In this document: one piece after another, positions 1-64,000 of the stretch | Numbering within the stretch: the stretch's first letter is position 1 | Layout: the number at the start of each line of letters is the position of its first letter | IMG/VR virus record: IMGVR_UViG_3300021378_000009 | Span: 1 to 64,000 of that record | DNA length: 64,000 nucleotides | Reading direction: 5' to 3' (one strand) | DNA from: a virus | Translations under genes and position numbers: made by a program | Notes under the pieces: generated by a model | What the model saw: the letters and a program-made list of their open reading frames with translations, nothing else | Databases searched by the model: none | Told to the model about the DNA's origin: nothing

Positions 1-367
<367 letters not shown>

Positions 368-370
368 TAA

Positions 371-390
371 ACCTTTCAAAAGCAGTTAAA
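371..390 (-). repeat. Eight-copy 20-nt leader containing the RBS (archetype copy)
   Basis: The forward sequence is acctttcaaaagcagttaaa; as mRNA it reads TTTAACTGCTTTTGAAAGGT, ending in the Shine-Dalgarno GAAAGG a few nt before ATG. Near-identical copies lie at 982-1001, 1726-1745, 2914-2933, 3298-3317, 3515-3534, 3908-3927 and, degenerate, 4005-4024, each just upstream of a start codon. Conservation reaches about 14 nt upstream of the ribosome site, more than translation initiation needs, so it may be a regulatory target. Reading the TTG inside it as a start gives a false N-terminus MKGF in several of these genes. Confidence 0.85.
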
Positions 391-399
391 GATAAAATA

Positions 400-975
400 T
401 CAAATTAATCTTTTTTGTATAAGTGAGCTATGGTTTGATGTAATCAATCCTTTTATTAACCAGATATGATTGTTAATAATATTACTAAAAACATACGAAT
501 ATAAAACAACATCAGATATTCTACTTTCAAAATTTTCTTTTTTTGAAAACTCAAATCCTATCCAATAAGCTCTAGTACTTTTTCCATGACGAAGATGATT
601 TCTGCAATCAAACGTACTGGGTGTTTCCTTGATTAAGATTAAGTCTTTATCAAATAACTCTATGTCATGAAGCACTAACTCTTCGAACTTTTTAAAAAGA
701 TCAGAGTATACTATTCGTTCCCAATTAATTTGAGACACCCGTTCTTCAACATGAAAACAGCAAGTTACACACTTTTCAGAATCTTTATGAGGTTTATTAC
801 TTCCTACATGCCATTCAAGGTGAATTGCTTTACCAATCTTTTCTTTATATTTTTCTAAGAAAGTACCTGTATTATTATATCTTACAAATACTCCCGCACT
901 ACATTTTCCTAATACTAACTTTTTACTTTCCTCAATTAATAAACTAATATTGTTAGTTTTTTCTACCAACGTCAT
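400..975 (-). CDS. Unknown protein, 191 aa
   Basis: I do not recognise this protein. The true start is the ATG at 975, 7 nt after GAAAGG in the shared leader; the in-frame TTG at 990 lies inside the RBS. The product is soluble, with a Cys/His cluster near residues 70-75 (CVTCCF) and another C-R-N-H-L-R-H stretch about 50 residues later, which could bind metal. It is the second gene of a leftward series whose members share the same leader. No membrane segment or signal peptide is visible. Confidence 0.7.
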   Translation of the reverse strand: MTLVEKTNNISLLIEESKKLVLGKCSAGVFVRYNNTGTFLEKYKEKIGKAIHLEWHVGSNKPHKDSEKCVTCCFHVEERVSQINWERIVYSDLFKKFEELVLHDIELFDKDLILIKETPSTFDCRNHLRHGKSTRAYWIGFEFSKKENFESRISDVVLYSYVFSNIINNHIWLIKGLITSNHSSLIQKRLI

Positions 976-1010
976 ATCAAAACCTTTCAAAAGCTGTTAA
1001 AGATAAAATA

Positions 1011-1448
1011 TCAATATCCTCTTATGTCGTTATACGCATCTATTCCATATAACATCCCAGTTTCCATAGCTATTTCGTTTCTCCACATGTTATCAAAATC
1101 TTCATCAGACATCTCTACTCTTTCTTGATCTTCACTCTTGCTAGGGTGATAAATACATTCACAAACATCATCCCAAGGTACTACTCCACTCTTCTCATAA
1201 TTATCCTTCAACGTATTCGCATACCAAAACGTATGTGTATTTAAAACGTCTTCTCCATTCTTATCTCTAACTAACGATATCAATCTATCTAATCTTACGC
1301 TATGACTAAGCCCAGGACCAAAAAGCCTAGGATTGTTATAATAACCTTCTTTAAGCTCTATCATCAACTTCTTATTCTTTTCTTCATTAACTTGACTAGA
1401 AGAATCACCATACGGTGCAAAAACTAAAAATGCAATATGCTTTCTCAT
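1011..1448 (-). CDS. Unknown protein, 145 aa
   Basis: I do not recognise this protein. It starts MRKHIAFLVFAPYGDSS at ATG 1448, preceded by GAGGG at 8 nt; the in-frame ATG at 1463 lacks spacing for a ribosome site and overlaps the previous gene. The upstream gene's stop (TGA at 1460-1462) lies within this RBS, so the two are probably translationally coupled. The beta-strand-like N-terminus and acidic C-terminus (residues about 105-135) suggest a small soluble enzyme or inhibitor, but no motif supports a function. Confidence 0.7.
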   Translation of the reverse strand: MRKHIAFLVFAPYGDSSSQVNEEKNKKLMIELKEGYYNNPRLFGPGLSHSVRLDRLISLVRDKNGEDVLNTHTFWYANTLKDNYEKSGVVPWDDVCECIYHPSKSEDQERVEMSDEDFDNMWRNEIAMETGMLYGIDAYNDIRGY

Positions 1449-1459
1449 AATGTTGACCC

Positions 1460-1720
1460 TCATATGTCATAATGTGTATACAACTTTTGCAAGTCGCTTT
1501 GTAATCTATGATATCCTGTTTCATCAGCAACATCCATAAATAATTTAATCATTCCTACTACAGCATGATCATCAGAACATATTTCATCAAAGCCATCATT
1601 ATAACAGTTCTTTACAATTTGCTGAATTATGTCAATCAAAAGTTCTTTAGACACATCTACATGTTCTGAATTAACATACATGCCCAAAGCTCTATTGCCT
1701 GTTTCATTTTCATATCTCAT
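1460..1720 (-). CDS. Unknown protein, 86 aa
   Basis: I do not recognise this protein. It is a small acidic, probably helical protein starting MRYENETGNRALG at ATG 1720, just after the shared leader at 1726-1745. The longer in-frame extension to 1786 would run through the leader and is rejected. The promoter at 1778-1807 sits just upstream, so this is the first gene of a transcript continuing into the 1011-1448 gene, whose RBS overlaps this stop codon. Confidence 0.7.
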   Translation of the reverse strand: MRYENETGNRALGMYVNSEHVDVSKELLIDIIQQIVKNCYNDGFDEICSDDHAVVGMIKLFMDVADETGYHRLQSDLQKLYTHYDI

Positions 1721-1777
1721 ATTAAGCCTTTCAAAAGCTGTTAAAAATAAAATTATTATTTCCTTCTCCACACTTAT

Positions 1778-1807
1778 ATTATACAATATATTATAAATTA
1801 TTTACAC
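1778..1807 (-). promoter_or_regulatory. Leftward promoter of the GTGTAA-N18-TATAAT family
   Basis: On the reverse strand GTGTAA (1802-1807) is followed after 18 nt by TATAAT (1778-1783). It drives the 1460-1720 gene. The ATGTAA box seen in most copies is absent. Confidence 0.7.
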
Positions 1808-1844
1808 GTGAATTACCAACTTTCTCTTTGAAGCTCTAAAGCTA

Positions 1845-2910
1845 TTAGAACTTAAAAGTAATAAGTCCTTGAAGACTTTTTCGATTTGCTTTTAAATTAA
1901 ATCTAATACTGTCTTTAACACTAACATTAAGCTTTCTGTTCATTTTATTTGAATTATATAAGCAAGTTTTTGTTTTATTTTCATTTAAAAAATATTTGTT
2001 CTCATAAACATTTTTTATAAAATTATTACACTCCAAAGAAAATGCTACGCTAGTAATAATTGTTATTAACCCAGTAAATAAAAAAACACTACTAACAACT
2101 TTTTTCTTTTCACCATTACGATAAATAATAGAATTAACTTCTTGATTGCTGCTTATATCTTCTTTAGCTTTTTTTAATAAAACTAAACCGCTAATAGTAA
2201 AAGTAATTCCTGCGACTATAAGCAAAGAGTATATAACGTTATTTTCAAATAAAACATCAGAATACTCTTTTTTTAAACTTTTACTATAATCTTTACTACT
2301 ATTTCCTAGATAATACTTTTTTAAGTCACTCAATGTAGTTCGTAGTCTGCTAATCTTTTTGCTACTAATCTTTTTGCTACTAATCTTTTTGTTACTAATC
2401 TTTTTGTTACTAATCTTTTTGTTACTAATCTTTTTGTTAACTAAAAATTTAACTTGTAGAAGTTTAGACTTAAACTTAAAAATATTTTTTTCTATTACAT
2501 TACTAAGGCGCTTCATTCTATTTTTCTTACTTGCTGTAAAACTTTCTTTAAATCCGTCTATTAAAACATTATCTTTTATTCTGTAAAGCTCTATTACAGT
2601 ATAATATTTTTTGTTTGCTTTTCTAACTTTAATAATAAAAGAAAACTTTGCTTTTAGTTTTTTTGCTAAACTTAAATTACATTCTTGCTGATCATATTCA
2701 ATTTTTAAATTTGACTTTTTTATCTCTTCATATACTGTTTCACTAGTTAAAATCTTATACTTCATACCAAACAGCTTATGAAGAGATAAATTAAAATTAT
2801 CTCTTATAACAATTTGCTCAACTATAGAAAACTCATTTGCTTGTATATGTGATGTTATCTTTTCTTTACAAAAAGCACTCGAAGAAAGTAAAAAAAAAAG
2901 TATTTCATGT
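1845..2910 (-). pseudogene. Secreted two-helix membrane protein broken by a poly-T frameshift
   Basis: The intact downstream frame (ATG 2765, 306 aa) has no leader or RBS. A shared-leader start exists at ATG 2910, opening MKYFFFY, but it stops after 17 codons because of a 10-T tract (forward A10, 2890-2899). Eight or eleven Ts would join the frames and give a signal-peptide-like start, MKYFFLLSSSAFCKEK, continuing into the long frame. The long frame has KKISN/KKISS repeats near residues 111-138 and two hydrophobic helices near 178-200 and 222-245. This may be a slippage (phase-variable) switch, recoding, a real mutation or a sequencing error. Function is unknown. Confidence 0.65.
2350..2439. 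repeat. 15-bp tandem repeat coding for KKIS[NS]
   Basis: Six consecutive 15-bp units (ctaatctttttg[ct]ta) lie inside the frameshifted gene and code for a lysine-rich pentapeptide repeat on the reverse strand. Copy number could change without a frameshift. Confidence 0.9.
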
Positions 2911-2937
2911 TAAACCTTTCAAAAGTAGTTAAAAAAA

Positions 2938-3291
2938 TCAAAAGTCTAATTGTGTAGAATCAATTCTGCCTAGAGATAATACATGTTCTATTCCCTTGCT
3001 CGCACGCTGAATCTCATTATCTATAGGATCTTCAAGCAAAGCTTCTCTATTACCATGAATAATATTCACAGAATCATCATCATTTGTAATATGAGTAAAA
3101 CCCTCTTCTTTAAAACTATCTAAAATCTTCTTGTAATTAACCCAGTCAGTTAAATGACTAATCAAACTATTCTCAAGAGTTCTACCGTCTACTAAGCCTA
3201 ACTTATTCAACATTTCAGCTTCACTAACACCATTATAAAAAACCCGGTCAGGATTACTAAAACTATATCCAGTTATATTTAAGATTTTCAT
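2938..3291 (-). CDS. Unknown protein, 117 aa
   Basis: I do not recognise this protein. It begins MKILNITGYSFSNPDRVFYNG at ATG 3291, directly after the shared leader (3298-3317); the in-frame TTG at 3306 is within the RBS. It is soluble and acidic, with no recognisable motif. It lies between two genes with the same leader, so the three are likely controlled together. Confidence 0.7.
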   Translation of the reverse strand: MKILNITGYSFSNPDRVFYNGVSEAEMLNKLGLVDGRTLENSLISHLTDWVNYKKILDSFKEEGFTHITNDDDSVNIIHGNREALLEDPIDNEIQRASKGIEHVLSLGRIDSTQLDF

Positions 3292-3325
3292 GTTTAAACC
3301 TTTCAAAAGCAGTTAAAAATAAAAT

Positions 3326-3508
3326 CTACTCACTTAAATCAATAACATCAGAAAACTCTTGATTCCAATCATGCTCAAAAACAACAGGACTATGAATATA
3401 AATCTTCAATAAACTCTTATAAGCTAATAATCTAATCTCATCTTTATCCATATTCTCAAATACCTTGTCAGCTAACTTAACTCTATTCTCTTCATTATTG
3501 TCAACCAT
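3326..3508 (-). CDS. Unknown small acidic protein, 60 aa
   Basis: I do not recognise this protein. It starts MVDNNEENRVKLADKVFENM at ATG 3508, 6-7 nt after the GAAAGG of the leader copy at 3515-3534. It is acidic and predicted mostly helical, with no Cys or membrane segment. Size, orientation and leader match its neighbours, which supports it as real despite its length. Confidence 0.65.
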   Translation of the reverse strand: MVDNNEENRVKLADKVFENMDKDEIRLLAYKSLLKIYIHSPVVFEHDWNQEFSDVIDLSE

Positions 3509-3569
3509 AATAAAACCTTTCAAAAGCAGTTAAAAATATTATTTCCTTCCAACACTTATATTCTCTCAA

Positions 3570-3902
3570 TCAATTTAATTTATTCCACCTGTCTCCATAG
3601 TCTTCGTCTTCATCTAACTTTAAAAAACCATCAACTTCCCAACAGTACTTCAAATGCAAAGCATCATGTATACTGTAATTAGACAAATGTTCTAACTCAA
3701 AAGTAGCAAGATGATTAAATAACTCTTTCAAGTCAATAGTAACAGGAACTCCAATAGCTTTTGCATATGCATCATGTAACATCTCTTTCTCGTCAGAATC
3801 TAAATCATCATATTCATGAACATTAGAAATATAATGATTCTTTAACTCGCCATTAGCAGCACGATCTCTCAATCCAAATTTCCAAGCAACTATAATCTTC
3901 AT
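3570..3902 (-). CDS. Unknown protein, 110 aa
   Basis: I do not recognise this protein. It starts MKIIVAWKFGLRDRAANGE at ATG 3902 after the shared leader (3908-3927); the ORF extension to 3947 runs through the leader and is rejected. The C-terminus is acidic (DEDEDYGD). The promoter at 3954-3983 lies about 50 nt upstream, so this is the first gene of a leftward transcript that can include the two genes below it. Confidence 0.7.
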   Translation of the reverse strand: MKIIVAWKFGLRDRAANGELKNHYISNVHEYDDLDSDEKEMLHDAYAKAIGVPVTIDLKELFNHLATFELEHLSNYSIHDALHLKYCWEVDGFLKLDEDEDYGDRWNKLN

Positions 3903-3953
3903 ATCAAACCTTTCAAAAGCAGTTAAAATTATTATTTCCTTCCCCACAACTAT

Positions 3954-3983
3954 ATTATAATATACATAAACAATATATTACAC
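3954..3983 (-). promoter_or_regulatory. Leftward promoter GTGTAA-N18-TATAAT
   Basis: GTGTAA (3978-3983) and TATAAT (3954-3959) on the reverse strand are separated by 18 nt, upstream of the 3570-3902 gene. Here GTGTAA also contains the stop codon of the six-codon micro-ORF. Confidence 0.7.
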
Positions 3984-4032
3984 ACTAATATTATTCATCT
4001 TTAAACCCTTCAAAAGAAACTAAAAATAAATC

Positions 4033-4119
4033 TCAACTATATAATATCTCCAATAACATATACAATACAAAATATACTCCAAATACACTCAACCAATATA
4101 ACAAACACTTATAACACAT
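4033..4119 (-). CDS. Possible 28-aa membrane peptide
   Basis: A short reverse-strand frame starts MCYKCLLYWLSVFGVYFVLY and is one long hydrophobic helix. AGGAG lies upstream, but its spacing is long for the ATG at 4119; an in-frame GTG nine bases earlier would sit too close. Similar tiny single-helix frames occur at 4886, 11535 and 12325, which raises its credibility, but evidence for translation is weak. Confidence 0.3.
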   Translation of the reverse strand: MCYKCLLYWLSVFGVYFVLYMLLEILYS

Positions 4120-4336
4120 ATCACTCACTAACTCCTGCAAATAATACTACATCATAAATAACAAATGGTACAACTTAAACTCAGATACACTCTAAAAACA
4201 ATACAATATGTTTTATCATACTCTTATCAAAACACTTACAGACGCTAAACCAGATACACAGATGTATATCTCAAACTACAACACAGGACAAGGCGCGCGA
4301 AACGTTTTGATGCTGAGTGTAGCTGTTTATTGTTTT

Positions 4337-4567
4337 TTATTCTATTAAAGTGTTGATTTGTTTATCTAATTCATCTTTAGTTTGAGTAACTTTGATAGGG
4401 TTGAAGTTATTAGATAGGTGTATGATTGACCCTTCTTCGGAATCTCGCCATGTGTGTTCTTCGGAATCATAGTAAGGTTTTGAAACGCTTTCGTAGAAGA
4501 TAATGTGAGAAGTGAAGACAGTGTATAGAGTACCGTCAGTACCTTTGACTTTGATAATTGGATTCAT
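4337..4567 (-). CDS. Unknown protein, 76 aa
   Basis: I do not recognise this protein. It starts MNPIIKVKGTDGTLYTVFTS at 4567 after AGAAAGG, and looks like a small beta-strand-rich soluble protein with an acidic central loop (DSEEHTWRDSEEG). It forms a two-gene operon with the gene upstream, separated by 18 nt, below the promoter at 4839-4877. Unlike the genes to its left, its coding strand is richer in C than G, which hints at a different origin. Confidence 0.65.
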   Translation of the reverse strand: MNPIIKVKGTDGTLYTVFTSHIIFYESVSKPYYDSEEHTWRDSEEGSIIHLSNNFNPIKVTQTKDELDKQINTLIE

Positions 4568-4585
4568 GATTGAAAACCTTTCTGT

Positions 4586-4813
4586 TTAGAGGTGGCAGAC
4601 ATATTCAAGAGAGTATGTGTATGTGAGGGGTTTTATTCCCGTGTTATTAAGAAGAATGAAGTCAATGAAGACATTTCGTTCTGTGTCGTTAGAGAAAGTA
4701 TCTTTTGGTATTTTCACATAAGAGTGAGTGGGAATGTTTTTGCAGTTGTAGAAAGCGTGTTTATCTGTTGAAGGCCAGCAGATATTGTAAACATAAATCA
4801 AGTAATTTTCCAT
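4586..4813 (-). CDS. Unknown protein, 75 aa
   Basis: I do not recognise this protein. It starts MENYLIYVYNICWPSTDKHA at 4813, with AAAAGGAT 6 nt upstream, and is the first gene after the promoter at 4839-4877. It is Tyr- and Asn-rich with three cysteines and no clear membrane helix. It shares the unusual C-over-G coding strand of the 4.3-5.5 kb segment. Confidence 0.65.
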   Translation of the reverse strand: MENYLIYVYNICWPSTDKHAFYNCKNIPTHSYVKIPKDTFSNDTERNVFIDFILLNNTGIKPLTYTYSLEYVCHL

Positions 4814-4838
4814 AATTTATCCTTTTATATTGGGTATT

Positions 4839-4877
4839 TACATTGTTATTATAACAATATAGTTATTAAAATTACAC
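4839..4877 (-). promoter_or_regulatory. Leftward promoter GTGTAA-N17-TATAAT-N4-ATGTAA
   Basis: The boxes are GTGTAA 4872-4877, TATAAT 4849-4854 and ATGTAA 4839-4844, all on the reverse strand. It precedes the 4586-4813 gene directly. The spacer is 17 nt. Confidence 0.75.
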
Positions 4878-4885
4878 GTAGTGGA

Positions 4886-5032
4886 TTAGTCTATAGTTGC
4901 GTCTATAACTGATGTTATGATTAGTACTGATAGATGAAGTTGATTGTATTCGTTATAGAGGAATGAGTTACCTACAAGAATGAATGTAGAGTAGAAAATT
5001 GTGTTATTTATAGTGGATATTATTGTTATCAT
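4886..5032 (-). CDS. Possible 48-aa hydrophobic peptide
   Basis: A reverse-strand frame starts MITIISTINNTIFYSTFILV at 5032 and ends 9 nt before the promoter at 4839-4877, the usual stop-then-promoter arrangement here. The N-terminal third and the C-terminus are hydrophobic. The ribosome site (AAAGAATAAA) is weak, so translation is uncertain. Confidence 0.35.
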   Translation of the reverse strand: MITIISTINNTIFYSTFILVGNSFLYNEYNQLHLSVLIITSVIDATID

Positions 5033-5263
5033 TTTATTCTTTGCGACTAGATCTATGTGAAAGTAGATAGAGTGTTATATGTGTTGGAAGTGATAGTGTT
5101 AAATTAGATAGGGCAGCACAGAATTACGTGAGAAGTGTTTGACGATACGAAGGGTAGTAGAAGTTTGTGGAGCGTGAATTATTTTGAGGGCAGTTCTGTT
5201 TTGAGTAGCGCTGTATTTTATCTAGTTTTGCAGGGGGTGAGAGACTAAAAAATAAGTGATTCG
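5033..5263. other. Intergenic stretch without a supported gene
   Basis: I see no convincing gene. The forward strand is G-rich relative to C, as in the flanking genes. A partial match to the element found upstream of other promoters (gtttgacgatacga) lies near 5,138-5,151 and is followed by no recognisable promoter. Confidence 0.5.
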
Positions 5264-5548
5264 TTATCTATTTACTCTTTCTAGTTCTTTTTTGAAAGAG
5301 TGATTAGTTTTGATTGTTTTTGATTCTTTTGATATGACTATAGAAGCTGGGTTTGAGTCTGCAGTTATTGGGAATTCAAGTGTGACGTTTCCGTTATCAG
5401 AGATGAAAGCCTGATAGTGATATTGTTTATAGTCATTTGAGAAGAAATCATCAACATCAAGCGCATCGAAGTTTGGGTATTGATGATTGAAGCAATTTAT
5501 TGTTTTGTTGATAAGTGAGATATTATCAGGTAAATTGATATCTTTCAT
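5264..5548 (-). CDS. Unknown protein, 94 aa
   Basis: I do not recognise this protein. It starts MKDINLPDNISLINKTINCF at 5548, with AAAGGAAA upstream at good spacing. It is a small soluble protein with a beta-rich middle (GNVTLEFPITADSNPASIVIS). It is the last protein gene before the tRNA cluster, whose transcript probably continues into it, since no promoter separates them. Confidence 0.6.
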   Translation of the reverse strand: MKDINLPDNISLINKTINCFNHQYPNFDALDVDDFFSNDYKQYHYQAFISDNGNVTLEFPITADSNPASIVISKESKTIKTNHSFKKELERVNR

Positions 5549-5586
5549 AAAGATTTCCTTTTTTTAGTTAAGATGACTTATATGAT

Positions 5587-5659
5587 TGGATCGTCTGGGA
5601 CTCGAACCCAGAACCAATGGATTAAAAGTCCACTGCTCTACCGATTGAGCTAACAATCC
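5587..5659 (-). tRNA. tRNA-Lys (TTT)
   Basis: The cloverleaf is complete on the reverse strand. Acceptor GGATTGT pairs with ACGATCC (one G-T pair), the T-loop is GGTTCGAGTCC, and the anticodon loop CTTTTAA presents TTT. The discriminator is A (5587). CCA is not encoded. The tRNA decodes AAA, a common codon in this AT-rich genome. Confidence 0.95.
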
Positions 5660-5756
5660 TTAAGGAGTTTCATATAAGTAATAGTTTAATGTACCACCAT
5701 CAGCTATTAATTTATTTTATATTTTTGTATAGAAATAAAAGTTATATGAAACTTAG

Positions 5757-5828
5757 TACACCCGGTAGGATTTGAACCTACGACCAATGGCTTAGAAGGC
5801 CACTGCTCTTCCACTGAGCTACGAGTGC
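5757..5828 (-). tRNA. tRNA-Arg (TCT)
   Basis: The cloverleaf is complete on the reverse strand. Acceptor GCACTCG pairs with CGGGTGT (two G-T pairs), the T-arm is GGTTCAAATCC, and the anticodon loop CTTCTAA presents TCT. CCA is not encoded. It reads AGA, the dominant Arg codon in this window's genes. Confidence 0.95.
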
Positions 5829-5883
5829 ATGTGTATCTACATTTTATTGAAGGTTGTAGATAAGAATTTACCTTGTTTATGTT

Positions 5884-6123
5884 TTACTTCTTAGGAGAAT
5901 TACCTCTGCCTGGACCGCTAGGATTGCCAGATTTAGAAGGATAGTTAGGATTGCTTGATGAAACCATTTGTTTATTTAACTGATTGTAAACATCAGTACT
6001 TTTATTATGATTTGAGCATAATACTTCAGTTAAACATTTGTTTGTATTTTTAGATTCTCTAATAGCATCAACAGTATTTGAAACTATTAGAGATTTATAT
6101 GTATTAAAAATTTCTTTATTCAT
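5884..6123 (-). CDS. Unknown 79-aa protein with Gly/Pro/Ser-rich tail
   Basis: I do not recognise this protein. It starts MNKEIFNTYKSLIVSNTVDA at 6123, 7 nt after GAAAGG. The first 50 residues look helical with two cysteines. The last 30 are a disordered, basic Ser/Asn/Pro/Gly tail ending GPGRGNSPKK. It lies between two tRNA genes in the same orientation, so a processed tRNA-mRNA transcript is likely. Confidence 0.6.
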   Translation of the reverse strand: MNKEIFNTYKSLIVSNTVDAIRESKNTNKCLTEVLCSNHNKSTDVYNQLNKQMVSSSNPNYPSKSGNPSGPGRGNSPKK

Positions 6124-6178
6124 AATGAACCTTTCATAAGATATTTAATTTATTCATCTAAAAGACTAGATAAATAAG

Positions 6179-6251
6179 TGGGCAGTCTCGGATTTGAACC
6201 GAGGATCGCCGGTTTATGAGACCGGAGCCTTAACCGCTTGGCTAACTGCCC
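6179..6251 (-). tRNA. tRNA with anticodon CAT (Met, or Ile if lysidine-modified)
   Basis: On the reverse strand acceptor GGGCAGT pairs with ACTGCCC, the T-arm is GGTTCAAATCC, and anticodon loop CTCATAA sits on a five-pair CCGGT/ACCGG stem. CAT can be elongator Met or Ile2. The D-arm does not decide, and I see no initiator-type acceptor mismatch. CCA is not encoded. Confidence 0.92.
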
Positions 6252-6298
6252 ATATTTAATATTTGTATTGTAACAAATATCAAGTACAAGTTTAACCT

Positions 6299-6703
6299 TT
6301 ATACGTCAATTGTTGTAATAATAATTTCGTCATCTCTAATTACAACGCATGACGAATTAGCAACAAATCGTTTTTTATTAAACTTATCAGCTTGCGTTTG
6401 AATTCGATTTAAACGCATGTTTTCTGTTGGAAGCATAATGCTGATTGATTTTTTATTGTCGTTACTTTCATGAGTGCTCACAGTCGATGGATTGATATGA
6501 TATTTTGTATGAATTTCTTTAGTCTTCTTTTCATTTGTTAAATTGTTAATACGTTCAGACTTCAGTTTGATTACTCTACGAACATAACCGCTTGAATGTG
6601 AAGTATAGAATACGCCTGGATTTTTATTATCTCTGTAACATGTTGTTCCACTTCGTCGTTGTTTGTCAGAAGTAACATCAGTGAATTGTTTTGTATTAAA
6701 CAT
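6299..6703 (-). CDS. Unknown protein, 134 aa, paralogue of the 9585-10004 product
   Basis: I do not recognise a function. It starts MFNTKQFTDVTSDKQRRSGT at 6703 with AAAGG upstream. The N-terminal half contains a tyrosine-rich segment followed by GYVRRVIK, matched by GYVRREIK at the same relative place in the 9585-10004 product, so the two are diverged paralogues. The C-terminal half is basic, with a beta-strand end (VVIRDDEIIITTIDV). The protein is strongly basic and could bind nucleic acid. Confidence 0.65.
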   Translation of the reverse strand: MFNTKQFTDVTSDKQRRSGTTCYRDNKNPGVFYTSHSSGYVRRVIKLKSERINNLTNEKKTKEIHTKYHINPSTVSTHESNDNKKSISIMLPTENMRLNRIQTQADKFNKKRFVANSSCVVIRDDEIIITTIDV

Positions 6704-6768
6704 AAATTTTATGCCTTTATTAAATTAGCTGTTATATGAATTATATTAAATTAAGATTGTATTTACAC

Positions 6769-6975
6769 TTATAAATACTTCTTTTTTAAGAACTCGCAAA
6801 GTTTTGTTTCTGTATTCTTGGGTCTTTGATTTATACACACGTCTTTAGTATATTTAATCATTTCATTTGTCTTTTTAATTTGCGCCTCGCTTTCTTTGTG
6901 ATGAAGAAACATTACAAATGTTATAGAAGCGATGATAATTCCAATCGCAAATGATTGTAGATGAGAATAAAACAT
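6769..6975 (-). CDS. Small single-helix membrane protein, 68 aa
   Basis: I place the start at ATG 6975 (MFYSHLQSFAIGIIIASITF), which has AAGGATTTTTCTT upstream. The longer frame from 7029 begins between the -35 and -10 boxes of the promoter at 7002-7041 and cannot be transcribed from it. Residues about 8-26 form a transmembrane helix, followed by a charged cytoplasmic-type tail with two cysteines. It is probably an inner-membrane early protein; function is unknown. Confidence 0.65.
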   Translation of the reverse strand: MFYSHLQSFAIGIIIASITFVMFLHHKESEAQIKKTNEMIKYTKDVCINQRPKNTETKLCEFLKKKYL

Positions 6976-7001
6976 TAAGAAAAATCCTTTTTTAATTTGA
7001 T

Positions 7002-7041
7002 TTACATTGTTATTATAATAAGTAGTCATTTTAATTTACAC
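7002..7041 (-). promoter_or_regulatory. Leftward promoter GTGTAA-N18-TATAAT-N4-ATGTAA
   Basis: The boxes are GTGTAA 7036-7041, TATAAT 7012-7017 and ATGTAA 7002-7007. It decides the start of the 68-aa membrane protein, because the alternative ATG at 7029 lies upstream of the -10 box. Confidence 0.8.
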
Positions 7042-7108
7042 ATTTAATATCATTACCTGATATCTTTTAAACAATGATATTAATCAAGAAATGCATGATA
7101 ACGTCATT

Positions 7109-7861
7109 CTATACGTTAAATAGCTCTTCATCTGTATATAAGTCTGAGAAGTCTTCATCTAACATTTCTATTGTGTATTCTGAATCAGCTTCAGTTTCAG
7201 TTTCAACTTCAGTTTCAGTTTCAGTTTCAGTTTCAGTTTCAGTTTCAACTTCAGTTACAACTTCAGTTTCAGTTACAACTTCAGTTTCAGTTTCAGTTTC
7301 AACTTCAGTGTTGTTTGATTCTAGTTTTAGTGAATGAGGAGTTCCGTTTAAAGTAACAGTGAGCTCTTCAATTTTATCTACTGGGATATAATGGAGTTGT
7401 TTAGGGTGATCAATTTTAGATCCGTTAGTTCTAACTTCGAAAGCAGCTGATTGGATATTCATATCCATTCTAGGACCGGCGAAACGAATCCAAGCGAATC
7501 CTGCAGTTTTAATAAACTCTCTGTATTTTAAAGTGTCATAATATTCAGCGTCAAATTGATCAAGAGTTGGAATGATGTTATCTATAGAGACTTGAACCCA
7601 TTTTTTACCTCGACCTCCGAATAAAGCTTTGAGCACCGATCTCCAATCATCTCCGTCTGGTGCTTTTCCAGAACGAACGCAAAGAGGTTTAATGTTTGAA
7701 TTAATGAGTGAATCAAGATGCTTTTTAAAGCTTGTAACTTTAGGAGAGCCTCCGTTAGAAAGAAAAGACTGAAATAATTCGATGATTTGAGTTTCGTTGC
7801 TCATAAGAACCTCGTGGATGTTAGAGTTAGAGTTAGAATCTTTATTATTTAAATTATCCAT
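7109..7861 (-). CDS. Unknown 250-aa protein with acidic Thr-Glu repeat tail
   Basis: I do not recognise this protein, but its core (residues about 50-180) is shared with the 12946-13617 product: W-R-S/T, GGRGKKWVQV, FAWIRFAGPR, FEVRTNGSKIDHPKQL and YIP. The rest is a long T-E/V-E repeat encoded by 6-bp ttcagt-type units (7186-7312), then an acidic end. Acidic tails on phage early proteins often mimic DNA or bind basic host proteins; that role is inference only. It starts after ATCTGAAAGGAT and the promoter at 7890-7929. Confidence 0.75.
   Translation of the reverse strand: MDNLNNKDSNSNSNIHEVLMSNETQIIELFQSFLSNGGSPKVTSFKKHLDSLINSNIKPLCVRSGKAPDGDDWRSVLKALFGGRGKKWVQVSIDNIIPTLDQFDAEYYDTLKYREFIKTAGFAWIRFAGPRMDMNIQSAAFEVRTNGSKIDHPKQLHYIPVDKIEELTVTLNGTPHSLKLESNNTEVETETETEVVTETEVVTEVETETETETETETEVETETEADSEYTIEMLDEDFSDLYTDEELFNV
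7186..7312. repeat. 6-bp tandem repeat coding for Thr-Glu tail
   Basis: The array is made of ttcagt units with interspersed acttca and ttacaa variants and lies in the 3' half of the 7109-7861 gene. It codes for alternating Thr/Val and Glu on the reverse strand and is a likely site of length variation. Confidence 0.9.
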
Positions 7862-7889
7862 TTTTAAATCCTTTCAGATTTATTATTAA

Positions 7890-7929
7890 TTACATGATGA
7901 TTATATCAACCAAAAATTAAATTTTACAC
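7890..7929 (-). promoter_or_regulatory. Leftward promoter GTGTAA-N18-TATAAT-N4-ATGTAA
   Basis: The boxes are GTGTAA 7924-7929, TATAAT 7900-7905 and ATGTAA 7890-7895, directly upstream of the 7109-7861 gene. Confidence 0.85.
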
Positions 7930-7940
7930 TTTAAAAGTTA

Positions 7941-8150
7941 TTATCTTTCATTTATCTCAACCATTAACTTTTCTGATGCAGTTACATTGGCTTGACGATC
8001 GATTGTGACATCCTCAACAGTATTATCTTTCAGTTTGTATTGTACAGTAGCAATTTTTTTATCCCATCCTAAAGACATCCATGAACATAGATTAGGATGA
8101 TGATTATATAAAATATGATTAATAGAGTTATAAGTAAATTCAAATTTCAT
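7941..8150 (-). CDS. Unknown 69-aa protein, paralogue of the 10640-10849 product
   Basis: The function is not recognised. The pattern FTYNSINHILYNHHPNL...LGWDKKIATVQY...VEDVTIDRQANVTASEKLMVE aligns along the full length with the 10640-10849 product, so the pair arose by duplication. It starts at 8150 after ATCTGAAAGGAT. It is a compact, probably alpha/beta protein without Cys pairs or a membrane segment. Confidence 0.75.
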   Translation of the reverse strand: MKFEFTYNSINHILYNHHPNLCSWMSLGWDKKIATVQYKLKDNTVEDVTIDRQANVTASEKLMVEINER

Positions 8151-8223
8151 ATTAAATCCTTTCAGATTTATAGATTTTAAAGATTTATATAATTAATATT
8201 ATTTTTAAATAATTTATTATTAA

Positions 8224-8263
8224 TTACATGGTGATTATATCAACCAAAAATTAAATTTTACAC
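8224..8263 (-). promoter_or_regulatory. Leftward promoter GTGTAA-N18-TATAAT-N4-ATGTAA
   Basis: The boxes are GTGTAA 8258-8263, TATAAT 8234-8239 and ATGTAA 8224-8229, upstream of the 7941-8150 gene. An AT-rich leader of about 70 nt separates it from the start codon. Confidence 0.85.
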
Positions 8264-8271
8264 AATGAGAG

Positions 8272-8547
8272 TTACTTGCAGAATCTTCGCAAATCGCTGG
8301 ATAAGATATCGAAAGAATTGTTATTGTGATCTTTAACAGTAACGTATGATTCTGCCCACTTTGTTTCACACTTTCCCTTAGCTATGACAGTTAAATTTGA
8401 ACCTACTGTTAAAATTCTATTAACATCTGTAACTTTAGGATAAACACATTCAGGATGATCGCTGTGATTTGTTAAGATCTTATTGTATTGAGCAATCTTT
8501 TTAATGGTTAAAATATCTCCGATGTTTGTTGTACGTATTGAAGCCAT
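8272..8547 (-). CDS. Unknown protein, 91 aa
   Basis: I do not recognise this protein. It starts MASIRTTNIGDILTIKKIAQ at 8547, with a weak GAAGGATT site. The body suggests a small beta-barrel (ILTVGSNLTVIAKGKCETKWAESYVTVKDHNNNSFDI), comparable in size and feel to SH3- or OB-like early phage proteins, but no motif settles this. It has two upstream promoters in tandem (8577-8616 and 8699-8728). Confidence 0.65.
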   Translation of the reverse strand: MASIRTTNIGDILTIKKIAQYNKILTNHSDHPECVYPKVTDVNRILTVGSNLTVIAKGKCETKWAESYVTVKDHNNNSFDILSSDLRRFCK

Positions 8548-8576
8548 ATTTTAAATCCTTCCATCTTTATTATTTA

Positions 8577-8616
8577 TTACATGATGATTATATCAATTAA
8601 AAATTAAATTTTACAC
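8577..8616 (-). promoter_or_regulatory. Leftward promoter GTGTAA-N18-TATAAT-N4-ATGTAA
   Basis: The boxes are GTGTAA 8611-8616, TATAAT 8587-8592 and ATGTAA 8577-8582, just upstream of the 8272-8547 gene. Confidence 0.85.
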
Positions 8617-8698
8617 AAAATTTATTGCTCACATTATCTACAATTCAAATAATAAAAGTAATAGTAAAAAATTCTATTGCTGATAATATGCAATTTAT

Positions 8699-8728
8699 AT
8701 TATACAAAATTAACTTAACAATTTACAC
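8699..8728 (-). promoter_or_regulatory. Second leftward promoter in tandem, GTGTAA-N18-TATAAT
   Basis: The boxes are GTGTAA 8723-8728 and TATAAT 8699-8704. No gene lies between it and the promoter at 8577-8616, so it is a tandem promoter for the 8272-8547 gene. A copy of the conserved upstream element adjoins its -35 side. Confidence 0.65.
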
Positions 8729-8766
8729 GTTGACGACTCTAAGCGATGTTACATCAAGTCATTTAT
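8729..8766 (-). promoter_or_regulatory. Conserved element upstream of a leftward promoter (copy 1)
   Basis: On the reverse strand it reads AATGACTTGATGTAACATCG, followed by CTTAGAGTCGTCAA. It directly abuts the -35 box. Related copies precede promoters at 9.5, 10.1, 11.3, 11.7, 12.0 and 12.8 kb. The position suits an activator site or terminator-like element, and GATGTaACATC is a near palindrome. Confidence 0.5.
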
Positions 8767-8791
8767 TGTATAAGCTTGATACTACGTTATT

Positions 8792-9067
8792 TTAAACAAC
8801 ACTCTCTAACAATATTTTATTTAATTGTATTTTGTTTTTAAACATTCCATAATCACGTTTAGTGTCTAACACAAGACATCCATCGTTTAAGTTATCGCTT
8901 AGTAGCTTTGTTAAACAATTGTCAATAAATTTATTCATATCTTTAATTATATTCTCACTTTTTATTGCGTAGCCGTATAATAAAATACAATCAGCGAATT
9001 CTAATATACGCTCATGATCTTTACAAATCCCAATTTGATCTTTGCCATATAAACTGAAATGATCCAT
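8792..9067 (-). CDS. Unknown protein, 91 aa
   Basis: I do not recognise this protein. It starts MDHFSLYGKDQIGICKDHER at 9067 after AAAGGGTTTTATT. It looks mainly helical and soluble. No promoter separates it from the 9094-9471 gene upstream, and the gap is 26 nt, so the two form an operon from the promoter at 9509-9548. Confidence 0.65.
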   Translation of the reverse strand: MDHFSLYGKDQIGICKDHERILEFADCILLYGYAIKSENIIKDMNKFIDNCLTKLLSDNLNDGCLVLDTKRDYGMFKNKIQLNKILLESVV

Positions 9068-9093
9068 AATAAAACCCTTTGTTTGTAAATTTG

Positions 9094-9471
9094 TTAGGCT
9101 GCTCTAGCTTTGAGCCAGTTTTGCAGTGTAAAGATATGATATTCCATATCTTCTACAAGATCTTCTTCCACTTCATAAGACAATTCAGAGTCGATAACAT
9201 ATTTAACATCATGAGTTTCTAAGATAGCTTCAAGTGCTGCTTGGCCTGCTTCCCAATACTCACCCATACTGAATGGGATGTGATCAATTGAAGATGGAAG
9301 ATATTCTTCTCGAATAACTTTTCTTGCGCATTCCATATCTTTAGGACCTGAATCAGATTCAGTAACAAGAACGACGTCACCACTTTCGTAGTTGATATGA
9401 CCGATGCCAGAAGGGAGAGATCGATAATCGATTTGAAAATACGTAGAGTTTAGTAAGTCTTTAGTAGTCAT
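9094..9471 (-). CDS. Unknown acidic protein, 125 aa
   Basis: I do not recognise this protein. It starts MTTKDLLNSTYFQIDYRSLP at 9471, after a TTAAAGGATTAAT site. It is acidic, with a helical C-terminal half (WEAGQAALEAILE, then VEEDLVEDMEYHIFTLQNWL). It is the first gene behind the promoter at 9509-9548 and precedes the 8792-9067 gene. Confidence 0.65.
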   Translation of the reverse strand: MTTKDLLNSTYFQIDYRSLPSGIGHINYESGDVVLVTESDSGPKDMECARKVIREEYLPSSIDHIPFSMGEYWEAGQAALEAILETHDVKYVIDSELSYEVEEDLVEDMEYHIFTLQNWLKARAA

Positions 9472-9508
9472 ATTAATCCTTTAAGATTATTTTGGATTGA
9501 ATCCTTAT

Positions 9509-9548
9509 TTACATAAAGATTATATCAATTATAAATTAAATTTTACAC
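9509..9548 (-). promoter_or_regulatory. Leftward promoter GTGTAA-N18-TATAAT-N4-ATGTAA
   Basis: The boxes are GTGTAA 9543-9548, TATAAT 9519-9524 and ATGTAA 9509-9514, upstream of the 9094-9471 gene. Confidence 0.85.
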
Positions 9549-9552
9549 TTAA

Positions 9553-9592
9553 GAGATGACGTTGCTTAGTCTTGCGACATCAAGTCATCTAG
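9553..9592 (-). promoter_or_regulatory. Conserved element upstream of a leftward promoter (copy 2)
   Basis: The reverse strand reads AGATGACTTGATGTCGCAAG followed by ACTAAGCAACGTCATC. The TGA in AGATGA is the stop codon of the 9585-10004 gene, so the element joins that stop to the next promoter. GATGAC and GTCATC at its ends are inverted repeats. Confidence 0.5.
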
Positions 9593-10004
9593 AGATTAGA
9601 GTATAATTTGGTTTAGCGAATCGACCTTTATATCCTCTGTAGTTAGATGAGTGATGATCGATGATATCCATTCGCTTTTGGGCACAAGGCTCTTTGATAA
9701 CTCCAGTTGATGTGTATGAGTATTCATATCCGTTAGGCGCTTTATATGTTTGTTTTGTAGCTGTTCTTTTGTTAATAACGAACTGATCTTGAACTTTATA
9801 AGATATTTGACTTGTTGTATAAGGTGAAACGTAGGTTGCTTTAATTTCCCGGCGAACATATCCGTTTAAATATGTAATGTATGAGACTTTGTGATGAGTA
9901 TCATAAAACTGACGATTTCCTCGTTTCGCTTGGCCCAGAGTTGTTGTTTCGCAAAGCGTTGGGTTTTTAGGATTGATATTAAATAGTGATAAAACGTTTT
10001 CCAT
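9585..10004 (-). CDS. Unknown basic protein, 139 aa, paralogue of the 6299-6703 product
   Basis: The function is not recognised. It shares the central GYVRR[EV]IK motif and a similar Tyr-rich lead-in with the 6299-6703 product. It is rich in Tyr, Lys and Arg, with a basic C-terminus (YRGYKGRFAKPNY), so nucleic-acid or RNA-polymerase binding is conceivable but unproven. The overlapping alternate frame 9596-9859 is a shadow. It starts at 10004 with AAAAGTAAAGGTATTTAAT upstream. Confidence 0.65.
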   Translation of the reverse strand: MENVLSLFNINPKNPTLCETTTLGQAKRGNRQFYDTHHKVSYITYLNGYVRREIKATYVSPYTTSQISYKVQDQFVINKRTATKQTYKAPNGYEYSYTSTGVIKEPCAQKRMDIIDHHSSNYRGYKGRFAKPNYTLISR

Positions 10005-10046
10005 ATTAAATACCTTTACTTTTAAAAATGTTATTGTAATCCTTAT

Positions 10047-10086
10047 TTACATAAAGATTATATCAATTAAAAATTAAATTTTACAC
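10047..10086 (-). promoter_or_regulatory. Leftward promoter GTGTAA-N18-TATAAT-N4-ATGTAA
   Basis: The boxes are GTGTAA 10081-10086, TATAAT 10057-10062 and ATGTAA 10047-10052, upstream of the 9585-10004 gene. Confidence 0.85.
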
Positions 10087-10089
10087 ATC

Positions 10090-10128
10090 GCAGATGACGT
10101 ATCCTAACCTTGACGACTCGAATCAATT
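10090..10128 (-). promoter_or_regulatory. Conserved element upstream of a leftward promoter (copy 3)
   Basis: The reverse strand contains AAGGTTAGGATACGTCATCT just upstream of the -35 box, the same block as at 11.3 and 12.0 kb. It follows the 10127-10570 stop codon. Confidence 0.5.
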
Positions 10129-10570
10129 AAGATAAGGTTGCATTAATAATATTAACATTATCTTCAGCAGATAAAATATATTTATCCATTCTCCATGTTG
10201 TTCTGATTGTTGTAATATACTCACTTTTTTTCTCACGATAACTCAAAGATGGGAAACGACCTTCTTGAATATCCCACATGAGATTAGCAAATTCATCAGG
10301 TATTTTGCTTTCAATCGTTACTTTGATAAAATCCCAGTCATCATCTTGTTTAATTAATTTCGCTGATAGTTTTGGTATTGAAACATTTGTTTTTTCTGCG
10401 ATGTCTAAGGTTGCAATGAGATCTTGACACTCAACCATATCAGTTAACATTTGTTCGCCAGACTTCAGCATCTCTGTTGAACAGAAATCTTTATTATCAG
10501 TCCAGACTGATCCTAACACTGTGGTATCATTTATTGGTTTAGCATTTTTAATTAATTGAGATAAATTCAT
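10127..10570 (-). CDS. Unknown protein, 147 aa
   Basis: I do not recognise this protein. It starts MNLSQLIKNAKPINDTTVLG at 10570 after AGAAGGATTCAAT and is the first gene below the promoter at 10602-10631. It is soluble, with an acidic middle and an aromatic stretch (FPSLSYREKKSEYITTIRTTWRMDKY written in part as FPSLSYREKK). No motif indicates a function. Confidence 0.65.
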   Translation of the reverse strand: MNLSQLIKNAKPINDTTVLGSVWTDNKDFCSTEMLKSGEQMLTDMVECQDLIATLDIAEKTNVSIPKLSAKLIKQDDDWDFIKVTIESKIPDEFANLMWDIQEGRFPSLSYREKKSEYITTIRTTWRMDKYILSAEDNVNIINATLS

Positions 10571-10601
10571 ATTGAATCCTTCTATTGGCGGGTGGTGATT
10601 A

Positions 10602-10631
10602 ATTATAAAACAAATAGAGACTTAGTTACAC
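10602..10631 (-). promoter_or_regulatory. Leftward promoter GTGTAA-N18-TATAAT
   Basis: The boxes are GTGTAA 10626-10631 and TATAAT 10602-10607. The spacer (CTAAGTCTCTATTTGTTT) is unrelated to that of the other copies, yet still 18 nt, which supports selection on spacing. Confidence 0.75.
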
Positions 10632-10639
10632 GATGTAGG

Positions 10640-10849
10640 TTAACCTATATCTTGCATCTCTGCCATTACTTTTTCTGAAGCATGCACAATTCCTTGTTTA
10701 TCTACAGTAACGTCTTCTTCAGTTCCATCTTCCATCATATAACCTACCGTCGCAATGTTATCGTCCCAGCCTAGAGTAGACCAGTAACCAGAAAGATTAT
10801 GATGATGACGATTTAAAGCATCGTTAACTGATTCATACGTAAATTCCAT
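10640..10849 (-). CDS. Unknown 69-aa protein, paralogue of the 7941-8150 product
   Basis: It aligns end to end with the 7941-8150 product: FTYESVNDALNRHHHNL, LGWDDNIATVGY, EEDVTVDKQG, ASEKVMAEM. It is slightly more acidic. It starts at 10849 after ATCTGAAAGGATTTAAAAT, the same leader type as its paralogue, and lies below the promoter at 10890-10928. Function is unknown. Confidence 0.75.
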   Translation of the reverse strand: MEFTYESVNDALNRHHHNLSGYWSTLGWDDNIATVGYMMEDGTEEDVTVDKQGIVHASEKVMAEMQDIG

Positions 10850-10889
10850 ATTTTAAATCCTTTCAGATTGTTTTAGTTTGTATCCTTGA

Positions 10890-10928
10890 TTACATAAAAA
10901 TTATATCACACCAAATAATTTATTACAC
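10890..10928 (-). promoter_or_regulatory. Leftward promoter overlapping the upstream stop codon
   Basis: The boxes are GTGTAA 10923-10928 (spacer 17), TATAAT 10900-10905 and ATGTAA 10890-10895. GTGTAA is also the Val codon and TAA stop of the 10923-11237 gene, so coding end and promoter are shared. Confidence 0.8.
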
Positions 10929-11237
10929 GTTAACAACATAATCTTTGAAATCTTCGAAAAGTGCTGGGTGAATTTCAAAAGTTTCATTGCCTATAGGCTC
11001 ACCAAGGTAATAATCAGTTTGAGTTTCAGGGTTCCACATAAAACAAACACCAGCCATAGCTCCAGTTGGACAAACAACTGATACAGTGTAAAAGCCATTC
11101 TTGCCTTTTTTTACTGAATCGATTTTATAACCGTAGTCCATACCGTTACAAAAATCTTCAGCTAACGCTTCGATTTGTTGTTCAACAGTCTTATTTAAAA
11201 AACCCGTTTTATTAGCTGTATTTTTTAAAACCTGCAT
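10923..11237 (-). CDS. Unknown protein, 104 aa
   Basis: I do not recognise this protein. It starts MQVLKNTANKTGFLNKTVEQ at 11237 after ATCTGAAAGGATTTAAA. The central part looks like a beta-sheet (GFYTVSVVCPTGAMAGVCFMW) with two cysteines. Its last two codons, GTG TAA, are the -35 box of the next promoter. The gene is driven by the promoter at 11276-11315. Confidence 0.65.
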   Translation of the reverse strand: MQVLKNTANKTGFLNKTVEQQIEALAEDFCNGMDYGYKIDSVKKGKNGFYTVSVVCPTGAMAGVCFMWNPETQTDYYLGEPIGNETFEIHPALFEDFKDYVVNV

Positions 11238-11275
11238 TTTAAATCCTTTCAGATTATTTTATATTAAATCCTTAA

Positions 11276-11315
11276 TTACATAAAGATTATATCAATTAAA
11301 AATTAAATTTTACAC
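11276..11315 (-). promoter_or_regulatory. Leftward promoter GTGTAA-N18-TATAAT-N4-ATGTAA
   Basis: The boxes are GTGTAA 11310-11315, TATAAT 11286-11291 and ATGTAA 11276-11281, upstream of the 10923-11237 gene. Confidence 0.85.
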
Positions 11316-11316
11316 A

Positions 11317-11355
11317 TCGCAGATGACGTATCCTAGCCTTGTAACATCAAATCAA
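11317..11355 (-). promoter_or_regulatory. Conserved element upstream of a leftward promoter (copy 4)
   Basis: The reverse strand reads GATGTTACAAGGCTAGGATA then CGTCATCTGCGATG. Here the block codes for the last residues (DLMLQG) and the TAG stop of the 11333-11518 gene, which shows the element spreading into coding sequence. Confidence 0.5.
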
Positions 11356-11518
11356 TAAACACAGCAGCATTAGAAATAATGTAAAAAGGTAATGATACCA
11401 GAAATGATAGAACAAAAAGATTGACTGATAATTTAAAACCAAAAAATACTGTTTGCATAAAACTTAGTTTATTAACTTTAAATGATAACGAAACTAAGTC
11501 TTTAGATAAATTGAACAT
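11333..11518 (-). CDS. Small membrane protein, 61 aa
   Basis: I do not recognise this protein. Residues about 20-53 are strongly hydrophobic and could form one long or two short membrane helices (VFFGFKLSVNLFVLSFLVSL, then FYIISNAAVFIDLML). The ribosome site upstream of ATG 11518 is weak (GAGTAAATT). It lies directly downstream of another tiny membrane peptide (11535-11621), so the two may act together at the inner membrane. Confidence 0.6.
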   Translation of the reverse strand: MFNLSKDLVSLSFKVNKLSFMQTVFFGFKLSVNLFVLSFLVSLPFYIISNAAVFIDLMLQG

Positions 11519-11534
11519 AAATTTACTCGTGAGT

Positions 11535-11621
11535 CTAAGTTGATAATATATATACTAAAACTGTAATTAACATTATTAATAAAACAATATCAAAGCAAAC
11601 AGTTTGTGCTTTAGTTAACAA
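11535..11621 (-). CDS. 28-aa single-helix membrane peptide with TTG start
   Basis: The TTG at 11621 has GAAAGG 8 nt upstream, and the frame reads LTKAQTVCFDIVLLIMLITV then LVYILST. It is essentially one transmembrane helix. It is the first frame after the promoter at 11646-11685 and sits 16 nt above the next membrane-protein gene. The good ribosome site and promoter support it. Confidence 0.5.
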   Translation of the reverse strand: MLTKAQTVCFDIVLLIMLITVLVYILST

Positions 11622-11645
11622 ATAGTGCCTTTCGTTTTTCCTTAA

Positions 11646-11685
11646 TTACATAAATATTATAATATTTTAAATTTATATTTTACAC
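11646..11685 (-). promoter_or_regulatory. Leftward promoter GTGTAA-N18-TATAAT-N4-ATGTAA
   Basis: The boxes are GTGTAA 11680-11685, TATAAT 11656-11661 and ATGTAA 11646-11651, upstream of the two small membrane-protein frames. Confidence 0.85.
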
Positions 11686-11686
11686 A

Positions 11687-11725
11687 TCGCTGATGAACGT
11701 ATCCAAGCCTTGTCACATCAAATTA
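11687..11725 (-). promoter_or_regulatory. Conserved element upstream of a leftward promoter (copy 5)
   Basis: The reverse strand reads GATGTGACAAGGCTTGGATA then CGTTCATCAGCGATG, next to the -35 box. The TGA overlapping its start is the stop of the 11718-11912 gene. Confidence 0.45.
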
Positions 11726-11912
11726 TATAATCATGTTGTCTTTGCTCAGTAAGATAACGGTAAGCAAGCTGAGATGCAATCGCAATATCTCCTAAATCTG
11801 CGTTTCTTGTCACGAATTGAGATAAAGCTTTTACAAAAGAGTCATAACCGAACTCTCTAACAGACATATCACGATATTCAATGTATACTTGACGAATTTT
11901 AACAGAACTCAT
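11718..11912 (-). CDS. Unknown protein, 64 aa
   Basis: I do not recognise this protein. It starts MSSVKIRQVYIEYRDMSVRE at 11912 after ATCTGAAAGGATTTAAT. It looks all-helical (FVKALSQFVTR, IAIASQLAYRYLTEQRQ) and soluble. It is the first gene below the promoter at 11998-12037. Confidence 0.65.
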   Translation of the reverse strand: MSSVKIRQVYIEYRDMSVREFGYDSFVKALSQFVTRNADLGDIAIASQLAYRYLTEQRQHDYII

Positions 11913-11997
11913 ATTAAATCCTTTCAGATTTATAAATTTTAAAGATTTATAATAATTAATATTTTTTTTATTTAATTTTTAAATAATTTATTATTTA

Positions 11998-12037
11998 TTA
12001 CATGGTGATTATAATATTTAATTAATAAATTTTACAC
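11998..12037 (-). promoter_or_regulatory. Leftward promoter GTGTAA-N18-TATAAT-N4-ATGTAA
   Basis: The boxes are GTGTAA 12032-12037, TATAAT 12008-12013 and ATGTAA 11998-12003, upstream of the 11718-11912 gene. Confidence 0.85.
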
Positions 12038-12038
12038 A

Positions 12039-12079
12039 TCACAGATGACGTATCCTAACCTTGTAACATCAAGTCATCT
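12039..12079 (-). promoter_or_regulatory. Conserved element upstream of a leftward promoter (copy 6)
   Basis: The reverse strand reads AGATGACTTGATGTTACAAG then GTTAGGATACGTCATCTGTG. AGATGA contains the stop of the 12074-12256 gene, exactly as in the copy at 9553. Confidence 0.5.
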
Positions 12080-12256
12080 ATCAAGATTACGAATAGTCTC
12101 TTTATACTCATCACAGTCTTTCCTTGAAACCTCTCCAGAGCACACAACATTAACTTCGTCACCTAGATATGCATCATAAGCTAAACATATACACCCAAGA
12201 AAAGATATAGACAAAAACAATACAATCAAAAATGCCTGGATCTTATAAATCAACAT
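12074..12256 (-). CDS. Small exported or membrane-anchored Cys-containing protein, 60 aa
   Basis: I place the start at ATG 12256 (MLIYKIQAFLIVLFLSISFL), 7 nt after GAGG; the TTG at 12262 is too close to it. Residues 5-26 form a hydrophobic signal or anchor with LGC, which resembles a lipobox. The remaining 35 residues are charged with two further cysteines (C-SGEVSRKD-C), so a small disulfide-bonded periplasmic lipopeptide is possible. Function is unknown. Confidence 0.6.
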   Translation of the reverse strand: MLIYKIQAFLIVLFLSISFLGCICLAYDAYLGDEVNVVCSGEVSRKDCDEYKETIRNLDR

Positions 12257-12324
12257 ACACAAACCTCACTCATCTAATGTTAGTAGTTAAAAAATATTTT
12301 CAATATGACAACTCAAAACAACGT

Positions 12325-12408
12325 TTATTGTTCAAACAAGAACAGATAGATAAACCCAGCCATTGGAAGTGTCACTGTGATTGTTAATAAAATTCCATAA
12401 ATATCCAT
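12325..12408 (-). CDS. 27-aa single-helix membrane peptide
   Basis: ATG 12408 has GAGAGG 8 nt upstream and reads MDIYGILLTITVTLPMAGFI then YLFLFEQ. The whole peptide is one transmembrane helix. It is the first frame behind the promoter at 12445-12484 and precedes the 12074-12256 gene. The strong RBS and promoter context make translation likely. Confidence 0.55.
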   Translation of the reverse strand: MDIYGILLTITVTLPMAGFIYLFLFEQ

Positions 12409-12444
12409 AAAATAAACCTCTCGTCGTTAATTGATTAATTATCC

Positions 12445-12484
12445 TTACATCGTTATTATAATATAACAACTTCATAAATTACAC
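12445..12484 (-). promoter_or_regulatory. Leftward promoter overlapping the upstream stop codon
   Basis: The boxes are GTGTAA 12479-12484, TATAAT 12455-12460 and ATGTAA 12445-12450. GTGTAA is also the Val codon and stop of the 12479-12724 gene. Confidence 0.85.
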
Positions 12485-12724
12485 GTTTAGAAAATATTCT
12501 TCCTTAAAATCATCTTTATCATCACACTCATCGTAAAACAAAACATATCCAACTTCTTTCATCACTTCATTTTTAACTTCAAAAAATGTATACTTCGTTT
12601 CGTCACCATCATCTCCTCGTGTAACACTATCAGTAAATTCATGACGCGCTTCTTCAACTGTTTTAAATGGACCATATAACTGCGACTCTGTATATCCACG
12701 TTGTACAACTGAAACAAAAATCAT
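12479..12724 (-). CDS. Unknown acidic protein, 81 aa
   Basis: I do not recognise this protein. It starts MIFVSVVQRGYTESQLYGPF at 12724 after GAAAGG. The N-terminal pattern (beta strand, GPFKTVEEARHEF) resembles small phage proteins of an RRM-like or SPOR-like alpha/beta build, but that is a guess. The C-terminus is very acidic (DECDDKDDFKEEYF). It ends in the promoter box of the next unit. Confidence 0.65.
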   Translation of the reverse strand: MIFVSVVQRGYTESQLYGPFKTVEEARHEFTDSVTRGDDGDETKYTFFEVKNEVMKEVGYVLFYDECDDKDDFKEEYFLNV

Positions 12725-12769
12725 ATTAAACCTTTCATCGTGATGTTGCTTGAAATATTGTTTCCTTCC

Positions 12770-12809
12770 TTACATGTATATTATACATTAAAGAATCAAA
12801 TTTTTACAC
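12770..12809 (-). promoter_or_regulatory. Leftward promoter GTGTAA-N18-TATAAT-N4-ATGTAA
   Basis: The boxes are GTGTAA 12804-12809, TATAAT 12780-12785 and ATGTAA 12770-12775, upstream of the 12479-12724 gene. Confidence 0.85.
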
Positions 12810-12823
12810 GTTTGACGATACGA

Positions 12824-12907
12824 ATCATCGTAACTTCAAATCATTTATCTAATCATCGTAACTTCAAATCATTTATCTAATCATCGTAACTTCAAATCAT
12901 TTATCTA
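12824..12907. repeat. Three-copy 28-bp tandem repeat upstream of a promoter
   Basis: Three perfect 28-bp units (each beginning atcatcgtaacttcaaatca) lie just upstream of the promoter at 12770-12809 in transcription order. The unit is a variant of the conserved upstream element (reverse: GATTTGAAGTTACGATGATT), so the element has been amplified here. ACGAT/ATCGT inverted repeats flank the promoter-proximal end. Confidence 0.9.
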
Positions 12908-12945
12908 ATCGTCGTTTATCCATCAATCCCCAACCCAAACCCTAA

Positions 12946-13617
12946 TTACACAGAGTATATATCTTCTTCATCTACTTCGTCTTCATTCGTAACTTCCCCA
13001 GTTGTTTCCTCTGTATCAATCTCTTCGTCCAGATTCGTGTTTTCCTCAATCGTTTCCTCAATCGTTTCCTCTTCAACTTTTTCTGTTATAACTTCTAAAC
13101 TCATAGAATGGGGAGTTCCTGATAATCTTTCGATTTTATCCTCACTGAGTTCATCCATCGGTATATAACATAACTGTTTCGGATGATCGATTTTGGATCC
13201 TGATGTTCTTATCTCAAATCCTCCACAATTTACACCATCATTAATTCGAGCTCCATTAAATCTAATCCATGCATAATCCTTAGATTTAATCCATTTTCGA
13301 TATTCTGATGTGTCAATTCCATCCTCATCAAATTTATCCAATCTCGGTGTCACCTTATCAATTCCAACTTTAATCCATTGTCTTCCTCGTCCCGAAAACA
13401 TTGATTTTATTTCAGTTCGCCAACCCGTATCTCCAGATGTTACACGTTTTCCTTTTAATGAACCGACTTCATCTTTCAATATATCAATCAAGGCTTCCCC
13501 AAATCTTAAAACAGAAGTTTTATCTTTACCCTCAGATAAATTCTTTTCGAATAGATCTTTAAGGAATTTTCTTGTTTCAGCATTATCAATTACAGTTTGT
13601 ATTAGTGGATGTTTCAT
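12946..13617 (-). CDS. Unknown 223-aa protein, paralogue of the 7109-7861 product
   Basis: The core (residues about 55-165) matches the 7109-7861 product in order: GWRTEIKSMFSGRGRQWIKV, YAWIRFNGAR, FEIRTSGSKIDHPKQL, YIPMDE and GTPHSMSLE. The tail is again acidic and repetitive (EETIEETIEEN) but with different repeats, so core and tail evolve separately. It starts at 13617 after TTTGAAAGGATATGT and is the first leftward gene beyond the divergent region. Function is unknown; high expression is suggested by up to four upstream promoters. Confidence 0.75.
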   Translation of the reverse strand: MKHPLIQTVIDNAETRKFLKDLFEKNLSEGKDKTSVLRFGEALIDILKDEVGSLKGKRVTSGDTGWRTEIKSMFSGRGRQWIKVGIDKVTPRLDKFDEDGIDTSEYRKWIKSKDYAWIRFNGARINDGVNCGGFEIRTSGSKIDHPKQLCYIPMDELSEDKIERLSGTPHSMSLEVITEKVEEETIEETIEENTNLDEEIDTEETTGEVTNEDEVDEEDIYSV

Positions 13618-13644
13618 ACATATCCTTTCAAAGATATTAATTAA

Positions 13645-13684
13645 TTACATAATGATTGTATTATCTGATCTCATCGTTTTACAC
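13645..13684 (-). promoter_or_regulatory. Leftward promoter, GTGTAA-N18-TACAAT-N4-ATGTAA
   Basis: The boxes are GTGTAA 13679-13684, TACAAT 13655-13660 and ATGTAA 13645-13650. It is the most gene-proximal of the stacked promoters above the 12946-13617 gene and has one mismatch in the -10 box. Confidence 0.7.
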
Positions 13685-13775
13685 TCGTTTTCCTTCATTT
13701 CCTATCTTTATAGTTTTATAATATTTAATTTTATTATTTTAAATAATTTTTTTATTTATTATTTATTATATTGAT

Positions 13776-13804
13776 ATTATATATATTATATTTTAAAAAT
13801 ACAC
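13776..13804 (-). promoter_or_regulatory. Degenerate leftward promoter
   Basis: The reverse strand shows GTGTAT (13799-13804) and TATAAT (13776-13781) with 17 nt between. The box corresponding to ATGTAA reads ATATAA. It is surrounded by AT-rich sequence, so it is the weakest of the set. Confidence 0.4.
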
Positions 13805-13890
13805 ATTTAATATTAATATCTGATTTATAATATTTAATTTTTTTATTTTTTATTTTTTTTATTTTAAATAATTTTATTATTTATTATTTA

Positions 13891-13930
13891 TTACATGATG
13901 ATTATATCAATTAAATTTTAAATTTTACAC
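13891..13930 (-). promoter_or_regulatory. Leftward promoter GTGTAA-N18-TATAAT-N4-ATGTAA
   Basis: The boxes are GTGTAA 13925-13930, TATAAT 13901-13906 and ATGTAA 13891-13896. There is no gene directly downstream; the transcript would run about 280 nt into the 12946-13617 gene. Confidence 0.8.
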
Positions 13931-13987
13931 TAGGCCAAAAGCCCCGGGGCTCTTAGTAGCCCTTTTTGGGCCCCTAAAAAGCCCCCT
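13931..13987. terminator. GC-rich palindrome cluster, possible terminator or structural site
   Basis: In otherwise AT-rich DNA this stretch contains the palindrome agccccggggct, a GCCC-TTTTT-GGGC hairpin and GGGGCCC. The self-complementary blocks sit between two leftward promoters, so a simple terminator would block the outer promoter. A cruciform or protein-bound site is equally possible. Confidence 0.4.
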
Positions 13988-13989
13988 AT

Positions 13990-14019
13990 ATTATATCAAA
14001 CTCAGTGAGTAATTTACAC
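13990..14019 (-). promoter_or_regulatory. Outermost leftward promoter GTGTAA-N18-TATAAT
   Basis: The boxes are GTGTAA 14014-14019 and TATAAT 13990-13995. It lies beyond the GC-rich palindromes, so its transcript must pass through them to reach a gene. Confidence 0.65.
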
Positions 14020-14255
14020 GGGCCGCGCCTAAGTCGGCTGTCGCTTCTCCTCACTCACAACTTTTAAAAGTATTTTCTTCGTTACCCTAACACCACGAGT
14101 CACGTATATAGATAAGAGTAGAAAGAAAAGAAATAGCTTTTCGTAGTAGTTTGCGGCGCTTTTTGATAAACCAATTTTCAGTTTTTGGTCAAAAATTTTC
14201 GGGAGAACTTTTGAATAACTTTTTGATATATAGATAAAAGAAAAGAGAGCGACTT

Positions 14256-14765
14256 ATGAGCATGAATTGTAGAGAGACGAAGCTATTAGTTGAGGGATGG
14301 AGAAAGTTATTAAGAGAAGAGATAGATATAGCTGCTAGTGGAGATGTTGAAGTAGCATATCCTGATGATATTGATAGCGATTTGTTAATGAAGGGAGATG
14401 AAGATGGTGAGATAAGTGGTTTTGTATATCCTGATGATAGTAGACGTTTAAGAGGGGGAATATATTATGAAGGCGAGTTAGTGGGGTTTATGACACCTCG
14501 AGAAGAAAGAAGTGGATGGAGAGTGGGTGCGATTTATATTGATAGTGAAGTAAGGGAGAGTATTAGAGGAATAGGTAGTATTGCGATATCGAAGTTTTTT
14601 GTGGGTAGAGAAGCTGCTGATTTGTTGATTGGTGTGGACAATATTTCTTCTAAGAGAGCGTTTAGCAATGCTGGATTTGTAGATACTGGGCGAAAGTATG
14701 TTGATGATAGTGATGGTTGGGAAGCGACTGTGTGGAGTAGGGTGTCTCGGGTGTCACGACGTTGA
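14256..14765 (+). CDS. GNAT-like acetyltransferase domain protein with packaged-protein-like leader
   Basis: Residues about 3-22 (NCRETKLLVEGWRKLLREE) form an amphipathic leader shared with the 15575, 18202 and 20163 products. The C-terminal half resembles a GNAT N-acetyltransferase: a beta strand VGAIYIDSEV, a possible acetyl-CoA loop RGIGSIAISKFF, then VDNISSKRAFSNAGFVDTGR, the usual strand-5/helix end. The substrate is unknown. A short acidic linker joins the two. Starts at ATG 14256 or, two codons later, 14262 are both possible; AAGAGAG lies upstream. It is the first rightward gene after the divergent hub. Confidence 0.7.
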   Translation: MSMNCRETKLLVEGWRKLLREEIDIAASGDVEVAYPDDIDSDLLMKGDEDGEISGFVYPDDSRRLRGGIYYEGELVGFMTPREERSGWRVGAIYIDSEVRESIRGIGSIAISKFFVGREAADLLIGVDNISSKRAFSNAGFVDTGRKYVDDSDGWEATVWSRVSRVSRR

Positions 14766-14836
14766 TGCTTGTTTAATTTATATTTGTGATTTGATTGAAT
14801 ATATATATTTATATTAAATATTAATTAGGAGATAAT

Positions 14837-15442
14837 ATGAGAATAACTGAGAGTAGATTAAGAAGAATTATAAGAAATATATTGAAAGAATCAGCTAGTA
14901 AAAATAGTAGAGGTAATATAGACTTAAGTAAAAGAGGTAAAGAGATAAGCGAGTCTGAAGCAAGAAGTCTTAAGTATGATTTTATTCCTGATCATGGTAT
15001 AATTGCGGGAGAACAAGAAGCTGACAAGCTTATAGAATTATTAAAGGGTAAACAAATCAATACAAATGAAATAGTAATAAGTCCAGATAGTGTTGAAGAT
15101 ATCAAGTGGGCTAACAAGAATGAGTCAAAAGCCTTGATTCCTTTATTTGTGATTGAAGATAGCGACTTAAAAAGTGAGATTAATATTATTGTTTTTAAAG
15201 AAGCAGGAAGTAATACGCATTATAAGTTAAGATTAGATGGCGAAAGTTTTGTAGATAAATCAGCACCGGGTTACCATGGAACAGATCCTAGAGAGATTCA
15301 TTATAGCGATGATATCAAAGCAATTACTAAAAGAGGAAATAAGTATGGTAAACCTAATTTAGATCATTTAGATCGTTTAAGTATAGAAAGATCTGAAGAA
15401 AAAGCGCGTCAAAAAGACATGATGGACAGAGGTCGATTTTAA
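14837..15442 (+). CDS. Unknown 201-aa protein with ITES-type leader
   Basis: It begins MRITESRLRRIIRNILKES, a short amphipathic helix almost identical to the start of the 16094 and 16824 products, with L-K-E at residues 16-18. I do not recognise the remainder: an alpha/beta-looking middle (LIELLKGKQINTNEIVISPD, IPLFVIEDSDLKSEINIIVF) and a basic, His/Arg-rich end. The RBS is TTAGGAGAT. If the leader is a head-targeting signal (see findings), the cargo would be a DNA-coejected protein. Confidence 0.7.
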   Translation: MRITESRLRRIIRNILKESASKNSRGNIDLSKRGKEISESEARSLKYDFIPDHGIIAGEQEADKLIELLKGKQINTNEIVISPDSVEDIKWANKNESKALIPLFVIEDSDLKSEINIIVFKEAGSNTHYKLRLDGESFVDKSAPGYHGTDPREIHYSDDIKAITKRGNKYGKPNLDHLDRLSIERSEEKARQKDMMDRGRF

Positions 15443-15574
15443 GTCGGAAATATTTGATAATTTTGATCGAGATGGGTGTCGCCTGTGTCACGACGTTTAA
15501 TTGTGTTAAACTTTTCATATTGAATTGATTAAACATATTTATATGCATATAAAGATTGATTAGGAGTTAATGTA

Positions 15575-16045
15575 ATGAACAAAGAAGAGACAAGATTATT
15601 AGTTGAGAGTTGGAGAGATTTGATAAGTGAAGACGTATATAGTATGAGACCTAGTCCTGATCCTATTGATAAACAGACTATGACTTCTGTGGTGCCAAAG
15701 GATCAGATAAGTGGTGCTAGTTCCAAGGTTGAAGTAATGAAGTTAATGAGTGTGAGTACAGGATTTTTCGGTACATTAGTTGATTCAATTAGATTTGGGT
15801 TCTTGTCAAGAGAAGAAGTGAATAAAATATGTGATGCTTTATCATCAGGTTGTGAGGATAATTTTAAGAGTTTACCTTCAACGCACGCTTGTTTGAAGTA
15901 TTGGAAGTCTGAGGTTTCTCGTTTAGTTGATCGAGTTGATGAAGAGTTTAAATTAGCGTTTTGTGAGAGTATAAAGAGTAATTGTGAGATGGTAAAGAAT
16001 AATTATAGTAGAGCATATGGTAAAATAAAGCAATTAAGAATGTAA
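15575..16045 (+). CDS. Unknown 156-aa protein with ETKLLVE-type leader
   Basis: It starts MNKEETRLLVESWRDLISED after TTAGGAG, matching the 14256 and 18202 leaders, with I-S-E at residues 17-19. The body (KVEVMKLMSVSTGFFGTLVDSIRFG, then cysteine-containing helices to the end) looks all-helical with four cysteines; no motif is recognised. A decayed copy of its last ~50 nt lies at about 18152-18204, so this gene has been involved in a local duplication. Confidence 0.7.
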   Translation: MNKEETRLLVESWRDLISEDVYSMRPSPDPIDKQTMTSVVPKDQISGASSKVEVMKLMSVSTGFFGTLVDSIRFGFLSREEVNKICDALSSGCEDNFKSLPSTHACLKYWKSEVSRLVDRVDEEFKLAFCESIKSNCEMVKNNYSRAYGKIKQLRM

Positions 16046-16093
16046 TTTTTTGCTGATAATATATAGATATATTAAAAAATTAAGGAGATTAAT

Positions 16094-16432
16094 ATGAAAA
16101 TAACTGAAAGTAAGTTAAGAAGTATTATAAAAAGTGTATTAAATGAGTCTGAATTTATGCCTGAAGATTATTTACAAAGAGACTTTGATCATAGAGAAGT
16201 GGATTCTAGTACTAATATGAGTAAAGCAAAGTTTTGCTGTGATATGTCCAAACAAGAATTGATAGAGATGTGTGATAAGATTTGCAAAGCTAATCATAAG
16301 ATGGCTATTCATTGTATTGAATTATGTGCACACTGCTGTAGAGGAGATATTATGGGTTGTTGTAGATGTTTAGACGAGATATGTAAGTGTATTCATTGTG
16401 AAAAAGTATGTTCAGAATCTTGTGGTTGTTAA
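16094..16432 (+). CDS. Cys-rich helical probable metal-binding protein with ITES-type leader
   Basis: Residues 1-18 are the leader MKITESKLRSIIKSVLNES, with L-N-E at 16-18. The C-terminal 65 residues hold about 18 cysteines and several histidines in helical spacing (FCCDMSKQELIEMCDKICKA; CIELCAHCCRGDIMGCC; CKCIHCEKVCSESCGC). This resembles the four-helix Cys-rich copper-storage/DUF326 type, in which inward-facing Cys bind Cu(I). Binding of Cu or Zn is inferred. A metal-binding protein inside a head, or delivered to the cell, would be unusual. The RBS is TAAGGAG. Confidence 0.7.
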   Translation: MKITESKLRSIIKSVLNESEFMPEDYLQRDFDHREVDSSTNMSKAKFCCDMSKQELIEMCDKICKANHKMAIHCIELCAHCCRGDIMGCCRCLDEICKCIHCEKVCSESCGC

Positions 16433-16462
16433 TTAGGTATTTATTATTTTGTGAAGTGAAAA

Positions 16463-16504
16463 AGAAACAACTTATTAATATTTAGAAACAACTTATTAAT
16501 ATTT
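16463..16504. repeat. Two-copy 21-bp direct repeat
   Basis: Two perfect tandem copies of a 21-bp unit starting agaaacaacttattaatatt occupy the gap between the Cys-rich gene and the lipoprotein gene. They end about 20 nt before ATG 16526 and may affect its expression. Confidence 0.9.
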
Positions 16505-16525
16505 AAAGATAAAGGGTTTTTTGAA

Positions 16526-16786
16526 ATGTTTAGGTTTTTATATATTGTATTGTTGTTTTTATTTATTTCTTGCAATGATGATAGAGTGGAAAAAGAAGAA
16601 GATACTAGTGAGTGTAGGGAGTTGACGATTTTAGTTGAAGATTGCATGGTATTGCATAGGGGAGCGTTGAATTATATTGATAGCTGTGGAAGTTTGGATA
16701 TAGAGCAAGCTAAGATGAATTTAACTTGTGAAGACTTGTTAGATTATTTTGGATTAGGTGATATAAGCGGTGATATAGATATGTAA
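16526..16786 (+). CDS. Small lipoprotein, 86 aa
   Basis: MFRFLYIVLLFLFISCNDD is a typical short lipoprotein signal with lipobox FISC, Cys16 being the modified residue. The mature part is acidic, with four further cysteines (C-RELTILVED-C; DSC; LTC) that could form two disulfides. Function is unknown; a periplasmic or outer-membrane role such as altering host surface or superinfection is possible. The upstream site AAAGGG is moderate. It is flanked by leader-bearing genes but lacks that leader. Confidence 0.65.
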   Translation: MFRFLYIVLLFLFISCNDDRVEKEEDTSECRELTILVEDCMVLHRGALNYIDSCGSLDIEQAKMNLTCEDLLDYFGLGDISGDIDM

Positions 16787-16823
16787 AGCATTAGTCTAGA
16801 TCATAATCAAGTATGTCGCCGTA

Positions 16824-17198
16824 TTAATTGTAACCGCCTGCTGGCATATCACTCATGTCGTATGAAGTGTTTATTTCATCTTCATCATAAGTTGGTGGGT
16901 AGTCAAAGTCTAAGTTGCCTATTCTTTTGTTAAATTCATCTTCTGACATGATTTCATCTGTGACTTCATCTACATAGAATACTTCTCCAGTTACAGGATC
17001 ATTTACTTTTGTATATTCTGGATGCTTAATATCTTTTTCATATCCGTGATTATCGAAAGAGTATCTTTCAGGATCTGGATTACCTTGTTCAAGCGAGTCT
17101 TCTAAGCTGCTTCCGCTAGAGTAGTATTCGTTTTCTTCATAATTTTCAGATATAACGTTTTTTATAATTTTTCTAAGCTTTTTTTCTGTTATTAGCAT
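16824..17198 (-). CDS. Acidic 124-aa protein with ITES-type leader, reverse oriented
   Basis: It starts MLITEKKLRKIIKNVISENY at 17198 after AGAAAGAAA, with I-S-E at residues 16-18, the same register as the 14837 and 16094 leaders. The remainder is strongly acidic and low in structure (Asp, Glu, Tyr, Ser) and ends DMPAGGYN. A short motif VTGEVFYVDEVTDEIMSEDE resembles a small beta hairpin. It is the only leader-bearing gene on the reverse strand, so the leader has been kept through an inversion or independent insertion. Confidence 0.65.
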   Translation of the reverse strand: MLITEKKLRKIIKNVISENYEENEYYSSGSSLEDSLEQGNPDPERYSFDNHGYEKDIKHPEYTKVNDPVTGEVFYVDEVTDEIMSEDEFNKRIGNLDFDYPPTYDEDEINTSYDMSDMPAGGYN

Positions 17199-17265
17199 AA
17201 ATTTTCTTTCTTTTTTTTATGTATATATTATAAGTATAACTAAAAAACATTAAAAGGCTTTTATT

Positions 17266-17946
17266 ATGAAAATATCAGAAATATTATTGAGAAAATTAAT
17301 ACGTGAAGTTATATTATTTGAGTTAAGTAATAAGTTTATTCTTAAAGGCTTAGTGTATAACATGTCAGATGAGCCGAAAAAGTTTGAGAGTATGCTTGAA
17401 ACGAATCATTATTCAGATATTGATGAAGAAATATTGATAGATGATCCGCCATCTGAATTAGAAAGAGTTAAAGAGTTAAATTTGATAAAAAAACAGTATA
17501 ATAATAAGTTTAATGATGAGAGTATGCTTTACAGACTAGACGTTGAAATTAATGAATTATTTGATGAATTAATTATTGACAGTGGTTTTGATTCTCATAT
17601 CGATTTGGTAAAAAAAATAAAAAGCGAGATTTCTGAAATCATTTATTATCATAAAGAACATTTTAGTTGTTTAAGACCTAAATTTTTAGCTAAAAAACAC
17701 AATATTATATTTAATAGCGATGATTTAGAATCAGCAGAATCAAGTGCATATCCTTCAGGTCATGCTGCGCAGGGATATTATATCGCTTACAGACTATCTG
17801 ATCGTTTTCCGTTGTTAAGAAAAGAGTTCTTGAATCTTGCTAAAAAGATTTCGCAGTCAAGGTTAGATAGAGGTGTTCATTTTCCATCTGATATTAATAG
17901 CGGAAAAGCTTTAGCTAAAAAACTATACAAGAAATTTAAACATTAG
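17266..17946 (+). CDS. PAP2-superfamily (class A acid phosphatase-like) phosphatase with ITES-type leader
   Basis: The complete phosphatidic-acid-phosphatase signature is present: K130-x6-R137-P138, P163-S-G-H166 and S198-R-x5-H205-x3-D209. In this family the second His is the nucleophile and the first the proton donor, giving a non-specific phosphomonoesterase or lipid/diphosphate phosphatase. No membrane helices are visible, unlike PAP2 lipid phosphatases, so a soluble class-A type is more likely. The N-terminus MKISEILLRKLIREVILFE matches the ITES leaders (I-R-E at 12-14, L-F-E at 17-19) rather than a secretion signal. Residues 30-120 are an extra helical region. Confidence 0.8.
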   Translation: MKISEILLRKLIREVILFELSNKFILKGLVYNMSDEPKKFESMLETNHYSDIDEEILIDDPPSELERVKELNLIKKQYNNKFNDESMLYRLDVEINELFDELIIDSGFDSHIDLVKKIKSEISEIIYYHKEHFSCLRPKFLAKKHNIIFNSDDLESAESSAYPSGHAAQGYYIAYRLSDRFPLLRKEFLNLAKKISQSRLDRGVHFPSDINSGKALAKKLYKKFKH

Positions 17947-18097
17947 TTGGGTAAGAGTTTAATATTTTTACAGTTTTTTTAATTTTTTCAATTTCATCTT
18001 TAGAAAAAGTATTTCTATTAATAGACTCTTCAGCTGTTTTTATTAATATGTTAATCATTTTTAATTGAGTTGTTGTTATTATATATTTTTTATTCAT
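17936..18097 (-). CDS. Possible 53-aa unknown protein
   Basis: A reverse frame starts MNKKYIITTTQLKMINILIK at 18097 and continues as a helical, Lys/Glu-rich protein to 17936, overlapping the end of the phosphatase gene by 11 bp in convergent orientation. Its composition is protein-like, but no clear Shine-Dalgarno precedes it, so I rate it as uncertain. Confidence 0.4.
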   Translation of the reverse strand: MNKKYIITTTQLKMINILIKTAEESINRNTFSKDEIEKIKKTVKILNSYPTNV

Positions 18098-18151
18098 AAA
18101 CGAAATAATATAAAGATTTATATTAATTTATAAAAAGTAATTTTTAGATTG

Positions 18152-18204
18152 CAAAGAATAATTATAGTAAAGCTTATGGTAAATAAAGATAGGAATTAAG
18201 AATG
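18152..18204 (+). pseudogene. Decayed copy of the 3' end of the 15575-16045 gene
   Basis: The run gcaaagaataattatagtaaa, then gcttatggtaaataaag and aattaagaatg, closely matches the last ~50 nt of the 15575-16045 gene, with a one-base loss and substitutions. It ends where the 18202 gene begins, and that gene carries the same leader type. This is a footprint of local duplication followed by replacement of the gene body. Confidence 0.65.
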
Positions 18205-18882
18205 ATTAATAATATTAATAATAAAAAAGAAACAAAGGTTTTAGTAGAAAGCTGGCGAAGACTATTAAATGACGAAGACAATGTTGATAGCCAAGAAGTG
18301 CTTGAAGAGGGTTTAAAACAAAACTTGGCATTAGCAGCTTTGGCAGCTATTGCTTTAAATCCTTTTAAACAAACACAAGCGAGTCCTAATTCAAATTCGC
18401 GTGAAGCAGCTACTTCTGAAATGAATAGTCAGCTCAAACAAAAAGGCGTTAGCGATAGTTTCGTAAAAAAAGAAATAGATGAAAAAATAAATCAATACAT
18501 GAAAGATAACGTTGTTCAAAGTAGAAGCTATGATGATACACACTATCATGTAGAAAAATTAGTAGATTTAGTTAAGAAATATTCAGCTTTAAATAGTGAT
18601 GTAGAAGATGACCCTAAAGCATGTGTTATTAGAATTGTTAAATTAATAGGCAAAAAAGTTCAGGAAAAGTCTAAGTCATATATGAGAGGTGATGATCCTA
18701 AAATTGATATTTATGATTTTAATCAAATTGTAAAAAAGTTTGAAAGATATATTGTTAAAAAAAGCGAAAAAGTAAACAAAGATAATGTTAAAGGTAAAAA
18801 AAGCAAAGATTATGATAAAACAACTTTTATAAACCAAGAATTAATTGATCAACAAAAAGCAGCGGGAAATACGAGTTTATAA
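18202..18882 (+). CDS. Unknown 226-aa protein with ETKLLVE-type leader and hydrophobic segment
   Basis: It begins MINNINNKKETKVLVESWRRLL, the same leader as the 15575 product with an N-terminal extension. VLEEGLKQNLALAALAAIAL (about residues 33-52) follows: an Ala/Leu helix ending before an NPF...TQAS segment, reminiscent of an internal signal or membrane-active helix. The rest is a basic helical protein with a HYHVEKLVDLVKKY segment. I know of no assigned function. If cleaved at L-x-E sites, the hydrophobic helix would be left near the new N-terminus, which would suit membrane insertion during DNA delivery. Confidence 0.65.
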   Translation: MINNINNKKETKVLVESWRRLLNDEDNVDSQEVLEEGLKQNLALAALAAIALNPFKQTQASPNSNSREAATSEMNSQLKQKGVSDSFVKKEIDEKINQYMKDNVVQSRSYDDTHYHVEKLVDLVKKYSALNSDVEDDPKACVIRIVKLIGKKVQEKSKSYMRGDDPKIDIYDFNQIVKKFERYIVKKSEKVNKDNVKGKKSKDYDKTTFINQELIDQQKAAGNTSL

Positions 18883-19072
18883 TAAAGCAAATTCACATTC
18901 GAACGAAGATAATGATAATTAAAATGAATTTTAATATAAGATATTTTTAATATCAGTTTTTCTTAAAGTTGTTATCTCCATAAACATCGTCTTTTTTCTA
19001 ATGTATATGTTCCAGTAATTTTTGTTGTGCATGAAGTTTATGTATAAATGTTACTAAAAGGTGGAGATAATA
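18883..19072. other. Convergent intergenic gap with weak hairpin
   Basis: Rightward and leftward genes converge here. The sequence gatatttttaatatc, followed by a run of T (18,948-18,968 area), could be a weak terminator for the rightward transcript. TTATCTCC and GGAGATAA form a distant inverted repeat across the gap. I see no convincing gene. Confidence 0.35.
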
Positions 19073-19711
19073 TTATTTAATATATTTTTCTAACTCTAAT
19101 CTTGGGTTTGAAGAATTAACTATTGATCTAGATATGTTATATATTACATTTTCATTTTTTATATTTTTATTAATTGAGCCGCCTTGTATTTCTATTCCTG
19201 TACACAAAATTTCAGCGTTCGGACATTTTTCTATTGTTTTTTCTAATATATTTTCTTTATTTCCTGCAACTAAGATGCCAGTTTTTAATTTTTTTGACAT
19301 ATCGTATATCTTTTCAAATACATCTTCACTTTGCATGAATTCTGATCCTATATTTGAAGTTTTGCATAAAACAAAGTTCATTTTATGTTCATATCTTGTA
19401 AATGGAACTAAAGATTCATATCCTGCATATGGATTAAGCGTTACACCACTTGCTCTAAGCACGTCATATATGTGATAAGCGTAATGATCGTTATTATGAA
19501 GTACATCACCGATTTTTCCATCGTATATCCACTTTGCGCCAATATAATTTAATTGTTTAATTAATTTGTCTAAGACTCTTTGATTTCCTAAAAAGTAAGA
19601 TGGATTTATTTTATAACTGTGAACTAAGTCTTTAGTTTCATCAATAACTTTATAGTAATTAAATAATCTAGTACCCGGTTCTAAGTCTAGCCCTAAGCAT
19701 ATTTTATTCAT
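19073..19711 (-). CDS. pyrF: Orotidine-5'-phosphate decarboxylase
   Basis: This is the last enzyme of UMP synthesis, converting OMP to UMP plus CO2. The catalytic D-x-K-x-x-D motif is intact (Asp64, Lys66, Asp69 in YDGKIGDVLHN), as are Asp9 (GLDL), Lys34 (YKINPSYF), the T-x-NPY segment (TLNPYAGYESLVPF), the TSN turn and a C-terminal ISRSIVNSSNP phosphate-binding end. At 212 aa it is a compact family member. The start ATG 19711 has AAGGAATTTCT upstream. A phage copy would relieve pyrimidine limitation during replication. It stands alone and reverse to its neighbours, suggesting separate acquisition. Confidence 0.85.
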   Translation of the reverse strand: MNKICLGLDLEPGTRLFNYYKVIDETKDLVHSYKINPSYFLGNQRVLDKLIKQLNYIGAKWIYDGKIGDVLHNNDHYAYHIYDVLRASGVTLNPYAGYESLVPFTRYEHKMNFVLCKTSNIGSEFMQSEDVFEKIYDMSKKLKTGILVAGNKENILEKTIEKCPNAEILCTGIEIQGGSINKNIKNENVIYNISRSIVNSSNPRLELEKYIK

Positions 19712-19840
19712 AGAAATTCCTTTTTTTTTATTGTATAAATAAATCTTTTTTTTTACAAATTTATAAAAGTATAAGTTAAGAAATTTATAAAATAGTTAAT
19801 ATCAAGATATAATAATTATATCATTTTTAAGAGAGATAAT

Positions 19841-20134
19841 ATGAAAAAAGATTATTTATATTTTATACAGTCAGATAAAACAGGAATGATAAAGGTTGGT
19901 AGATCTAAAGATCCTAATAGAAGATTGAAGCAGCTTCAAACGGGTAATGCTAACAAGCTTAAATTAATATCATCTTTCAAAGGAATGGGGTGGAGAGAGA
20001 AAATAATTCATGAAAGTCTTAGTAGATGGTCTGAAGAGGGTGAGTGGTTTAATTGCAACTGTGTTGGTAGTATACCTGATGATATTTATGAAAAAATTAA
20101 ACATGGTAGTTTTGATAGTTGGTGGATTACATAA
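19841..20134 (+). CDS. GIY-YIG-superfamily T5orf172/MUG113-like protein
   Basis: The fold markers are YFIQSDKTGMIKVGRS, then DPNRRLKQLQTGNANKLKLI, an E near residue 57 (REKIIHESL) and GEWFNC, the standard order for T5orf172/MUG113 domains, which are GIY-YIG-like nucleases often found as stand-alone phage genes. At 97 aa it is a single-domain version without a DNA-binding partner domain. A nuclease role in homing or DNA processing is inferred. The RBS is GAGAG. It ends 28 nt before a leader-bearing gene. Confidence 0.75.
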   Translation: MKKDYLYFIQSDKTGMIKVGRSKDPNRRLKQLQTGNANKLKLISSFKGMGWREKIIHESLSRWSEEGEWFNCNCVGSIPDDIYEKIKHGSFDSWWIT

Positions 20135-20162
20135 TATATAAAATAAAAAAAGGTTTATATAA

Positions 20163-21068
20163 ATGATTAACAAAGATTTCAAGGGTATATTAAAAGAGTG
20201 GAATAGTTTTATTAGTGAATCTTTTAAAAACATAAATTTATCAGATATAGATGAAGACAAATATAACTTTGGGTATGAAGATGAAGACTATAAAAACTAT
20301 GATGAAGTAAGTGTAAGTAATTCTAATTTTTATAAAGAATTTGATATAAACAATCCAGAAGATTTTAAAAAGATAGAAAAGTTTAATTTAGTTGACGACA
20401 TACATGGTGTTAATTATAAAATTATGAGTATAATTAGAAAGCTTGAAAGATATGTTCATGAAGAAAGAGAATTAAAAAAAGATAATAGTATAATGGGAAG
20501 AATTAAGCTGTATGAAGATGAAGATGAGTGTTTTATAAAATTTGACTTCAGCGAGTTATCAGAAAGCAGAGCAATATCAAGTACTATTGACTTTGAAGCA
20601 ACAGATAAAGACTGGCCTACAGGATATGGCGAAGGTGCATATAGAATAATGCTTGTTCATAAGTCTACAGAGGGTTTTAATGCAGTTATATTCGAAGTAA
20701 TGTTAGAATTTTTATCAATGATAAGAGATAAAAGTGTTTGTTCAGATAGAAAGTCAGTTTCTTTAAATGCACAAAAGAAATGGCAAATATATGCCAATAG
20801 AAATGATATTGAAATTATTCAACTTGATATAAACAAAGCAGAGTCAGAAGAGTTTAGAATTCCTCAATTAACCCCAGACAATGTATTAGATGATACTTCA
20901 CAAAAACTGGCTTATAGGCATAAAGGTGAAGAGTGGTATAATTCAATATTTTCTAAGTCAATAAAGAAAACAAATATGAATACTATGAAGTATATTGCAA
21001 ATAGCTCTGAGTATCTGGAGTTAGTTTTTGCTATTAAAGATTCTCATGAATTATTAAATAAGCTATAG
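20163..21068 (+). CDS. Unknown 301-aa protein with ETKLLVE-related leader
   Basis: The start MINKDFKGILKEWNSFISES parallels the 15575 leader in register, with W13 and I-S-E at 17-19. The middle segment GYGEGAYRIMLVHKSTEGFN, then VIFEVMLEFLSM and CSDRKSVSLNAQKKWQIYAN, resembles a block I recall from other marine phage proteins (GPLLYDI-type, then DR-x-SVS), for which no function is established to my knowledge. The remainder is acidic and helical. The site before ATG is AAAAAAAGG. Probably another packaged or early protein. Confidence 0.65.
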   Translation: MINKDFKGILKEWNSFISESFKNINLSDIDEDKYNFGYEDEDYKNYDEVSVSNSNFYKEFDINNPEDFKKIEKFNLVDDIHGVNYKIMSIIRKLERYVHEERELKKDNSIMGRIKLYEDEDECFIKFDFSELSESRAISSTIDFEATDKDWPTGYGEGAYRIMLVHKSTEGFNAVIFEVMLEFLSMIRDKSVCSDRKSVSLNAQKKWQIYANRNDIEIIQLDINKAESEEFRIPQLTPDNVLDDTSQKLAYRHKGEEWYNSIFSKSIKKTNMNTMKYIANSSEYLELVFAIKDSHELLNKL

Positions 21069-21139
21069 TTTATATTAAAGAAAGAACATAATATAATCAT
21101 TTATATTAATTAACATTGGTTTACAATAAATTACAGATA

Positions 21140-21628
21140 TTATTTATCTAACTTTTCACTTCTATCTACTTTTGGTATCCATGCTGATATGTGTTTGTTC
21201 AATTCAACATCATCTTCAGATTTGTGCACTATGACTTTTTTACCTTCCCAAATAGGCATTTTTTCAATTAATGCAATTTGAATATCGTTAAGCTGTTCTG
21301 TCTTTAGCTGATTTTGAATTTGAGAATCTCTTAATCTGGCTATGAGAGCTGCTCTATCAGCATTTGCTGCAGAAAGTTTATCTTTTAATTCTTCTATTTC
21401 AGCAGGATCTTTACCCGCTGCTATTGAAAGCATACTTGATATACTACCTGTAAGCATTCCTATTATACCTATTAGTATATCTCTGTTTTCTTCTTGAATC
21501 TTGACATATGATAAAAATATGATTAAAGCAATAATCATAATCATAAAAAATACAGAAGCCCACCATCCACGTTTAGCTTTTTCAGTTTGATTAAACTGTT
21601 TTTTTGATTTTAAGTCTTTGTTAATCAT
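21140..21628 (-). CDS. Two-helix membrane protein with coiled coil, cyclase partner
   Basis: Residues about 22-43 (WWASVFFMIMIIALIIFLSY) and 50-68 (ILIGIIGMLTGSISSMLSIA) are membrane helices. A coiled coil (IEELKDKLSAANADRAALIA and onward) and a charged C-terminus follow. The ATG at 21628 directly follows the TAA of the cyclase gene, so the two are translationally coupled. A likely role is a membrane partner or effector of the cyclase; no enzymatic domain is visible. A 2-TM plus cytoplasmic-helix layout is also seen in some cyclic-nucleotide-gated defence effectors, but without sequence similarity I can verify. Confidence 0.65.
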   Translation of the reverse strand: MINKDLKSKKQFNQTEKAKRGWWASVFFMIMIIALIIFLSYVKIQEENRDILIGIIGMLTGSISSMLSIAAGKDPAEIEELKDKLSAANADRAALIARLRDSQIQNQLKTEQLNDIQIALIEKMPIWEGKKVIVHKSEDDVELNKHISAWIPKVDRSEKLDK

Positions 21629-22471
21629 TTATATATTACCTAATGTATTCTCGTATATTGAATGTAAGAAGTTTATGACTATATTTATATAGTCTATCCA
21701 GAAAAAGTAAAAGTCAATCCTTAAAGCAATTCTAGTTGACTCCCTTCCAAGCATAGGCCAAAAATTTTTAATTAAAAATATTAAAGATATAATACCTAAT
21801 TTTGGATATAAATACCAGAACCATTCTTTTAGCTTTCTATCTCTTGCTCGCGACTTTATTTTTTTAGGTCCAGCAATCTTCTTAACTTTGTCAGAATTTT
21901 TTGGAGGTTGTAGACTTTCAATAGAAACACCTACTACATAAACATCTATTGGGTCTCTTATTCCTTTTAACTTATATACTCCTGCGCATGCGTATCTAGC
22001 ATTTTTAGGCGTATGCATATTTGATCTGTTTTTTACTTTATTAAAAGCTTGTGTAGACAAGCATGTTTGACCTCCTGCAGCTAACGACATTATTCTAGCA
22101 GCTGTATTCTTAGATAATCCTTCTAGCTCTACTCGTTTAGCACCTGCGTCTATAAACTTATCTTCTTGCGCTACTTCTATAATTTCGCCCCAATGGATAC
22201 CGATCCTTGCCTGAAGTGTTGTTCTTGGAGGTATTGTTTTATGATATATTAAAGAAAAGTTAACTGCATCTATTGTACTATTAAAACTCATTAGAAAACC
22301 GTCAGATCTATCAATTTCACGACCGTTAAACTTGTATATTAAAGATCTAGTTAACTTATCATGAGCTTGAAAAATTTTTGCAGCATGTTCATTTCCATAT
22401 TTTTGAACAAACTTGGTAGAACCTACTAGATCTAACAAAAGAATACATAAGTTAATTTTTTTCATTTCCAT
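21629..22471 (-). CDS. Class III adenylate/guanylate-type nucleotide cyclase with C-terminal membrane segment
   Basis: The catalytic domain spans residues about 5-185. Metal site 1 is Asp14 in LLLDLVGST, and GREIDRSDGFL supplies the second metal Asp57. RIGIHWGE, then GAKRVELEGLSKNTAARIMS and LAAGGQTCLS, complete the fold. The GREID-x-x-DGFL form marks a bacterial subclass whose substrate (ATP, GTP or pyrimidine) cannot be told from sequence by eye. After a basic linker (about 195-212), residues about 219-240 are hydrophobic (LGIISLIFLIKNFW), so the enzyme is probably membrane tethered. It is coupled to the 21140-21628 gene. A phage-encoded cyclase of this class is uncommon. Confidence 0.85.
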   Translation of the reverse strand: MEMKKINLCILLLDLVGSTKFVQKYGNEHAAKIFQAHDKLTRSLIYKFNGREIDRSDGFLMSFNSTIDAVNFSLIYHKTIPPRTTLQARIGIHWGEIIEVAQEDKFIDAGAKRVELEGLSKNTAARIMSLAAGGQTCLSTQAFNKVKNRSNMHTPKNARYACAGVYKLKGIRDPIDVYVVGVSIESLQPPKNSDKVKKIAGPKKIKSRARDRKLKEWFWYLYPKLGIISLIFLIKNFWPMLGRESTRIALRIDFYFFWIDYINIVINFLHSIYENTLGNI

Positions 22472-22546
22472 AACTAGACCCTTAATAAAATATAATCTAT
22501 ATATAATTATTAGTTACAGTTATTTAAAAACAGAAAGACTTTATTA

Positions 22547-22840
22547 ATGTTAAATAAGACGCCTATGAAAAGTAAGAAGTTTATTGCCTATATGACATCA
22601 GAGATCGGTTGGAAAGCTATTCTTTTTTATTTGTTATACCACTTGCAAGGAAAGCTAGATCATTATTCTCTAATGATGCTTATGACAGTTGTGATTACAA
22701 GCGGATTTATTCAAATTGGTTACATTTTAGGGCAAACTGCTCTTGATAAGTATGTAAATGCTGCAATTCAAATAATTGACAATGAAGATCAGAAGCTAAA
22801 AAAAGAAATTAAAAGCTTAAAGGATAAAAAAAATGATTAG
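22547..22840 (+). CDS. Two-helix membrane protein with charged tail, 97 aa
   Basis: I do not recognise the family. Two hydrophobic segments (residues about 20-35, WKAILFYLLYHLQ, and 40-62, SLMMLMTVVITSGFIQIGYI) are followed by a Lys/Glu helix (QKLKKEIKSLKDKKN), which gives a 2-TM plus cytoplasmic-helix plan like the 21140 product. It is divergently transcribed from the cyclase gene with a 75-bp gap, so the three may share control. The ribosome site is weak. Confidence 0.6.
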   Translation: MLNKTPMKSKKFIAYMTSEIGWKAILFYLLYHLQGKLDHYSLMMLMTVVITSGFIQIGYILGQTALDKYVNAAIQIIDNEDQKLKKEIKSLKDKKND

Positions 22841-22869
22841 AATAATGAAAAAATAAAAGGATATAGCTT

Positions 22870-23667
22870 TTAAAGCTTAGATATTATATGAATCCAACCA
22901 GGTAAATATGTACTACCGTCTGATGTAAAAACAGCACTTTCAAAAGCTTCTTTACTATATGAAGTAATACCATTATTATTTGATGAGTATCCGCACATAA
23001 AACACCCTAGCCATTTCCCGGCGGGATCGTTAACATGATATCTATTGTTATAAAACCCTCTAACTACTATTACATGACCAGATGAAGTGAAGTATCCGTG
23101 AACTATTGCAATATTACCATTTGAAAGTGATTTTAGCAAGTCACTTGGTGAAGCTGAAGTATTTGTTTTTATTTTTGATTTTTTTGAGTAGTGAGAGTAT
23201 ACACTGTTTAATCCCATTGGTGACTGAGCTATATCTTTACCCCACTCGCTAAAGATATAGTCTGGGCTTATTATATATTCAAAATAGCTTAGAGCCATAG
23301 CTATTGAAGTATTTTGACATGTTGAAGACTTATAAAATTCGTTTTCATATTGATTGTAATACGGTATTGATAATATGTCATTTTTACTCTTATCATTATT
23401 TTCTAAGTTATTCAAGAAACCCGCAGGTTCACACAGCATGTATGCATTATTTTCTTTTACGCAAACACATTTTCCGCTACTGCATTCATATTTCCCTTCT
23501 TGTATATTCATGTTCACAGCGTAAGTTGACCAAATGCATTTGTCATTGCACGAGCTACCTGACATTATTTTGTCAATTTTTTTAAAACTACTTTTTTTAA
23601 AATCAGCATCTTCATTAACGCTGCATGAAATTAATAAAAAAAGAACTGTTATAGTATATTTAAGCAT
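22870..23667 (-). CDS. C39-like cysteine peptidase lipoprotein
   Basis: The signal MLKYTITVLFLLISC ends with a lipobox (Cys15). A small Cys-rich region (residues 40-79, CNDKCIWSTY...CSSGKCVCV) precedes a papain-like C39-type domain. SIPYYNQY leads to catalytic Cys117 in TCQNTSIAMAL, His198 in SSGHVIVVRG and Asp214 in HVNDPAGKW. C39-like domains cleave peptides, often bacteriocin leaders or peptidoglycan-linked substrates. As a lipoprotein it would act in the periplasm or outer membrane, for example in lysis control or surface modification. The strong RBS AGGAGATAT precedes ATG 23667. Confidence 0.75.
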   Translation of the reverse strand: MLKYTITVLFLLISCSVNEDADFKKSSFKKIDKIMSGSSCNDKCIWSTYAVNMNIQEGKYECSSGKCVCVKENNAYMLCEPAGFLNNLENNDKSKNDILSIPYYNQYENEFYKSSTCQNTSIAMALSYFEYIISPDYIFSEWGKDIAQSPMGLNSVYSHYSKKSKIKTNTSASPSDLLKSLSNGNIAIVHGYFTSSGHVIVVRGFYNNRYHVNDPAGKWLGCFMCGYSSNNNGITSYSKEAFESAVFTSDGSTYLPGWIHIISKL

Positions 23668-23689
23668 ATATCTCCTGAGTAGGCTTAAA

Positions 23690-24184
23690 ATGAAAAAATT
23701 ATCAACTTTACTAGAAAATTGTAATAGTGTTGGACTAAAATTACAAAAATATGAATCTGACTATTTACAATCAATATTTGAATTAAATTTGCAAGGAAAC
23801 TATAATTTATTATTGAAAAGTAATGTGTGTCTTTTATTATTAAAAGAGTTTTTTAACAAATCTACAATAAGATATTGTGATACAAAAAATAATATTTTTT
23901 TAATAGAAAAAATATCTAAAGAGTTTAAAGAAGCTGTTAAAGAAGCCGTAGGAAGGAATCAAAAAAGCAAAGTATTTTCAGATAATAGTGGATATAATAT
24001 CTCACCTGAAAATATTGCGTCTGTTAATGGTGCTATTTTTGATAGCGGAATAGATGTAAACTCTGGTGATGAATATACGACTATTAAAACTAAAGGTGAA
24101 ACTACTATTAAAACTTTCAATTCAAAAGAAGAAGCACAGCTTTATTCTAGAAATGTTTCAAGAATGTTTAATGTTAAAAATTAA
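23690..24184 (+). CDS. Unknown protein, 164 aa
   Basis: I place the start at ATG 23690 (MKKLSTLLENCNSVGLKLQK), because the longer frame to 23534 is antisense to the peptidase gene and carries no ribosome site. The gap to the divergent peptidase start is only 22 bp. The N-terminal half is helical and leucine-rich; the C-terminal half has a Thr-rich beta-like stretch (GDEYTTIKTKGETTIKTFNS). Function is unknown. Confidence 0.6.
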   Translation: MKKLSTLLENCNSVGLKLQKYESDYLQSIFELNLQGNYNLLLKSNVCLLLLKEFFNKSTIRYCDTKNNIFLIEKISKEFKEAVKEAVGRNQKSKVFSDNSGYNISPENIASVNGAIFDSGIDVNSGDEYTTIKTKGETTIKTFNSKEEAQLYSRNVSRMFNVKN

Positions 24185-24231
24185 ATGTGTAAATTAAACA
24201 ACAAATTTTTATTATAATATAGAAGAATATT

Positions 24232-24507
24232 TTACTTCTTTACTTTGTTTTTGATTATATGTCTTTCTCTATAGAACATATCATGATAATCTTGCATAAA
24301 CTCTTTAAATAAATCATAAACTTTATCATCAAACTTATCTATATTTTTATAGTCTTTTTTAATAACTTTTTTTATTTGAGACTCTATTTCTTTGTTTTTA
24401 AGTTTATTAATTTCTTTGTTTTGTTTATCTTCAATTTTATTAAGTTCTTTTTTAATCATTACTTTAATTTTTTTAATATCAGCGCGTGTCAAACTATTAT
24501 TTGGCAT
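24232..24507 (-). CDS. Highly charged helical protein, 91 aa
   Basis: I do not recognise it. It starts MPNNSLTRADIKKIKVMIKK at 24507 after AAAGGATTTCTC. Lys and Glu make up about half of residues 10-60, so it is likely a long helix or coiled coil that binds nucleic acid or protein. It is divergent from the helicase gene, with starts 25 bp apart. Confidence 0.6.
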   Translation of the reverse strand: MPNNSLTRADIKKIKVMIKKELNKIEDKQNKEINKLKNKEIESQIKKVIKKDYKNIDKFDDKVYDLFKEFMQDYHDMFYRERHIIKNKVKK

Positions 24508-24532
24508 GAGAAATCCTTTATGAGGTAAAAAC

Positions 24533-26149
24533 TTGACTAGTACATGGAATAACTATTTCCCGTATGAGAAACCTAGGCAGCAGCAAGAAGAAGCAATAGA
24601 CATAATACTTGAAAAATTTAAGTCTGGTCATAAATATGCTATTGTAGAATGTGGAACAGGTGTAGGTAAAAGTGCAATAGGATTAACTGTTGCAAGAAAA
24701 ATGAACAATTCATCAGAATACCCAGGTATATACATAAACGGCTCTTATTTTTTAACAACTCAGAAATTGCTTCAAGATCAATATGAAAATGATTTCTCTA
24801 AGTTTGATCTTGTATCTTTATATAGCTCTTCTAACTATACATGTAGTATAGACAAAAAAGCATCTTGTAAAGATATTCAAACGGGACTTAGAAGCAAAAG
24901 TATGACTAAGATGTACGACAAGTGTAAATATGAGTGTGTTTACAAAAAGAAAAAGAAAGACTTTATAGATAAAGATTTAGGAATAACAAACTTTAGCTAC
25001 TTTTTAACTGAAAAGAATTATAGTAAAAAAGTTCCTAACAAAAAAGTGCTTATAATTGATGAGGCTCATAATTTAGAAAATGAACTTTCTAGATTCATAG
25101 AAATTAGCATCTCTAGTTACTTTTCTAAAAAAATATTAAAAATAACGATACCTGATTCATTAAATACACAGTTTAAAGTATACAATTGGATTAAAAACAT
25201 TTACATACAAGCTGTGTCTAAAAAAGTTCAATTTATGGCATCACAACTTGAAAAGTTTGGTATAACTTCATCAAAGCTAGAAGACTTTAAGAAAATAACA
25301 AATAACTTTGAAATGTTGACTTCTCATTTGAAGAAAATTGAACAGTTTATAAACTTATATGACAAAGAAAACTGGGTTTTTGATATTGAATCAACAGACA
25401 ATAAAAACAAAAAATTTGTATTTAAGCCCATTGATGTATCTAGTTATTCTAAGCAATATTTGCTTGATCACGCTGACTATATTATTTTTATGTCTGCAAC
25501 AATAATATCACATTCAGGTTTTATTCAAACTATTGGGTTGCCTGAAAATGAGACTGTTTCTATAAAACAAGATTCACCTTTTGATCCAAGAAATAGTCCG
25601 ATTGTATTTTCTCCAGCAGGAAGCATGTCAGCTAAAAATATTGATAAAACTCTTCCTATTATGAAAGAGATGGTTAAGTCTATATTAGATAATCATAAAA
25701 ATGAAAAAGGTATTATTCATACACACAACACAAGAATAGCAAAATATCTTTCAGAAAACATAAGAGATAGTAGGCTAATTCTTGCTTATGGCAGTAATAG
25801 AGAAAAGAGTTTAGAAAAGCATTTAAGTTCTAATAAAAACACTGTATTAATATCGCCTTCTATGTCTGAAGGTGTTGACTTAAAAGGTGACTTGTCAAAA
25901 TTTCAAGTTGTGTGTAAAGTACCTTTTCCTTATTTAGGTGACAAAGTAACTAGAAAAAAAATGAACAAATGGAAGTGGTGGTATGACACTCAAACTGTTA
26001 GAACTATCGTTCAAAGTCTAGGTAGAAGTATAAGATCTGAAAATGATAAAGCTGTAACATATATACTTGATGGTGATTGGAGTAGAGTTAAGTCTAAGTC
26101 TAGAAGTAGCTTTCCTAATAATTTTTTTAAAAACTATCACGAATATTGA
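24533..26149 (+). CDS. DinG/XPD-like superfamily 2 DNA helicase
   Basis: This is a 538-aa ATP-dependent 5'-3' helicase type. Motif Q region RQQQEEAI (15-22), Walker A GTGVGKS (41-47), DEAH (176-179), motif III MSATI, motif V SPSMSEGVDL and motif VI QSLGRSIRS are all present. Four cysteines (104, 112, 131, 135) between motifs I and II fit an Fe-S cluster as in DinG/XPD. The start is TTG 24533 after GAGGT; no in-frame ATG is better placed. It probably acts in replication or recombination. It overlaps the frame of the next gene by a few bases. Confidence 0.85.
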   Translation: MTSTWNNYFPYEKPRQQQEEAIDIILEKFKSGHKYAIVECGTGVGKSAIGLTVARKMNNSSEYPGIYINGSYFLTTQKLLQDQYENDFSKFDLVSLYSSSNYTCSIDKKASCKDIQTGLRSKSMTKMYDKCKYECVYKKKKKDFIDKDLGITNFSYFLTEKNYSKKVPNKKVLIIDEAHNLENELSRFIEISISSYFSKKILKITIPDSLNTQFKVYNWIKNIYIQAVSKKVQFMASQLEKFGITSSKLEDFKKITNNFEMLTSHLKKIEQFINLYDKENWVFDIESTDNKNKKFVFKPIDVSSYSKQYLLDHADYIIFMSATIISHSGFIQTIGLPENETVSIKQDSPFDPRNSPIVFSPAGSMSAKNIDKTLPIMKEMVKSILDNHKNEKGIIHTHNTRIAKYLSENIRDSRLILAYGSNREKSLEKHLSSNKNTVLISPSMSEGVDLKGDLSKFQVVCKVPFPYLGDKVTRKKMNKWKWWYDTQTVRTIVQSLGRSIRSENDKAVTYILDGDWSRVKSKSRSSFPNNFFKNYHEY

Positions 26150-26163
26150 TCAGGAGTTTAGAC

Positions 26164-26646
26164 GTGAAAGAAGAATGTACAGGTGCAGGAATTATTGTAT
26201 ACTATGACAACAGAGGTAAAACTATTAGTGACATACCAGAAAAAATTGTTTACTTGGTTTTGATTGACAATAAAGGTTACTATGATTTCCCAAAAGGAGG
26301 CATTGAATTTGGCGAGTATCCTTTTGATTGCGCTTTAAGAGAAACGTATGAAGAAATAAACCTTTCAGAACAAGACTTTGAAGAATTTAGTGGTAAGATT
26401 GTAAAAGATAAGTTTTCTTGTGGAGAAGGTCTTGTTATGTTTATAGGAAAGATAAAAAAAGATAGCTTTTACAATACAGTAATAAAGGCAAATGAAAAGT
26501 CTGGATACTTTGAACATTCATCATATGAGTGGCTTGATAAGAATAGCATTGTTATATCAAAGTTAAAAGTAAATAGTACATTAAAAATGAAACTTCCTTT
26601 ATACTTGCAAGAATGTTTAAGCTGGGCTTCACAAAAAATAGTTTAA
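26164..26646 (+). CDS. NUDIX hydrolase
   Basis: The NUDIX box is complete: GGIEFGEYPFDCALRETYEE, then INL, fitting G-x5-E-x7-RE-x2-EE, with N in place of the usual G near the end. NUDIX enzymes hydrolyse nucleoside diphosphates linked to another group, such as Ap4A, ADP-ribose, NAD or capped RNA; the exact substrate is not visible. I use GTG 26164 as start, 7 nt after AGGAG; the in-frame TTG at 26146 overlaps the helicase end. At 161 aa it is a typical single-domain size. Phage NUDIX enzymes can clear dinucleotide alarmones. Confidence 0.8.
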   Translation: MKEECTGAGIIVYYDNRGKTISDIPEKIVYLVLIDNKGYYDFPKGGIEFGEYPFDCALRETYEEINLSEQDFEEFSGKIVKDKFSCGEGLVMFIGKIKKDSFYNTVIKANEKSGYFEHSSYEWLDKNSIVISKLKVNSTLKMKLPLYLQECLSWASQKIV

Positions 26647-26689
26647 TAATTGTTCATCTGTTATATAATTCAAATAAATGGAAAAGAAC

Positions 26690-27874
26690 ATGAATAGCAA
26701 TATACTAGACTTATTTGACAGGCTTAATAGATTTAACAAATCTTTTAAAAACCAAAAAAACAGGATTATATCAGGTAAAAAGATATATAAAAGCAAATTT
26801 CTTTATTTTTACTTTTTTCTTATGTCTGAAGAGTTTAAAAAGTCTCCGTATAGAAATATTTTAATTAATTACTTTAAAAAGTCTGAAAGCCTTTATCCCG
26901 GCAGTTCATATTATACGTCAGTTAAACTATTAGAAAATACATTATTAAACAATCATACAGAGCAAAAAGAAAGAATAGAAGGAAACCTGGAAACTTTGTT
27001 TAAATATATGAGAAGTGTATCGAACAAAGACTCATTTGAGCTAGCAAGTAATGTTTTAAAATTTGGTGGTCCAGATGCAATTATAAATTGTAAGCATACT
27101 AAAAACAAAGAAATATTAGTTGAAAAAGATTCAAAGCCAACTTATAAAATAAACATTCATCCAGAATTTGAAAGTATTTATTTTAGCAAAGTGAATAAAT
27201 CAACTAAAAACGTTAGAATATCTGTGTTTGATGGATTTATTGAAAGAGAATCAGAGCTTATTCCCTTACTAGATGAACTAAAAAAAGAAAATATACCGGG
27301 CATTATTATTTGTAGAGGAATATCAGATGATGCTGTTAGACATTTGAAGAGTATACTTTTAAGAAATAAACTCTTTTTATATCCTTACATATCAAGATTT
27401 AACAACGAAGATCCTTTTTTACTTAAGGACATTGCAAGCATTTCGGGTACTACTGTAGTTTCTGGAGAGTTTTTTGATAATGTTTATAAAGACATAGTGG
27501 GCAAAAGCAAAATTGTCAAAGTTACTTTAGGAAAAAACATGATAGTTTTTGACAAAACAAATAAGCATCTTGTTAATGAGATTAATATGCAACTAAAAGA
27601 TTGTAATCATAATGTTAAAAAATATCTTTCTAAAAGAAAAAAAAGAGCTTCTCCAAATAACATTACAGTTCATATACCTACAGACTATAGTAATTTATTA
27701 AACGAGTTGAAAGCTTTAATAAAATGTTATAATATGTGTGTGTTACTAGGCTTTGTAAGTTCAAAAGAAAAAGTATATTCAAGATATTGTGAAGAAGTTT
27801 CAGACAAGCTTTCAAAAAGCTTGTCTGAAACTCTTAATAGAATTGGTTTAGTTGTGAAGCTTAAGGAGGAGTAG
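26690..27874 (+). CDS. GroEL apical-domain-like protein (divergent, without ATPase motifs)
   Basis: Residues about 160-288 follow the GroEL apical domain in order: VRISVFDGFIERESELIPLL, DELKKENIPGIIICRGISDD, AVRHL, LLKDIASISGTTVVS and the strand KIVKVTLGKNMIV, corresponding to ILL-x-DKKI, LLIIAEDVEGEAL, DIA-x-LTGGTVIS and RVVI. The equatorial ATP motifs (GDGTT, the C-terminal GGG loop) are absent, and the 394 aa fall well short of about 550. It could be a substrate adaptor or inhibitor of the host chaperonin, or a stand-alone scaffold. I prefer ATG 26690 over 26678, since GGAAAAG precedes it. Confidence 0.65.
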   Translation: MNSNILDLFDRLNRFNKSFKNQKNRIISGKKIYKSKFLYFYFFLMSEEFKKSPYRNILINYFKKSESLYPGSSYYTSVKLLENTLLNNHTEQKERIEGNLETLFKYMRSVSNKDSFELASNVLKFGGPDAIINCKHTKNKEILVEKDSKPTYKINIHPEFESIYFSKVNKSTKNVRISVFDGFIERESELIPLLDELKKENIPGIIICRGISDDAVRHLKSILLRNKLFLYPYISRFNNEDPFLLKDIASISGTTVVSGEFFDNVYKDIVGKSKIVKVTLGKNMIVFDKTNKHLVNEINMQLKDCNHNVKKYLSKRKKRASPNNITVHIPTDYSNLLNELKALIKCYNMCVLLGFVSSKEKVYSRYCEEVSDKLSKSLSETLNRIGLVVKLKEE

Positions 27875-27876
27875 AA

Positions 27877-28350
27877 ATGAAAAGTTATATAAAACATTTA
27901 ATAGAGTGTCAATGTATACTTAAGATATTTGAAAACACAACTAAACCGTTGTATCACAAGTTCGTCGTGTTTTCTTTAACTGATAATGAAACAGTTAAAG
28001 AAAAGTACGTTACATGTAATAATTGTGATATAGTGCATAGAGTTTATGACATTTGTAAAAGCGAAATCAAGTGGGGTAAAGAAGGTTACAAATCTTTAAT
28101 ATACACGAAAGAAGACATTTCGTTTAATCTTGCAAACAATGGAAAACAAAATATATCAGACTTGTTAACTATAAATGATGTAGACATACCAGACTGGGAA
28201 TTAGTTGACTATCTAATAGAAAAAAATCTAGAAGGGCATGTTGTTCTTAGTAAAAAAGAAATAGACAATGATGTTAACTACAAGATTTTATACTTGCTTA
28301 AAGATGGCAAAATAAAAATTAAAAACGAGCTAGAACAGAGGTATTTATGA
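27877..28350 (+). CDS. Conserved phage protein with a zinc-knuckle-like CxxC
   Basis: The N-terminal half contains CQC and CNNC (VTCNNCDIVHRVYDIC), with a beta-rich arrangement (HKFVVFSLTDNETVKEKYVTC) typical of a small zinc ribbon. The second half is helical, with DWELVDYLIEKN and VVLSKKEI. I recall similar proteins next to metabolism genes in marine T4-like phages, always of unknown function. Start 27877 follows GGAGGAG at 6 nt. The stop overlaps the ATG of the next gene. Confidence 0.65.
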   Translation: MKSYIKHLIECQCILKIFENTTKPLYHKFVVFSLTDNETVKEKYVTCNNCDIVHRVYDICKSEIKWGKEGYKSLIYTKEDISFNLANNGKQNISDLLTINDVDIPDWELVDYLIEKNLEGHVVLSKKEIDNDVNYKILYLLKDGKIKIKNELEQRYL

Positions 28351-28571
28351 GTTTAAACCCTAACATTCCAGAAGATTTACATTCTATAGAAAAGTGTAGA
28401 AATATAAAAGATGAAATAATGAAATTTGGTGTTAATAACAATGAGATATTAAAGATAATTGACATGTTATCATTAGAGCTTGAAGATATTGATAAGATGA
28501 AAAAAATTCAAGAATTGTTAAGAAATGAAACTTTTTTTAACAAAGAAGAAAAGCATGATATAATTTTATAA
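28347..28571 (+). CDS. Unknown small helical protein, 74 aa
   Basis: I do not recognise this protein. It is acidic and entirely helical (NNNEILKIIDMLSLELEDID and onward), with no Cys beyond one near the start. Its ATG overlaps the stop of the preceding gene (TATGA), so it is probably translationally coupled and co-expressed. Confidence 0.6.
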   Translation: MSLNPNIPEDLHSIEKCRNIKDEIMKFGVNNNEILKIIDMLSLELEDIDKMKKIQELLRNETFFNKEEKHDIIL

Positions 28572-28592
28572 AAAGAAAGGTAGAGATAGATT

Positions 28593-28820
28593 ATGACAGA
28601 AGAAACAGTAATTAATGAATTAACAGCTGGAGAAGAAACAGTAGAAGTTACACATGAAACATTATATAACGAGATTAAGATACTAACTGATTCTTTAGAA
28701 TCAGATGTTTTAAAAGCGTATAGAGGAAATAGAGCAGCAGGAGTAAGACTTAGAAAGGCTCTGAGACTTTTAAAGACAAAGTCTGGAGATTTTGTAAAAT
28801 TTACATTAGGAAAGAGTTAA
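28593..28820 (+). CDS. Histone H1/Hc1-like small protein
   Basis: It starts MTEETVINELTAGEETVEVT after AAAGGTAGAG. An acidic N-terminus leads to a helix and the run YRGNRAAGVRLRKALRLLK, like the basic repeat of bacterial/phage histone H1-like (Hc1) proteins (N-[KR]-AAG-[VT]-R-x-RKAL). It may bind DNA and affect compaction. At 75 aa it is the short phage form. The similarity rests on one motif. Confidence 0.6.
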   Translation: MTEETVINELTAGEETVEVTHETLYNEIKILTDSLESDVLKAYRGNRAAGVRLRKALRLLKTKSGDFVKFTLGKS

Positions 28821-29060
28821 ATATTTTTTTCTTATTTTTTTTATAGAATTTTTTTCAATTTGACATACTCTCATTCTTGTTATGTCAAATAAATCGCCTA
28901 TTTCCTGTAAAGTATGCGAATTACCATTTGATTTGTTTATTATGCAGTTGTTGCTACTACAAGAATCGTGCCAATATCTACATTTAATATTAGCACAAGA
29001 CTTGTTTAATAATTCATGAACTTTAAAACAAGTATAACTTTCCATTTCTTTATTGGGCAT
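28806..29060 (-). CDS. Sigma-70 region-4-like HTH protein with Cys-rich N-terminus
   Basis: Residues about 55-83 (HTLQEIGDLFDITRMRVCQI, EKNSIKKIRKKY) match region 4.2 of sigma-70 (TLEEIG-x2-FGVTRERVRQIE-x2-ALRKLR), the part that reads -35 boxes. Regions 2 and 3 are absent, so this alone cannot open a promoter. The N-terminal part has seven cysteines (CFKV, C-ANIK-C-RYW, C, C), probably a zinc site. It may act as an appropriator or co-factor of RNA polymerase, or as a repressor. I use ATG 29060 because the TTG at 29075 is in the RBS. It is divergent from phoH across a perfect inverted repeat. Confidence 0.7.
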   Translation of the reverse strand: MPNKEMESYTCFKVHELLNKSCANIKCRYWHDSCSSNNCIINKSNGNSHTLQEIGDLFDITRMRVCQIEKNSIKKIRKKYLTLS

Positions 29061-29124
29061 TGTAAAACCTTTCAATTTTAACTTATATTTACTATTGTAT
29101 TACAAATTGAAAGGTTTTACAATG
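29058..29124. promoter_or_regulatory. Perfect 21-bp inverted repeat holding both divergent RBS and start codons
   Basis: The arms 29058-29078 and 29104-29124 are exact reverse complements; each contains AAATTGAAAGGTTTTACAAT, then G of ATG. The 25-bp spacer is AT-rich and could carry promoters. Both divergent genes therefore have the same leader and start region, which fits a shared regulator or mirrored duplication. Confidence 0.85.
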
Positions 29125-30465
29125 TTTAACTCTTTGCTGAGTAAAAGTGATAAAAGAAAATTGTTTGTTATTGATACGAGTGTTTTACTTTATGATAAAA
29201 GTGCATTATTTAACTTAAGTGGGAATGATATAATAATCCCACTTGTTGTTTTAGAAGAAATAGACAAATTTAAGTCAAGAGAAGGAATATTGGGAGAATA
29301 TGCTAGATTTATAAATAGATTTCTAGATGACTTAAGAAAGTTAGGAAGTTTACACGAGGGAGTATATCATGAAGAGAATGATATAAACATCAAAGTATTG
29401 TCAGAAGTTAACTGGGAAGGTCTTGACGGGCTTGATTTAAAGTACAATGACAATATAATAATCGCAACAGTAAATAGTATTGTTAAAAAAAATACAGAAT
29501 ACAATCACGTAGCTCTAATAACTAAAGATATAAACTTAAGAGTTAAATGTGATGCTGTTGGTATAAGATCAGATGATTATAACGCAGACTACAAATTTAT
29601 AAAGTCAGATAGTTTATATCCCGGGTTTAAAGCGTTAACAGTAGATTCAGACATAATAAACAAAGCATACTCAGGTAATCACTTGAAGTTAACAGAAGAA
29701 GTTTTTAATGAAATTGAAATAGTTGAGAACGAATTTGTTGTACTTAAGTCAGACAATGGAAGTAATCAGTCATGTCTTATGAAAAGAAAAGATACAAATC
29801 TTGTAATACTTGAATCAAAACAAGATCTGTATCGAATGTCTAGCGTAGAAGCTAAAAATAAAGAACAGATATTTGCTCTAGAGTTGTTACTAGACGAAGA
29901 TATTCCTTTAGTCACGCTTACAGGCATGCCTGGAAGTGGTAAAACTTATCTTGCTCTAATGACAGCTTTAAAGTCAATAGAAAAAGAAGAAAAAAAGAGA
30001 ATAATATTTACAAGGCCCATACAGACTGTGGGTAAAGATATGGGATACTTGCCTGGAACTTTAAACGAAAAAATGTCTCCTTGGCTTGCGCCTATAGTAG
30101 ACAACTTTAGAAATCAGTTTGGAGACCTAATGTATTTTGATTTAATGATGGAAAAAGGTCAAATAGATGTTGCTCCTCTGTCATATATAAGAGGTAGAAG
30201 TTTTAATGACTCTATTATTATTGTTGATGAAGCACAAAATGCAACAGTGCATGAATTAAAAACAGTTATTACAAGAACTGGTAAAAATTCAAAAGTTGTA
30301 TTACTAGGTGATATAGATCAAGTTGATTTAGCTTATGTAAACAAATTCAGTAATGGTTTAACAATAGTTATAGAAAAGTTAAAAGAAGAGAAAGTAACAG
30401 GTCATATTAACTTTACAAAAGGTTACAGATCAGAATTAGCAAATATAGTTGCTAATAAATTATAA
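29122..30465 (+). CDS. phoH: PhoH family protein (PIN domain plus PhoH ATPase)
   Basis: An N-terminal PIN-type nuclease domain (residues about 15-150: KLFVIDTSVLLYD, VLEEIDKFK, and acidic D residues around ADYKFI) precedes the PhoH ATPase, with Walker A GMPGSGKTYLALM and a Walker B-type IIIVDEAQN. This is the YlaK/PhoH2 architecture, thought to act as an RNA helicase-nuclease. PhoH is common in marine phages. I use ATG 29122; the frame to 29053 reads back through the inverted repeat. The 447-aa length is normal. Confidence 0.9.
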   Translation: MFNSLLSKSDKRKLFVIDTSVLLYDKSALFNLSGNDIIIPLVVLEEIDKFKSREGILGEYARFINRFLDDLRKLGSLHEGVYHEENDINIKVLSEVNWEGLDGLDLKYNDNIIIATVNSIVKKNTEYNHVALITKDINLRVKCDAVGIRSDDYNADYKFIKSDSLYPGFKALTVDSDIINKAYSGNHLKLTEEVFNEIEIVENEFVVLKSDNGSNQSCLMKRKDTNLVILESKQDLYRMSSVEAKNKEQIFALELLLDEDIPLVTLTGMPGSGKTYLALMTALKSIEKEEKKRIIFTRPIQTVGKDMGYLPGTLNEKMSPWLAPIVDNFRNQFGDLMYFDLMMEKGQIDVAPLSYIRGRSFNDSIIIVDEAQNATVHELKTVITRTGKNSKVVLLGDIDQVDLAYVNKFSNGLTIVIEKLKEEKVTGHINFTKGYRSELANIVANKL

Positions 30466-30479
30466 ATAAGGAGTACTAA

Positions 30480-30803
30480 ATGCCTACAACTAGAATAGAT
30501 GCCAACAGAGTAAGATATACTTATCCACTTCTTAGAAGAGCACCTGTATACGGAAAGATTGCTGCAGGAGGAGCAAGCACTGTTGAAGTTGCAACAATTA
30601 ACTTTAACAATGCTGAAACTGGCATATATACTTTTAAAGATCCTGCTTTTTATACTTCAATACCTGTATGTGTTATATCTCCTGAAGATGAAAACGTTAA
30701 TGTATTTATAACTAGTTTGACTACAATATCTGTAACAGTAGGATCTTCAGCACCTTTTACAGGTAAAGTTCATGTGCATATTTATCCAAATGACGAAAGC
30801 TAA
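30480..30803 (+). CDS. Small beta-rich fibre-associated protein, 107 aa
   Basis: It starts MPTTRIDANRVRYTYPLLRR after AAGGAG. The C-terminal part, PVCVISPEDENVNVFITSLT followed by TISVTVGS, has the strand pattern seen in H-type-lectin-like or fibre-adhesin domains, and the next gene repeats it. It opens the fibre region and is probably a structural or receptor-binding accessory. The assignment is by pattern only. Confidence 0.6.
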   Translation: MPTTRIDANRVRYTYPLLRRAPVYGKIAAGGASTVEVATINFNNAETGIYTFKDPAFYTSIPVCVISPEDENVNVFITSLTTISVTVGSSAPFTGKVHVHIYPNDES

Positions 30804-30808
30804 TTAAC

Positions 30809-31030
30809 GTGATTCAAAAAGGCAAAGCAACATTAAATGCTAATCAAGAAAGTATACAGATTAACTTCTCTGAGATTTTTGACTCAACTCCTGTGGTTAA
30901 TATAAGTTGTAAAGAAGATGTTAACGTATATTTATTAGATGTAACGACGACTTACATTACAGTTTATGTAAGTAATCCACTAGAAAGTAGTTTAGAAATA
31001 AATTATGTTGCTATACAACAAACATCTTAG
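30809..31030 (+). CDS. Small beta-rich fibre-associated protein, 73 aa, GTG or nearby start
   Basis: The strand pattern of PVVNISCKEDVNVYLLDVTT, then TYITVYVSNP, parallels the end of the previous product, so the two are related beta-sandwich modules resembling H-type lectin. It begins at GTG 30809, with a weak upstream site, just after the previous stop. It may be part of the same complex. Confidence 0.55.
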   Translation: MIQKGKATLNANQESIQINFSEIFDSTPVVNISCKEDVNVYLLDVTTTYITVYVSNPLESSLEINYVAIQQTS

Positions 31031-31041
31031 GAGACTTGATA

Positions 31042-31608
31042 ATGGCTAGGGATTTTTTAACAAAACAGGCAAGAACTGGAAAAATAATAGGTAATAATCC
31101 TACAGAGTCTGAGCCTAAATTAATTGTATATCCAGATAAAATAGGCTCTGGAGGATCAGAAATTGCAAACGCTACAGATAGTGTTGGTGGTTTTTCTACT
31201 GGACTTACAAGTAGACTAGCAAATGTAGGTTTAGATACGTTTATTTATATCGATGGTATTCCTGGGTCTAAAAAAGCTGGTACTGCTAATACTGTTACTG
31301 TATTTGGTGGTGATGTAGTTATTAGTGGTAGTTTATATGCAGAAGGTAATGCTTCTAGCATGTGGGAAGTTGATCCTGCTGATGTAAATAATCTTATACC
31401 TACAAATATAATTGACGGTGATACTGGACTATTTGCTATGGATTTTGGAAAACTAAAATTTAATGAGTATAACTCAACTTTAGATGCTATAACAAGTGCT
31501 GAAGATTTTTCAAGATATACTTTGTCAAATAAAGATTGTGTATTAGATAAGTTTTTTGAAGTTGATACAACGTTGTCTGGTTATGATCATATAGTTCCTA
31601 AAGCTTAG
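31042..31608 (+). CDS. Structural protein of the fibre region, 188 aa
   Basis: It starts MARDFLTKQARTGKIIGNNP at ATG 31042 after GGAGA; the frame from 31036 uses a TTG inside the RBS region. A recognisable section TVFGGDVVISGSLYAEG resembles the VFGGDVVVSG-type segments of other marine phage fibre or neck proteins. Virion function (fibre hinge or collar) is probable, and exact placement is unknown. Confidence 0.65.
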   Translation: MARDFLTKQARTGKIIGNNPTESEPKLIVYPDKIGSGGSEIANATDSVGGFSTGLTSRLANVGLDTFIYIDGIPGSKKAGTANTVTVFGGDVVISGSLYAEGNASSMWEVDPADVNNLIPTNIIDGDTGLFAMDFGKLKFNEYNSTLDAITSAEDFSRYTLSNKDCVLDKFFEVDTTLSGYDHIVPKA

Positions 31609-31699
31609 TGATAAAAGAATTAAATAAATTATTTTATTAATAGTTAATATAAACAAACTATGATAAATAATTATAAAAGAATATTAGGAGATTAATTAG

Positions 31700-34294
31700 A
31701 TGGCAACTAAAAATCTAGTCCCAAGAGTAAACAATGAAGGAAGCCTAGGCGTTTCTTCAAGAAAATGGGCAAATGCATATTTTACTAACGGTAATTTTGA
31801 CAAATTACTTACAGATGAATTAAAAAACATATCAGATAACGAGCTATTAGTAGCAGGCGATAATATTACAATTACATATAGCGCTGATAATAAAAACTAC
31901 ACAATAGCATCTACAGCTTCTGGCGGTGGTGGTCCACTTTCATTAAATGATCTTACAGATGCAACAGTAACAAATCCTTCAACAGGTCATATTTTAGTTT
32001 ACAGTTCAGATGATTCAACTGTGTTAAAAAATGTTGCTTTAAGTGGTGATGCTACAATTTCTTCAGCTGGCATTTTAACTATATCAGACGATTCTATTAA
32101 AACAGCAATGGTAAATGCAAACGTCATAACAGGTCAAACTGATGTTGAAGATGCAATTGCAGATAGTGACTTAGTTTTAGTTTACGACACGTCAGCTTCA
32201 GCGCTAAGAAAAATTACTAAAGCTAACTTTGTTTCTGGACTAGACGCAACACTAAATATTGATGGATATAATGCTTTAGATGGAACTGGTTTACATCAAG
32301 ATGATGATCATTTTATATTTTCTAATGGTGGGACTGAAAAGAAAATTACTTTTTCTAATCTTCAAGACGCAATATTTGCAGGTGTAACTGGTGATGCTTC
32401 TATTGCAGCAGGTGGTGCTTTAACTATTGCATCTGGAGCTGTAGATAGCAGCATGCTTGCTGGATCGATTGACAACAGTAAATTGACAAATTCATCAATC
32501 ACTATAGGTAGCACAGCTATATCTTTAGGCTCTACTGTGTCAGATATTGCTGGCTTAGGCAGTTTAGTTGTTGACAATATTACAATAGACGGTAATACAA
32601 TTTCATCTACAAATACTGATGGTCATATTATTTTGGATCCAAATGGTACGGGTAACATTAATGTATCAAGTGCTAAAGTAACAAATCTTGCAGATCCTAT
32701 AGCAAACACAGATGCTGCAACAAAAAGTTACGTAGACTCAGTTGCATCTGGTTTACAACCTTTTCAAGAAGTAAAAGCTGCTACAACACAAAATTTAGCA
32801 GTAACTGCAACAAATACAACATTGACAGCTTTATCAGATGGAGCATTTACTGTAGATTCAAACGTTAGTCCTGCTTTTGCTGTGGGTGATAGAATTTTGG
32901 TAAAAGATCAATCAACTCAAACTCAAAACGGTATTTATGAAATAACAACGTTAGGAAATGGATCTACTGATTTTGTTTTAACAAGAACAAGCGACTTTAA
33001 CAATGGTTTATCTACAGCATCAGGTGTATTTGTATTTGTAGCTTCTGGTGATACAAACGGTAAAAAAGGTTTTGTATGTATATCTCCAGATGGTAGTGAT
33101 ACTGTAGGAACTCACAGCATTATTTGGTCATCTTTTTCAAGTGCTGGATCATTTGGAGCTGGTGATGGTATAAGTTTAGTTGGTAGCGCTTTTAAACTTG
33201 ATATAGATAATAATTTATCTGACATTAATACAGTTGCTAAAGACGACGTATTAGCAATAAAAGATGAGTCTGATACTGGTAACGTAACAAAGTCAACTAC
33301 AGTTGGTGATTTATTATCAGATATGGTTGATGATTCAACAATTGAGACAAACACAGGTAGTGGTGGTGATGGTAAGTTAAGAGTAAAAGATAATGGCATT
33401 ACTACTAGTAAGTTGGCAACAATATCTAGAAATAGACTTTTAGGCTATCTATCAACAGATACATCTAGTGGTGCCCAAGAAGCGAATGTTACAGTAATAA
33501 ATGTAGATCCTTCAACTACTGACAATTCAGAATGGACTAGCTCAGATGACATAACAGTACCGTCACAATTAAGCGTAAAAAATTATGTTGATCAAGAAGC
33601 AAAATCAAATCAAATAATAAGGACTTCAGACATAGACAGTGAAGTTGCAGAAACTTTTAATTTAACTTCTTCTTCAAACACTATTAATTTAACTAAGGCT
33701 TATCCAGAGTATATTAACAAAGTAATAAAGATAAATCTTTCTGGCAACTGGCCAATGTCGACACATATCGATATAGTATTACCTCCACTTGCAAAAATAG
33801 ACTCAAGTAATGAGCTTTTACAAACTACTTTTATTAAATTATTTGAAAGTTTTACAATTAATATTGATTCTTCAGGAATTACAGGTCCTACAAATGAATA
33901 TAATGGTAATGGAAAAAGACCTGAAATTAGATTTAAATCACACTCAAGCTGTGGATTTTCTCAATTTACAAGTTCAACAACGGGTTACGTAGGATTTGGA
34001 ATTGCTAATAAGAGTAATTTTACAAAAGAACAAATCTACAGTTCAGACAAGATTCTTGACTTGCATTGTTATAGTCAAACTTATGATAATAGTGGAAGAC
34101 ATCATGGACTATTTGGAAACAATATATGTGAAACTAATCAGAATATAAGCTTAAAATCTAATTCTGGTAATTTTGTTGAAGAAAGTCAAAATGATAAATT
34201 TAAGTTTTATTTAAAGCAAGGTGAATTTATGTACTCTTCTGGCTCTGGCTCTATAGCAGGCTATCATTACTATTTCGATTCATATAAACTATAA
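31700..34294 (+). CDS. Long tail fibre, 864 aa
   Basis: The N-terminus NEGSLGVSSRKWANAYFTNG is a standard marine fibre start. SLNDLTDATVTNPSTGHILV and SGDATISSAG...LTIS repeats (about residues 80-250) follow, then the module TDAATKSYVDSVASGLQPFQ...VGDRILVKDQSTQTQNGIY...GFVC...GTHS (about 345-480), shared with the 2402-aa fibre. The C-terminal ~200 residues, Ser/Asn/His-rich, would form the distal receptor-binding end. It assembles as a trimer. The RBS is TTAGGAG. Confidence 0.85.
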   Translation: MATKNLVPRVNNEGSLGVSSRKWANAYFTNGNFDKLLTDELKNISDNELLVAGDNITITYSADNKNYTIASTASGGGGPLSLNDLTDATVTNPSTGHILVYSSDDSTVLKNVALSGDATISSAGILTISDDSIKTAMVNANVITGQTDVEDAIADSDLVLVYDTSASALRKITKANFVSGLDATLNIDGYNALDGTGLHQDDDHFIFSNGGTEKKITFSNLQDAIFAGVTGDASIAAGGALTIASGAVDSSMLAGSIDNSKLTNSSITIGSTAISLGSTVSDIAGLGSLVVDNITIDGNTISSTNTDGHIILDPNGTGNINVSSAKVTNLADPIANTDAATKSYVDSVASGLQPFQEVKAATTQNLAVTATNTTLTALSDGAFTVDSNVSPAFAVGDRILVKDQSTQTQNGIYEITTLGNGSTDFVLTRTSDFNNGLSTASGVFVFVASGDTNGKKGFVCISPDGSDTVGTHSIIWSSFSSAGSFGAGDGISLVGSAFKLDIDNNLSDINTVAKDDVLAIKDESDTGNVTKSTTVGDLLSDMVDDSTIETNTGSGGDGKLRVKDNGITTSKLATISRNRLLGYLSTDTSSGAQEANVTVINVDPSTTDNSEWTSSDDITVPSQLSVKNYVDQEAKSNQIIRTSDIDSEVAETFNLTSSSNTINLTKAYPEYINKVIKINLSGNWPMSTHIDIVLPPLAKIDSSNELLQTTFIKLFESFTINIDSSGITGPTNEYNGNGKRPEIRFKSHSSCGFSQFTSSTTGYVGFGIANKSNFTKEQIYSSDKILDLHCYSQTYDNSGRHHGLFGNNICETNQNISLKSNSGNFVEESQNDKFKFYLKQGEFMYSSGSGSIAGYHYYFDSYKL

Positions 34295-34312
34295 TAAATT
34301 TAGGAAAAAAAT

Positions 34313-36304
34313 ATGTCAATATTACAAAAATATTTAAAAATAAAAAATGAAACAAAGAGCTTATTTTATGAAACTCAAGCATTATCTAAAAACAATGATT
34401 ATGTTCCTATAGAAGACATATTATCCTTAGGTGATATTGATCATTTAAGTGATGTGACTTTAAATGCAGTAGCTTCAAATCATATGTTAGTGTATAATAA
34501 CACTTCATCTAAATGGGAAAACAAAGTAGGTGGTGATGTAATATCTGCGTTAGGAATTACAGCATCTTTAGCAGAATTAAACGTATTAGATATAAGTACA
34601 GCTAGTAATGCAAATAATACAACAAACTTTTTAAGAGCAGATGGCACTTGGGCAGCACCTACATCTTCAGGAATTACAGGTCTATCAGCAGATAGCAGTA
34701 CAAAACAACTAAACGTTGCTGAAGATTATAAATTTGTATTTGAAGGTCTAACTTCTAATAACTTTGAAACTACACTTCAAGTTGAAGATCCAACAGCAGA
34801 TCGAGTCATAACTTTACCAGACGACTTCGGCGAAGTAAGTTTATCTCCTATATACACTACTTGGTATTATAAAGCAATATCAAAAACAAGCCCATTCACT
34901 TTTTCAAAAAACAATGAAAGCGTAATGTTAACAGGCGGAATAAGTCAATATCAAGGAAGTGACGATTTTTACGTAATTTTACCAGACTGGAATAACTTAA
35001 CTAGCTCGACTTCTTTAAATGATACTTCTTTGTTTGATTGGGATCCTACAAAAGGAATAAGATATAAATTAGCAAGATCAATTGCAGGTAAAGTTTTTAT
35101 TGCTCCTGAGTTAAGTGGAGATGATATCGAAGTAATTGGCAATAGTTTTTGGGACGCATCTACTAGTAGAGTAGTTACGTTTTCAAATATAGTACAAGGC
35201 AAAACATATAAAATCATATCAGGATCTGGTTGGAATAATCTAGGAGCTACAAATGATGCAACTACAACATTCTTTACTGCTTCACAAAATGGTAATAACT
35301 CAGGATCAGGATTAGCATTTGAATGCCTAGAAATATCAGCAGCAGACTTTAAAGCAGGTTGGTTAGATATTGTCGGAATAAAACAAAAAGGTGCATCAAA
35401 CTATTATTATGCGATATCACAACCTTCACAACTTTTAGATTCTCCAACTGTAACAGGAACAGCAACGTTTTCTACAGCAGAAGCTGATAATATATTGGCT
35501 AAACAAAGCGTTAAAATTCAAGAAAGTGGTGGTACTGATACCATTAACTTGAAATCTCCTGCATTAGCAGCTTCTTATGATTTAACTCTACCTGATACAG
35601 ACGGTAATGCTGCTAATCGTATAATGAAGACTACAGATGCAAATGGAAGTCTTGATTGGGTAACTATTTTAGATGAAGATGACTTTACATCAAATAGTGG
35701 AGTTGACGTACCTACACAAAGAAGTGTCAAGAACTATATTGCAACTCAAATGTTGAATATAAATACAACTTCAGCAAGTTCTAATACTTATACAATAAAT
35801 AATACAACACCTTCAGCAACTTTAATATTGTCAGATGTTAATACAACACCTAATATTAACTGGACATCACAGAGTATGAATTTTACTGCTTGGCTTAATA
35901 CAGCAAATTCTGCATCACAAAACTATAAATTATATATGCCTCCTGTAGACTCTTCTCTTTTAGGATCTAAAGTTCAAATAAAAGTAAATAATCTTACAAA
36001 CGTAAGCACGAATAGTAAGCTCAATAGACTATATATATATACCAATCCTAATGATGCAAAAGCAGGCTTATCAGGTAACACGACATACTCAAATTCTGAG
36101 CCTAATGCTGTATTTATTCAAAGCGGCGCATCAGGTTCTATAGACTCTCTAAGCAACTATGATAATAAAAATTATTATACGGGTGTAGATCTTATGGCAT
36201 CGACTTCTGGTGGAATAATAACTTTTGAGCTTTATAAAGATAGTAATTTTATAGGGCCTGATGGCAGTACGAAAAACGTATATATATGGAAAAAAGTTAA
36301 CTAA
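34313..36304 (+). CDS. Tail fibre, 663 aa
   Basis: The N-terminal ~120 residues include SLGDIDHLSDVTLNAVASNH and a WENKVGGDVISALGITASLA segment, close to the start of the 2402-aa fibre. Middle modules include a GKTYKIISGSGWNNLGATND insert, a motif also present in the 54265 product. LKSPALAASYDLTLPDTDG is the fibre strand repeat that precedes a coiled tip. The C-terminus is a separate beta-rich distal domain. It probably forms fibres of a different class from 31700, with the distal end deciding host range. Confidence 0.8.
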   Translation: MSILQKYLKIKNETKSLFYETQALSKNNDYVPIEDILSLGDIDHLSDVTLNAVASNHMLVYNNTSSKWENKVGGDVISALGITASLAELNVLDISTASNANNTTNFLRADGTWAAPTSSGITGLSADSSTKQLNVAEDYKFVFEGLTSNNFETTLQVEDPTADRVITLPDDFGEVSLSPIYTTWYYKAISKTSPFTFSKNNESVMLTGGISQYQGSDDFYVILPDWNNLTSSTSLNDTSLFDWDPTKGIRYKLARSIAGKVFIAPELSGDDIEVIGNSFWDASTSRVVTFSNIVQGKTYKIISGSGWNNLGATNDATTTFFTASQNGNNSGSGLAFECLEISAADFKAGWLDIVGIKQKGASNYYYAISQPSQLLDSPTVTGTATFSTAEADNILAKQSVKIQESGGTDTINLKSPALAASYDLTLPDTDGNAANRIMKTTDANGSLDWVTILDEDDFTSNSGVDVPTQRSVKNYIATQMLNINTTSASSNTYTINNTTPSATLILSDVNTTPNINWTSQSMNFTAWLNTANSASQNYKLYMPPVDSSLLGSKVQIKVNNLTNVSTNSKLNRLYIYTNPNDAKAGLSGNTTYSNSEPNAVFIQSGASGSIDSLSNYDNKNYYTGVDLMASTSGGIITFELYKDSNFIGPDGSTKNVYIWKKVN

Positions 36305-36332
36305 TTTATTTTAAAAAGGAAAATCAAAAAAA

Positions 36333-39300
36333 ATGATAAATTTTATAATTGATGATGCACAAAACGAAAACGTTCAAGTTGTTAGTAACGAGGTTGTTTT
36401 AGCAGAAAGCATTTTAGCTTTAGCAGACATTGGTGACTTACGCAACGTAGACTTAACTGGAACGTCACCTGCGATAGCTAACAATCACTTTCTAGTTTAC
36501 AACGGGACAAGCTTTGTTCACGAACAACCAAGTGATGCTTTGATATCATTAGGTGTTACTTCGAATGCTGCAGAACTAAATAAACTAGATGGTGCTACAG
36601 TAACTACAGCTGAGATAAACTATTTAGATATCACAACGTTAGGCACGTCAGAAGCAAGCAAAGCGTTAACAGTTAACTCATCTGGTGATTTAATAGTTCC
36701 AGATAGCGATAAATTCCAGTTTGGCGCTGGATTAGATATGACTTTATATCATGATGGTACAAATTCATATATCACTAATCAAACTGGTGCTTTAAAAATA
36801 GCAACTGAAACGAGTGGAATTGCTATTAACATTGGACATGGAACTTCTGAAGTTACAATCGGTGACAACTTAACAGTTACTGGTAACTTAACAGTTAACG
36901 GAACAACAACAACTATCAATTCTACTACGCAGACTGTAGATGATCCAGTCATAACTTTGGGTGGTGATACTGCTCCTGGCAGTGATGATAATAAAGATCG
37001 TGGTGTAGAATTTAGATGGCATAATGGATCTGCAGCTAAAGTTGGCTTCTTTGGTTATGATGATTCAACTTCTAAGTTTACATTTATTCCAGACGCAACA
37101 AACTCATCTGAGGTGTTTAGTGGAACAGCTGGTAACGTAGCATTCGGTGCTGGTGAATTTGCAGGTGATTTAACTGTAGATGCTTCAGTTTTAAAAGTAG
37201 ATTCTACAAACAATAGAGTTGGTATTGGAACTGCTACTCCTTCTAAAGTTTTACATGTAGTCGATACAGGCGATGATTCTGAAATTGCTAGATTCCAAGG
37301 TGCAGATGGTAATATCGGAATTCAGGGTGGTGCAAAGATTACTTTCTCAAGAAATGGAAACAATAATCTAACATGTACAGATGCTGCTGGTGCTCTAGTT
37401 TTTGAAACTGGTGGAGGTGGTAATAATAGACTTACAATTTCAAATGCAGGGGTTTCAACATTTACAAACAACGTAGTTTTAGACAATGCTAAATCTTTAG
37501 TTTTAAGTGAATTAGATTCTAATGGTTCAAATACAGTTTCTATTAAGGCTCCAGATGCTGTTACTGCAGACGTTACTTTAACGTTGCCAGATGGCGTAGG
37601 AACTAATGGCCAAGCGCTAACAACTAATGGTTCTGGCGTATTAAATTGGACAACAATATCACCAGGCTCTTCTACGCTTGCTAGCTTATCAGATACTAAT
37701 ATATCTAGCCCTTCAGCTGGACACATTTTAATTCATGATGGTTCAAATTCGTTTGATAACGTTACACTAAGTGGAGATGCTACAATATCATCAGCAGGTG
37801 CGCTTACAATTGCATCTGATGCTGTAGAAGGATCAATGTTAAATGATAACGTTATTTCAGGACAAACTGAAATGACAGGTGATGTAGCAGACACAGATGA
37901 ATTATTAATATCAGATGCGGGTACAATTAAAAGAGCTGATTTTAGTGTTGTAAGAGACGCTATATATAACGATATTAGTGGTGATGCTACAGTAGCAGCT
38001 GGTGGTGCTTTAACTATTGCTGCTAACTCTGTGCAAGATTCAATGATAAATGATGATGTTGCTACAGGATTAGCTGGAGATGGATTGGCTGCATCAAGTG
38101 GTGTGCTTTCTGTAGGTGTTGATGATTCATCTATAGAAACAAATTCTGATGCGCTAAGAGTTAAAGCTGCAGGTATCACAAATGCTATGTTATCTGGTTC
38201 AATTGCAGATTCAAAATTAAATACTATATCAACTGCAGGAAAAGTTGCTCTATCATCACTAGAGATTGATGGCGGAACAGATATTGGTGCAGCTTTAGTT
38301 GATGCAGACTTAATTGTTGTTGATGATGGTGCAGGTGGAACAAATAGAAAATCTACATTAACAAGAGTTAAAAAATATATCTACTCAGCTATGAGTGGTG
38401 ATGCAACAGCTTCAGATGAAGGTGCGCTTACTATTTCAGCTAACGCAGTAGAAGGATCAATGTTAAATGATAACGTTATTTCAGGACAAACTGAAATGAC
38501 TGGAGACGTTGTTGATACTGATGAATTATTAATATCAGACGCAGGAACCATTAAAAGAGCTGATTTTAGTGTTGTAAGAGATGCTATTTTCAATGATATC
38601 AGTGGTGATGCAACAGTAGCAGCTGGCGGTGCATTAACTATTGGAGCTAATTCAGTTGAAAAAGCAATGGTTAATTCAAATGTAGTTACAGGTCAAACAG
38701 AACTATCAAGTAAAGATGACAATGGAAACGATGCAGTTTTAGTATGGGACAATTCAGCTAGCGCTCTTAAAAAGATGACATTAAATACTTTACTATCTGG
38801 AACTGGTAGTAGTGGTAACTTATCTAATGTTGTTGAAGATACAACGCCTCAATTAGGTGGATCTTTAGACGTTAACGGTCAAGATATAGTTTCAATTTCT
38901 AATGGTAATATTACTTTAACACCAAACGGTTCAGGTGTAGTTAGAATTGATGGTACATCTGGTATTGATATGCAAAGCGGATCGATTTCTGTTAAAAACA
39001 GCGGTTCAGTTTCAAACGTTAAGCTATATTGTGAAGTTGGTAATGCACATTATACACAATTACAATCAGCAGCACATGGAAGTTATAGCGGAAACGTTAC
39101 ATTAACATTGCCAACTTCTACAGGAAATCTTGTAGGCACAGGTGATTCTGGAACTGTTACTAATACAATGTTAGCTGGTTCAATTACAGCTGCTAAGATG
39201 AATAATGCAATATTTGCAGATTTAGAAACTTTAGGCGCTCCTGCTTCAGACGGTCAATTTATTGTTGCTACAGGATCTGGTGCTTTTGCTTATGAAAGTG

Positions 39301-42300
39301 CAAACACAGCTAGAACTAGTTTAGGATTAGGAACAGGATCAAGTCCAACATTTACTAGTTTAACATTGTCAGGTCAAGCTGCAGCTTTAGCAATGAATAG
39401 TCAAAAGATTACAGGTTTAGCAACTCCAACAGCTGATGGTGATGCAGCTACTAAATCATATGTAGATAGCGTTGCTGAAGGTTTAGATGTAAAAGATTCA
39501 GTACATGTTGCTTCAACAGCAAATATTGCATCACTTTCAGATGGATGTGATGCAGGTGCAACAATTGATGGTGTGACACTAGTTGCAGGTGATAGAGTTT
39601 TACTCAAAGATCAAAGTACAGCTTCACAAAATGGTATTTATGTTGTTGCTGCTGATGGCGTTTCTCCTTCAAGAGGCGCAGATATGGAAGCTGCTTCAAG
39701 TGCTGCTGGTGTATTTGTTTTTGTAGAAGAAGGAACTGCAAATGCAGATGCAGGTTTTGTTTGTACATCAAATGCAGGCGCTGATACTGTTGGTACTCAT
39801 AGTTTAGCATTTACACAATTCAGTGGCGCAGGTCAAATTACAGCAGGAAGCGCTTTAACAAAATCTGGTAACACTTTAAATGTAGCTGTTGATGATAGTT
39901 CAATCGAAGTAAGTTCAGATGCGCTAAGAGTTAAAGCTAGTGGTATTACAAGTGCTATGTTGGCAGGCTCAATTGCTAACTCTAAGCTTAATCAATTAAC
40001 TACAGCTAATAAAGTTGCTTTATCTTCATTAGACTTAGACGGTGGTACAGATATTGGCGCTGATCTTGTTGATGCAGACTTAATTGTTGTTGATGATGGT
40101 GCGGGTGGAACAAATAGAAAATCTGCACTTTCTAGAATTAAGAAGTATGTATACTCATCAATAAGTGGAGACGCAACAGCTTCAGATGCTGGTGCTTTAA
40201 CAATCGCATCAGGTGCTGTGGAAACAGCAATGGTAAATGCAAATGTGATTACAGGGCAAACGGCAGAAACTTCTATACATAATGATGACTTAGTATTAAT
40301 CTATGATGATTCAGCTTCAGCATTGAGAAAAATGACAAAAGCTAACTTTGTATCTGGATTAGGAAGTGGAAGTACAGCTGCTGATGATATATCAGCAGGC
40401 GATGCTGCTGTAACAATTACTACAACTTCAGGTGATACTAATATTAAATCAGCTGCAGGTGACGTTTTAATTGAAGCAGAAAACAATGCTAAAAAGGTTA
40501 CAATTAAAGGTGATCATGAAAGTAGCACAGCTATTCATTTAGATGGTAATGCTAACGCAGCTTCTATTGTTGATATAGATGCAGGTGTACTTGATATAGA
40601 TGCAACTGCTGGTATTACAATGGATGGTACTACATTATCTATTGATGGTACAGATGATTCTAACTTAACAGTTACAGGATCAGCTAAGGACTTAGATATT
40701 TCAGTTGCTGGTGGAGGAACTCAAGAATTACGATTAACTTCAGCAGGTACTGGTGCTAGTGCTCTTCACTTAAATGCAAGTGCAGGTGGTATCAATATCG
40801 ATTCAGCAGATATGATTGATATTGATGCTGCAGATGAGATTACAATTGATACAACTTCAGCTGATGGTCATATTGCAATAACTTCTGCACATACTGCAGG
40901 TGAAGCTATATTGATTAGCGCGAATGCTGATGCAGGATCTATTTTAAACATTGACGCAGGTATCATGGATGTAGATGTACAAGGTACTTATACTCTTGAC
41001 GCAACAGGTATATCGTTAGATTCAGATGCAGCATCTAACTTTACAACATCATCAGGCGCGTTAACTCTTTCAGGCGCTGGAGGCGTTAATATTAATGGCG
41101 GTTTAGGATCAACTGGAGTAACAATCTCTGCAGCTGGCGCAATATCAGCTGACGGTAGAATTATAACAGATGATACAACAAATGCTACATCAACTACTGA
41201 CGGTGCTATACAAACTGATGGCGGTCTAAGTGTTGCTTTAGATGTTGTAATAGGTGATGATTTATTATTAAAATCAGATAACTCAGTTTTACACTTTGGT
41301 GCAGACTCAGAAGTTACATTGACACATGATCCTGATGTGGGTCTTTTACTTAAAAATACCGAGACAGGTGATGATAAACCAGTTAGACTAACATTAATTT
41401 CTGGGGAAAGTGAATTATCTAACGGGGAAGTAGTAGGAAGTATTGACTTTAAAGCCACAGACACTACTGGATTTACAGGTGTTATAAGTAGCATTGAATC
41501 AGTTACAAAAACAACATTCTCATCTACAGCTAAAAATAACACTAAGTTATCTTTTAAAACTTCAACAGGTGGAAACGCTGCTGCTGAAGTTATGTCAATA
41601 GATCACGTAGGATACCTTACAGTTTCTGGTGGATTAGGTGTAAGCGGTGATACATCTACTTTCTCTTCAGCAAACTCTACAGATCCTTTAGTTATAATTA
41701 AAAACACAACTAATGATGCTAATGGTGCTAGACTAAGATTTGTGAAAGATAAGGGTGCTGCTGGTGCTGATAATGATGTTGCAGGTTTAATTGAATTCTA
41801 TGCTGATGATGACAACCAGGATCAAATTAAATTTGCTGAAATAAAAGCACAAGTAGCTGATGCATCTAATGGAGCTGAAGGTGGTAAATTAACACTAAGC
41901 GTAGCTGAACATGATGGTACTTTAACGCAGGGCTTACTTCTATCTGATGGTTCTGCTGACGGTGAGATTGATGTAACAATTGGTGCGGGAACTAGTTCTA
42001 CGTCAACAGTAGCAGGCAAGCTATCATTAGGTGGTATTACTTATGATTTCCCAACATCAGACGGCTCTGCTAATCAAGTGCTTAAAACAGATGGTTCTGG
42101 AAATCTTGATTGGGTTGCTCAATCTGGCGGTGGAAGTACTGCTGCTGATGATTTAACAGCTGGCGACGCTGCAGTAACAATCGCAACATCTTTAGGTAAT
42201 ATAACCATAGACGCTCAAGCGGGTGATTCTGACATCATATTTAAAGGTACAGATGGTTCATCTGATATAACTATGTTAACATTAGATGGTTCAGATGCTG

Positions 42301-43541
42301 GTACAGCAATATTTAATCACGATATTAAAATGCCAACATCTGGCGCAGTATTATCAATGGGACCATCAGATGATGTTAAAATAACACATGTAGAAAACTC
42401 AGGTCTATTGATAACGTTAGATAGTGATGGAGACGGATCTTATGATCCTAAGTTAGAATTAAAAGCAGAACATACAGATGGATATGGTCCTAATTTAATT
42501 CTAAATCACTCTGAAAGTGATGGAGCAACTGATACTATATATAAAATATCAGGAAAAGCAAGAAACGATGCAGGTAATTCAAAGATTTTTACTTCTATAG
42601 ATGGTAGAAAAATTACTCATGGAAACGGATCTGAAGATGGTCGTTTAATGCTTTACGTAATGGCAGCTGGTACTTTAACAACTGCAGTAAATATAGATGG
42701 TTCAAACGGTGGAACAACATCATTTAGTAATGATATTAAACTAACTTCAGACTCTTCAGTAATATCCCTTGGTGCTGGTAACGATGCAACATTAACTCAC
42801 GATGGAACAACTGGTCTTACAATTGCAGCAACTCCTATATCAATTGATTCAACTGGTGAGTTGCATTTAAACTCTACAACGGGTGATATTAAATTCCAAG
42901 ATGGAGGTACAGATCAACTAGCTTTAGACTTAGACGGAACTGCTGGCGAAGTTATAATGAAGCTAATGGTTGATTCTGATGACTTTGTATTCCAACAATA
43001 TGATGGAACAGAAGTGTTTAGAGTTGAAGACAGTGGTGAATTTAATACTACGGGTAATCTTGTTATAAAAAATCAAAAAGAGATAAGACTAAGCGAAGGG
43101 TCAGGTAACGGAACAAACTACTTAGGGTTTAAAGCTCCAGCTGCTGTTACAAGCAATGTTACATTTACTTTACCAGATGGTGATGGATCAGCAAATCAAG
43201 TTCTAAAGACTAATGGTAGTGGAACTTTATCTTGGACAGCAATGAGTGGTGGTGGCGGTGGATTTACATACTCTGCAATAACATCTACAACTACAGCTCA
43301 AGCTGAGTATCACTACAGCGTAAGCACTTCAGGCGGCGCAGTTACATTAAATCTTCCAGCAAGATCTGGTGTTACAGCAGGAAAAGAAATAAGAGTTAAA
43401 CTAACTGCTGCAGGAAATGACTTAACAATTGACGGAAATGGCTCAGAAACAATTGACGGATCCGCGACATTAGTTTTAAATGTAGCAAATCAGTCTGTAA
43501 CATTAGTTGCCGGCAGCTCTACAAACTGGGAAGTTGTTTAA
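36333..43541 (+). CDS. Giant modular tail fibre, 2402 aa
   Basis: After an N-terminal ~110-residue start come blocks such as NLTVNGTTTTINSTTQTVDD, NRVGIGTATPSKVL and repeated SGDATI...GALTIAS units. The KSYVDSVAEGLDVKDSV...AGDRVLLKDQSTASQNGIY module (about 1040-1170) and many AGDAAVTI/IDATAGITMDG strands follow. The C-terminus GSETIDGSATLVLNVANQSV, then LVAGSSTNWEVV, is a known fibre end. Two blocks near 37,820-38,020 and 38,440-38,640 are near identical, as are segments near 38,290 and 40,065, so it grew by internal duplication. Antisense frames here are shadows of its composition. Confidence 0.9.
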   Translation: MINFIIDDAQNENVQVVSNEVVLAESILALADIGDLRNVDLTGTSPAIANNHFLVYNGTSFVHEQPSDALISLGVTSNAAELNKLDGATVTTAEINYLDITTLGTSEASKALTVNSSGDLIVPDSDKFQFGAGLDMTLYHDGTNSYITNQTGALKIATETSGIAINIGHGTSEVTIGDNLTVTGNLTVNGTTTTINSTTQTVDDPVITLGGDTAPGSDDNKDRGVEFRWHNGSAAKVGFFGYDDSTSKFTFIPDATNSSEVFSGTAGNVAFGAGEFAGDLTVDASVLKVDSTNNRVGIGTATPSKVLHVVDTGDDSEIARFQGADGNIGIQGGAKITFSRNGNNNLTCTDAAGALVFETGGGGNNRLTISNAGVSTFTNNVVLDNAKSLVLSELDSNGSNTVSIKAPDAVTADVTLTLPDGVGTNGQALTTNGSGVLNWTTISPGSSTLASLSDTNISSPSAGHILIHDGSNSFDNVTLSGDATISSAGALTIASDAVEGSMLNDNVISGQTEMTGDVADTDELLISDAGTIKRADFSVVRDAIYNDISGDATVAAGGALTIAANSVQDSMINDDVATGLAGDGLAASSGVLSVGVDDSSIETNSDALRVKAAGITNAMLSGSIADSKLNTISTAGKVALSSLEIDGGTDIGAALVDADLIVVDDGAGGTNRKSTLTRVKKYIYSAMSGDATASDEGALTISANAVEGSMLNDNVISGQTEMTGDVVDTDELLISDAGTIKRADFSVVRDAIFNDISGDATVAAGGALTIGANSVEKAMVNSNVVTGQTELSSKDDNGNDAVLVWDNSASALKKMTLNTLLSGTGSSGNLSNVVEDTTPQLGGSLDVNGQDIVSISNGNITLTPNGSGVVRIDGTSGIDMQSGSISVKNSGSVSNVKLYCEVGNAHYTQLQSAAHGSYSGNVTLTLPTSTGNLVGTGDSGTVTNTMLAGSITAAKMNNAIFADLETLGAPASDGQFIVATGSGAFAYESANTARTSLGLGTGSSPTFTSLTLSGQAAALAMNSQKITGLATPTADGDAATKSYVDSVAEGLDVKDSVHVASTANIASLSDGCDAGATIDGVTLVAGDRVLLKDQSTASQNGIYVVAADGVSPSRGADMEAASSAAGVFVFVEEGTANADAGFVCTSNAGADTVGTHSLAFTQFSGAGQITAGSALTKSGNTLNVAVDDSSIEVSSDALRVKASGITSAMLAGSIANSKLNQLTTANKVALSSLDLDGGTDIGADLVDADLIVVDDGAGGTNRKSALSRIKKYVYSSISGDATASDAGALTIASGAVETAMVNANVITGQTAETSIHNDDLVLIYDDSASALRKMTKANFVSGLGSGSTAADDISAGDAAVTITTTSGDTNIKSAAGDVLIEAENNAKKVTIKGDHESSTAIHLDGNANAASIVDIDAGVLDIDATAGITMDGTTLSIDGTDDSNLTVTGSAKDLDISVAGGGTQELRLTSAGTGASALHLNASAGGINIDSADMIDIDAADEITIDTTSADGHIAITSAHTAGEAILISANADAGSILNIDAGIMDVDVQGTYTLDATGISLDSDAASNFTTSSGALTLSGAGGVNINGGLGSTGVTISAAGAISADGRIITDDTTNATSTTDGAIQTDGGLSVALDVVIGDDLLLKSDNSVLHFGADSEVTLTHDPDVGLLLKNTETGDDKPVRLTLISGESELSNGEVVGSIDFKATDTTGFTGVISSIESVTKTTFSSTAKNNTKLSFKTSTGGNAAAEVMSIDHVGYLTVSGGLGVSGDTSTFSSANSTDPLVIIKNTTNDANGARLRFVKDKGAAGADNDVAGLIEFYADDDNQDQIKFAEIKAQVADASNGAEGGKLTLSVAEHDGTLTQGLLLSDGSADGEIDVTIGAGTSSTSTVAGKLSLGGITYDFPTSDGSANQVLKTDGSGNLDWVAQSGGGSTAADDLTAGDAAVTIATSLGNITIDAQAGDSDIIFKGTDGSSDITMLTLDGSDAGTAIFNHDIKMPTSGAVLSMGPSDDVKITHVENSGLLITLDSDGDGSYDPKLELKAEHTDGYGPNLILNHSESDGATDTIYKISGKARNDAGNSKIFTSIDGRKITHGNGSEDGRLMLYVMAAGTLTTAVNIDGSNGGTTSFSNDIKLTSDSSVISLGAGNDATLTHDGTTGLTIAATPISIDSTGELHLNSTTGDIKFQDGGTDQLALDLDGTAGEVIMKLMVDSDDFVFQQYDGTEVFRVEDSGEFNTTGNLVIKNQKEIRLSEGSGNGTNYLGFKAPAAVTSNVTFTLPDGDGSANQVLKTNGSGTLSWTAMSGGGGGFTYSAITSTTTAQAEYHYSVSTSGGAVTLNLPARSGVTAGKEIRVKLTAAGNDLTIDGNGSETIDGSATLVLNVANQSVTLVAGSSTNWEVV
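37820..38023 (+). repeat. Internal fibre duplication, copy A
   Basis: This roughly 200-bp segment (EGSMLNDNVISGQTEMTGDV to TVAAGGALTI) is repeated with few changes at about 38,447-38,645 inside the same gene, about 630 bp apart. The copies can recombine to shorten or lengthen the fibre shaft. Confidence 0.85.
38447..38645 (+). repeat. Internal fibre duplication, copy B
   Basis: This is the second copy of the block at 37,820-38,023. Differences are mainly silent or conservative. Confidence 0.85.
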
Positions 43542-43614
43542 TAAAAGCTGTTAATATTCTCTTTGTGACTAATATATACATATAGGATAATAGAAATAGA
43601 AAGAATATCGTATC

Positions 43615-44256
43615 ATGAGTCATAATAAAATAACAGTAGCAGGTCAAAGTCCTAATAGTAGCGGAGAAATTACGCTTTCCGTAGAAAATTTATCAGATGT
43701 TACAATATCATCAGCTTCAGATACACAGGTCTTAAAATATAACGGTAGTGCTTGGGTAAATTCAGCTGCACCTTCAACTTCAACTAACTACATGTTAATT
43801 GGACAAGGTGAAACTAGTGCATACTCAAATAGCGGCGCTTCGAACATGAATCAAGACTCATATTTGAGAATATATGATACAGGTCCTATAAATAACATAT
43901 CAGGAGCTTCTTTAACGCAACACTTATCTTCTAATTGGTATAGTGATATAACATTACCTGCAGGAAAGTATTTTGTACAATGTCAAACTTACGTAGAGTT
44001 TTCAGCTAGCGGTTATCTTTTATTCAATCTATCAAACACAAGTAATAATGATACAAAAAGCGCAGCAGGACTAATTGGTGATAATTCAACCTCATACTCA
44101 GACGGTAAAGCGACTACAATACAATCATGGTTAAATTTGACATCCTCAACAACAATTGGTATTAGACTTGCTGCTGTTTCAAACGTAGACACAGTTGCAA
44201 ATCAAGGTAACAAAATATCAGAACATACTTACTTGCTTATAATGAAAATAAGCTAA
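43615..44256 (+). CDS. C1q-like fibre tip or adhesin, 213 aa
   Basis: A short coupling segment (LSVENLSDVTISSASDTQVL, the fibre start type) leads to a beta-sandwich-like domain: YSDITLPAGKYFVQCQTYVEF and TIGIRLAAVSN, with a final YLLIMKIS strand, consistent with a C1q/TNF-type jelly roll. It follows the giant fibre and has a sister gene directly after it. It probably acts as a separate tip protein on a fibre. The upstream RBS is weak (AGAAAGAATATC). Confidence 0.65.
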   Translation: MSHNKITVAGQSPNSSGEITLSVENLSDVTISSASDTQVLKYNGSAWVNSAAPSTSTNYMLIGQGETSAYSNSGASNMNQDSYLRIYDTGPINNISGASLTQHLSSNWYSDITLPAGKYFVQCQTYVEFSASGYLLFNLSNTSNNDTKSAAGLIGDNSTSYSDGKATTIQSWLNLTSSTTIGIRLAAVSNVDTVANQGNKISEHTYLLIMKIS

Positions 44257-44270
44257 AGAAGGTCATAATC

Positions 44271-44933
44271 ATGAGTCACTCTTTTACAAATATTAATAAC
44301 AAGTCATCAAGCAATATTACGTTAAATTTGTCTGATGTTACTCAAAGCGGAACACCCTCAAATAATGACGTAATAAACTTTAATGGCTCGTCTTGGCAAA
44401 ACAGTAACATTCCAAGTAGTCTTACAAGTGATTTAAGTTTGAAATTTGGCTTATTTGGTTCTACAAATCTTGCGTGGGGTACAGGTGTATACTTATACGA
44501 AGTAGGTGACTACCTTTTAGCCCGACGTCATGAATCATATAATTTTACAGCTAGTAATTTTACGTGGAACAATGCAACATCAACAAATTCTGTACTATCT
44601 AATAGCAAGTGGTTTGAGTCAATTGATATACCTGAAGCTGGTAGATATCTATGCATGTATTCAGTTCATGCAGACAGAGAAAGTGGTACAGCAGCTTCAG
44701 CCACTTATAGATGGCAATGTAACGCTGGATATTTTGGTTCAAAGTGTTATGTTGACAGTTTAGGTCAAAATTATGGAGGAATAGCTACAGGCATAGTGGA
44801 CGCAGTTCAAAATGATATACTGCGCCTTGTAGTTGTAGCAACAGATAGCGCTGGTCAAGGTTCAGGCTCTTTAGACTTGCATCATGCAACAACACAAAAA
44901 TCAATGTGTACAACAATAATAAAAATTGGATAA
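44271..44933 (+). CDS. Second C1q-like fibre tip or adhesin, 220 aa
   Basis: It has the same plan as the 43615 product: NKSSSNITLNLSDVTQSG coupling segment, then IPEAGRYLCMYSVHADRES and DILRLVVVATDSAGQ, ending MCTTIIKIG. The distal part is diverged, with three cysteines. Such adjacent sister tips are typical of receptor-switching loci, but switching here is inference. The RBS AAGAAGG precedes ATG 44271. Confidence 0.65.
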   Translation: MSHSFTNINNKSSSNITLNLSDVTQSGTPSNNDVINFNGSSWQNSNIPSSLTSDLSLKFGLFGSTNLAWGTGVYLYEVGDYLLARRHESYNFTASNFTWNNATSTNSVLSNSKWFESIDIPEAGRYLCMYSVHADRESGTAASATYRWQCNAGYFGSKCYVDSLGQNYGGIATGIVDAVQNDILRLVVVATDSAGQGSGSLDLHHATTQKSMCTTIIKIG

Positions 44934-44947
44934 AAAAGGACAAAGAA

Positions 44948-45304
44948 ATGTGGATAAAAGTAAAATGCTCACAAGATATAGAAAAAGGCGACGTATTATC
45001 ATATGATTCATCACAACAATTATGGAATAAATCTAGTTCTTTGGCATCTCCATTAGGAGTTGCTAGAAAAGATGCATTTTTAAAGCCTGAAACTGATGGT
45101 GTTTATATTGTAGAAATACAATTGCAAGGTCAAGTTGAAGCAAAAGCCTCTAGAGATATACCTGATGAAGGTGGTGAGTTAAATGTAGAAAATGGTATGG
45201 TTTATGTTGACAACAATGCAAATCATGATGGCATAATTTGTCCAAACTTTTTAGATCAGCCTAGCAGGTTATCAGGAAATCTAGTTACAATTATTATCAG
45301 ATAA
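44948..45304 (+). CDS. Small virion-type protein, 118 aa
   Basis: I place the start at ATG 44948 (MWIKVKCSQDIEKGDVLSYD) after AAAAGGA; the longer frame begins inside the previous gene. GDVLSYD, LGVARKDA and VEAKASRDIPDEGG recall small phage capsid/fibre beta proteins of the DUF2190 type (GDV at the N-terminus, a later G-x-V-x-A segment), which often decorate heads. The link is tentative. It is probably structural, as it follows the fibre tips. Confidence 0.55.
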   Translation: MWIKVKCSQDIEKGDVLSYDSSQQLWNKSSSLASPLGVARKDAFLKPETDGVYIVEIQLQGQVEAKASRDIPDEGGELNVENGMVYVDNNANHDGIICPNFLDQPSRLSGNLVTIIIR

Positions 45305-45318
45305 TTTTTTTAAATTAA

Positions 45319-45347
45319 TTGTATAAATTCACTTTTTTTTATATAAT
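45319..45347 (+). promoter_or_regulatory. Possible rightward promoter
   Basis: TTGTAT (45319-45324) and TATAAT (45342-45347) are 17 nt apart, upstream of the nuclease gene at 45371, in the only clear gap between the fibre block and the next operon. Confidence 0.4.
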
Positions 45348-45370
45348 ATTAAATGAAAGTGAGGTCTGTT

Positions 45371-46204
45371 ATGACTATTTTAAAAGAGCATGTCTCTTAT
45401 TCAGAAGTTAAGCAATGGAAAGAATGTGGGTGGAGACATAAGCTTCTATATATTGATAAAATTAGAACATTTGAAGAATCTCCACACTTGCACTATGGAA
45501 CAATAATACATGATGCTTGCGAACATTACTTAAAAACGCAAGAGCTCAAAATAGAAGAAGCTAAAGAAAAGATAACGCAGTCATGGGATGAGCATGGTTT
45601 TGACTCTAGCGATTATATCATACTCCAGACAAATAGAGCAAAATTACAAGGTTGGAAGTATAAACATGACAACTTAAACAATTGGTTAACATGGGCAGAA
45701 AGCAGTATAAGTGCATTACCTGAATTTTTAGATAAAACATTTCCAGAATGGGAATATGTTGCTGCTGAAGATGCTTTGTATGAGAGCATTGAAAGATTTG
45801 ATACAAAATTTAAAGGATATATAGATTGTATAATAAAAGTTCCATTTAAAGATGATTATAAATACTGGATAATTGATTGGAAGACAGCAAGCGGAAGAGG
45901 GTGGTCTATTGATAAGCAGAGGGACTTTCTTGTACAAGCACAATTAATACTATATAAATACTTCTGGGGAACAAAGAATGATATACCGATGAACAATATT
46001 AAATGTGGATTTGTTTTATTAAAGAAAGTTAAGAACAAAAACAAAACATGTCAACTTATTAATTTATCAAGCGGACCAAAGTCAATTGATAAATCAAGAA
46101 AAATGATAACAAACATGATTACAACAGTGAATAGAAGACTTTACCTTAAGAATAGAAATTCTTGTAAGTTTTGTGTATTTTTTGAAACAGAAAATTGCAC
46201 TTAA
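45371..46204 (+). CDS. PD-(D/E)XK nuclease (RecB/Cas4-like)
   Basis: ATG 45371 follows GTGAGGT; the in-frame ATG at 45353 lacks an RBS. The nuclease core is present: His in HYGTIIHDACEH, Asp in FKGYIDCII, D-x-K in IIDWKTASG, and Q in LVQAQLILYKYF. One N-terminal Cys (KECGW) and three C-terminal Cys (CKFCVFFETENC) fit the Fe-S cluster arrangement of Cas4/AddB-type exonucleases. It probably acts in phage DNA recombination or end processing. It is the first gene of the 45.4-50 kb operon and overlaps the next frame slightly. Confidence 0.85.
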   Translation: MTILKEHVSYSEVKQWKECGWRHKLLYIDKIRTFEESPHLHYGTIIHDACEHYLKTQELKIEEAKEKITQSWDEHGFDSSDYIILQTNRAKLQGWKYKHDNLNNWLTWAESSISALPEFLDKTFPEWEYVAAEDALYESIERFDTKFKGYIDCIIKVPFKDDYKYWIIDWKTASGRGWSIDKQRDFLVQAQLILYKYFWGTKNDIPMNNIKCGFVLLKKVKNKNKTCQLINLSSGPKSIDKSRKMITNMITTVNRRLYLKNRNSCKFCVFFETENCT

Positions 46205-46215
46205 GGGGATACCGA

Positions 46216-47463
46216 TTGAAAAAGAAGATAATTTTAATATCAGATCACATAATGATGAATAGTGGTGTAGCTGTTCAAGGAAGACATTTAGTTGAAGGTC
46301 TATTAGAAACAGGAAAATATAAATTTATACAAATTGGTGCAGCTATGAGTCATGATGACTATAGACCTGTAAAAGTTAAGGAAGATTTAATAATAATACC
46401 AACTAAGGGATTTGGTGACAAAGATATTATTAGATCTTTGCTTGTAACTGAAAAGCCTGATGCTATAGTATTGTTTAATGACCCTAGATTTTTTGATCAT
46501 ATCTTTGAGATGGAAGACGAGATACATCAAGTCTGTCCAATACTTTATTGGCATGTTTGGGATAATAGACCTTATCCAAGCTTTAACGAACACGTTTATA
46601 TGTCTATTGATACGATAAATTGTATATCATACCTAACATATAATTTAATATCAGAAAATCACAGTAATAAAACGAATTATATACCACACTCACTTCCTGA
46701 TTATTTATTTTATAAATTAAAAGAAGAAGATATTAAAAGCTACAAAGAAAAGATATTAGGGAAAGAAAAGTTAGATCATTTTACTGGTCTGTGGATTAAT
46801 AGGAATACTAGAAGAAAAAGACCAGCTGATGTGTTAAAATCATGGCAAATGTTCTTGTTTGATTTAGAAGAAAAATTTGGTCATAAAAATGCAACATTAA
46901 TAATGCATACAGACCCAGAAGATTCTGTAGGTGTTAACTTATTTGAAGTTGCAAAAAATCTTAAAATAAAAGAAAATGTTTGTTTTTCTACTGACGCAAT
47001 AGATTTTGATGAAGTAAATATATTACACAACATATCTGACTTTTATATAAATATAAGTTTTGCTGAAGGTTTTGGATTAGGCACTTTGGAAGCTATGAAA
47101 GTAGGTAACCCAATAATTGCTGTTAAAACTGGAGGACAAACAAGACAAGTAATTAATCACTTTGACAATACAATAAATGGTTTTGCATTAGAGCCCGATG
47201 TGACTACAACATCAGGATCACAAAGTATTTATTATATTAATGAAGACTATGTGAAAACAGAAAAAGTTTCAAAAGCAATATTTTCTATGTACTGTATGGG
47301 GAAAGAATGTAGAAAAGAAATCGGTAATAAAGCAATAGAATATGTCAATAAAGAATTTAACTACAAAGATATGATTAAAAAATGGGATTTATCAATAGAG
47401 GATACAATTAAAAACTGGGAATCAAAATACTCTAGAGTTGAAATCTATAGATTAGGAGATTGA
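46216..47463 (+). CDS. Glycosyltransferase (GT-B, GT4-like), TTG start
   Basis: It starts LKKKIILISDHIMMNSGVAV at TTG 46216, with AAGGGG 6 nt upstream; the earlier in-frame TTG (46195) lies in the nuclease gene. The C-terminal nucleotide-sugar motif FAEGFGLGTLEAMKVGNPII, then AVKTGGQ, is a clear GT4-type E-x7-E region; GVAVQGRH near the N-terminus fits acceptor binding. It is paired with another GT directly downstream. Target candidates are phage DNA, virion proteins or host surface sugars. Confidence 0.85.
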   Translation: MKKKIILISDHIMMNSGVAVQGRHLVEGLLETGKYKFIQIGAAMSHDDYRPVKVKEDLIIIPTKGFGDKDIIRSLLVTEKPDAIVLFNDPRFFDHIFEMEDEIHQVCPILYWHVWDNRPYPSFNEHVYMSIDTINCISYLTYNLISENHSNKTNYIPHSLPDYLFYKLKEEDIKSYKEKILGKEKLDHFTGLWINRNTRRKRPADVLKSWQMFLFDLEEKFGHKNATLIMHTDPEDSVGVNLFEVAKNLKIKENVCFSTDAIDFDEVNILHNISDFYINISFAEGFGLGTLEAMKVGNPIIAVKTGGQTRQVINHFDNTINGFALEPDVTTTSGSQSIYYINEDYVKTEKVSKAIFSMYCMGKECRKEIGNKAIEYVNKEFNYKDMIKKWDLSIEDTIKNWESKYSRVEIYRLGD

Positions 47464-47465
47464 TT

Positions 47466-48659
47466 TTGAAAAAAGTTCTACTAAAAGGACCTCTACTAAG
47501 CAATTCTGGGTATGGAGTCCATTCTAGACAGGTTTTTGAATTTTTAAACTCTAGAAAAGATATCGATTTAAAATGTGATATTACTCCTTGGGGGAATACT
47601 TCTTGGCGACTTAATCAATATAAAGATAAAAGCTACAAAAATATACCGATAATTTTAGAAAAGTATATGTTGGAAAAAGATATTTCTAATTATAAATTTG
47701 ACGAATCATATCAAGTATGCTTTCCTAGTGAATGGAGAAGAATAAGTGAATTTGATGTTGGTATAACTGCTGGAATTGAAACAACAATTTGTTGTTCAAA
47801 TTGGTTGCATGATATTAATTTAATGAATAAAATAATAGTCCCATCTGAATTTACAAAAAAAGTTTTCATGAATTCTTCTAATTATTATAATATAGAATTA
47901 AGTACAGAAATAATTGTAATACCAGAATACTATCATGAAGAATTTGATGTCAAAGACAATATAAACACTTTTAATTTGGATATGATTAAAACTAAAAAAA
48001 ATGTTTTAATATCAGGACAACTTACATCTTTAAAAGAAAAACTTGATAGAAAAAATATATTCAAAACAATTGAAATAGTTGCAAGAGAGGTATCTAGTTT
48101 TAACGATGTTGGTTTGATTATAAAAACAAATTTAGGCAAGAATTCAAGAAAAGATTTCATGAGACTAAAAACAGTTATGAACAAGTATTACAAAGAATTA
48201 AAAAAAGAGTTAGGTTCATGTCTACCTGAAATTTATTTGATTCATGGTGATATGAGTCCATTTGAACTTAAAAGTTTATATGAAAGTGAAAAAGTATCTT
48301 GCTTTATTTCTTGCACTAGAGGTGAAGGATTCGGGCTGCAATTTTTAGAGTCTGCTATATGTAATTTACCTATAATAGCAACAAATTGGTCAGCTTACAC
48401 AGAATTTCTAGACTTTTTCTTAAAAGTAGACTGTGATATAACTGAAGTAGATGTAGAAAAGATAGATAATCAATTATTTGTATTAAACTCAAAGTGGGCA
48501 GAATTCAATGAGTATTCTTTAAAAGAAAAGATACGAGAAGTATTTACAAAAGACTATAGAAAAGATGTTAAAGTTATAGATCAAAGAAATAAATTAGTAA
48601 ACAAAATGTCTAAAACATCAATAATTAATATTTATAAGCAAAAACTAGACAGGTTTTAA
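47466..48659 (+). CDS. Glycosyltransferase (GT-B, GT4-like), TTG start
   Basis: AGGAG (47455-47459) precedes TTG 47466, giving LKKVLLKGPLLSNSGYGVHS; GYGVHSR is the GT-B N-terminal loop. The C-terminal segment RGEGFGLQFLESAICNLPII supplies the E-x7-E site. The upstream stop TGA (47461-47463) overlaps the initiation region. It is diverged from the neighbour but of the same fold. The two TTG starts may lower expression. Confidence 0.85.
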   Translation: MKKVLLKGPLLSNSGYGVHSRQVFEFLNSRKDIDLKCDITPWGNTSWRLNQYKDKSYKNIPIILEKYMLEKDISNYKFDESYQVCFPSEWRRISEFDVGITAGIETTICCSNWLHDINLMNKIIVPSEFTKKVFMNSSNYYNIELSTEIIVIPEYYHEEFDVKDNINTFNLDMIKTKKNVLISGQLTSLKEKLDRKNIFKTIEIVAREVSSFNDVGLIIKTNLGKNSRKDFMRLKTVMNKYYKELKKELGSCLPEIYLIHGDMSPFELKSLYESEKVSCFISCTRGEGFGLQFLESAICNLPIIATNWSAYTEFLDFFLKVDCDITEVDVEKIDNQLFVLNSKWAEFNEYSLKEKIREVFTKDYRKDVKVIDQRNKLVNKMSKTSIINIYKQKLDRF

Positions 48660-48662
48660 TAA

Positions 48663-48968
48663 ATGATTTACACTCTGACAATACTTGCAATTTTATTTTT
48701 ACTATCTTCATACTATTGTTTTAAGTTTGCTATGATTATTATTGAAATTAGTGAAGCTATAGAAGACGCTTTAGATGTTATTGATATAAATTATAACAAT
48801 ATTTCAAGAATACTGGAAACTCCCATATTTCATGATAGTTATGAAGTAAAGTCAGCTGTGAGCAATCTTGAATCTGCTAGAAACTCTCTTTTAGTTGTTG
48901 CTAATAAATTATCAAATAGCAATTTAAACAAAGAAGAGGTAGATATAGAACATTATGAAGGAAGCTAA
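48663..48968 (+). CDS. Small membrane-anchored conserved phage protein, 101 aa
   Basis: An N-terminal hydrophobic helix (IYTLTILAILFLLSSYYCFK) precedes a helical domain with the pattern LETPIFHDSYEVKSAVSNLE, SARNSLLVVANKL. I recall the ETPIFFDS-type segment in marine T4-like phages next to gp55 genes, function unknown. It directly follows the glycosyltransferase, and its end overlaps the start of the sigma-factor gene. Confidence 0.65.
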   Translation: MIYTLTILAILFLLSSYYCFKFAMIIIEISEAIEDALDVIDINYNNISRILETPIFHDSYEVKSAVSNLESARNSLLVVANKLSNSNLNKEEVDIEHYEGS

Positions 48969-49692
48969 ACAAGTCATAAAAAAAAGTAAAAAAAAAATGT
49001 ACTTTGGCAAAGAAGTGCAAGAAAAAATAATAGATTACCAAAATGAAGAAGGTGTAGAAGAAAAGCACAAGATTTATAGAAATGATATTATGCCTGCATT
49101 TAACGAGTTAGTGCAAAGTTTAGTATCTGTCTACGGATTTAAGTCATCAAATGAAGACATTGATCACTTGAAAACAGACTGCATTACGTTTCTATATGAA
49201 ACTCTGCATAAATGGGATAGTTCAAAAGGCACCAAAGCTTTTTCTTACTTTAACATATGCGCAAAAAGATATTTAACAATACATTCTAAACGTCTTCTAA
49301 AGATTTCTAAAAGAAGCGTGTATCTTGATGACAAAGATTCTTTAACGAACTATGATAAAGAAAAAATATATGATCAAACTTATGACGATCCAGAAAAGCT
49401 TATTGAAATTTCTAGAAATAGATTTAAAGTAATAATGGAAATAGTTAATCATATAGAGGAAGAAATTAAGGATGATAGAGATAAAAGGTGTTGCATTGCA
49501 ATAAGAAAGATATATAATAGTATTGAAGATCTTGAATTTTTTAATAAAAGAGCAGTTTTTGTTTATCTAAGGGAAATATCAGGTTTAAATAGCACAGAAC
49601 TTAGTGCTTCACTATCTAGTATAAGAAAAATATATAGAAAAAGTGTAGGTGAAAATAAAAAGTTTAGTTTGAAAGAGAAAGACTTGTCATGA
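48955..49692 (+). CDS. gp55: Late sigma factor (T4 gp55-like)
   Basis: The features fit the late-transcription sigma factor of T4-type phages. The N-terminus is MYFGKEVQEKIIDYQNEEG; a sigma region-2-like stretch follows, with CITFLYETLHKWDSSKGTKA FSYF split as HKWDSSKGTKAFSYFNICAK, whose aromatic and basic residues would melt the -10 region; the C-terminal part is helical (LREISGLNSTELSASLSSIR). The 245 aa are slightly longer than T4 gp55 (185). It recognises -10-only late promoters together with a sliding clamp. The start overlaps the preceding gene and the stop meets the next ATG. Confidence 0.8.
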   Translation: MKEAKQVIKKSKKKMYFGKEVQEKIIDYQNEEGVEEKHKIYRNDIMPAFNELVQSLVSVYGFKSSNEDIDHLKTDCITFLYETLHKWDSSKGTKAFSYFNICAKRYLTIHSKRLLKISKRSVYLDDKDSLTNYDKEKIYDQTYDDPEKLIEISRNRFKVIMEIVNHIEEEIKDDRDKRCCIAIRKIYNSIEDLEFFNKRAVFVYLREISGLNSTELSASLSSIRKIYRKSVGENKKFSLKEKDLS

Positions 49693-50060
49693 AAGACTCA
49701 GAAAAATTATTAGAAAAAACAGAAAAAGCAGAAAAAAAAGAGAATCAGATTAGAAATTTTTCTGATATGTTGGATAATATTGATTCATTAGAAGACAAAA
49801 AAAAGATGCTGTGGAAGGAAATATACGAAAATAGTTTAGAAGATAGAGAAAAAGCTAAAATGCTTTTTAATGATGCATATATTTCTATGCAAGGAGGAGT
49901 TAACGAGCATATGAATATTGGTGGTGTTATGTCAAAGTATCTTGAAAGAATGTGTAGATCTAATGATCAAATTCTAAAGTTAGCTGAGCTTATTGCAAAA
50001 GAAGAAGAAAAATCAGAGACTATATCAGAAGATGATATATTTAGTAAAATAAATGGATAG
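49689..50060 (+). CDS. Unknown 123-aa helical protein, possible late-transcription co-factor
   Basis: It overlaps the sigma-gene stop by 4 bp, so it is coupled. It is acidic and helical: KKKMLWKEIYENSLEDREKA, then VMSKYLERMCRSNDQILKLA ELI (read as YLERMCRSNDQILKLAELI). I recall this LWKEIYENA...SKYLERMS-type protein from marine myophages next to gp55. In T4 the co-activator gp33 is of similar length (112 aa), but I have no motif to prove equivalence. It precedes the spike gene by 3 nt. Confidence 0.6.
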   Translation: MKDSEKLLEKTEKAEKKENQIRNFSDMLDNIDSLEDKKKMLWKEIYENSLEDREKAKMLFNDAYISMQGGVNEHMNIGGVMSKYLERMCRSNDQILKLAELIAKEEEKSETISEDDIFSKING

Positions 50061-50063
50061 AAA

Positions 50064-51866
50064 ATGAAAAAAGCTCTTGTAATACATGTTGTTAACTCAT
50101 CTTTAAATAAAAAAGAAAAATTTAGTAAATTAAATACCTCTATAAAAAAAATAAATGGAATTACATTAAAAAATATATCAAGCCCAGACTTTTCAAAAGC
50201 GGATGAAGATGAAATAAAGTCAATAGTTGATAATTTACCTTCGGGAACTTGCATTTGTGTAACTTTATTTGAAAAAGAAAAGTCTAAAATAATAGTATGT
50301 TTACCAGGATTTTCTTCGCATATAAATATTCCAGTCAAAAAAGGAGAGATAATTTGGTATTTTGTTGATGAAAGTTTTTATGGCGATCAAAATGATGATA
50401 AAAGTAAATATATTAAAAACTTTTGGCTATCTAGAGTACATGGCTTAAACATATCAGAAGACCCAACTTTTTCTTTTCATCTTAGAGACTTTGAAAAAAA
50501 TTTAGATGAAAGTAAAAGACCCGATGGAATTGTTCAAACTAAAAAAGCTCGTGAAAAACAATCAAACAAAGTCAAAGCTAAAAACATAAAAAATGGTATT
50601 GTTATACCTGACTATAATGAAGATTTTATAAAGTCTTCAAATAAAAATATTTCATTTAGTAGTAAAAAAATAATTTCAAAAGAAAACCATCTAAACTATT
50701 ATCCAAAATATTATGATGACAACAATAGCTTTCTTTTGCAAGGATCAAGCAACGCTTTTATAAATCTAAATACAGATATCAAAAGTAAGTCATCTAAAAG
50801 AGGCGGCATTGATATAGTCGCAGGAAGATTAAGTGAAATAAATAACATAAGAAATGACATTATAGATAAAAAATTTAACATTCTGGATAAAAACTTAGTT
50901 AAAACTGGAAAGGAACATACATTCAAGGTAAGTGAAGAATTTCCTGTATACTATATTAAAAACGAATTAGAAGAAATAGAGATATTAAAAGATCCAAATA
51001 ACTACTTGTTCGAAGAAGATTCTTTAAAAATACCTAGCAGAATTGAAAATGAAATAAATTTTGACTTAGACTCATCAAGGATTTATGTATGTGAAAGAGA
51101 CAACATAGATACAAAATTTAAACTAAAAAGCCACATTGTAAATCAAAGCGATATAGACAAAGAAGTATCTAAAGAAAAAATTAAAATAGGCAAATTTATT
51201 GATTTTGAAAATAAAAACAAAAAAGATAAAAAAATAGATGTTTATAATAAAAATTATCCAAGTATTCTTAACAAGTCTAACGTAATAAGAATAGTTGCAA
51301 GAGAAAAATACGAAAACACAGAGATTGACAAAAGCTCTATAAGAATAATAAAAGATTCAAAAGATTACAATGATTATTCTCATATATGTTTAGAGGACAA
51401 TGGCAACATTCTAATTGATGGAAATAAAATACTAATAGGCAATTTTAAAAGAAGTATTCTAAATCAAAATAAAATATCAATTAAAGAATTTAATGAAATT
51501 GTTAATAATAAAAAGACTATTAGTAGTATTGATATAGAAAAATTAGATAATATGAATGGCAATGGAGATACGATAATCTTAGGGCATTCAGAACTATTCT
51601 CAGAACCTCTTGTATTAGGTAATAGCCTTGTAAGAGTATTAGAAGAATTAATAAATATAAATATTAAATTAATTGATGAATTATCAAAAGCACTTGCAAA
51701 AATAGATAATCATACACATGTAATATCTGGGCCAGGTACTTCAACTGCAATGCCAATAATGTTGACACTTCTAGAAAAGACTAAGATTAAAGCAGAAAAA
51801 ACTAAAATTGAAGATATAAAAACTAATTTAAATAAATTATTAAGTAAAGTATCAAAAACTTCTTAG
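50064..51866 (+). CDS. Baseplate hub/spike protein with gp5-like OB domain
   Basis: The OB-fold region (residues about 60-160) carries the spike signature: CICVTLFEKEKSKIIVCLPG, FSSHINIPVKKGEIIWYFVD and FWLSRVHGLNISEDPTFSF, as in T4 gp5 N-terminal domains. A long charged linker (about 165-440) follows, then an end LILGHSELFSEPLVLGNSLV and IDNHTHVISGPGTS, typical of marine myovirus hub proteins. No lysozyme domain is seen, unlike T4 gp5. It is the first gene of the baseplate block, 3 nt after the previous gene. Confidence 0.8.
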   Translation: MKKALVIHVVNSSLNKKEKFSKLNTSIKKINGITLKNISSPDFSKADEDEIKSIVDNLPSGTCICVTLFEKEKSKIIVCLPGFSSHINIPVKKGEIIWYFVDESFYGDQNDDKSKYIKNFWLSRVHGLNISEDPTFSFHLRDFEKNLDESKRPDGIVQTKKAREKQSNKVKAKNIKNGIVIPDYNEDFIKSSNKNISFSSKKIISKENHLNYYPKYYDDNNSFLLQGSSNAFINLNTDIKSKSSKRGGIDIVAGRLSEINNIRNDIIDKKFNILDKNLVKTGKEHTFKVSEEFPVYYIKNELEEIEILKDPNNYLFEEDSLKIPSRIENEINFDLDSSRIYVCERDNIDTKFKLKSHIVNQSDIDKEVSKEKIKIGKFIDFENKNKKDKKIDVYNKNYPSILNKSNVIRIVAREKYENTEIDKSSIRIIKDSKDYNDYSHICLEDNGNILIDGNKILIGNFKRSILNQNKISIKEFNEIVNNKKTISSIDIEKLDNMNGNGDTIILGHSELFSEPLVLGNSLVRVLEELININIKLIDELSKALAKIDNHTHVISGPGTSTAMPIMLTLLEKTKIKAEKTKIEDIKTNLNKLLSKVSKTS

Positions 51867-51904
51867 ATAATAATTAAATTATATATATTTGTTAGGAAGT
51901 CATA

Positions 51905-52396
51905 ATGTCTGGAGAATTTAAATTTAAAAGTACAGGAAACTCTGTATCAAAAGAAGTTGAAAATATAAATTTTTCAAACAATATAGATGTATTTGAGTTG
52001 CCTTTAGGGATAAAAACTCCGTTAGAGAAAGGAGCGCTAGGAAAAGAATCTTTGTTCAAGATGCACTTTTCCTTAGAAGATCAAATAGATGACAATTTAA
52101 AAAATCTTTTGCTTACAAAAAAAGGAGAAAGACTAGGATTTTCAGACTTTGGTACTAATTTAAAAAAAATATACTCACTTAAAAATAAAGATGATATACA
52201 AGAAATTGCAATGGAAGAGATTAGAAATTCTATTCAAAAGTATATGCCTTTCATAAACTTAATAGAATTCCAGTCGAAAGAAGAAAAAAATAGTAGCAAT
52301 AGTGAAACAATTATTATTTTAACTTTAAAGTACAATATACTTAGTTTAAGCAAGCAACAAAGAAGTTTAACAATTAAATTAAAGACATCAGGGTGA
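51905..52396 (+). CDS. gp25: Baseplate wedge protein (gp25-like)
   Basis: The gp25/GpW-like family pattern is present: ELPLGIKTPLEKGALGKESL, then FSLEDQIDDNLKNLLLTKKG ERLGFSDFGTNL read as LLLTKKGERLGFSDFGTNL, the classical LLT-x-GER...FG motif. At 163 aa it is slightly longer than T4 gp25 (132), the extra being an N-terminal ~35 residues. It joins gp6 in the sheath-triggering core of the wedge. The RBS is TTAGGAAGT; the next gene follows 5 nt after its stop. Confidence 0.85.
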   Translation: MSGEFKFKSTGNSVSKEVENINFSNNIDVFELPLGIKTPLEKGALGKESLFKMHFSLEDQIDDNLKNLLLTKKGERLGFSDFGTNLKKIYSLKNKDDIQEIAMEEIRNSIQKYMPFINLIEFQSKEEKNSSNSETIIILTLKYNILSLSKQQRSLTIKLKTSG

Positions 52397-52401
52397 TATA
52401 A

Positions 52402-54252
52402 ATGTCAAGTAAACTAAATAAAAAATTAAAAACAAAAAGAAAAAGTCAGTATGTAAATAAAAACATGTCTGATTTTAGAAATGAGCTTCTTAGTCATGCT
52501 ACAAATAATTTTAGTGATCAAATTTCTGATTTTTCTGAAACTTCACTTGGAGGCATGCTTTTAGACTTTGCAGCAATTGTAGGAGATTCTATTAGTTTCT
52601 ATATTGAACAGCAAGTCAAAGAATTAAGTTACGAAACATCTACAAATTCGGAAAACATTGTTAAACATTTAAAAAATGCAGGCATAAAAAGCAATAATAG
52701 ATCACCCTCTTCTGTTAATGTTACTTTTTTTATTGAAGTTAATTCTGTAGAAGAAAATGGTAAAAAAGTCCCTAAAAAAGAAGTGTTACCTGTAGTAAGA
52801 AAAAATACAATCGTTTCAGAAAGATCAGTAGAGTTTACGCTTATTGAAGATGTAGACTTTTCTCATGGGTATGATATTGAGCCAGGTGATGAAGATGACG
52901 ATGGAAATATAATATCATATATTCTTTCAAAAAAAGGATTATGCATTTCAGGTAATTCCGTAACTGAAAATCATACTTTTAGTGAAGACAATAATAATAG
53001 TTTTCTTTTTTATGAACTAGAAAATGAAAATGTAACAGATATTATAAGTATTATTGATAGCGACTTAAACGAGTATTATGAAGTGGATTATTTGTCTCAA
53101 AGTACTATTTATAAAAAAGTTGAATTTAGTAATGATACATATTTTGAAATATTGCCAGCAATTTATAGATTCGCAAGAGAGACAAACTTCTCAAATGGAA
53201 AAACAATGTTAAGATTTGGTAATGGTGATGGAAAAGTTTTAAAAGATAATATCCTTGATAACCCAGAAGATATCTTGCTTCCTATAAGACAATCAGATTA
53301 TTTTCAAAGTAAGTCACTTGATCCTAATATGTTAATCAAGTCTAATAGCTTAGGTGTTTCACCACAAGGTAGTACAATATCAATTAGATATAGATACGGT
53401 GGTGGATTAGATCATAATGTTCAAGAAGGAACAATAGATAGTGTTATTAAACAATTTATGACTTTTCCAAATGTTGATAATATAGATAATTTTGTTGAAG
53501 AGATTAATGATATAAGACTTTCATTAGACGTTATAAATGAAGAAAACGCTGTTGGCGGGTCTAATGGATTAAAGATAGAAGAGCTTAAAACATTAATACC
53601 TAACGCAATGAAAACACAGTCAAGAATTATTACACATGAAGATTTGATTGGTAGAATATATTCAATGCCAACTAACTTTGGCAAAATAAATAAAGTTGCT
53701 GCTATAGATAACCCTTATTCTAACGGGTCAAAAGATTTATACGTTATATGTAAAGATATAAATAATTTTTATGTTCCAGCTTCTGACGCTATAAAATTAA
53801 ATCTATCTAAATATTTAAATGAATTTAGGCTGATTGGCGATAATTTTAATATCTTAGATGTTCCTGTTTATAATTTTGGAATTAAAGTTGAAATAAGAGT
53901 AGGTGAAGGAAACGATATAGATTCTGTCATAGATGATGTATTGTTTAGAATAATTGAAGATATGAGATTTGATAGTTTGCAGATAGGCGAAGCGCTTAAT
54001 ACAAATGATCTTGTAAAATTAGTATTAGGTGTTGATGGTGTAGTATCTATAATTACAAGACAACAAAACATGATAGTTTCAAAAAATTCTACTAATGAGT
54101 TTTTTGATGAAGATGAAGATATTACACTAACTTATAATAATAACTTCTTTAATCCAATAAGTGATTATGATGAAGGTTTTATATATCCTGATCCTGGCGG
54201 TATATTTGAAATGAGATATACTGCTAACGACATTGAAATAATTGCTAATTAA
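52402..54252 (+). CDS. gp6: Baseplate wedge protein (gp6/baseplate-J-like)
   Basis: Markers are FSETSLGGMLLDFAAIVGDS, then ISFYIEQQVKELSYETSTNS at the N-terminus (the wedge dimerisation region), and near the C-terminus YVICKDINNFYVPASDAIKL, LNEFRLIGDNFNILDVPVYN and VKLVLGVDGVVSI, all standard for gp6 homologues of marine myophages. At 616 aa it matches T4 gp6 (660). Gp6 forms the ring that connects baseplate wedges. The RBS is GGGTGATATA. Confidence 0.85.
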   Translation: MSSKLNKKLKTKRKSQYVNKNMSDFRNELLSHATNNFSDQISDFSETSLGGMLLDFAAIVGDSISFYIEQQVKELSYETSTNSENIVKHLKNAGIKSNNRSPSSVNVTFFIEVNSVEENGKKVPKKEVLPVVRKNTIVSERSVEFTLIEDVDFSHGYDIEPGDEDDDGNIISYILSKKGLCISGNSVTENHTFSEDNNNSFLFYELENENVTDIISIIDSDLNEYYEVDYLSQSTIYKKVEFSNDTYFEILPAIYRFARETNFSNGKTMLRFGNGDGKVLKDNILDNPEDILLPIRQSDYFQSKSLDPNMLIKSNSLGVSPQGSTISIRYRYGGGLDHNVQEGTIDSVIKQFMTFPNVDNIDNFVEEINDIRLSLDVINEENAVGGSNGLKIEELKTLIPNAMKTQSRIITHEDLIGRIYSMPTNFGKINKVAAIDNPYSNGSKDLYVICKDINNFYVPASDAIKLNLSKYLNEFRLIGDNFNILDVPVYNFGIKVEIRVGEGNDIDSVIDDVLFRIIEDMRFDSLQIGEALNTNDLVKLVLGVDGVVSIITRQQNMIVSKNSTNEFFDEDEDITLTYNNNFFNPISDYDEGFIYPDPGGIFEMRYTANDIEIIAN

Positions 54253-54264
54253 AGGTAAATTAAT

Positions 54265-56376
54265 ATGATATTTATATTAAATCCAACTAAAGATACATAC
54301 ATTACTAATCTACAGACACAGTTTAATGATGGCAGCTTAGCAAATTTTGGTAAAGCTGCAACAATTGATTTATTTAAATTGTATAATGAAAATAAACATT
54401 CTAAATCTTGGGCAGCTTTTAAATTTACTTCAAGTTTTTCTCAAAACGATAATATAACACTCATAGATGCAGATAATAATTCTGTTACTTTTATTATTGA
54501 TAATACAGAGAATACAGACAACACTTCAGAAAATTTAAGTGCGGGTAAAGTGATAGTAGGCACTTCAGACATAACTGATCATAATGATAGTACTCCTAAA
54601 AACTATTCTCAAAGAATTGCTGATGCTATCAACAATGTTTCTTCTGCAAACAACAGTTTAACTTTGAATATTACTGCATATGGAAATTCAAATAATGTAT
54701 TAGTGCTAAAACAGGATAAACCTGGTGAATCTGGTGATACTACTTTTACAATACCCACAGCTATGGAACATGTTGGAACATCAGCTACTGGTACTGCAAT
54801 TACAAAGTTTTCAAGAATAGACTATAGCGCTGCACTCTTAAAATTTGACATATCTAGTTTTAAGTCAAAATACGTTAGTAATTCTAATAATGAATTTTCT
54901 AGTAGTGTATATAATGATAGTAATAAGTTCAAAGCTGTAATTGTATTGAAAGATGTAACAACAGGTTTATCAAAACCAAAAAATTACACTTTAACTGCGT
55001 ATCCTTTGTTAAAAGATTTTGATGAAGGAATGGGTAAAGATACAATACACTTTTCAGACAAGGGTTCTTCTAACTTTGTTTCTTCTTCGTTGAAAACAGA
55101 TGGAACGTATGATACTTGGAAAATTCCCGGATACATTTCTTTACTTGATGATGTAAGAAATACAGACTCATCAAGTTCTTTAAACTTTAAAGAAGGAAAT
55201 GAAGACATTGTTTTCGATGTAACAAGTTATGTTAAAAAGTTAATAAACGATACAGACGTTGGCGATAATGGTGATGATGATGGAGTTTCTATATTAGACG
55301 ATAAAGGATTTATTGTTACGTTTAGCAATCAATATTTATATAATTTAACTTCGTATTTTGTAAAAAGATCAGGAAGTAGACATCTTTTAAATAAGAAGTT
55401 TATACCACAACTAAGAATTATTATTGACGATAGTAGCTATCATATTCCACAAAATCCAAAAAACAAAAAAAGATATCTAAATAACGAAGAGATTTTTTAC
55501 TTATTCAATAGAGTAAATGGAAAATTAAAAGATTTTTCACCACCTACAGCAGGTGGTGATAACATTAAATTCAAAATCGGTAGTTTATTTGATAGCATAT
55601 CAGACACATCTAATGTTACTAATTTTAAAGGCGAGATAATTTCAGGTATAAAAAAGAAAACATTATCAAATACAGCTCTAAGCAGATTTAATTCAAATAT
55701 ATCTTCACATCTTTTAGCTAGTGGGTCTTATAAAGATGCTTTAACATGGTACTGGGAAGATAGTGATACGACTATAGTAGAAGCAGGATCTTTTGTTATA
55801 GGGAAAAAATATAAAATTAGAAATTACGCTGCTGGACAAAATGATTTTACTACAATAGGAGCATTAAATAATAACGTAGGAACTGTTTTTACAGCTACAG
55901 GAGCAGGTTCAGGAGCAGGTGATGCTTTTGAAGTTGTAGAATATAATATATTATCAGAGTCTATTGAGTTTTTAGCAGGCGAGACATTAAATGAGATAAA
56001 TTATAGAAATGTTAATGTTGCTATAAGAATCGAAGACAATAGATTAGTATCAGATGATAATATACAAACAATTGAAGTATTCTTTATAGATAATTTTAAG
56101 CAGTATGATGTTGTTAAAGTTCCTTATGACTTACCTAGTGATAATATAGGCACAGTATATTATAAAGTGTTAGATGTTGATACTGACGATGTATTAATAG
56201 ATTACAATGATATTGGTACAAAATTATTTTTTGATGGTGAAAAATATATTTTTGATTTATTTGTACCAAAAATATTTAAAAATAAAAGAGTAATATTTGA
56301 ATTTAAAACATTTGACAATATTACTGGAGTTAAAAAACTTATAAAATCAATTAATAAAATTTTTAGGATAGAATAA
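54265..56376 (+). CDS. Large baseplate or tail structural protein, 703 aa
   Basis: The opening MIFILNPTKDTYITNLQTQF and LLKFDISSFKS, then KGSSNFVSSSLKTDGTYDTW, resemble the DNRLRE-like carbohydrate-binding-type structural proteins found after gp6 in marine myoviruses. A module GKKYKIRNYAAGQNDFTTIG...VFTATGAGSGAGDAFEV (residues about 510-560) is also present, shortened, in the 34313 fibre. Probable baseplate or short-fibre attachment protein. The RBS AAAGGTAAATT precedes ATG 54265; the stop overlaps the next ATG. Confidence 0.7.
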   Translation: MIFILNPTKDTYITNLQTQFNDGSLANFGKAATIDLFKLYNENKHSKSWAAFKFTSSFSQNDNITLIDADNNSVTFIIDNTENTDNTSENLSAGKVIVGTSDITDHNDSTPKNYSQRIADAINNVSSANNSLTLNITAYGNSNNVLVLKQDKPGESGDTTFTIPTAMEHVGTSATGTAITKFSRIDYSAALLKFDISSFKSKYVSNSNNEFSSSVYNDSNKFKAVIVLKDVTTGLSKPKNYTLTAYPLLKDFDEGMGKDTIHFSDKGSSNFVSSSLKTDGTYDTWKIPGYISLLDDVRNTDSSSSLNFKEGNEDIVFDVTSYVKKLINDTDVGDNGDDDGVSILDDKGFIVTFSNQYLYNLTSYFVKRSGSRHLLNKKFIPQLRIIIDDSSYHIPQNPKNKKRYLNNEEIFYLFNRVNGKLKDFSPPTAGGDNIKFKIGSLFDSISDTSNVTNFKGEIISGIKKKTLSNTALSRFNSNISSHLLASGSYKDALTWYWEDSDTTIVEAGSFVIGKKYKIRNYAAGQNDFTTIGALNNNVGTVFTATGAGSGAGDAFEVVEYNILSESIEFLAGETLNEINYRNVNVAIRIEDNRLVSDDNIQTIEVFFIDNFKQYDVVKVPYDLPSDNIGTVYYKVLDVDTDDVLIDYNDIGTKLFFDGEKYIFDLFVPKIFKNKRVIFEFKTFDNITGVKKLIKSINKIFRIE

Positions 56377-59300
56377 TGTCAACAATAGCAGGAACTTCTG
56401 GAAGTGCAAGCAGGCTAAATAAAAAAAGTTTATTTACTAAAAATAGAAATAGATATAACTTACAATTAAGCTCTCATGAAAAAGAAATAAATAACTTCTT
56501 AGATAGCAATAAAAGTACTGATATTATTGACTTTAGTGACTTAAATAGTAAAGACTTATCAAGATTTTTAAAAAGAATTGATGATTATGATAGTTTTTTT
56601 AGTACAGCACAACTTGAAAATATTGACTTTTCTAAATTTGAAGAGCATGTTTTTTTTGACTCTGCAGTAAGCAAAGTTATTAATTCTTATGATAGAATAT
56701 ACAATGATTATCCGTATGACAAAGATTATTTTGCAAATATTGATTACTTTTCAAAGATTGACGGATATACAAACTATATACTTAAAAACAACTTCAAAAG
56801 ATACTTTGGTTATTTAAATTTTACTTCAAATATTAAAGTTACAATAAAGAATCAAAGAGGATTTTATTTAAATGATCACTCCAAGCGAGACGTTGGCTTT
56901 CTAGATCCTAAAAAAAGAAAATTTTCATTTAACTTTTGGTTGTTGTTAGAAGAAACAAATACACTGTCATCTAGCAATAATCAAGTTTTATTTAAGCACT
57001 TTAGTAATTCAAACAATAATGAGTCTGGTTTTATATGTTATCTTTCTAGAGAATCAAATGGATCAGACTTTGATTATTTTATTAACTTTTTATTGATCAA
57101 TAATGGAGTTTCTATTGGAAAAAAGTCATTAGTAGTCAAAGAATCAATATTTACAAGTAATGAATGGCAATCAAAAACTAAAAAGCAAAAATTTAAAAAT
57201 ATTCACATTTCAGTTGAAAATGTGAATGATACAAGAAGCATAAAATTTTTCATTAATTGCCATGAATTGACTAGCACTAATATTAACAATACATCTACAA
57301 AGCTTCCTGTAGAAAATTTTAGTAGTAATTTTAGTTCAATATCAAATAATTTTGTAATTGGTAATAGCGAAAGCTTAACTTTTAATAGCATAGACTTTAA
57401 TAACTTAAACAATATAGGCATAGATGATTTTAAATACTTTTTTAAGAAAACAAGCAAAAAACAGACTGTTAAGTATATGAAAAAGTCTATATATTCTCAA
57501 AAAGGTTTAGCATTATATTTAAAGTTTAATGAACCTGGAGGAAATCATAACAATAATAATATCACGTTAGATAGCTCTGGCAATAAACTTCATGGTCTTA
57601 TTTTAAATAATGACAATACAGCAATAAATGATACTAGTAACTATAGAGATAATAGTATAAGTCCAATTGTACATGAAAGAAAAGAACCTTCACTTTTTGC
57701 AAGCTTTCAAGAAAACATTACAGAATTTGAAAATCTCATAGTTTTAGCAAAAAAATATGATAATATAAACCCAAATATTATATTTAAGCTTTTTCCAAAA
57801 CATTATTTTGTTGAAAGTAGTGAATTACAAAATATGTCGTTATATGTAGAGACATCAAACTATGCCCCAGCAAATACAGGTGTAGGTATAGACAAAAAAA
57901 GTAATACGCTTATAACAAATATACTCATTATGTGGGCTAGATTTTTTGATAGTTTAAAGTGTTATGTTGATTCTTTAAGCGAAATAATTAATTTATCATA
58001 TGACACAATTAATAAAGATGTTAATTTAGGTATAATATTACCTTTGCTATGTAAAAGAAGCGGATTTGATTTTAGAGAAATACTACCTAGTCCTTTAAAA
58101 AGTAAACTTGATGGCGAAAACTTAACTTTTGAAGATATAAAATCAGAAAAAACATTAAGACAAATACAGAATATTTTATGGAAGAGACTTCTAATAAATA
58201 GTAAGGCTTTTTTAGAAAGCAAAGGAACAAAAAATTCAATAAAAAATATTTTTCATAGCTTTGGTGTGCCTTTCGATAAATTTGTCAACATAAGAGAGTT
58301 TTCTAGCAACAATATTATTTCAAATCTTGAAAATTTTAAAGTAATAGAAAAAAACATAAATACAATTTCTTTTTTTAATGAAAAACTTTCTTCTATAACA
58401 CCTACGTACTCAAGTGAAAATAGCTTTTCAAATAATAGACCCTTCTTAGAAATTAAAAGCGTAAGATACGACAATCAATATTCATTTGATAGTGATAGAG
58501 ATAAAGATATTATATTGGCCCAACATATAACGACTGGATTACCTGATGATTGGTCGTTTGAACTTTTTTTAACTTACAATAAATTACTATTAAGAAAAAT
58601 AAACAATAAACAGAGCATAATCAGGATAAACGATAACAATTCGCCTGTTTTTAATTTACAAGCTGAAAGATCAAATTCTGAGAAAGATAAGTTTGATATT
58701 ACACTTAAGTTTATACCTTACACAGGTAGTATAGAAAAGCAAATACTAATAAATGATATTGACTTATTTGAAGGAATAAAATATGTTAACATCTCACACA
58801 AGTTAACAAAAATTGATGGAAATAGTAAAATATATCAAACTGATCTTTATATAAAAGATTACGGATTTGTCAATAATGGGAGGATATTAGCAAAAAACTC
58901 TATTGTTTTAAACTATGGAGAAACAATTCCTATATTAAAAGACAAAAACAACATAGATGTTCAAATAGGAAACTATAAATATAGTGATAATCCTGGAGGT
59001 CTAGGTAATATTGTAGATACAAACTTTGACGGTGATATATGTGGTATTAGAATATGGAAAAAAAGTTTATCTGATAGTGAAATAAGTTCTCATTATAGTG
59101 ATATTAACAACGTAGGCACTGATGATTTAGAAATCGACAAAGACTTAATTGTTGATGGAGTTGTAAAATTTGAAATTGATGATAGTGATATTGTTACAAC
59201 TCAAACAGATAAGACTGTAACATTTAAAAACTTTAAAATATTTAAAAAAGTATTAAATAATAACATAGAAGAGGATATAAATTCTTTAAAATTAAAAATA

Positions 59301-59951
59301 AACAATACGACTAGTGATTTAAAAAATACAAATAAATCTGCAGCGTCTTATAGTAAGATAACTTCCTATAAAATAGATGAACCTTCACTAGAAAATGGAT
59401 TTAATATAGTAAGTTACAAAGAAGAAGAAAATAAAAATTTTAACAATAGGTTTGAAAAATTTCCATCTTATTCAACATTAGAAAATTTTGACAACGTTAA
59501 AGACGCAAGAGTATCTATTGAAGTATCTTCAGCTAAGTTTTTAAACGAAGATATATCTAGAATGTTATCTTCTTTGAATGATTATACAAACGACTTAATG
59601 GTATCTTCTAATTTGTATTCATATAGATATAATTCTTTAGATAATAAAAGAAATCAGTATTTTAAGTTATTAGAAAAAGAAATAAACAATAAAACATTAA
59701 TGAATTTTTTTAAGTATTTTGACAATGCTTTAAGTAACATAATAAAAGAGTCAATACCTAATAAAGTTGGATTTCTAGGATTTAACTACGTTTATGAGTC
59801 TCACATACTTGAAAGAAGTAAGTATGAGTATAAAATGTCTGATAGTCGTCTGGCTATTAATGATGAAAACAAATATAATCATAATAGAGAGTTGCCAAAT
59901 GTGTATCGCAATAAAGAGTATAAAAACAATAGAGTTCTCTCTGAAAAATGA
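56376..59951 (+). CDS. Giant baseplate wedge protein with lectin-like and tail-protein-I-like regions, 1191 aa
   Basis: Residues about 185-330 (KFSFNFWLLLEE, NQVLFKHF, IHISVENVNDTRSIKFFI) and 720-910 (WSFELFLTYNKLLLRK, GDICGIRIWKKSLSDSEISS) both look like concanavalin/LamG lectin domains. Between them ILWKRLLINSKAFLESKGTK, then NSIKNIFHSFGVPF, is the tail-protein-I (P2 gpI) motif, and DSLSEIINLSYDTINKDVNL precedes it. Length and position fit the T4 gp7 role. Lectin domains may bind host glycans at landing. Its start overlaps the previous stop. Confidence 0.75.
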   Translation: MSTIAGTSGSASRLNKKSLFTKNRNRYNLQLSSHEKEINNFLDSNKSTDIIDFSDLNSKDLSRFLKRIDDYDSFFSTAQLENIDFSKFEEHVFFDSAVSKVINSYDRIYNDYPYDKDYFANIDYFSKIDGYTNYILKNNFKRYFGYLNFTSNIKVTIKNQRGFYLNDHSKRDVGFLDPKKRKFSFNFWLLLEETNTLSSSNNQVLFKHFSNSNNNESGFICYLSRESNGSDFDYFINFLLINNGVSIGKKSLVVKESIFTSNEWQSKTKKQKFKNIHISVENVNDTRSIKFFINCHELTSTNINNTSTKLPVENFSSNFSSISNNFVIGNSESLTFNSIDFNNLNNIGIDDFKYFFKKTSKKQTVKYMKKSIYSQKGLALYLKFNEPGGNHNNNNITLDSSGNKLHGLILNNDNTAINDTSNYRDNSISPIVHERKEPSLFASFQENITEFENLIVLAKKYDNINPNIIFKLFPKHYFVESSELQNMSLYVETSNYAPANTGVGIDKKSNTLITNILIMWARFFDSLKCYVDSLSEIINLSYDTINKDVNLGIILPLLCKRSGFDFREILPSPLKSKLDGENLTFEDIKSEKTLRQIQNILWKRLLINSKAFLESKGTKNSIKNIFHSFGVPFDKFVNIREFSSNNIISNLENFKVIEKNINTISFFNEKLSSITPTYSSENSFSNNRPFLEIKSVRYDNQYSFDSDRDKDIILAQHITTGLPDDWSFELFLTYNKLLLRKINNKQSIIRINDNNSPVFNLQAERSNSEKDKFDITLKFIPYTGSIEKQILINDIDLFEGIKYVNISHKLTKIDGNSKIYQTDLYIKDYGFVNNGRILAKNSIVLNYGETIPILKDKNNIDVQIGNYKYSDNPGGLGNIVDTNFDGDICGIRIWKKSLSDSEISSHYSDINNVGTDDLEIDKDLIVDGVVKFEIDDSDIVTTQTDKTVTFKNFKIFKKVLNNNIEEDINSLKLKINNTTSDLKNTNKSAASYSKITSYKIDEPSLENGFNIVSYKEEENKNFNNRFEKFPSYSTLENFDNVKDARVSIEVSSAKFLNEDISRMLSSLNDYTNDLMVSSNLYSYRYNSLDNKRNQYFKLLEKEINNKTLMNFFKYFDNALSNIIKESIPNKVGFLGFNYVYESHILERSKYEYKMSDSRLAINDENKYNHNRELPNVYRNKEYKNNRVLSEK

Positions 59952-59960
59952 GGTTAAATT

Positions 59961-61121
59961 ATGACGTATAGTCCGAGTTATGTAAAAATAAATAAAGACA
60001 CAGCTTTTATTGAAGGTAATAACATTATTGTAAATAATGTACAAAACACTAATAAAAGAAAAAGTTTAGAAAAAAACATAATAAAAGATGGAAATATAAG
60101 AATAGACATCTCACCAGGATGTAATTTTTCTAAAGTTTTTGACAATGATATAAGAAACGAAGTGTCAAGCCAAAACTCTATATTAAGAAATTCAAACTAT
60201 GTCCAAATTTCAGAAAATGAAGAAAAGTTTTATTTAGAAGATAAAACAGGCTTAATTTATCCTTTTCATGATAGTACAAATGTTTTTGATGATAAGCCTG
60301 AAGAAAAAAGAATCAATAGACAAGTTAAAATAAAACACATGTATCCAATTGGTCTTATAAGTAATGAATATCATATATATCAAAATTCTGATATTTATAA
60401 AGATATTAGCGATGAAATTAATTATCTAATAAATACAACAAACGAGGATGATGTATACCTTTATCCGTTTTCCATAAATGACTTCGATATAAATAAGAAT
60501 GGTGCAAATATAGATATTTTTGAAAGAATATCTGAGATCAAACGAAGTATATTGAATGAATATAATATTAGAGGATTTAAAGCAAGCTTTGGTAATTTCT
60601 TTGATGTAAGAAGAAGATCTATAACAATAGCAAATAATATAAACAAGCATGATATTCAAAAAAACATTGAAGTTTTTTTAGATAGAGGCGAAGATGATGA
60701 TTTGTATTCAAGAGATGTTTATCAAAAAAAAGGAAAATTTTCAAACTCTACATTTAATGATATACAAGTAACAACTTTTGAAAAAGACGTATTAGATGAA
60801 AAAACCCTAGAAAGTCAACAACTATTATATATTTCAAATGACTCTCAAGATTTGTCACCTTTTATTGATAGAGACGGTATTAGATTTAAAGAAGAAACAA
60901 AGATGGGTAAAGAAAGACATCAGATTTCTGGTGATTTAAAAAATCATTTCTCATATGATCTCAATGGAAGCAATAGTCCTGATAATTGGGATTTCGCTTC
61001 AATCGAATATAGTAATGATACTTATGAAGATGGAAAAGTTTATAGTTCACAAGGAAGAGACTTTGATTATAGTATAAGTAATGGGATTGACTCAATAGCA
61101 TTTTATGGAGAATTAGATTAA
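59961..61121 (+). CDS. Baseplate or tail structural protein, 386 aa
   Basis: I do not recognise it individually. It starts MTYSPSYVKINKDTAFIEGN after TGAGG and is rich in Asn, Asp, Ile and Lys, with a positively charged ring region (FFDVRRRSITIANNINKHDI). It lies between two huge tail genes and its stop overlaps the next ATG by one base, so it is co-translated and most likely part of the wedge (a gp8-like position in the T4 order). Confidence 0.6.
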   Translation: MTYSPSYVKINKDTAFIEGNNIIVNNVQNTNKRKSLEKNIIKDGNIRIDISPGCNFSKVFDNDIRNEVSSQNSILRNSNYVQISENEEKFYLEDKTGLIYPFHDSTNVFDDKPEEKRINRQVKIKHMYPIGLISNEYHIYQNSDIYKDISDEINYLINTTNEDDVYLYPFSINDFDINKNGANIDIFERISEIKRSILNEYNIRGFKASFGNFFDVRRRSITIANNINKHDIQKNIEVFLDRGEDDDLYSRDVYQKKGKFSNSTFNDIQVTTFEKDVLDEKTLESQQLLYISNDSQDLSPFIDRDGIRFKEETKMGKERHQISGDLKNHFSYDLNGSNSPDNWDFASIEYSNDTYEDGKVYSSQGRDFDYSISNGIDSIAFYGELD

Positions 61122-64000
61122 TGCCAAAAATAAGATCAGGAATAAAAAATCCATATACTAAAAGTGGATCTGTAACTAAGACATTTAAAAATGTTATTAA
61201 AGAACATGATTCTAATCAAGGTTTTTATCCAACAAATAAATTTACAACCGGCTTTAAACTAGATGATTTCAATCAAATATTTGATGATACTAATACTATA
61301 GATACAACTAGCAAGTCTGTTAATCATGTTTTCGGCATTGAATCTACTTACAAATCGACAAACAATAAATTAATACATTCGCCAAGTACTTTTGATACTA
61401 ATGATGACTTTTTAGTTACAAAAGAAGTAGAAATAGAAAACTATGACAATACACTACCTAAAAATAATTTTTCTATACAATACACTCCGTATGTAGACAA
61501 CTATTTAAATACAAACAATAACAGTTTAACAAACATTCAAAATTCAGCTTTTGATGAATCATCATACAATGTTAGTGATCAAGTTTCTATTGAGATAGAA
61601 CTAAACTTTGATGCTCCCGCTATTTTACAAAACAATGAATTTTATGTAGATGATTTTACAAAAAAAGTTGACAGTATCTCTTTTGATAATGGATCAACAA
61701 AGTGGATAGCAAAAAATAATCCTGTCGCATACTTCAACTTCAAAGAAAAATCTTGGGAATATGTTTTAAATTCTCATGAAGCAAATCCACCGAATACTAA
61801 TACATACAACACAGATAGTTTAGTAAACGAAGCTGTGTCTAAAAGTAATATAGGATTTAGTCCTAGCTATAATCCATATAAAAGTAACTACAAAGTTAAC
61901 ACCATAGGTGTCCCTTGTTTTAACTCAAAATTTCCAATTGGTGAACAGTGGTATGCAAGTGAAGATACTTTATTAAAAATGTCTGATTATATTACTAATG
62001 ATTTTATACTAGAAAAAGTAATATTTGTATGTAATAAAACTACTTCTAAATGTCAGAAAAACAATTATAAAGTATACGATGGTAGCAATAATGAAATAAG
62101 TATTACAAATACATACGAGCAAAACAATCAAATGTATTATCTTTCTAATTCTTTAAACTTTTTTATTTTAAATCAGAAAACCGAGCAATTTAACCCATAC
62201 TCTTTCTGGGAAGGCTCTGGTTTTGATAGCGAAAAAAAGTATATTAATAATATGTTTTTTGACAAGTCTGGATCTGATACTTCTTTAAACTTAAAAACCT
62301 CTGTTGTTAATGACTACATTGGCGGAAATTCTATAGACAAAGGATATTATATTTATGACAATTCTTCTCTTTATAATGGACAAGTAGGTGAAAAAGAAAA
62401 AAGTTTAACAACTAAGTCCTCAGCTAGAGAAATAGTATCAGTAAATAACTTTTTTATATACAATAAAAACTTTGGTAATCAAGAAACTGTATCTCTTTTA
62501 AATAAAATAAAAAACGAAGATTATATTGACAACAGTCTAGAGATTGTAAACAATGATGATATAAACTTTGAAAATCAAAAACTAGAAATTAGTAGTGATT
62601 GTAAAATCCCAAATGCTTCTAATATTCATTCAACACACTTCCTATATATTAATAATAATTCTACTAAAGTTTATTCATCAAATTACCTTGGTGGAAGAGA
62701 TTTACAAAGTAACGACTTTGGAAGAAACTTTTTTAATAGAAGATCTTCAAAAATAGATACTAGTTCAACTTTTACTGTAGATAATAATGAAATTACAGAG
62801 TTAAAAAATAAGTTCTATAAATCTCCATATATCCTTAAGCCTGAAGACAAATTGATATTTGGAGTTAACTCTTATACAAATGGAAATATATTACCTTATA
62901 TTCTCATGTTAGAAAAGTCTGTAAAAGTTGTTTTAGTTGGTAGACATGTTGTTAATGATAAAAAGAAAATAAATAAAAAGCAAAGTATAATTTCGAATAA
63001 TGTTATAAAAACTGTGATAAGTGAACCAATTTGTGATGAATGGGATGTAGTACCTACTGAAAGCATTTATAATGGCATTTATGACAATATATACAACAAT
63101 GAAGATAGATATACAACTCAAGGCAAAATCCTTGATAGAGAAGTATATGGCAAAGTTTCTTCTAAACAATTTGGATCATTCAATAACACTGTAAAATTAT
63201 TTTCTGATGAAGAAAAAGTTATTTATGATACTGTAATGCCTAATACTTTATCATATTACAAAAACTCTGGTAATATATCAACAAGCTTTGATAATATCAG
63301 ACTATCATATGAGGAAGATTCAAATCATAATAATAGTAATCATCAATGGATAAACAGTTATCCTTTTGAAGACAGATTTAAGTCTATACATGAAAAAAGA
63401 GATGTATCATTAGATCTAAAAGATAGTGGAATTAACAAGTTTAATATAAAAGTTGATAAATATTTTTTGCCTAATGAATGCTTCCAGTATTATAAAAAAG
63501 ATACAAAGTTTGGATCGTATGAAAGTGGAACTATTTTAAAAAATATAAGAGGGTATATAGAAACTGAAACATTGACTGACGAGTCTATACTGTACTATCT
63601 TGATCAAGGGAAAAGTATATCAACTGCAGTCCCAACCAATGTGTTTGCTGACGTATTGATTAATAATAACATCCCATATATCATCAGAATGCAAGGTGAT
63701 ATATTTGATATAGAAAAAGATTTTGTTGGTGAAGGTCAAATGCCAGATACTTTAAAAGCTAATTCTGGAAGAATAGTTTTTTATAATACAAATATAGAAT
63801 CTGATTCTGATATTACTTTTAATTTTAAGAACATAGCAAATCCTAACTCTGAATATCAAAAATTCTTACCATATAAAATTATTGCAAGGTTAGGTTCTAC
63901 TCAGTCTGGAAATATTGATAGAAATTCTTCACAAACAACAAGCGCTAGTTTTACTAATACTTATGACTTTTCACACAATTTATCAGGTGGCGTAGACTCT
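61121..64000 (+). CDS. Large tail structural protein, 5' 960 codons only
   Basis: The ATG at 61121 shares a base with the previous TAA, and the frame is open for 960 codons to the window end, so the C-terminus is missing. It starts MPKIRSGIKNPYTKSGSVTK and is Asn/Ser/Tyr-rich, beta-looking, and lacks repeats. LEKSVKVVLVGRHVVNDKKK and KILDREVYGKVSSKQFGSFN are distinctive segments. The position after the wedge genes suggests a tail, baseplate-periphery or adhesin protein. No family is recognised. Confidence 0.75.
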   Translation, partial: MPKIRSGIKNPYTKSGSVTKTFKNVIKEHDSNQGFYPTNKFTTGFKLDDFNQIFDDTNTIDTTSKSVNHVFGIESTYKSTNNKLIHSPSTFDTNDDFLVTKEVEIENYDNTLPKNNFSIQYTPYVDNYLNTNNNSLTNIQNSAFDESSYNVSDQVSIEIELNFDAPAILQNNEFYVDDFTKKVDSISFDNGSTKWIAKNNPVAYFNFKEKSWEYVLNSHEANPPNTNTYNTDSLVNEAVSKSNIGFSPSYNPYKSNYKVNTIGVPCFNSKFPIGEQWYASEDTLLKMSDYITNDFILEKVIFVCNKTTSKCQKNNYKVYDGSNNEISITNTYEQNNQMYYLSNSLNFFILNQKTEQFNPYSFWEGSGFDSEKKYINNMFFDKSGSDTSLNLKTSVVNDYIGGNSIDKGYYIYDNSSLYNGQVGEKEKSLTTKSSAREIVSVNNFFIYNKNFGNQETVSLLNKIKNEDYIDNSLEIVNNDDINFENQKLEISSDCKIPNASNIHSTHFLYINNNSTKVYSSNYLGGRDLQSNDFGRNFFNRRSSKIDTSSTFTVDNNEITELKNKFYKSPYILKPEDKLIFGVNSYTNGNILPYILMLEKSVKVVLVGRHVVNDKKKINKKQSIISNNVIKTVISEPICDEWDVVPTESIYNGIYDNIYNNEDRYTTQGKILDREVYGKVSSKQFGSFNNTVKLFSDEEKVIYDTVMPNTLSYYKNSGNISTSFDNIRLSYEEDSNHNNSNHQWINSYPFEDRFKSIHEKRDVSLDLKDSGINKFNIKVDKYFLPNECFQYYKKDTKFGSYESGTILKNIRGYIETETLTDESILYYLDQGKSISTAVPTNVFADVLINNNIPYIIRMQGDIFDIEKDFVGEGQMPDTLKANSGRIVFYNTNIESDSDITFNFKNIANPNSEYQKFLPYKIIARLGSTQSGNIDRNSSQTTSASFTNTYDFSHNLSGGVDS

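Follow-up and report, generated by a model that had tools for sequence, protein, structure and literature searches.

Eight proteins encoded in one cassette of a T4-related uncultured phage start with one of two short leaders, and in all likelihood these leaders are capsid-targeting propeptides that are cut by an S77 prohead protease, leaving packaged and probably injected proteins. The window analysed here covers positions 1-64000 of a virus record that is 102,517 bases long (G000). The initial annotation had proposed shared N-terminal leaders on eight products, and we found all eight open reading frames (ORFs) and both leader types in the sequence at the positions listed in Table 1. Leader A, with the consensus MKITES-x-LR-x-II..., opens the ORFs 14837, 16094, 17198 (reverse) and 17266, and leader B, with the consensus ETK-x-LLVE-x-WR-x-LL..., opens 14256, 15575, 18202 and 20163. 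A further leader B protein is encoded outside the window at 100389-101528 of the same record. The motif [LI]xE stood at the end of the leader helix in seven of the eight window proteins, the exception being 18202. It occupied residues 16-18 in 14837, 16094 and 17198 (reverse), residues 17-19 in 17266, 15575 and 20163, and residues 19-21 in 14256. The registers given earlier for 14837, 16094, 17198, 15575 and 20163 were confirmed, and 14256 (LRE) and 17266 (LFE) were added to them; 18202 carries LND. The parts downstream of the leaders had been described as unrelated, which agreed with the comparison of the window leader proteins, none of which matched another at E<=1e-4.

Table 1. Leader ORFs of the window, numbered as in the record, and leader C ORFs of related viral sequences. 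The slash marks the predicted cut.
ORF	Strand	Leader, protein	Leader coordinates	Leader sequence	Predicted cut	Cargo
14256..14765	+	B, 169 aa	14256-14318	ETKLLVEGWRKLLRE/E	after LRE-21	GNAT-like by eye only
14837..15442	+	A, 201 aa	14837-14890	MRITESRLRRIIRNILKE/S	after LKE-18	
15575..16045	+	B, 156 aa	15575-15631	ETRLLVESWRDLISE/D	after ISE-19	
16094..16432	+	A, 112 aa	16094-16147	MKITESKLRSIIKSVLNE/S	after LNE-18	Cys-rich
16824..17198	-	A, 124 aa, acidic	17145-17198	MLITEKKLRKIIKNVISE/N	after ISE-18	
17266..17946	+	A, 226 aa	17266-17322	MKISEILLRKLIREVILFE/L	after LFE-19	PAP2-superfamily phosphatase
18202..18882	+	B, 226 aa	18202-18273	ETKVLVESWRRLLND	ends LND instead of LxE	
20163..21068	+	B, 301 aa	20163-20219	DFKGILKEWNSFISE/S	after ISE-19	
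L036 2501-3304		C				
L107 14615-15361		C				
L175 13179-13775		C				

The functional labels suggested for the cargoes were borne out in part. The phosphatase label was confirmed for 17266, the cargo of which matched PAP2 (E=2.6e-9), and the Cys-rich and acidic labels can be read from the sequence itself. The GNAT identity of 14256 received no support from Pfam or PDB profiles. The AlphaFold models of 20163 and 14256 were of low confidence, with a mean pLDDT of 47 and 38, respectively. Relatives of the 14256 protein, 70-76% identical, were found in L190 and L191, and the leader of the L191 relative had diverged to MIRKDMSLLLSEWKVFLNES. Homologues that also carry leader A were found for 16094 (L036, 7370-7732) and for 17266 (G006/L154). 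By inspection, Cys-rich leader A proteins resembling 16094 occurred in the arrays of L191 and L192, and leader B proteins laid out like 18202 occurred in L029, L036 and L192; a pattern search for 18202 relatives confirmed none. In an alignment of seven sequences, the leader Glu of 20163 (E19) was invariant.

Several other genes lie in or near the cassette. A small lipoprotein-like ORF without a leader (16526-16786, +) has similar ORFs in the arrays of L191 (4886-5128) and L192 (6048-6290), and its product is possibly an envelope or superinfection-exclusion protein. Also within the cassette are a PyrF-like OMP decarboxylase gene (19073-19711, -; 4e-16) and a gene for a T5orf172/GIY-YIG-type protein (19841-20134, +), which is possibly a homing or mobile element. 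Beyond it, at 21140-22471 (-), a gene for a nucleotidyl cyclase-like protein of class III (Guanylate_cyc, 1.2e-4, slightly over the cut-off) adjoins one for a two-TM-like protein, which matched a SLATT-type effector domain weakly and below threshold; the layout of this pair recalls that of a phage-borne Pycsar-like cyclase-effector pair. A secreted-looking C39-like cysteine peptidase (1.6e-14) is encoded at 22870-23667 (-). Most leader genes are preceded by an AT-rich region of their own that contains TATATA-like stretches, similar to what is found at some structural genes. Inspection of the regions upstream of the leader genes (14256-20163) for a common late-promoter motif gave nothing conclusive, and late promoters cannot be called there because the DNA is too AT-rich.

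To follow the leaders beyond the window, viral and prokaryotic sequences were searched. A degenerate DNA pattern for leader A matched 61 stretches of IMG/VR contigs, and its reversed-codon control matched none. There were 64 matches within these 61 stretches, and all of them start ORFs. In 257 Gb of prokaryotic genomes the same pattern gave three matches, two of them in phage-like contigs: one contig bears additional leader-A-like ORFs, the other belongs to an assembly with an S77 gene, and the third match lies beside a permease gene and is an apparent chance match. A leader A profile seeded from the pattern scan matched 86 times at ORF starts (residues <=13; about 37,000 positions) and 34 times internally (about 543,000 positions), and several of the internal matches begin at Met. 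Leader A is thus concentrated at the beginning of ORFs and specific to viruses, and its occurrence is not due to chance. A strict DNA pattern for leader B found no match among viral contigs, and leader B relatives were located by a position profile. When the short consensus peptides of the leaders were compared with isolate phages by tblastn, no match was obtained with these queries, which are too short to be informative. None of the open-access journal papers searched quotes the leader peptides. Collectively, these searches, which include the profile search proposed in the initial annotation, placed both leaders in front of a wide range of unrelated cargoes in related viral genomes.

The cleavage motif was then evaluated in leader proteins. 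For leader A, the profile of which came from the pattern scan, proteins were chosen on residues 2-13 only and thinned to 99 non-redundant sequences. Of these, 69 had an [LI]xE motif that places the E at residues 16-24, whereas shuffles of residues 14-45 gave 15.0+-3.5 (s.d.) and other ORFs gave 312 of 2500 (12%). For leader B, proteins were chosen on W-6 to W+2, and an E at W+6 was observed in 18 of 26, compared with 2.1 in shuffles. The residue following the E of the motif was mostly A, S or N. These results indicated that, as the initial annotation had suggested, a cleavage motif stands at the end of the leaders, with [LI]xE far above shuffles right behind both of them.

The initial annotation had tied its reading to a prohead protease in the genome. 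Such a protease was found outside the window, where a Peptidase_S77 domain (T4 gp21-type) lies at 90737-91159 of the record (Pfam, E=1.5e-28), within an ORF (90629-91258) that PHROGs assigned to head maturation protease (phrog_207, 2e-49). A search for Peptidase_S78 (PF04586) gave no match. The protease ORF adjoins the terminase, portal and gp23-type major capsid protein (MCP) genes, and the genes for a gp17-type terminase, gp20 portal, gp21 protease and gp23 MCP stand in one module, as in the T4 superfamily. Where T4 gp23 is cut during maturation, the MCP retains [LI]xE, with QVLRE/SSTMN here and FLTE/AEIGG in T4; all close relatives keep the motif there, and S or A follows it in most of them. 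The nearest MCPs from isolates were only about 34-43% identical to those of this lineage. Directly after the MCP gene, outside the window, lies a NUMOD3 homing-endonuclease-like gene (98050-99444 of the record; L003, 17050-18444).

The leaders also reach into the head module. In nine genomes the protease gene is directly followed by genes for two small proteins with leader-A-like starts, both with [LI]xE sites, and these open MAKVSKELLKEIVKECLVEILAEG and KLT-x3-LRRII-x-EE-x3-L-x-E; in the record analysed here, head-module proteins with leader-A-like starts are encoded at 91672 and 92175. In addition, small acidic proteins encoded shortly downstream of the MCP gene start with leader B in G008, G012 and G021, and these proteins recall the acidic core protein gp67 of T4. 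Within the 20 large leader A records, S77 was found in 11, including all those of >=132 kb. In eight of the nine large records without S77 the MCP is missing too, and these records look like fragments. In the ninth, G010, no more than about 5.5 kb separate the MCP from the record end on the side of the protease, too short a stretch to include it. Phages can have S77 and yet none of leaders A, B and C, as seen in immuto, RM378 and Mel-JY01; the leaders therefore mark a lineage and not the protease. No virion proteomics of immuto, a relative, was found in the literature searched.

Leader genes form arrays in which leaders and cargoes are combined in different ways. G012 has a cassette mixing leaders A and B, and arrays longer than that of the window occur in related phages. 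In G021 (153 kb), eight leader ORFs share one strand at 146.1-152.5 kb, and similar arrays were found in L191 and L192. By a stricter count, G016 (284 kb) contains 26 leader A and 5 leader C ORFs, or about 30 in one genome. Leader C, M-x-LL-x-x-YI[KR]-x-LL-x-E, is a third family, found in part on a cargo domain that also follows leader B, and leader C ORFs were found in G001, G008, G013 and G016 as well as at the positions in Table 1. Few of the 145 leader proteins matched Pfam, the matches being to NUDIX, PAP2, RNase_T, AAA_33, cytidylyltransferase and some DUFs. The same cargo was found with different leaders: NUDIX homologues carry leader A, leader B or none, homologues of the 20163 cargo domain carry leader B or leader C, another cargo domain carries leader A or leader B, and a cytidylyltransferase-like protein carries leader B or none. 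Some ORFs have two copies of leader A, one N-terminal and one internal, both in G016 (L173, L178; for example 185415-186140, 274326-275036 and 283159-283842) and in G007 (55116-56204); these could be two-cargo polyproteins or reflect nested start sites.

Previous studies have reported that in T4 an N-terminal capsid-targeting sequence (CTS) of ~10 residues brings internal proteins (IPs) into the scaffold core, that gp21 removes the CTS, and that the IPs are injected (PMC9958956, PMC3012670). Ip1, Ip2 and Ip3 of T4 each block a distinct GmrSD restriction enzyme (PMC12373910). The ip loci of T-even phages are hypervariable, and at least 10 IPs were identified via the signal sequence, according to Repoila 1994 as cited in PMC12373910. 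The proteins described here are like T4 IPI, IPII, IPIII and Alt in having a short N-terminal leader on unrelated proteins and the [LI]xE motif, and the two systems share an S77 protease, T4-type head genes and an accessory gene cluster. By eye only, the end of leader B, WRKFVNE/A, is similar to the start of T4 IPII and IPIII, MKTYQEFIAE/A, and leader B proteins such as MKLIMENWRKFVNE/A have the aromatic-x-x-F-[IV]-x-E-A layout of IPII and IPIII, whereas leader A could not be aligned by eye to the T4 CTS MKTYQEFIAEA. The leaders here, at 18-21 residues, are longer than the T4 CTS and fall into at least three families (A, B, C). T4 has three IPs, whereas the number of ORFs with leader A or C reaches about 30 in G016, and enzyme folds are among the cargoes here. 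The T-even ip loci likewise hold diverse proteins recognised by a conserved leader; these proteins are injected and the loci are confined to tequatroviruses, whereas the leaders described here are different ones from an uncultured distant lineage. The inner-head ejection proteins of phiKZ and SPN3US have propeptides cut by a prohead protease (PMC5694885), but these are mostly >100 residues long with other cleavage motifs, compared with 18-21 residues and [LI]xE here. The initial annotation had regarded the diversity of cargo as the new part; varied cargo behind a conserved capsid-targeting sequence was already described for T-even internal proteins (PMC3012670, PMC12373910). What is new here is the presence of several leader families, the enzyme cargoes, the leader swapping and the size of the arrays (up to about 30 per genome). 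The distant lineage and the leader common to small head-module proteins also differ from what is known.

The leaders might recruit their proteins to the scaffold without any injected arsenal, the proteins being assembly factors or minor scaffold and core components that are degraded or lost. The leader-A-like starts of the conserved small head-module proteins would fit such a role; in T4, proteins of this kind (gp67, gp68 and gp22) are degraded to peptides (PMC9958956). However, the cassette proteins vary among relatives and include enzyme folds (PAP2, NUDIX, exonuclease and AAA kinase), and the leader arrays are variable and lie apart from the head genes. Variable, enzyme-bearing arrays away from the head genes are expected of accessory internal proteins rather than of assembly factors, and we therefore consider an assembly role unlikely. 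It is less probable still that the leaders are a signal for another compartment, such as the membrane, the nucleoid or the host polymerase, with [LI]xE arising incidentally from the many L, I and E residues of an amphipathic helix. Both leaders are more amphipathic than their composition alone would make them, with a hydrophobic moment of 0.446 for leader A and 0.482 for leader B, compared with 0.298+-0.014 and 0.277+-0.025 in shuffles, respectively, and amphipathic helices are generally able to bind membranes or proteins. This calculated property agrees with a signal of that kind, but [LI]xE is much more sharply positioned than in shuffles that keep the composition, and the leaders also occur on head-module proteins in a lineage with an S77 protease.

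The similar starts of neighbouring genes in a fast-changing cassette could also have arisen by cassette duplication or recombination, in which case the common starts would be a recombination or expression device, that is, a conserved 5' stretch of DNA that helps genes to spread or to be translated, and the peptide would have no role. The codons argue against this. The 14256 and 18202 leaders have 10 residues in common, six of them via different codons, and since identical leader residues are often encoded by different codons, it is the peptide that is conserved and not the DNA. A DNA-repeat origin of the leaders was ruled out by the same codon usage. Furthermore, one leader pair lies on opposite strands, and homologous cargo stands behind unrelated leader peptides with the same terminal cleavage motif. 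A DNA device is thus scarcely credible.

Capsid targeting followed by protease cleavage is the reading that we prefer, and the interpretation of the cassette in the initial annotation was supported by the analysis, with packaging and delivery as its predicted part. The leaders can be read directly, as can how widely they occur and how they combine with cargoes, the conserved cleavage motif, the protease and the head genes; from these we infer core binding, cleavage, packaging, injection and cargo action. The leader would act as a short amphipathic helix, in line with the hydrophobic moments of leaders A and B, and would bring its protein into the internal scaffold (core) of a T4-type prohead. 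Once activated, the S77 (gp21-type) protease would cut behind [LI]xE at the end of the helix, and the cut leader would be discarded along with the degraded scaffold. The mature cargo would stay in the head with the DNA and enter the next host at infection. The cassette would represent an exchangeable set of host-takeover or anti-defence proteins for the first minutes of infection and, on this model, would therefore be this phage's counterpart of the T-even internal-protein loci.

More tentatively, and somewhat short of probable, a large clade of uncultured T4-related phages may use a modular delivery system, in which interchangeable tags (A, B and C) load each virion type with up to dozens of exchangeable effectors. 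Enzymes such as NUDIX hydrolases, PAP2 phosphatases, exonucleases and kinases would be among these effectors, and the tags by themselves would be enough to predict which proteins are injected. The different tags might set the copy number or the place in the core. If the capsid-targeting reading is right, a short sequence profile would single out the proteins that uncultured phages inject, most of which have no known domain, and so supply candidates for anti-defence and host takeover. The CTS of T4 would then probably not be the only tag for protein loading, and the internal-protein principle of T4, so far described from T-even phages, would extend to a distant lineage with multiple tags.
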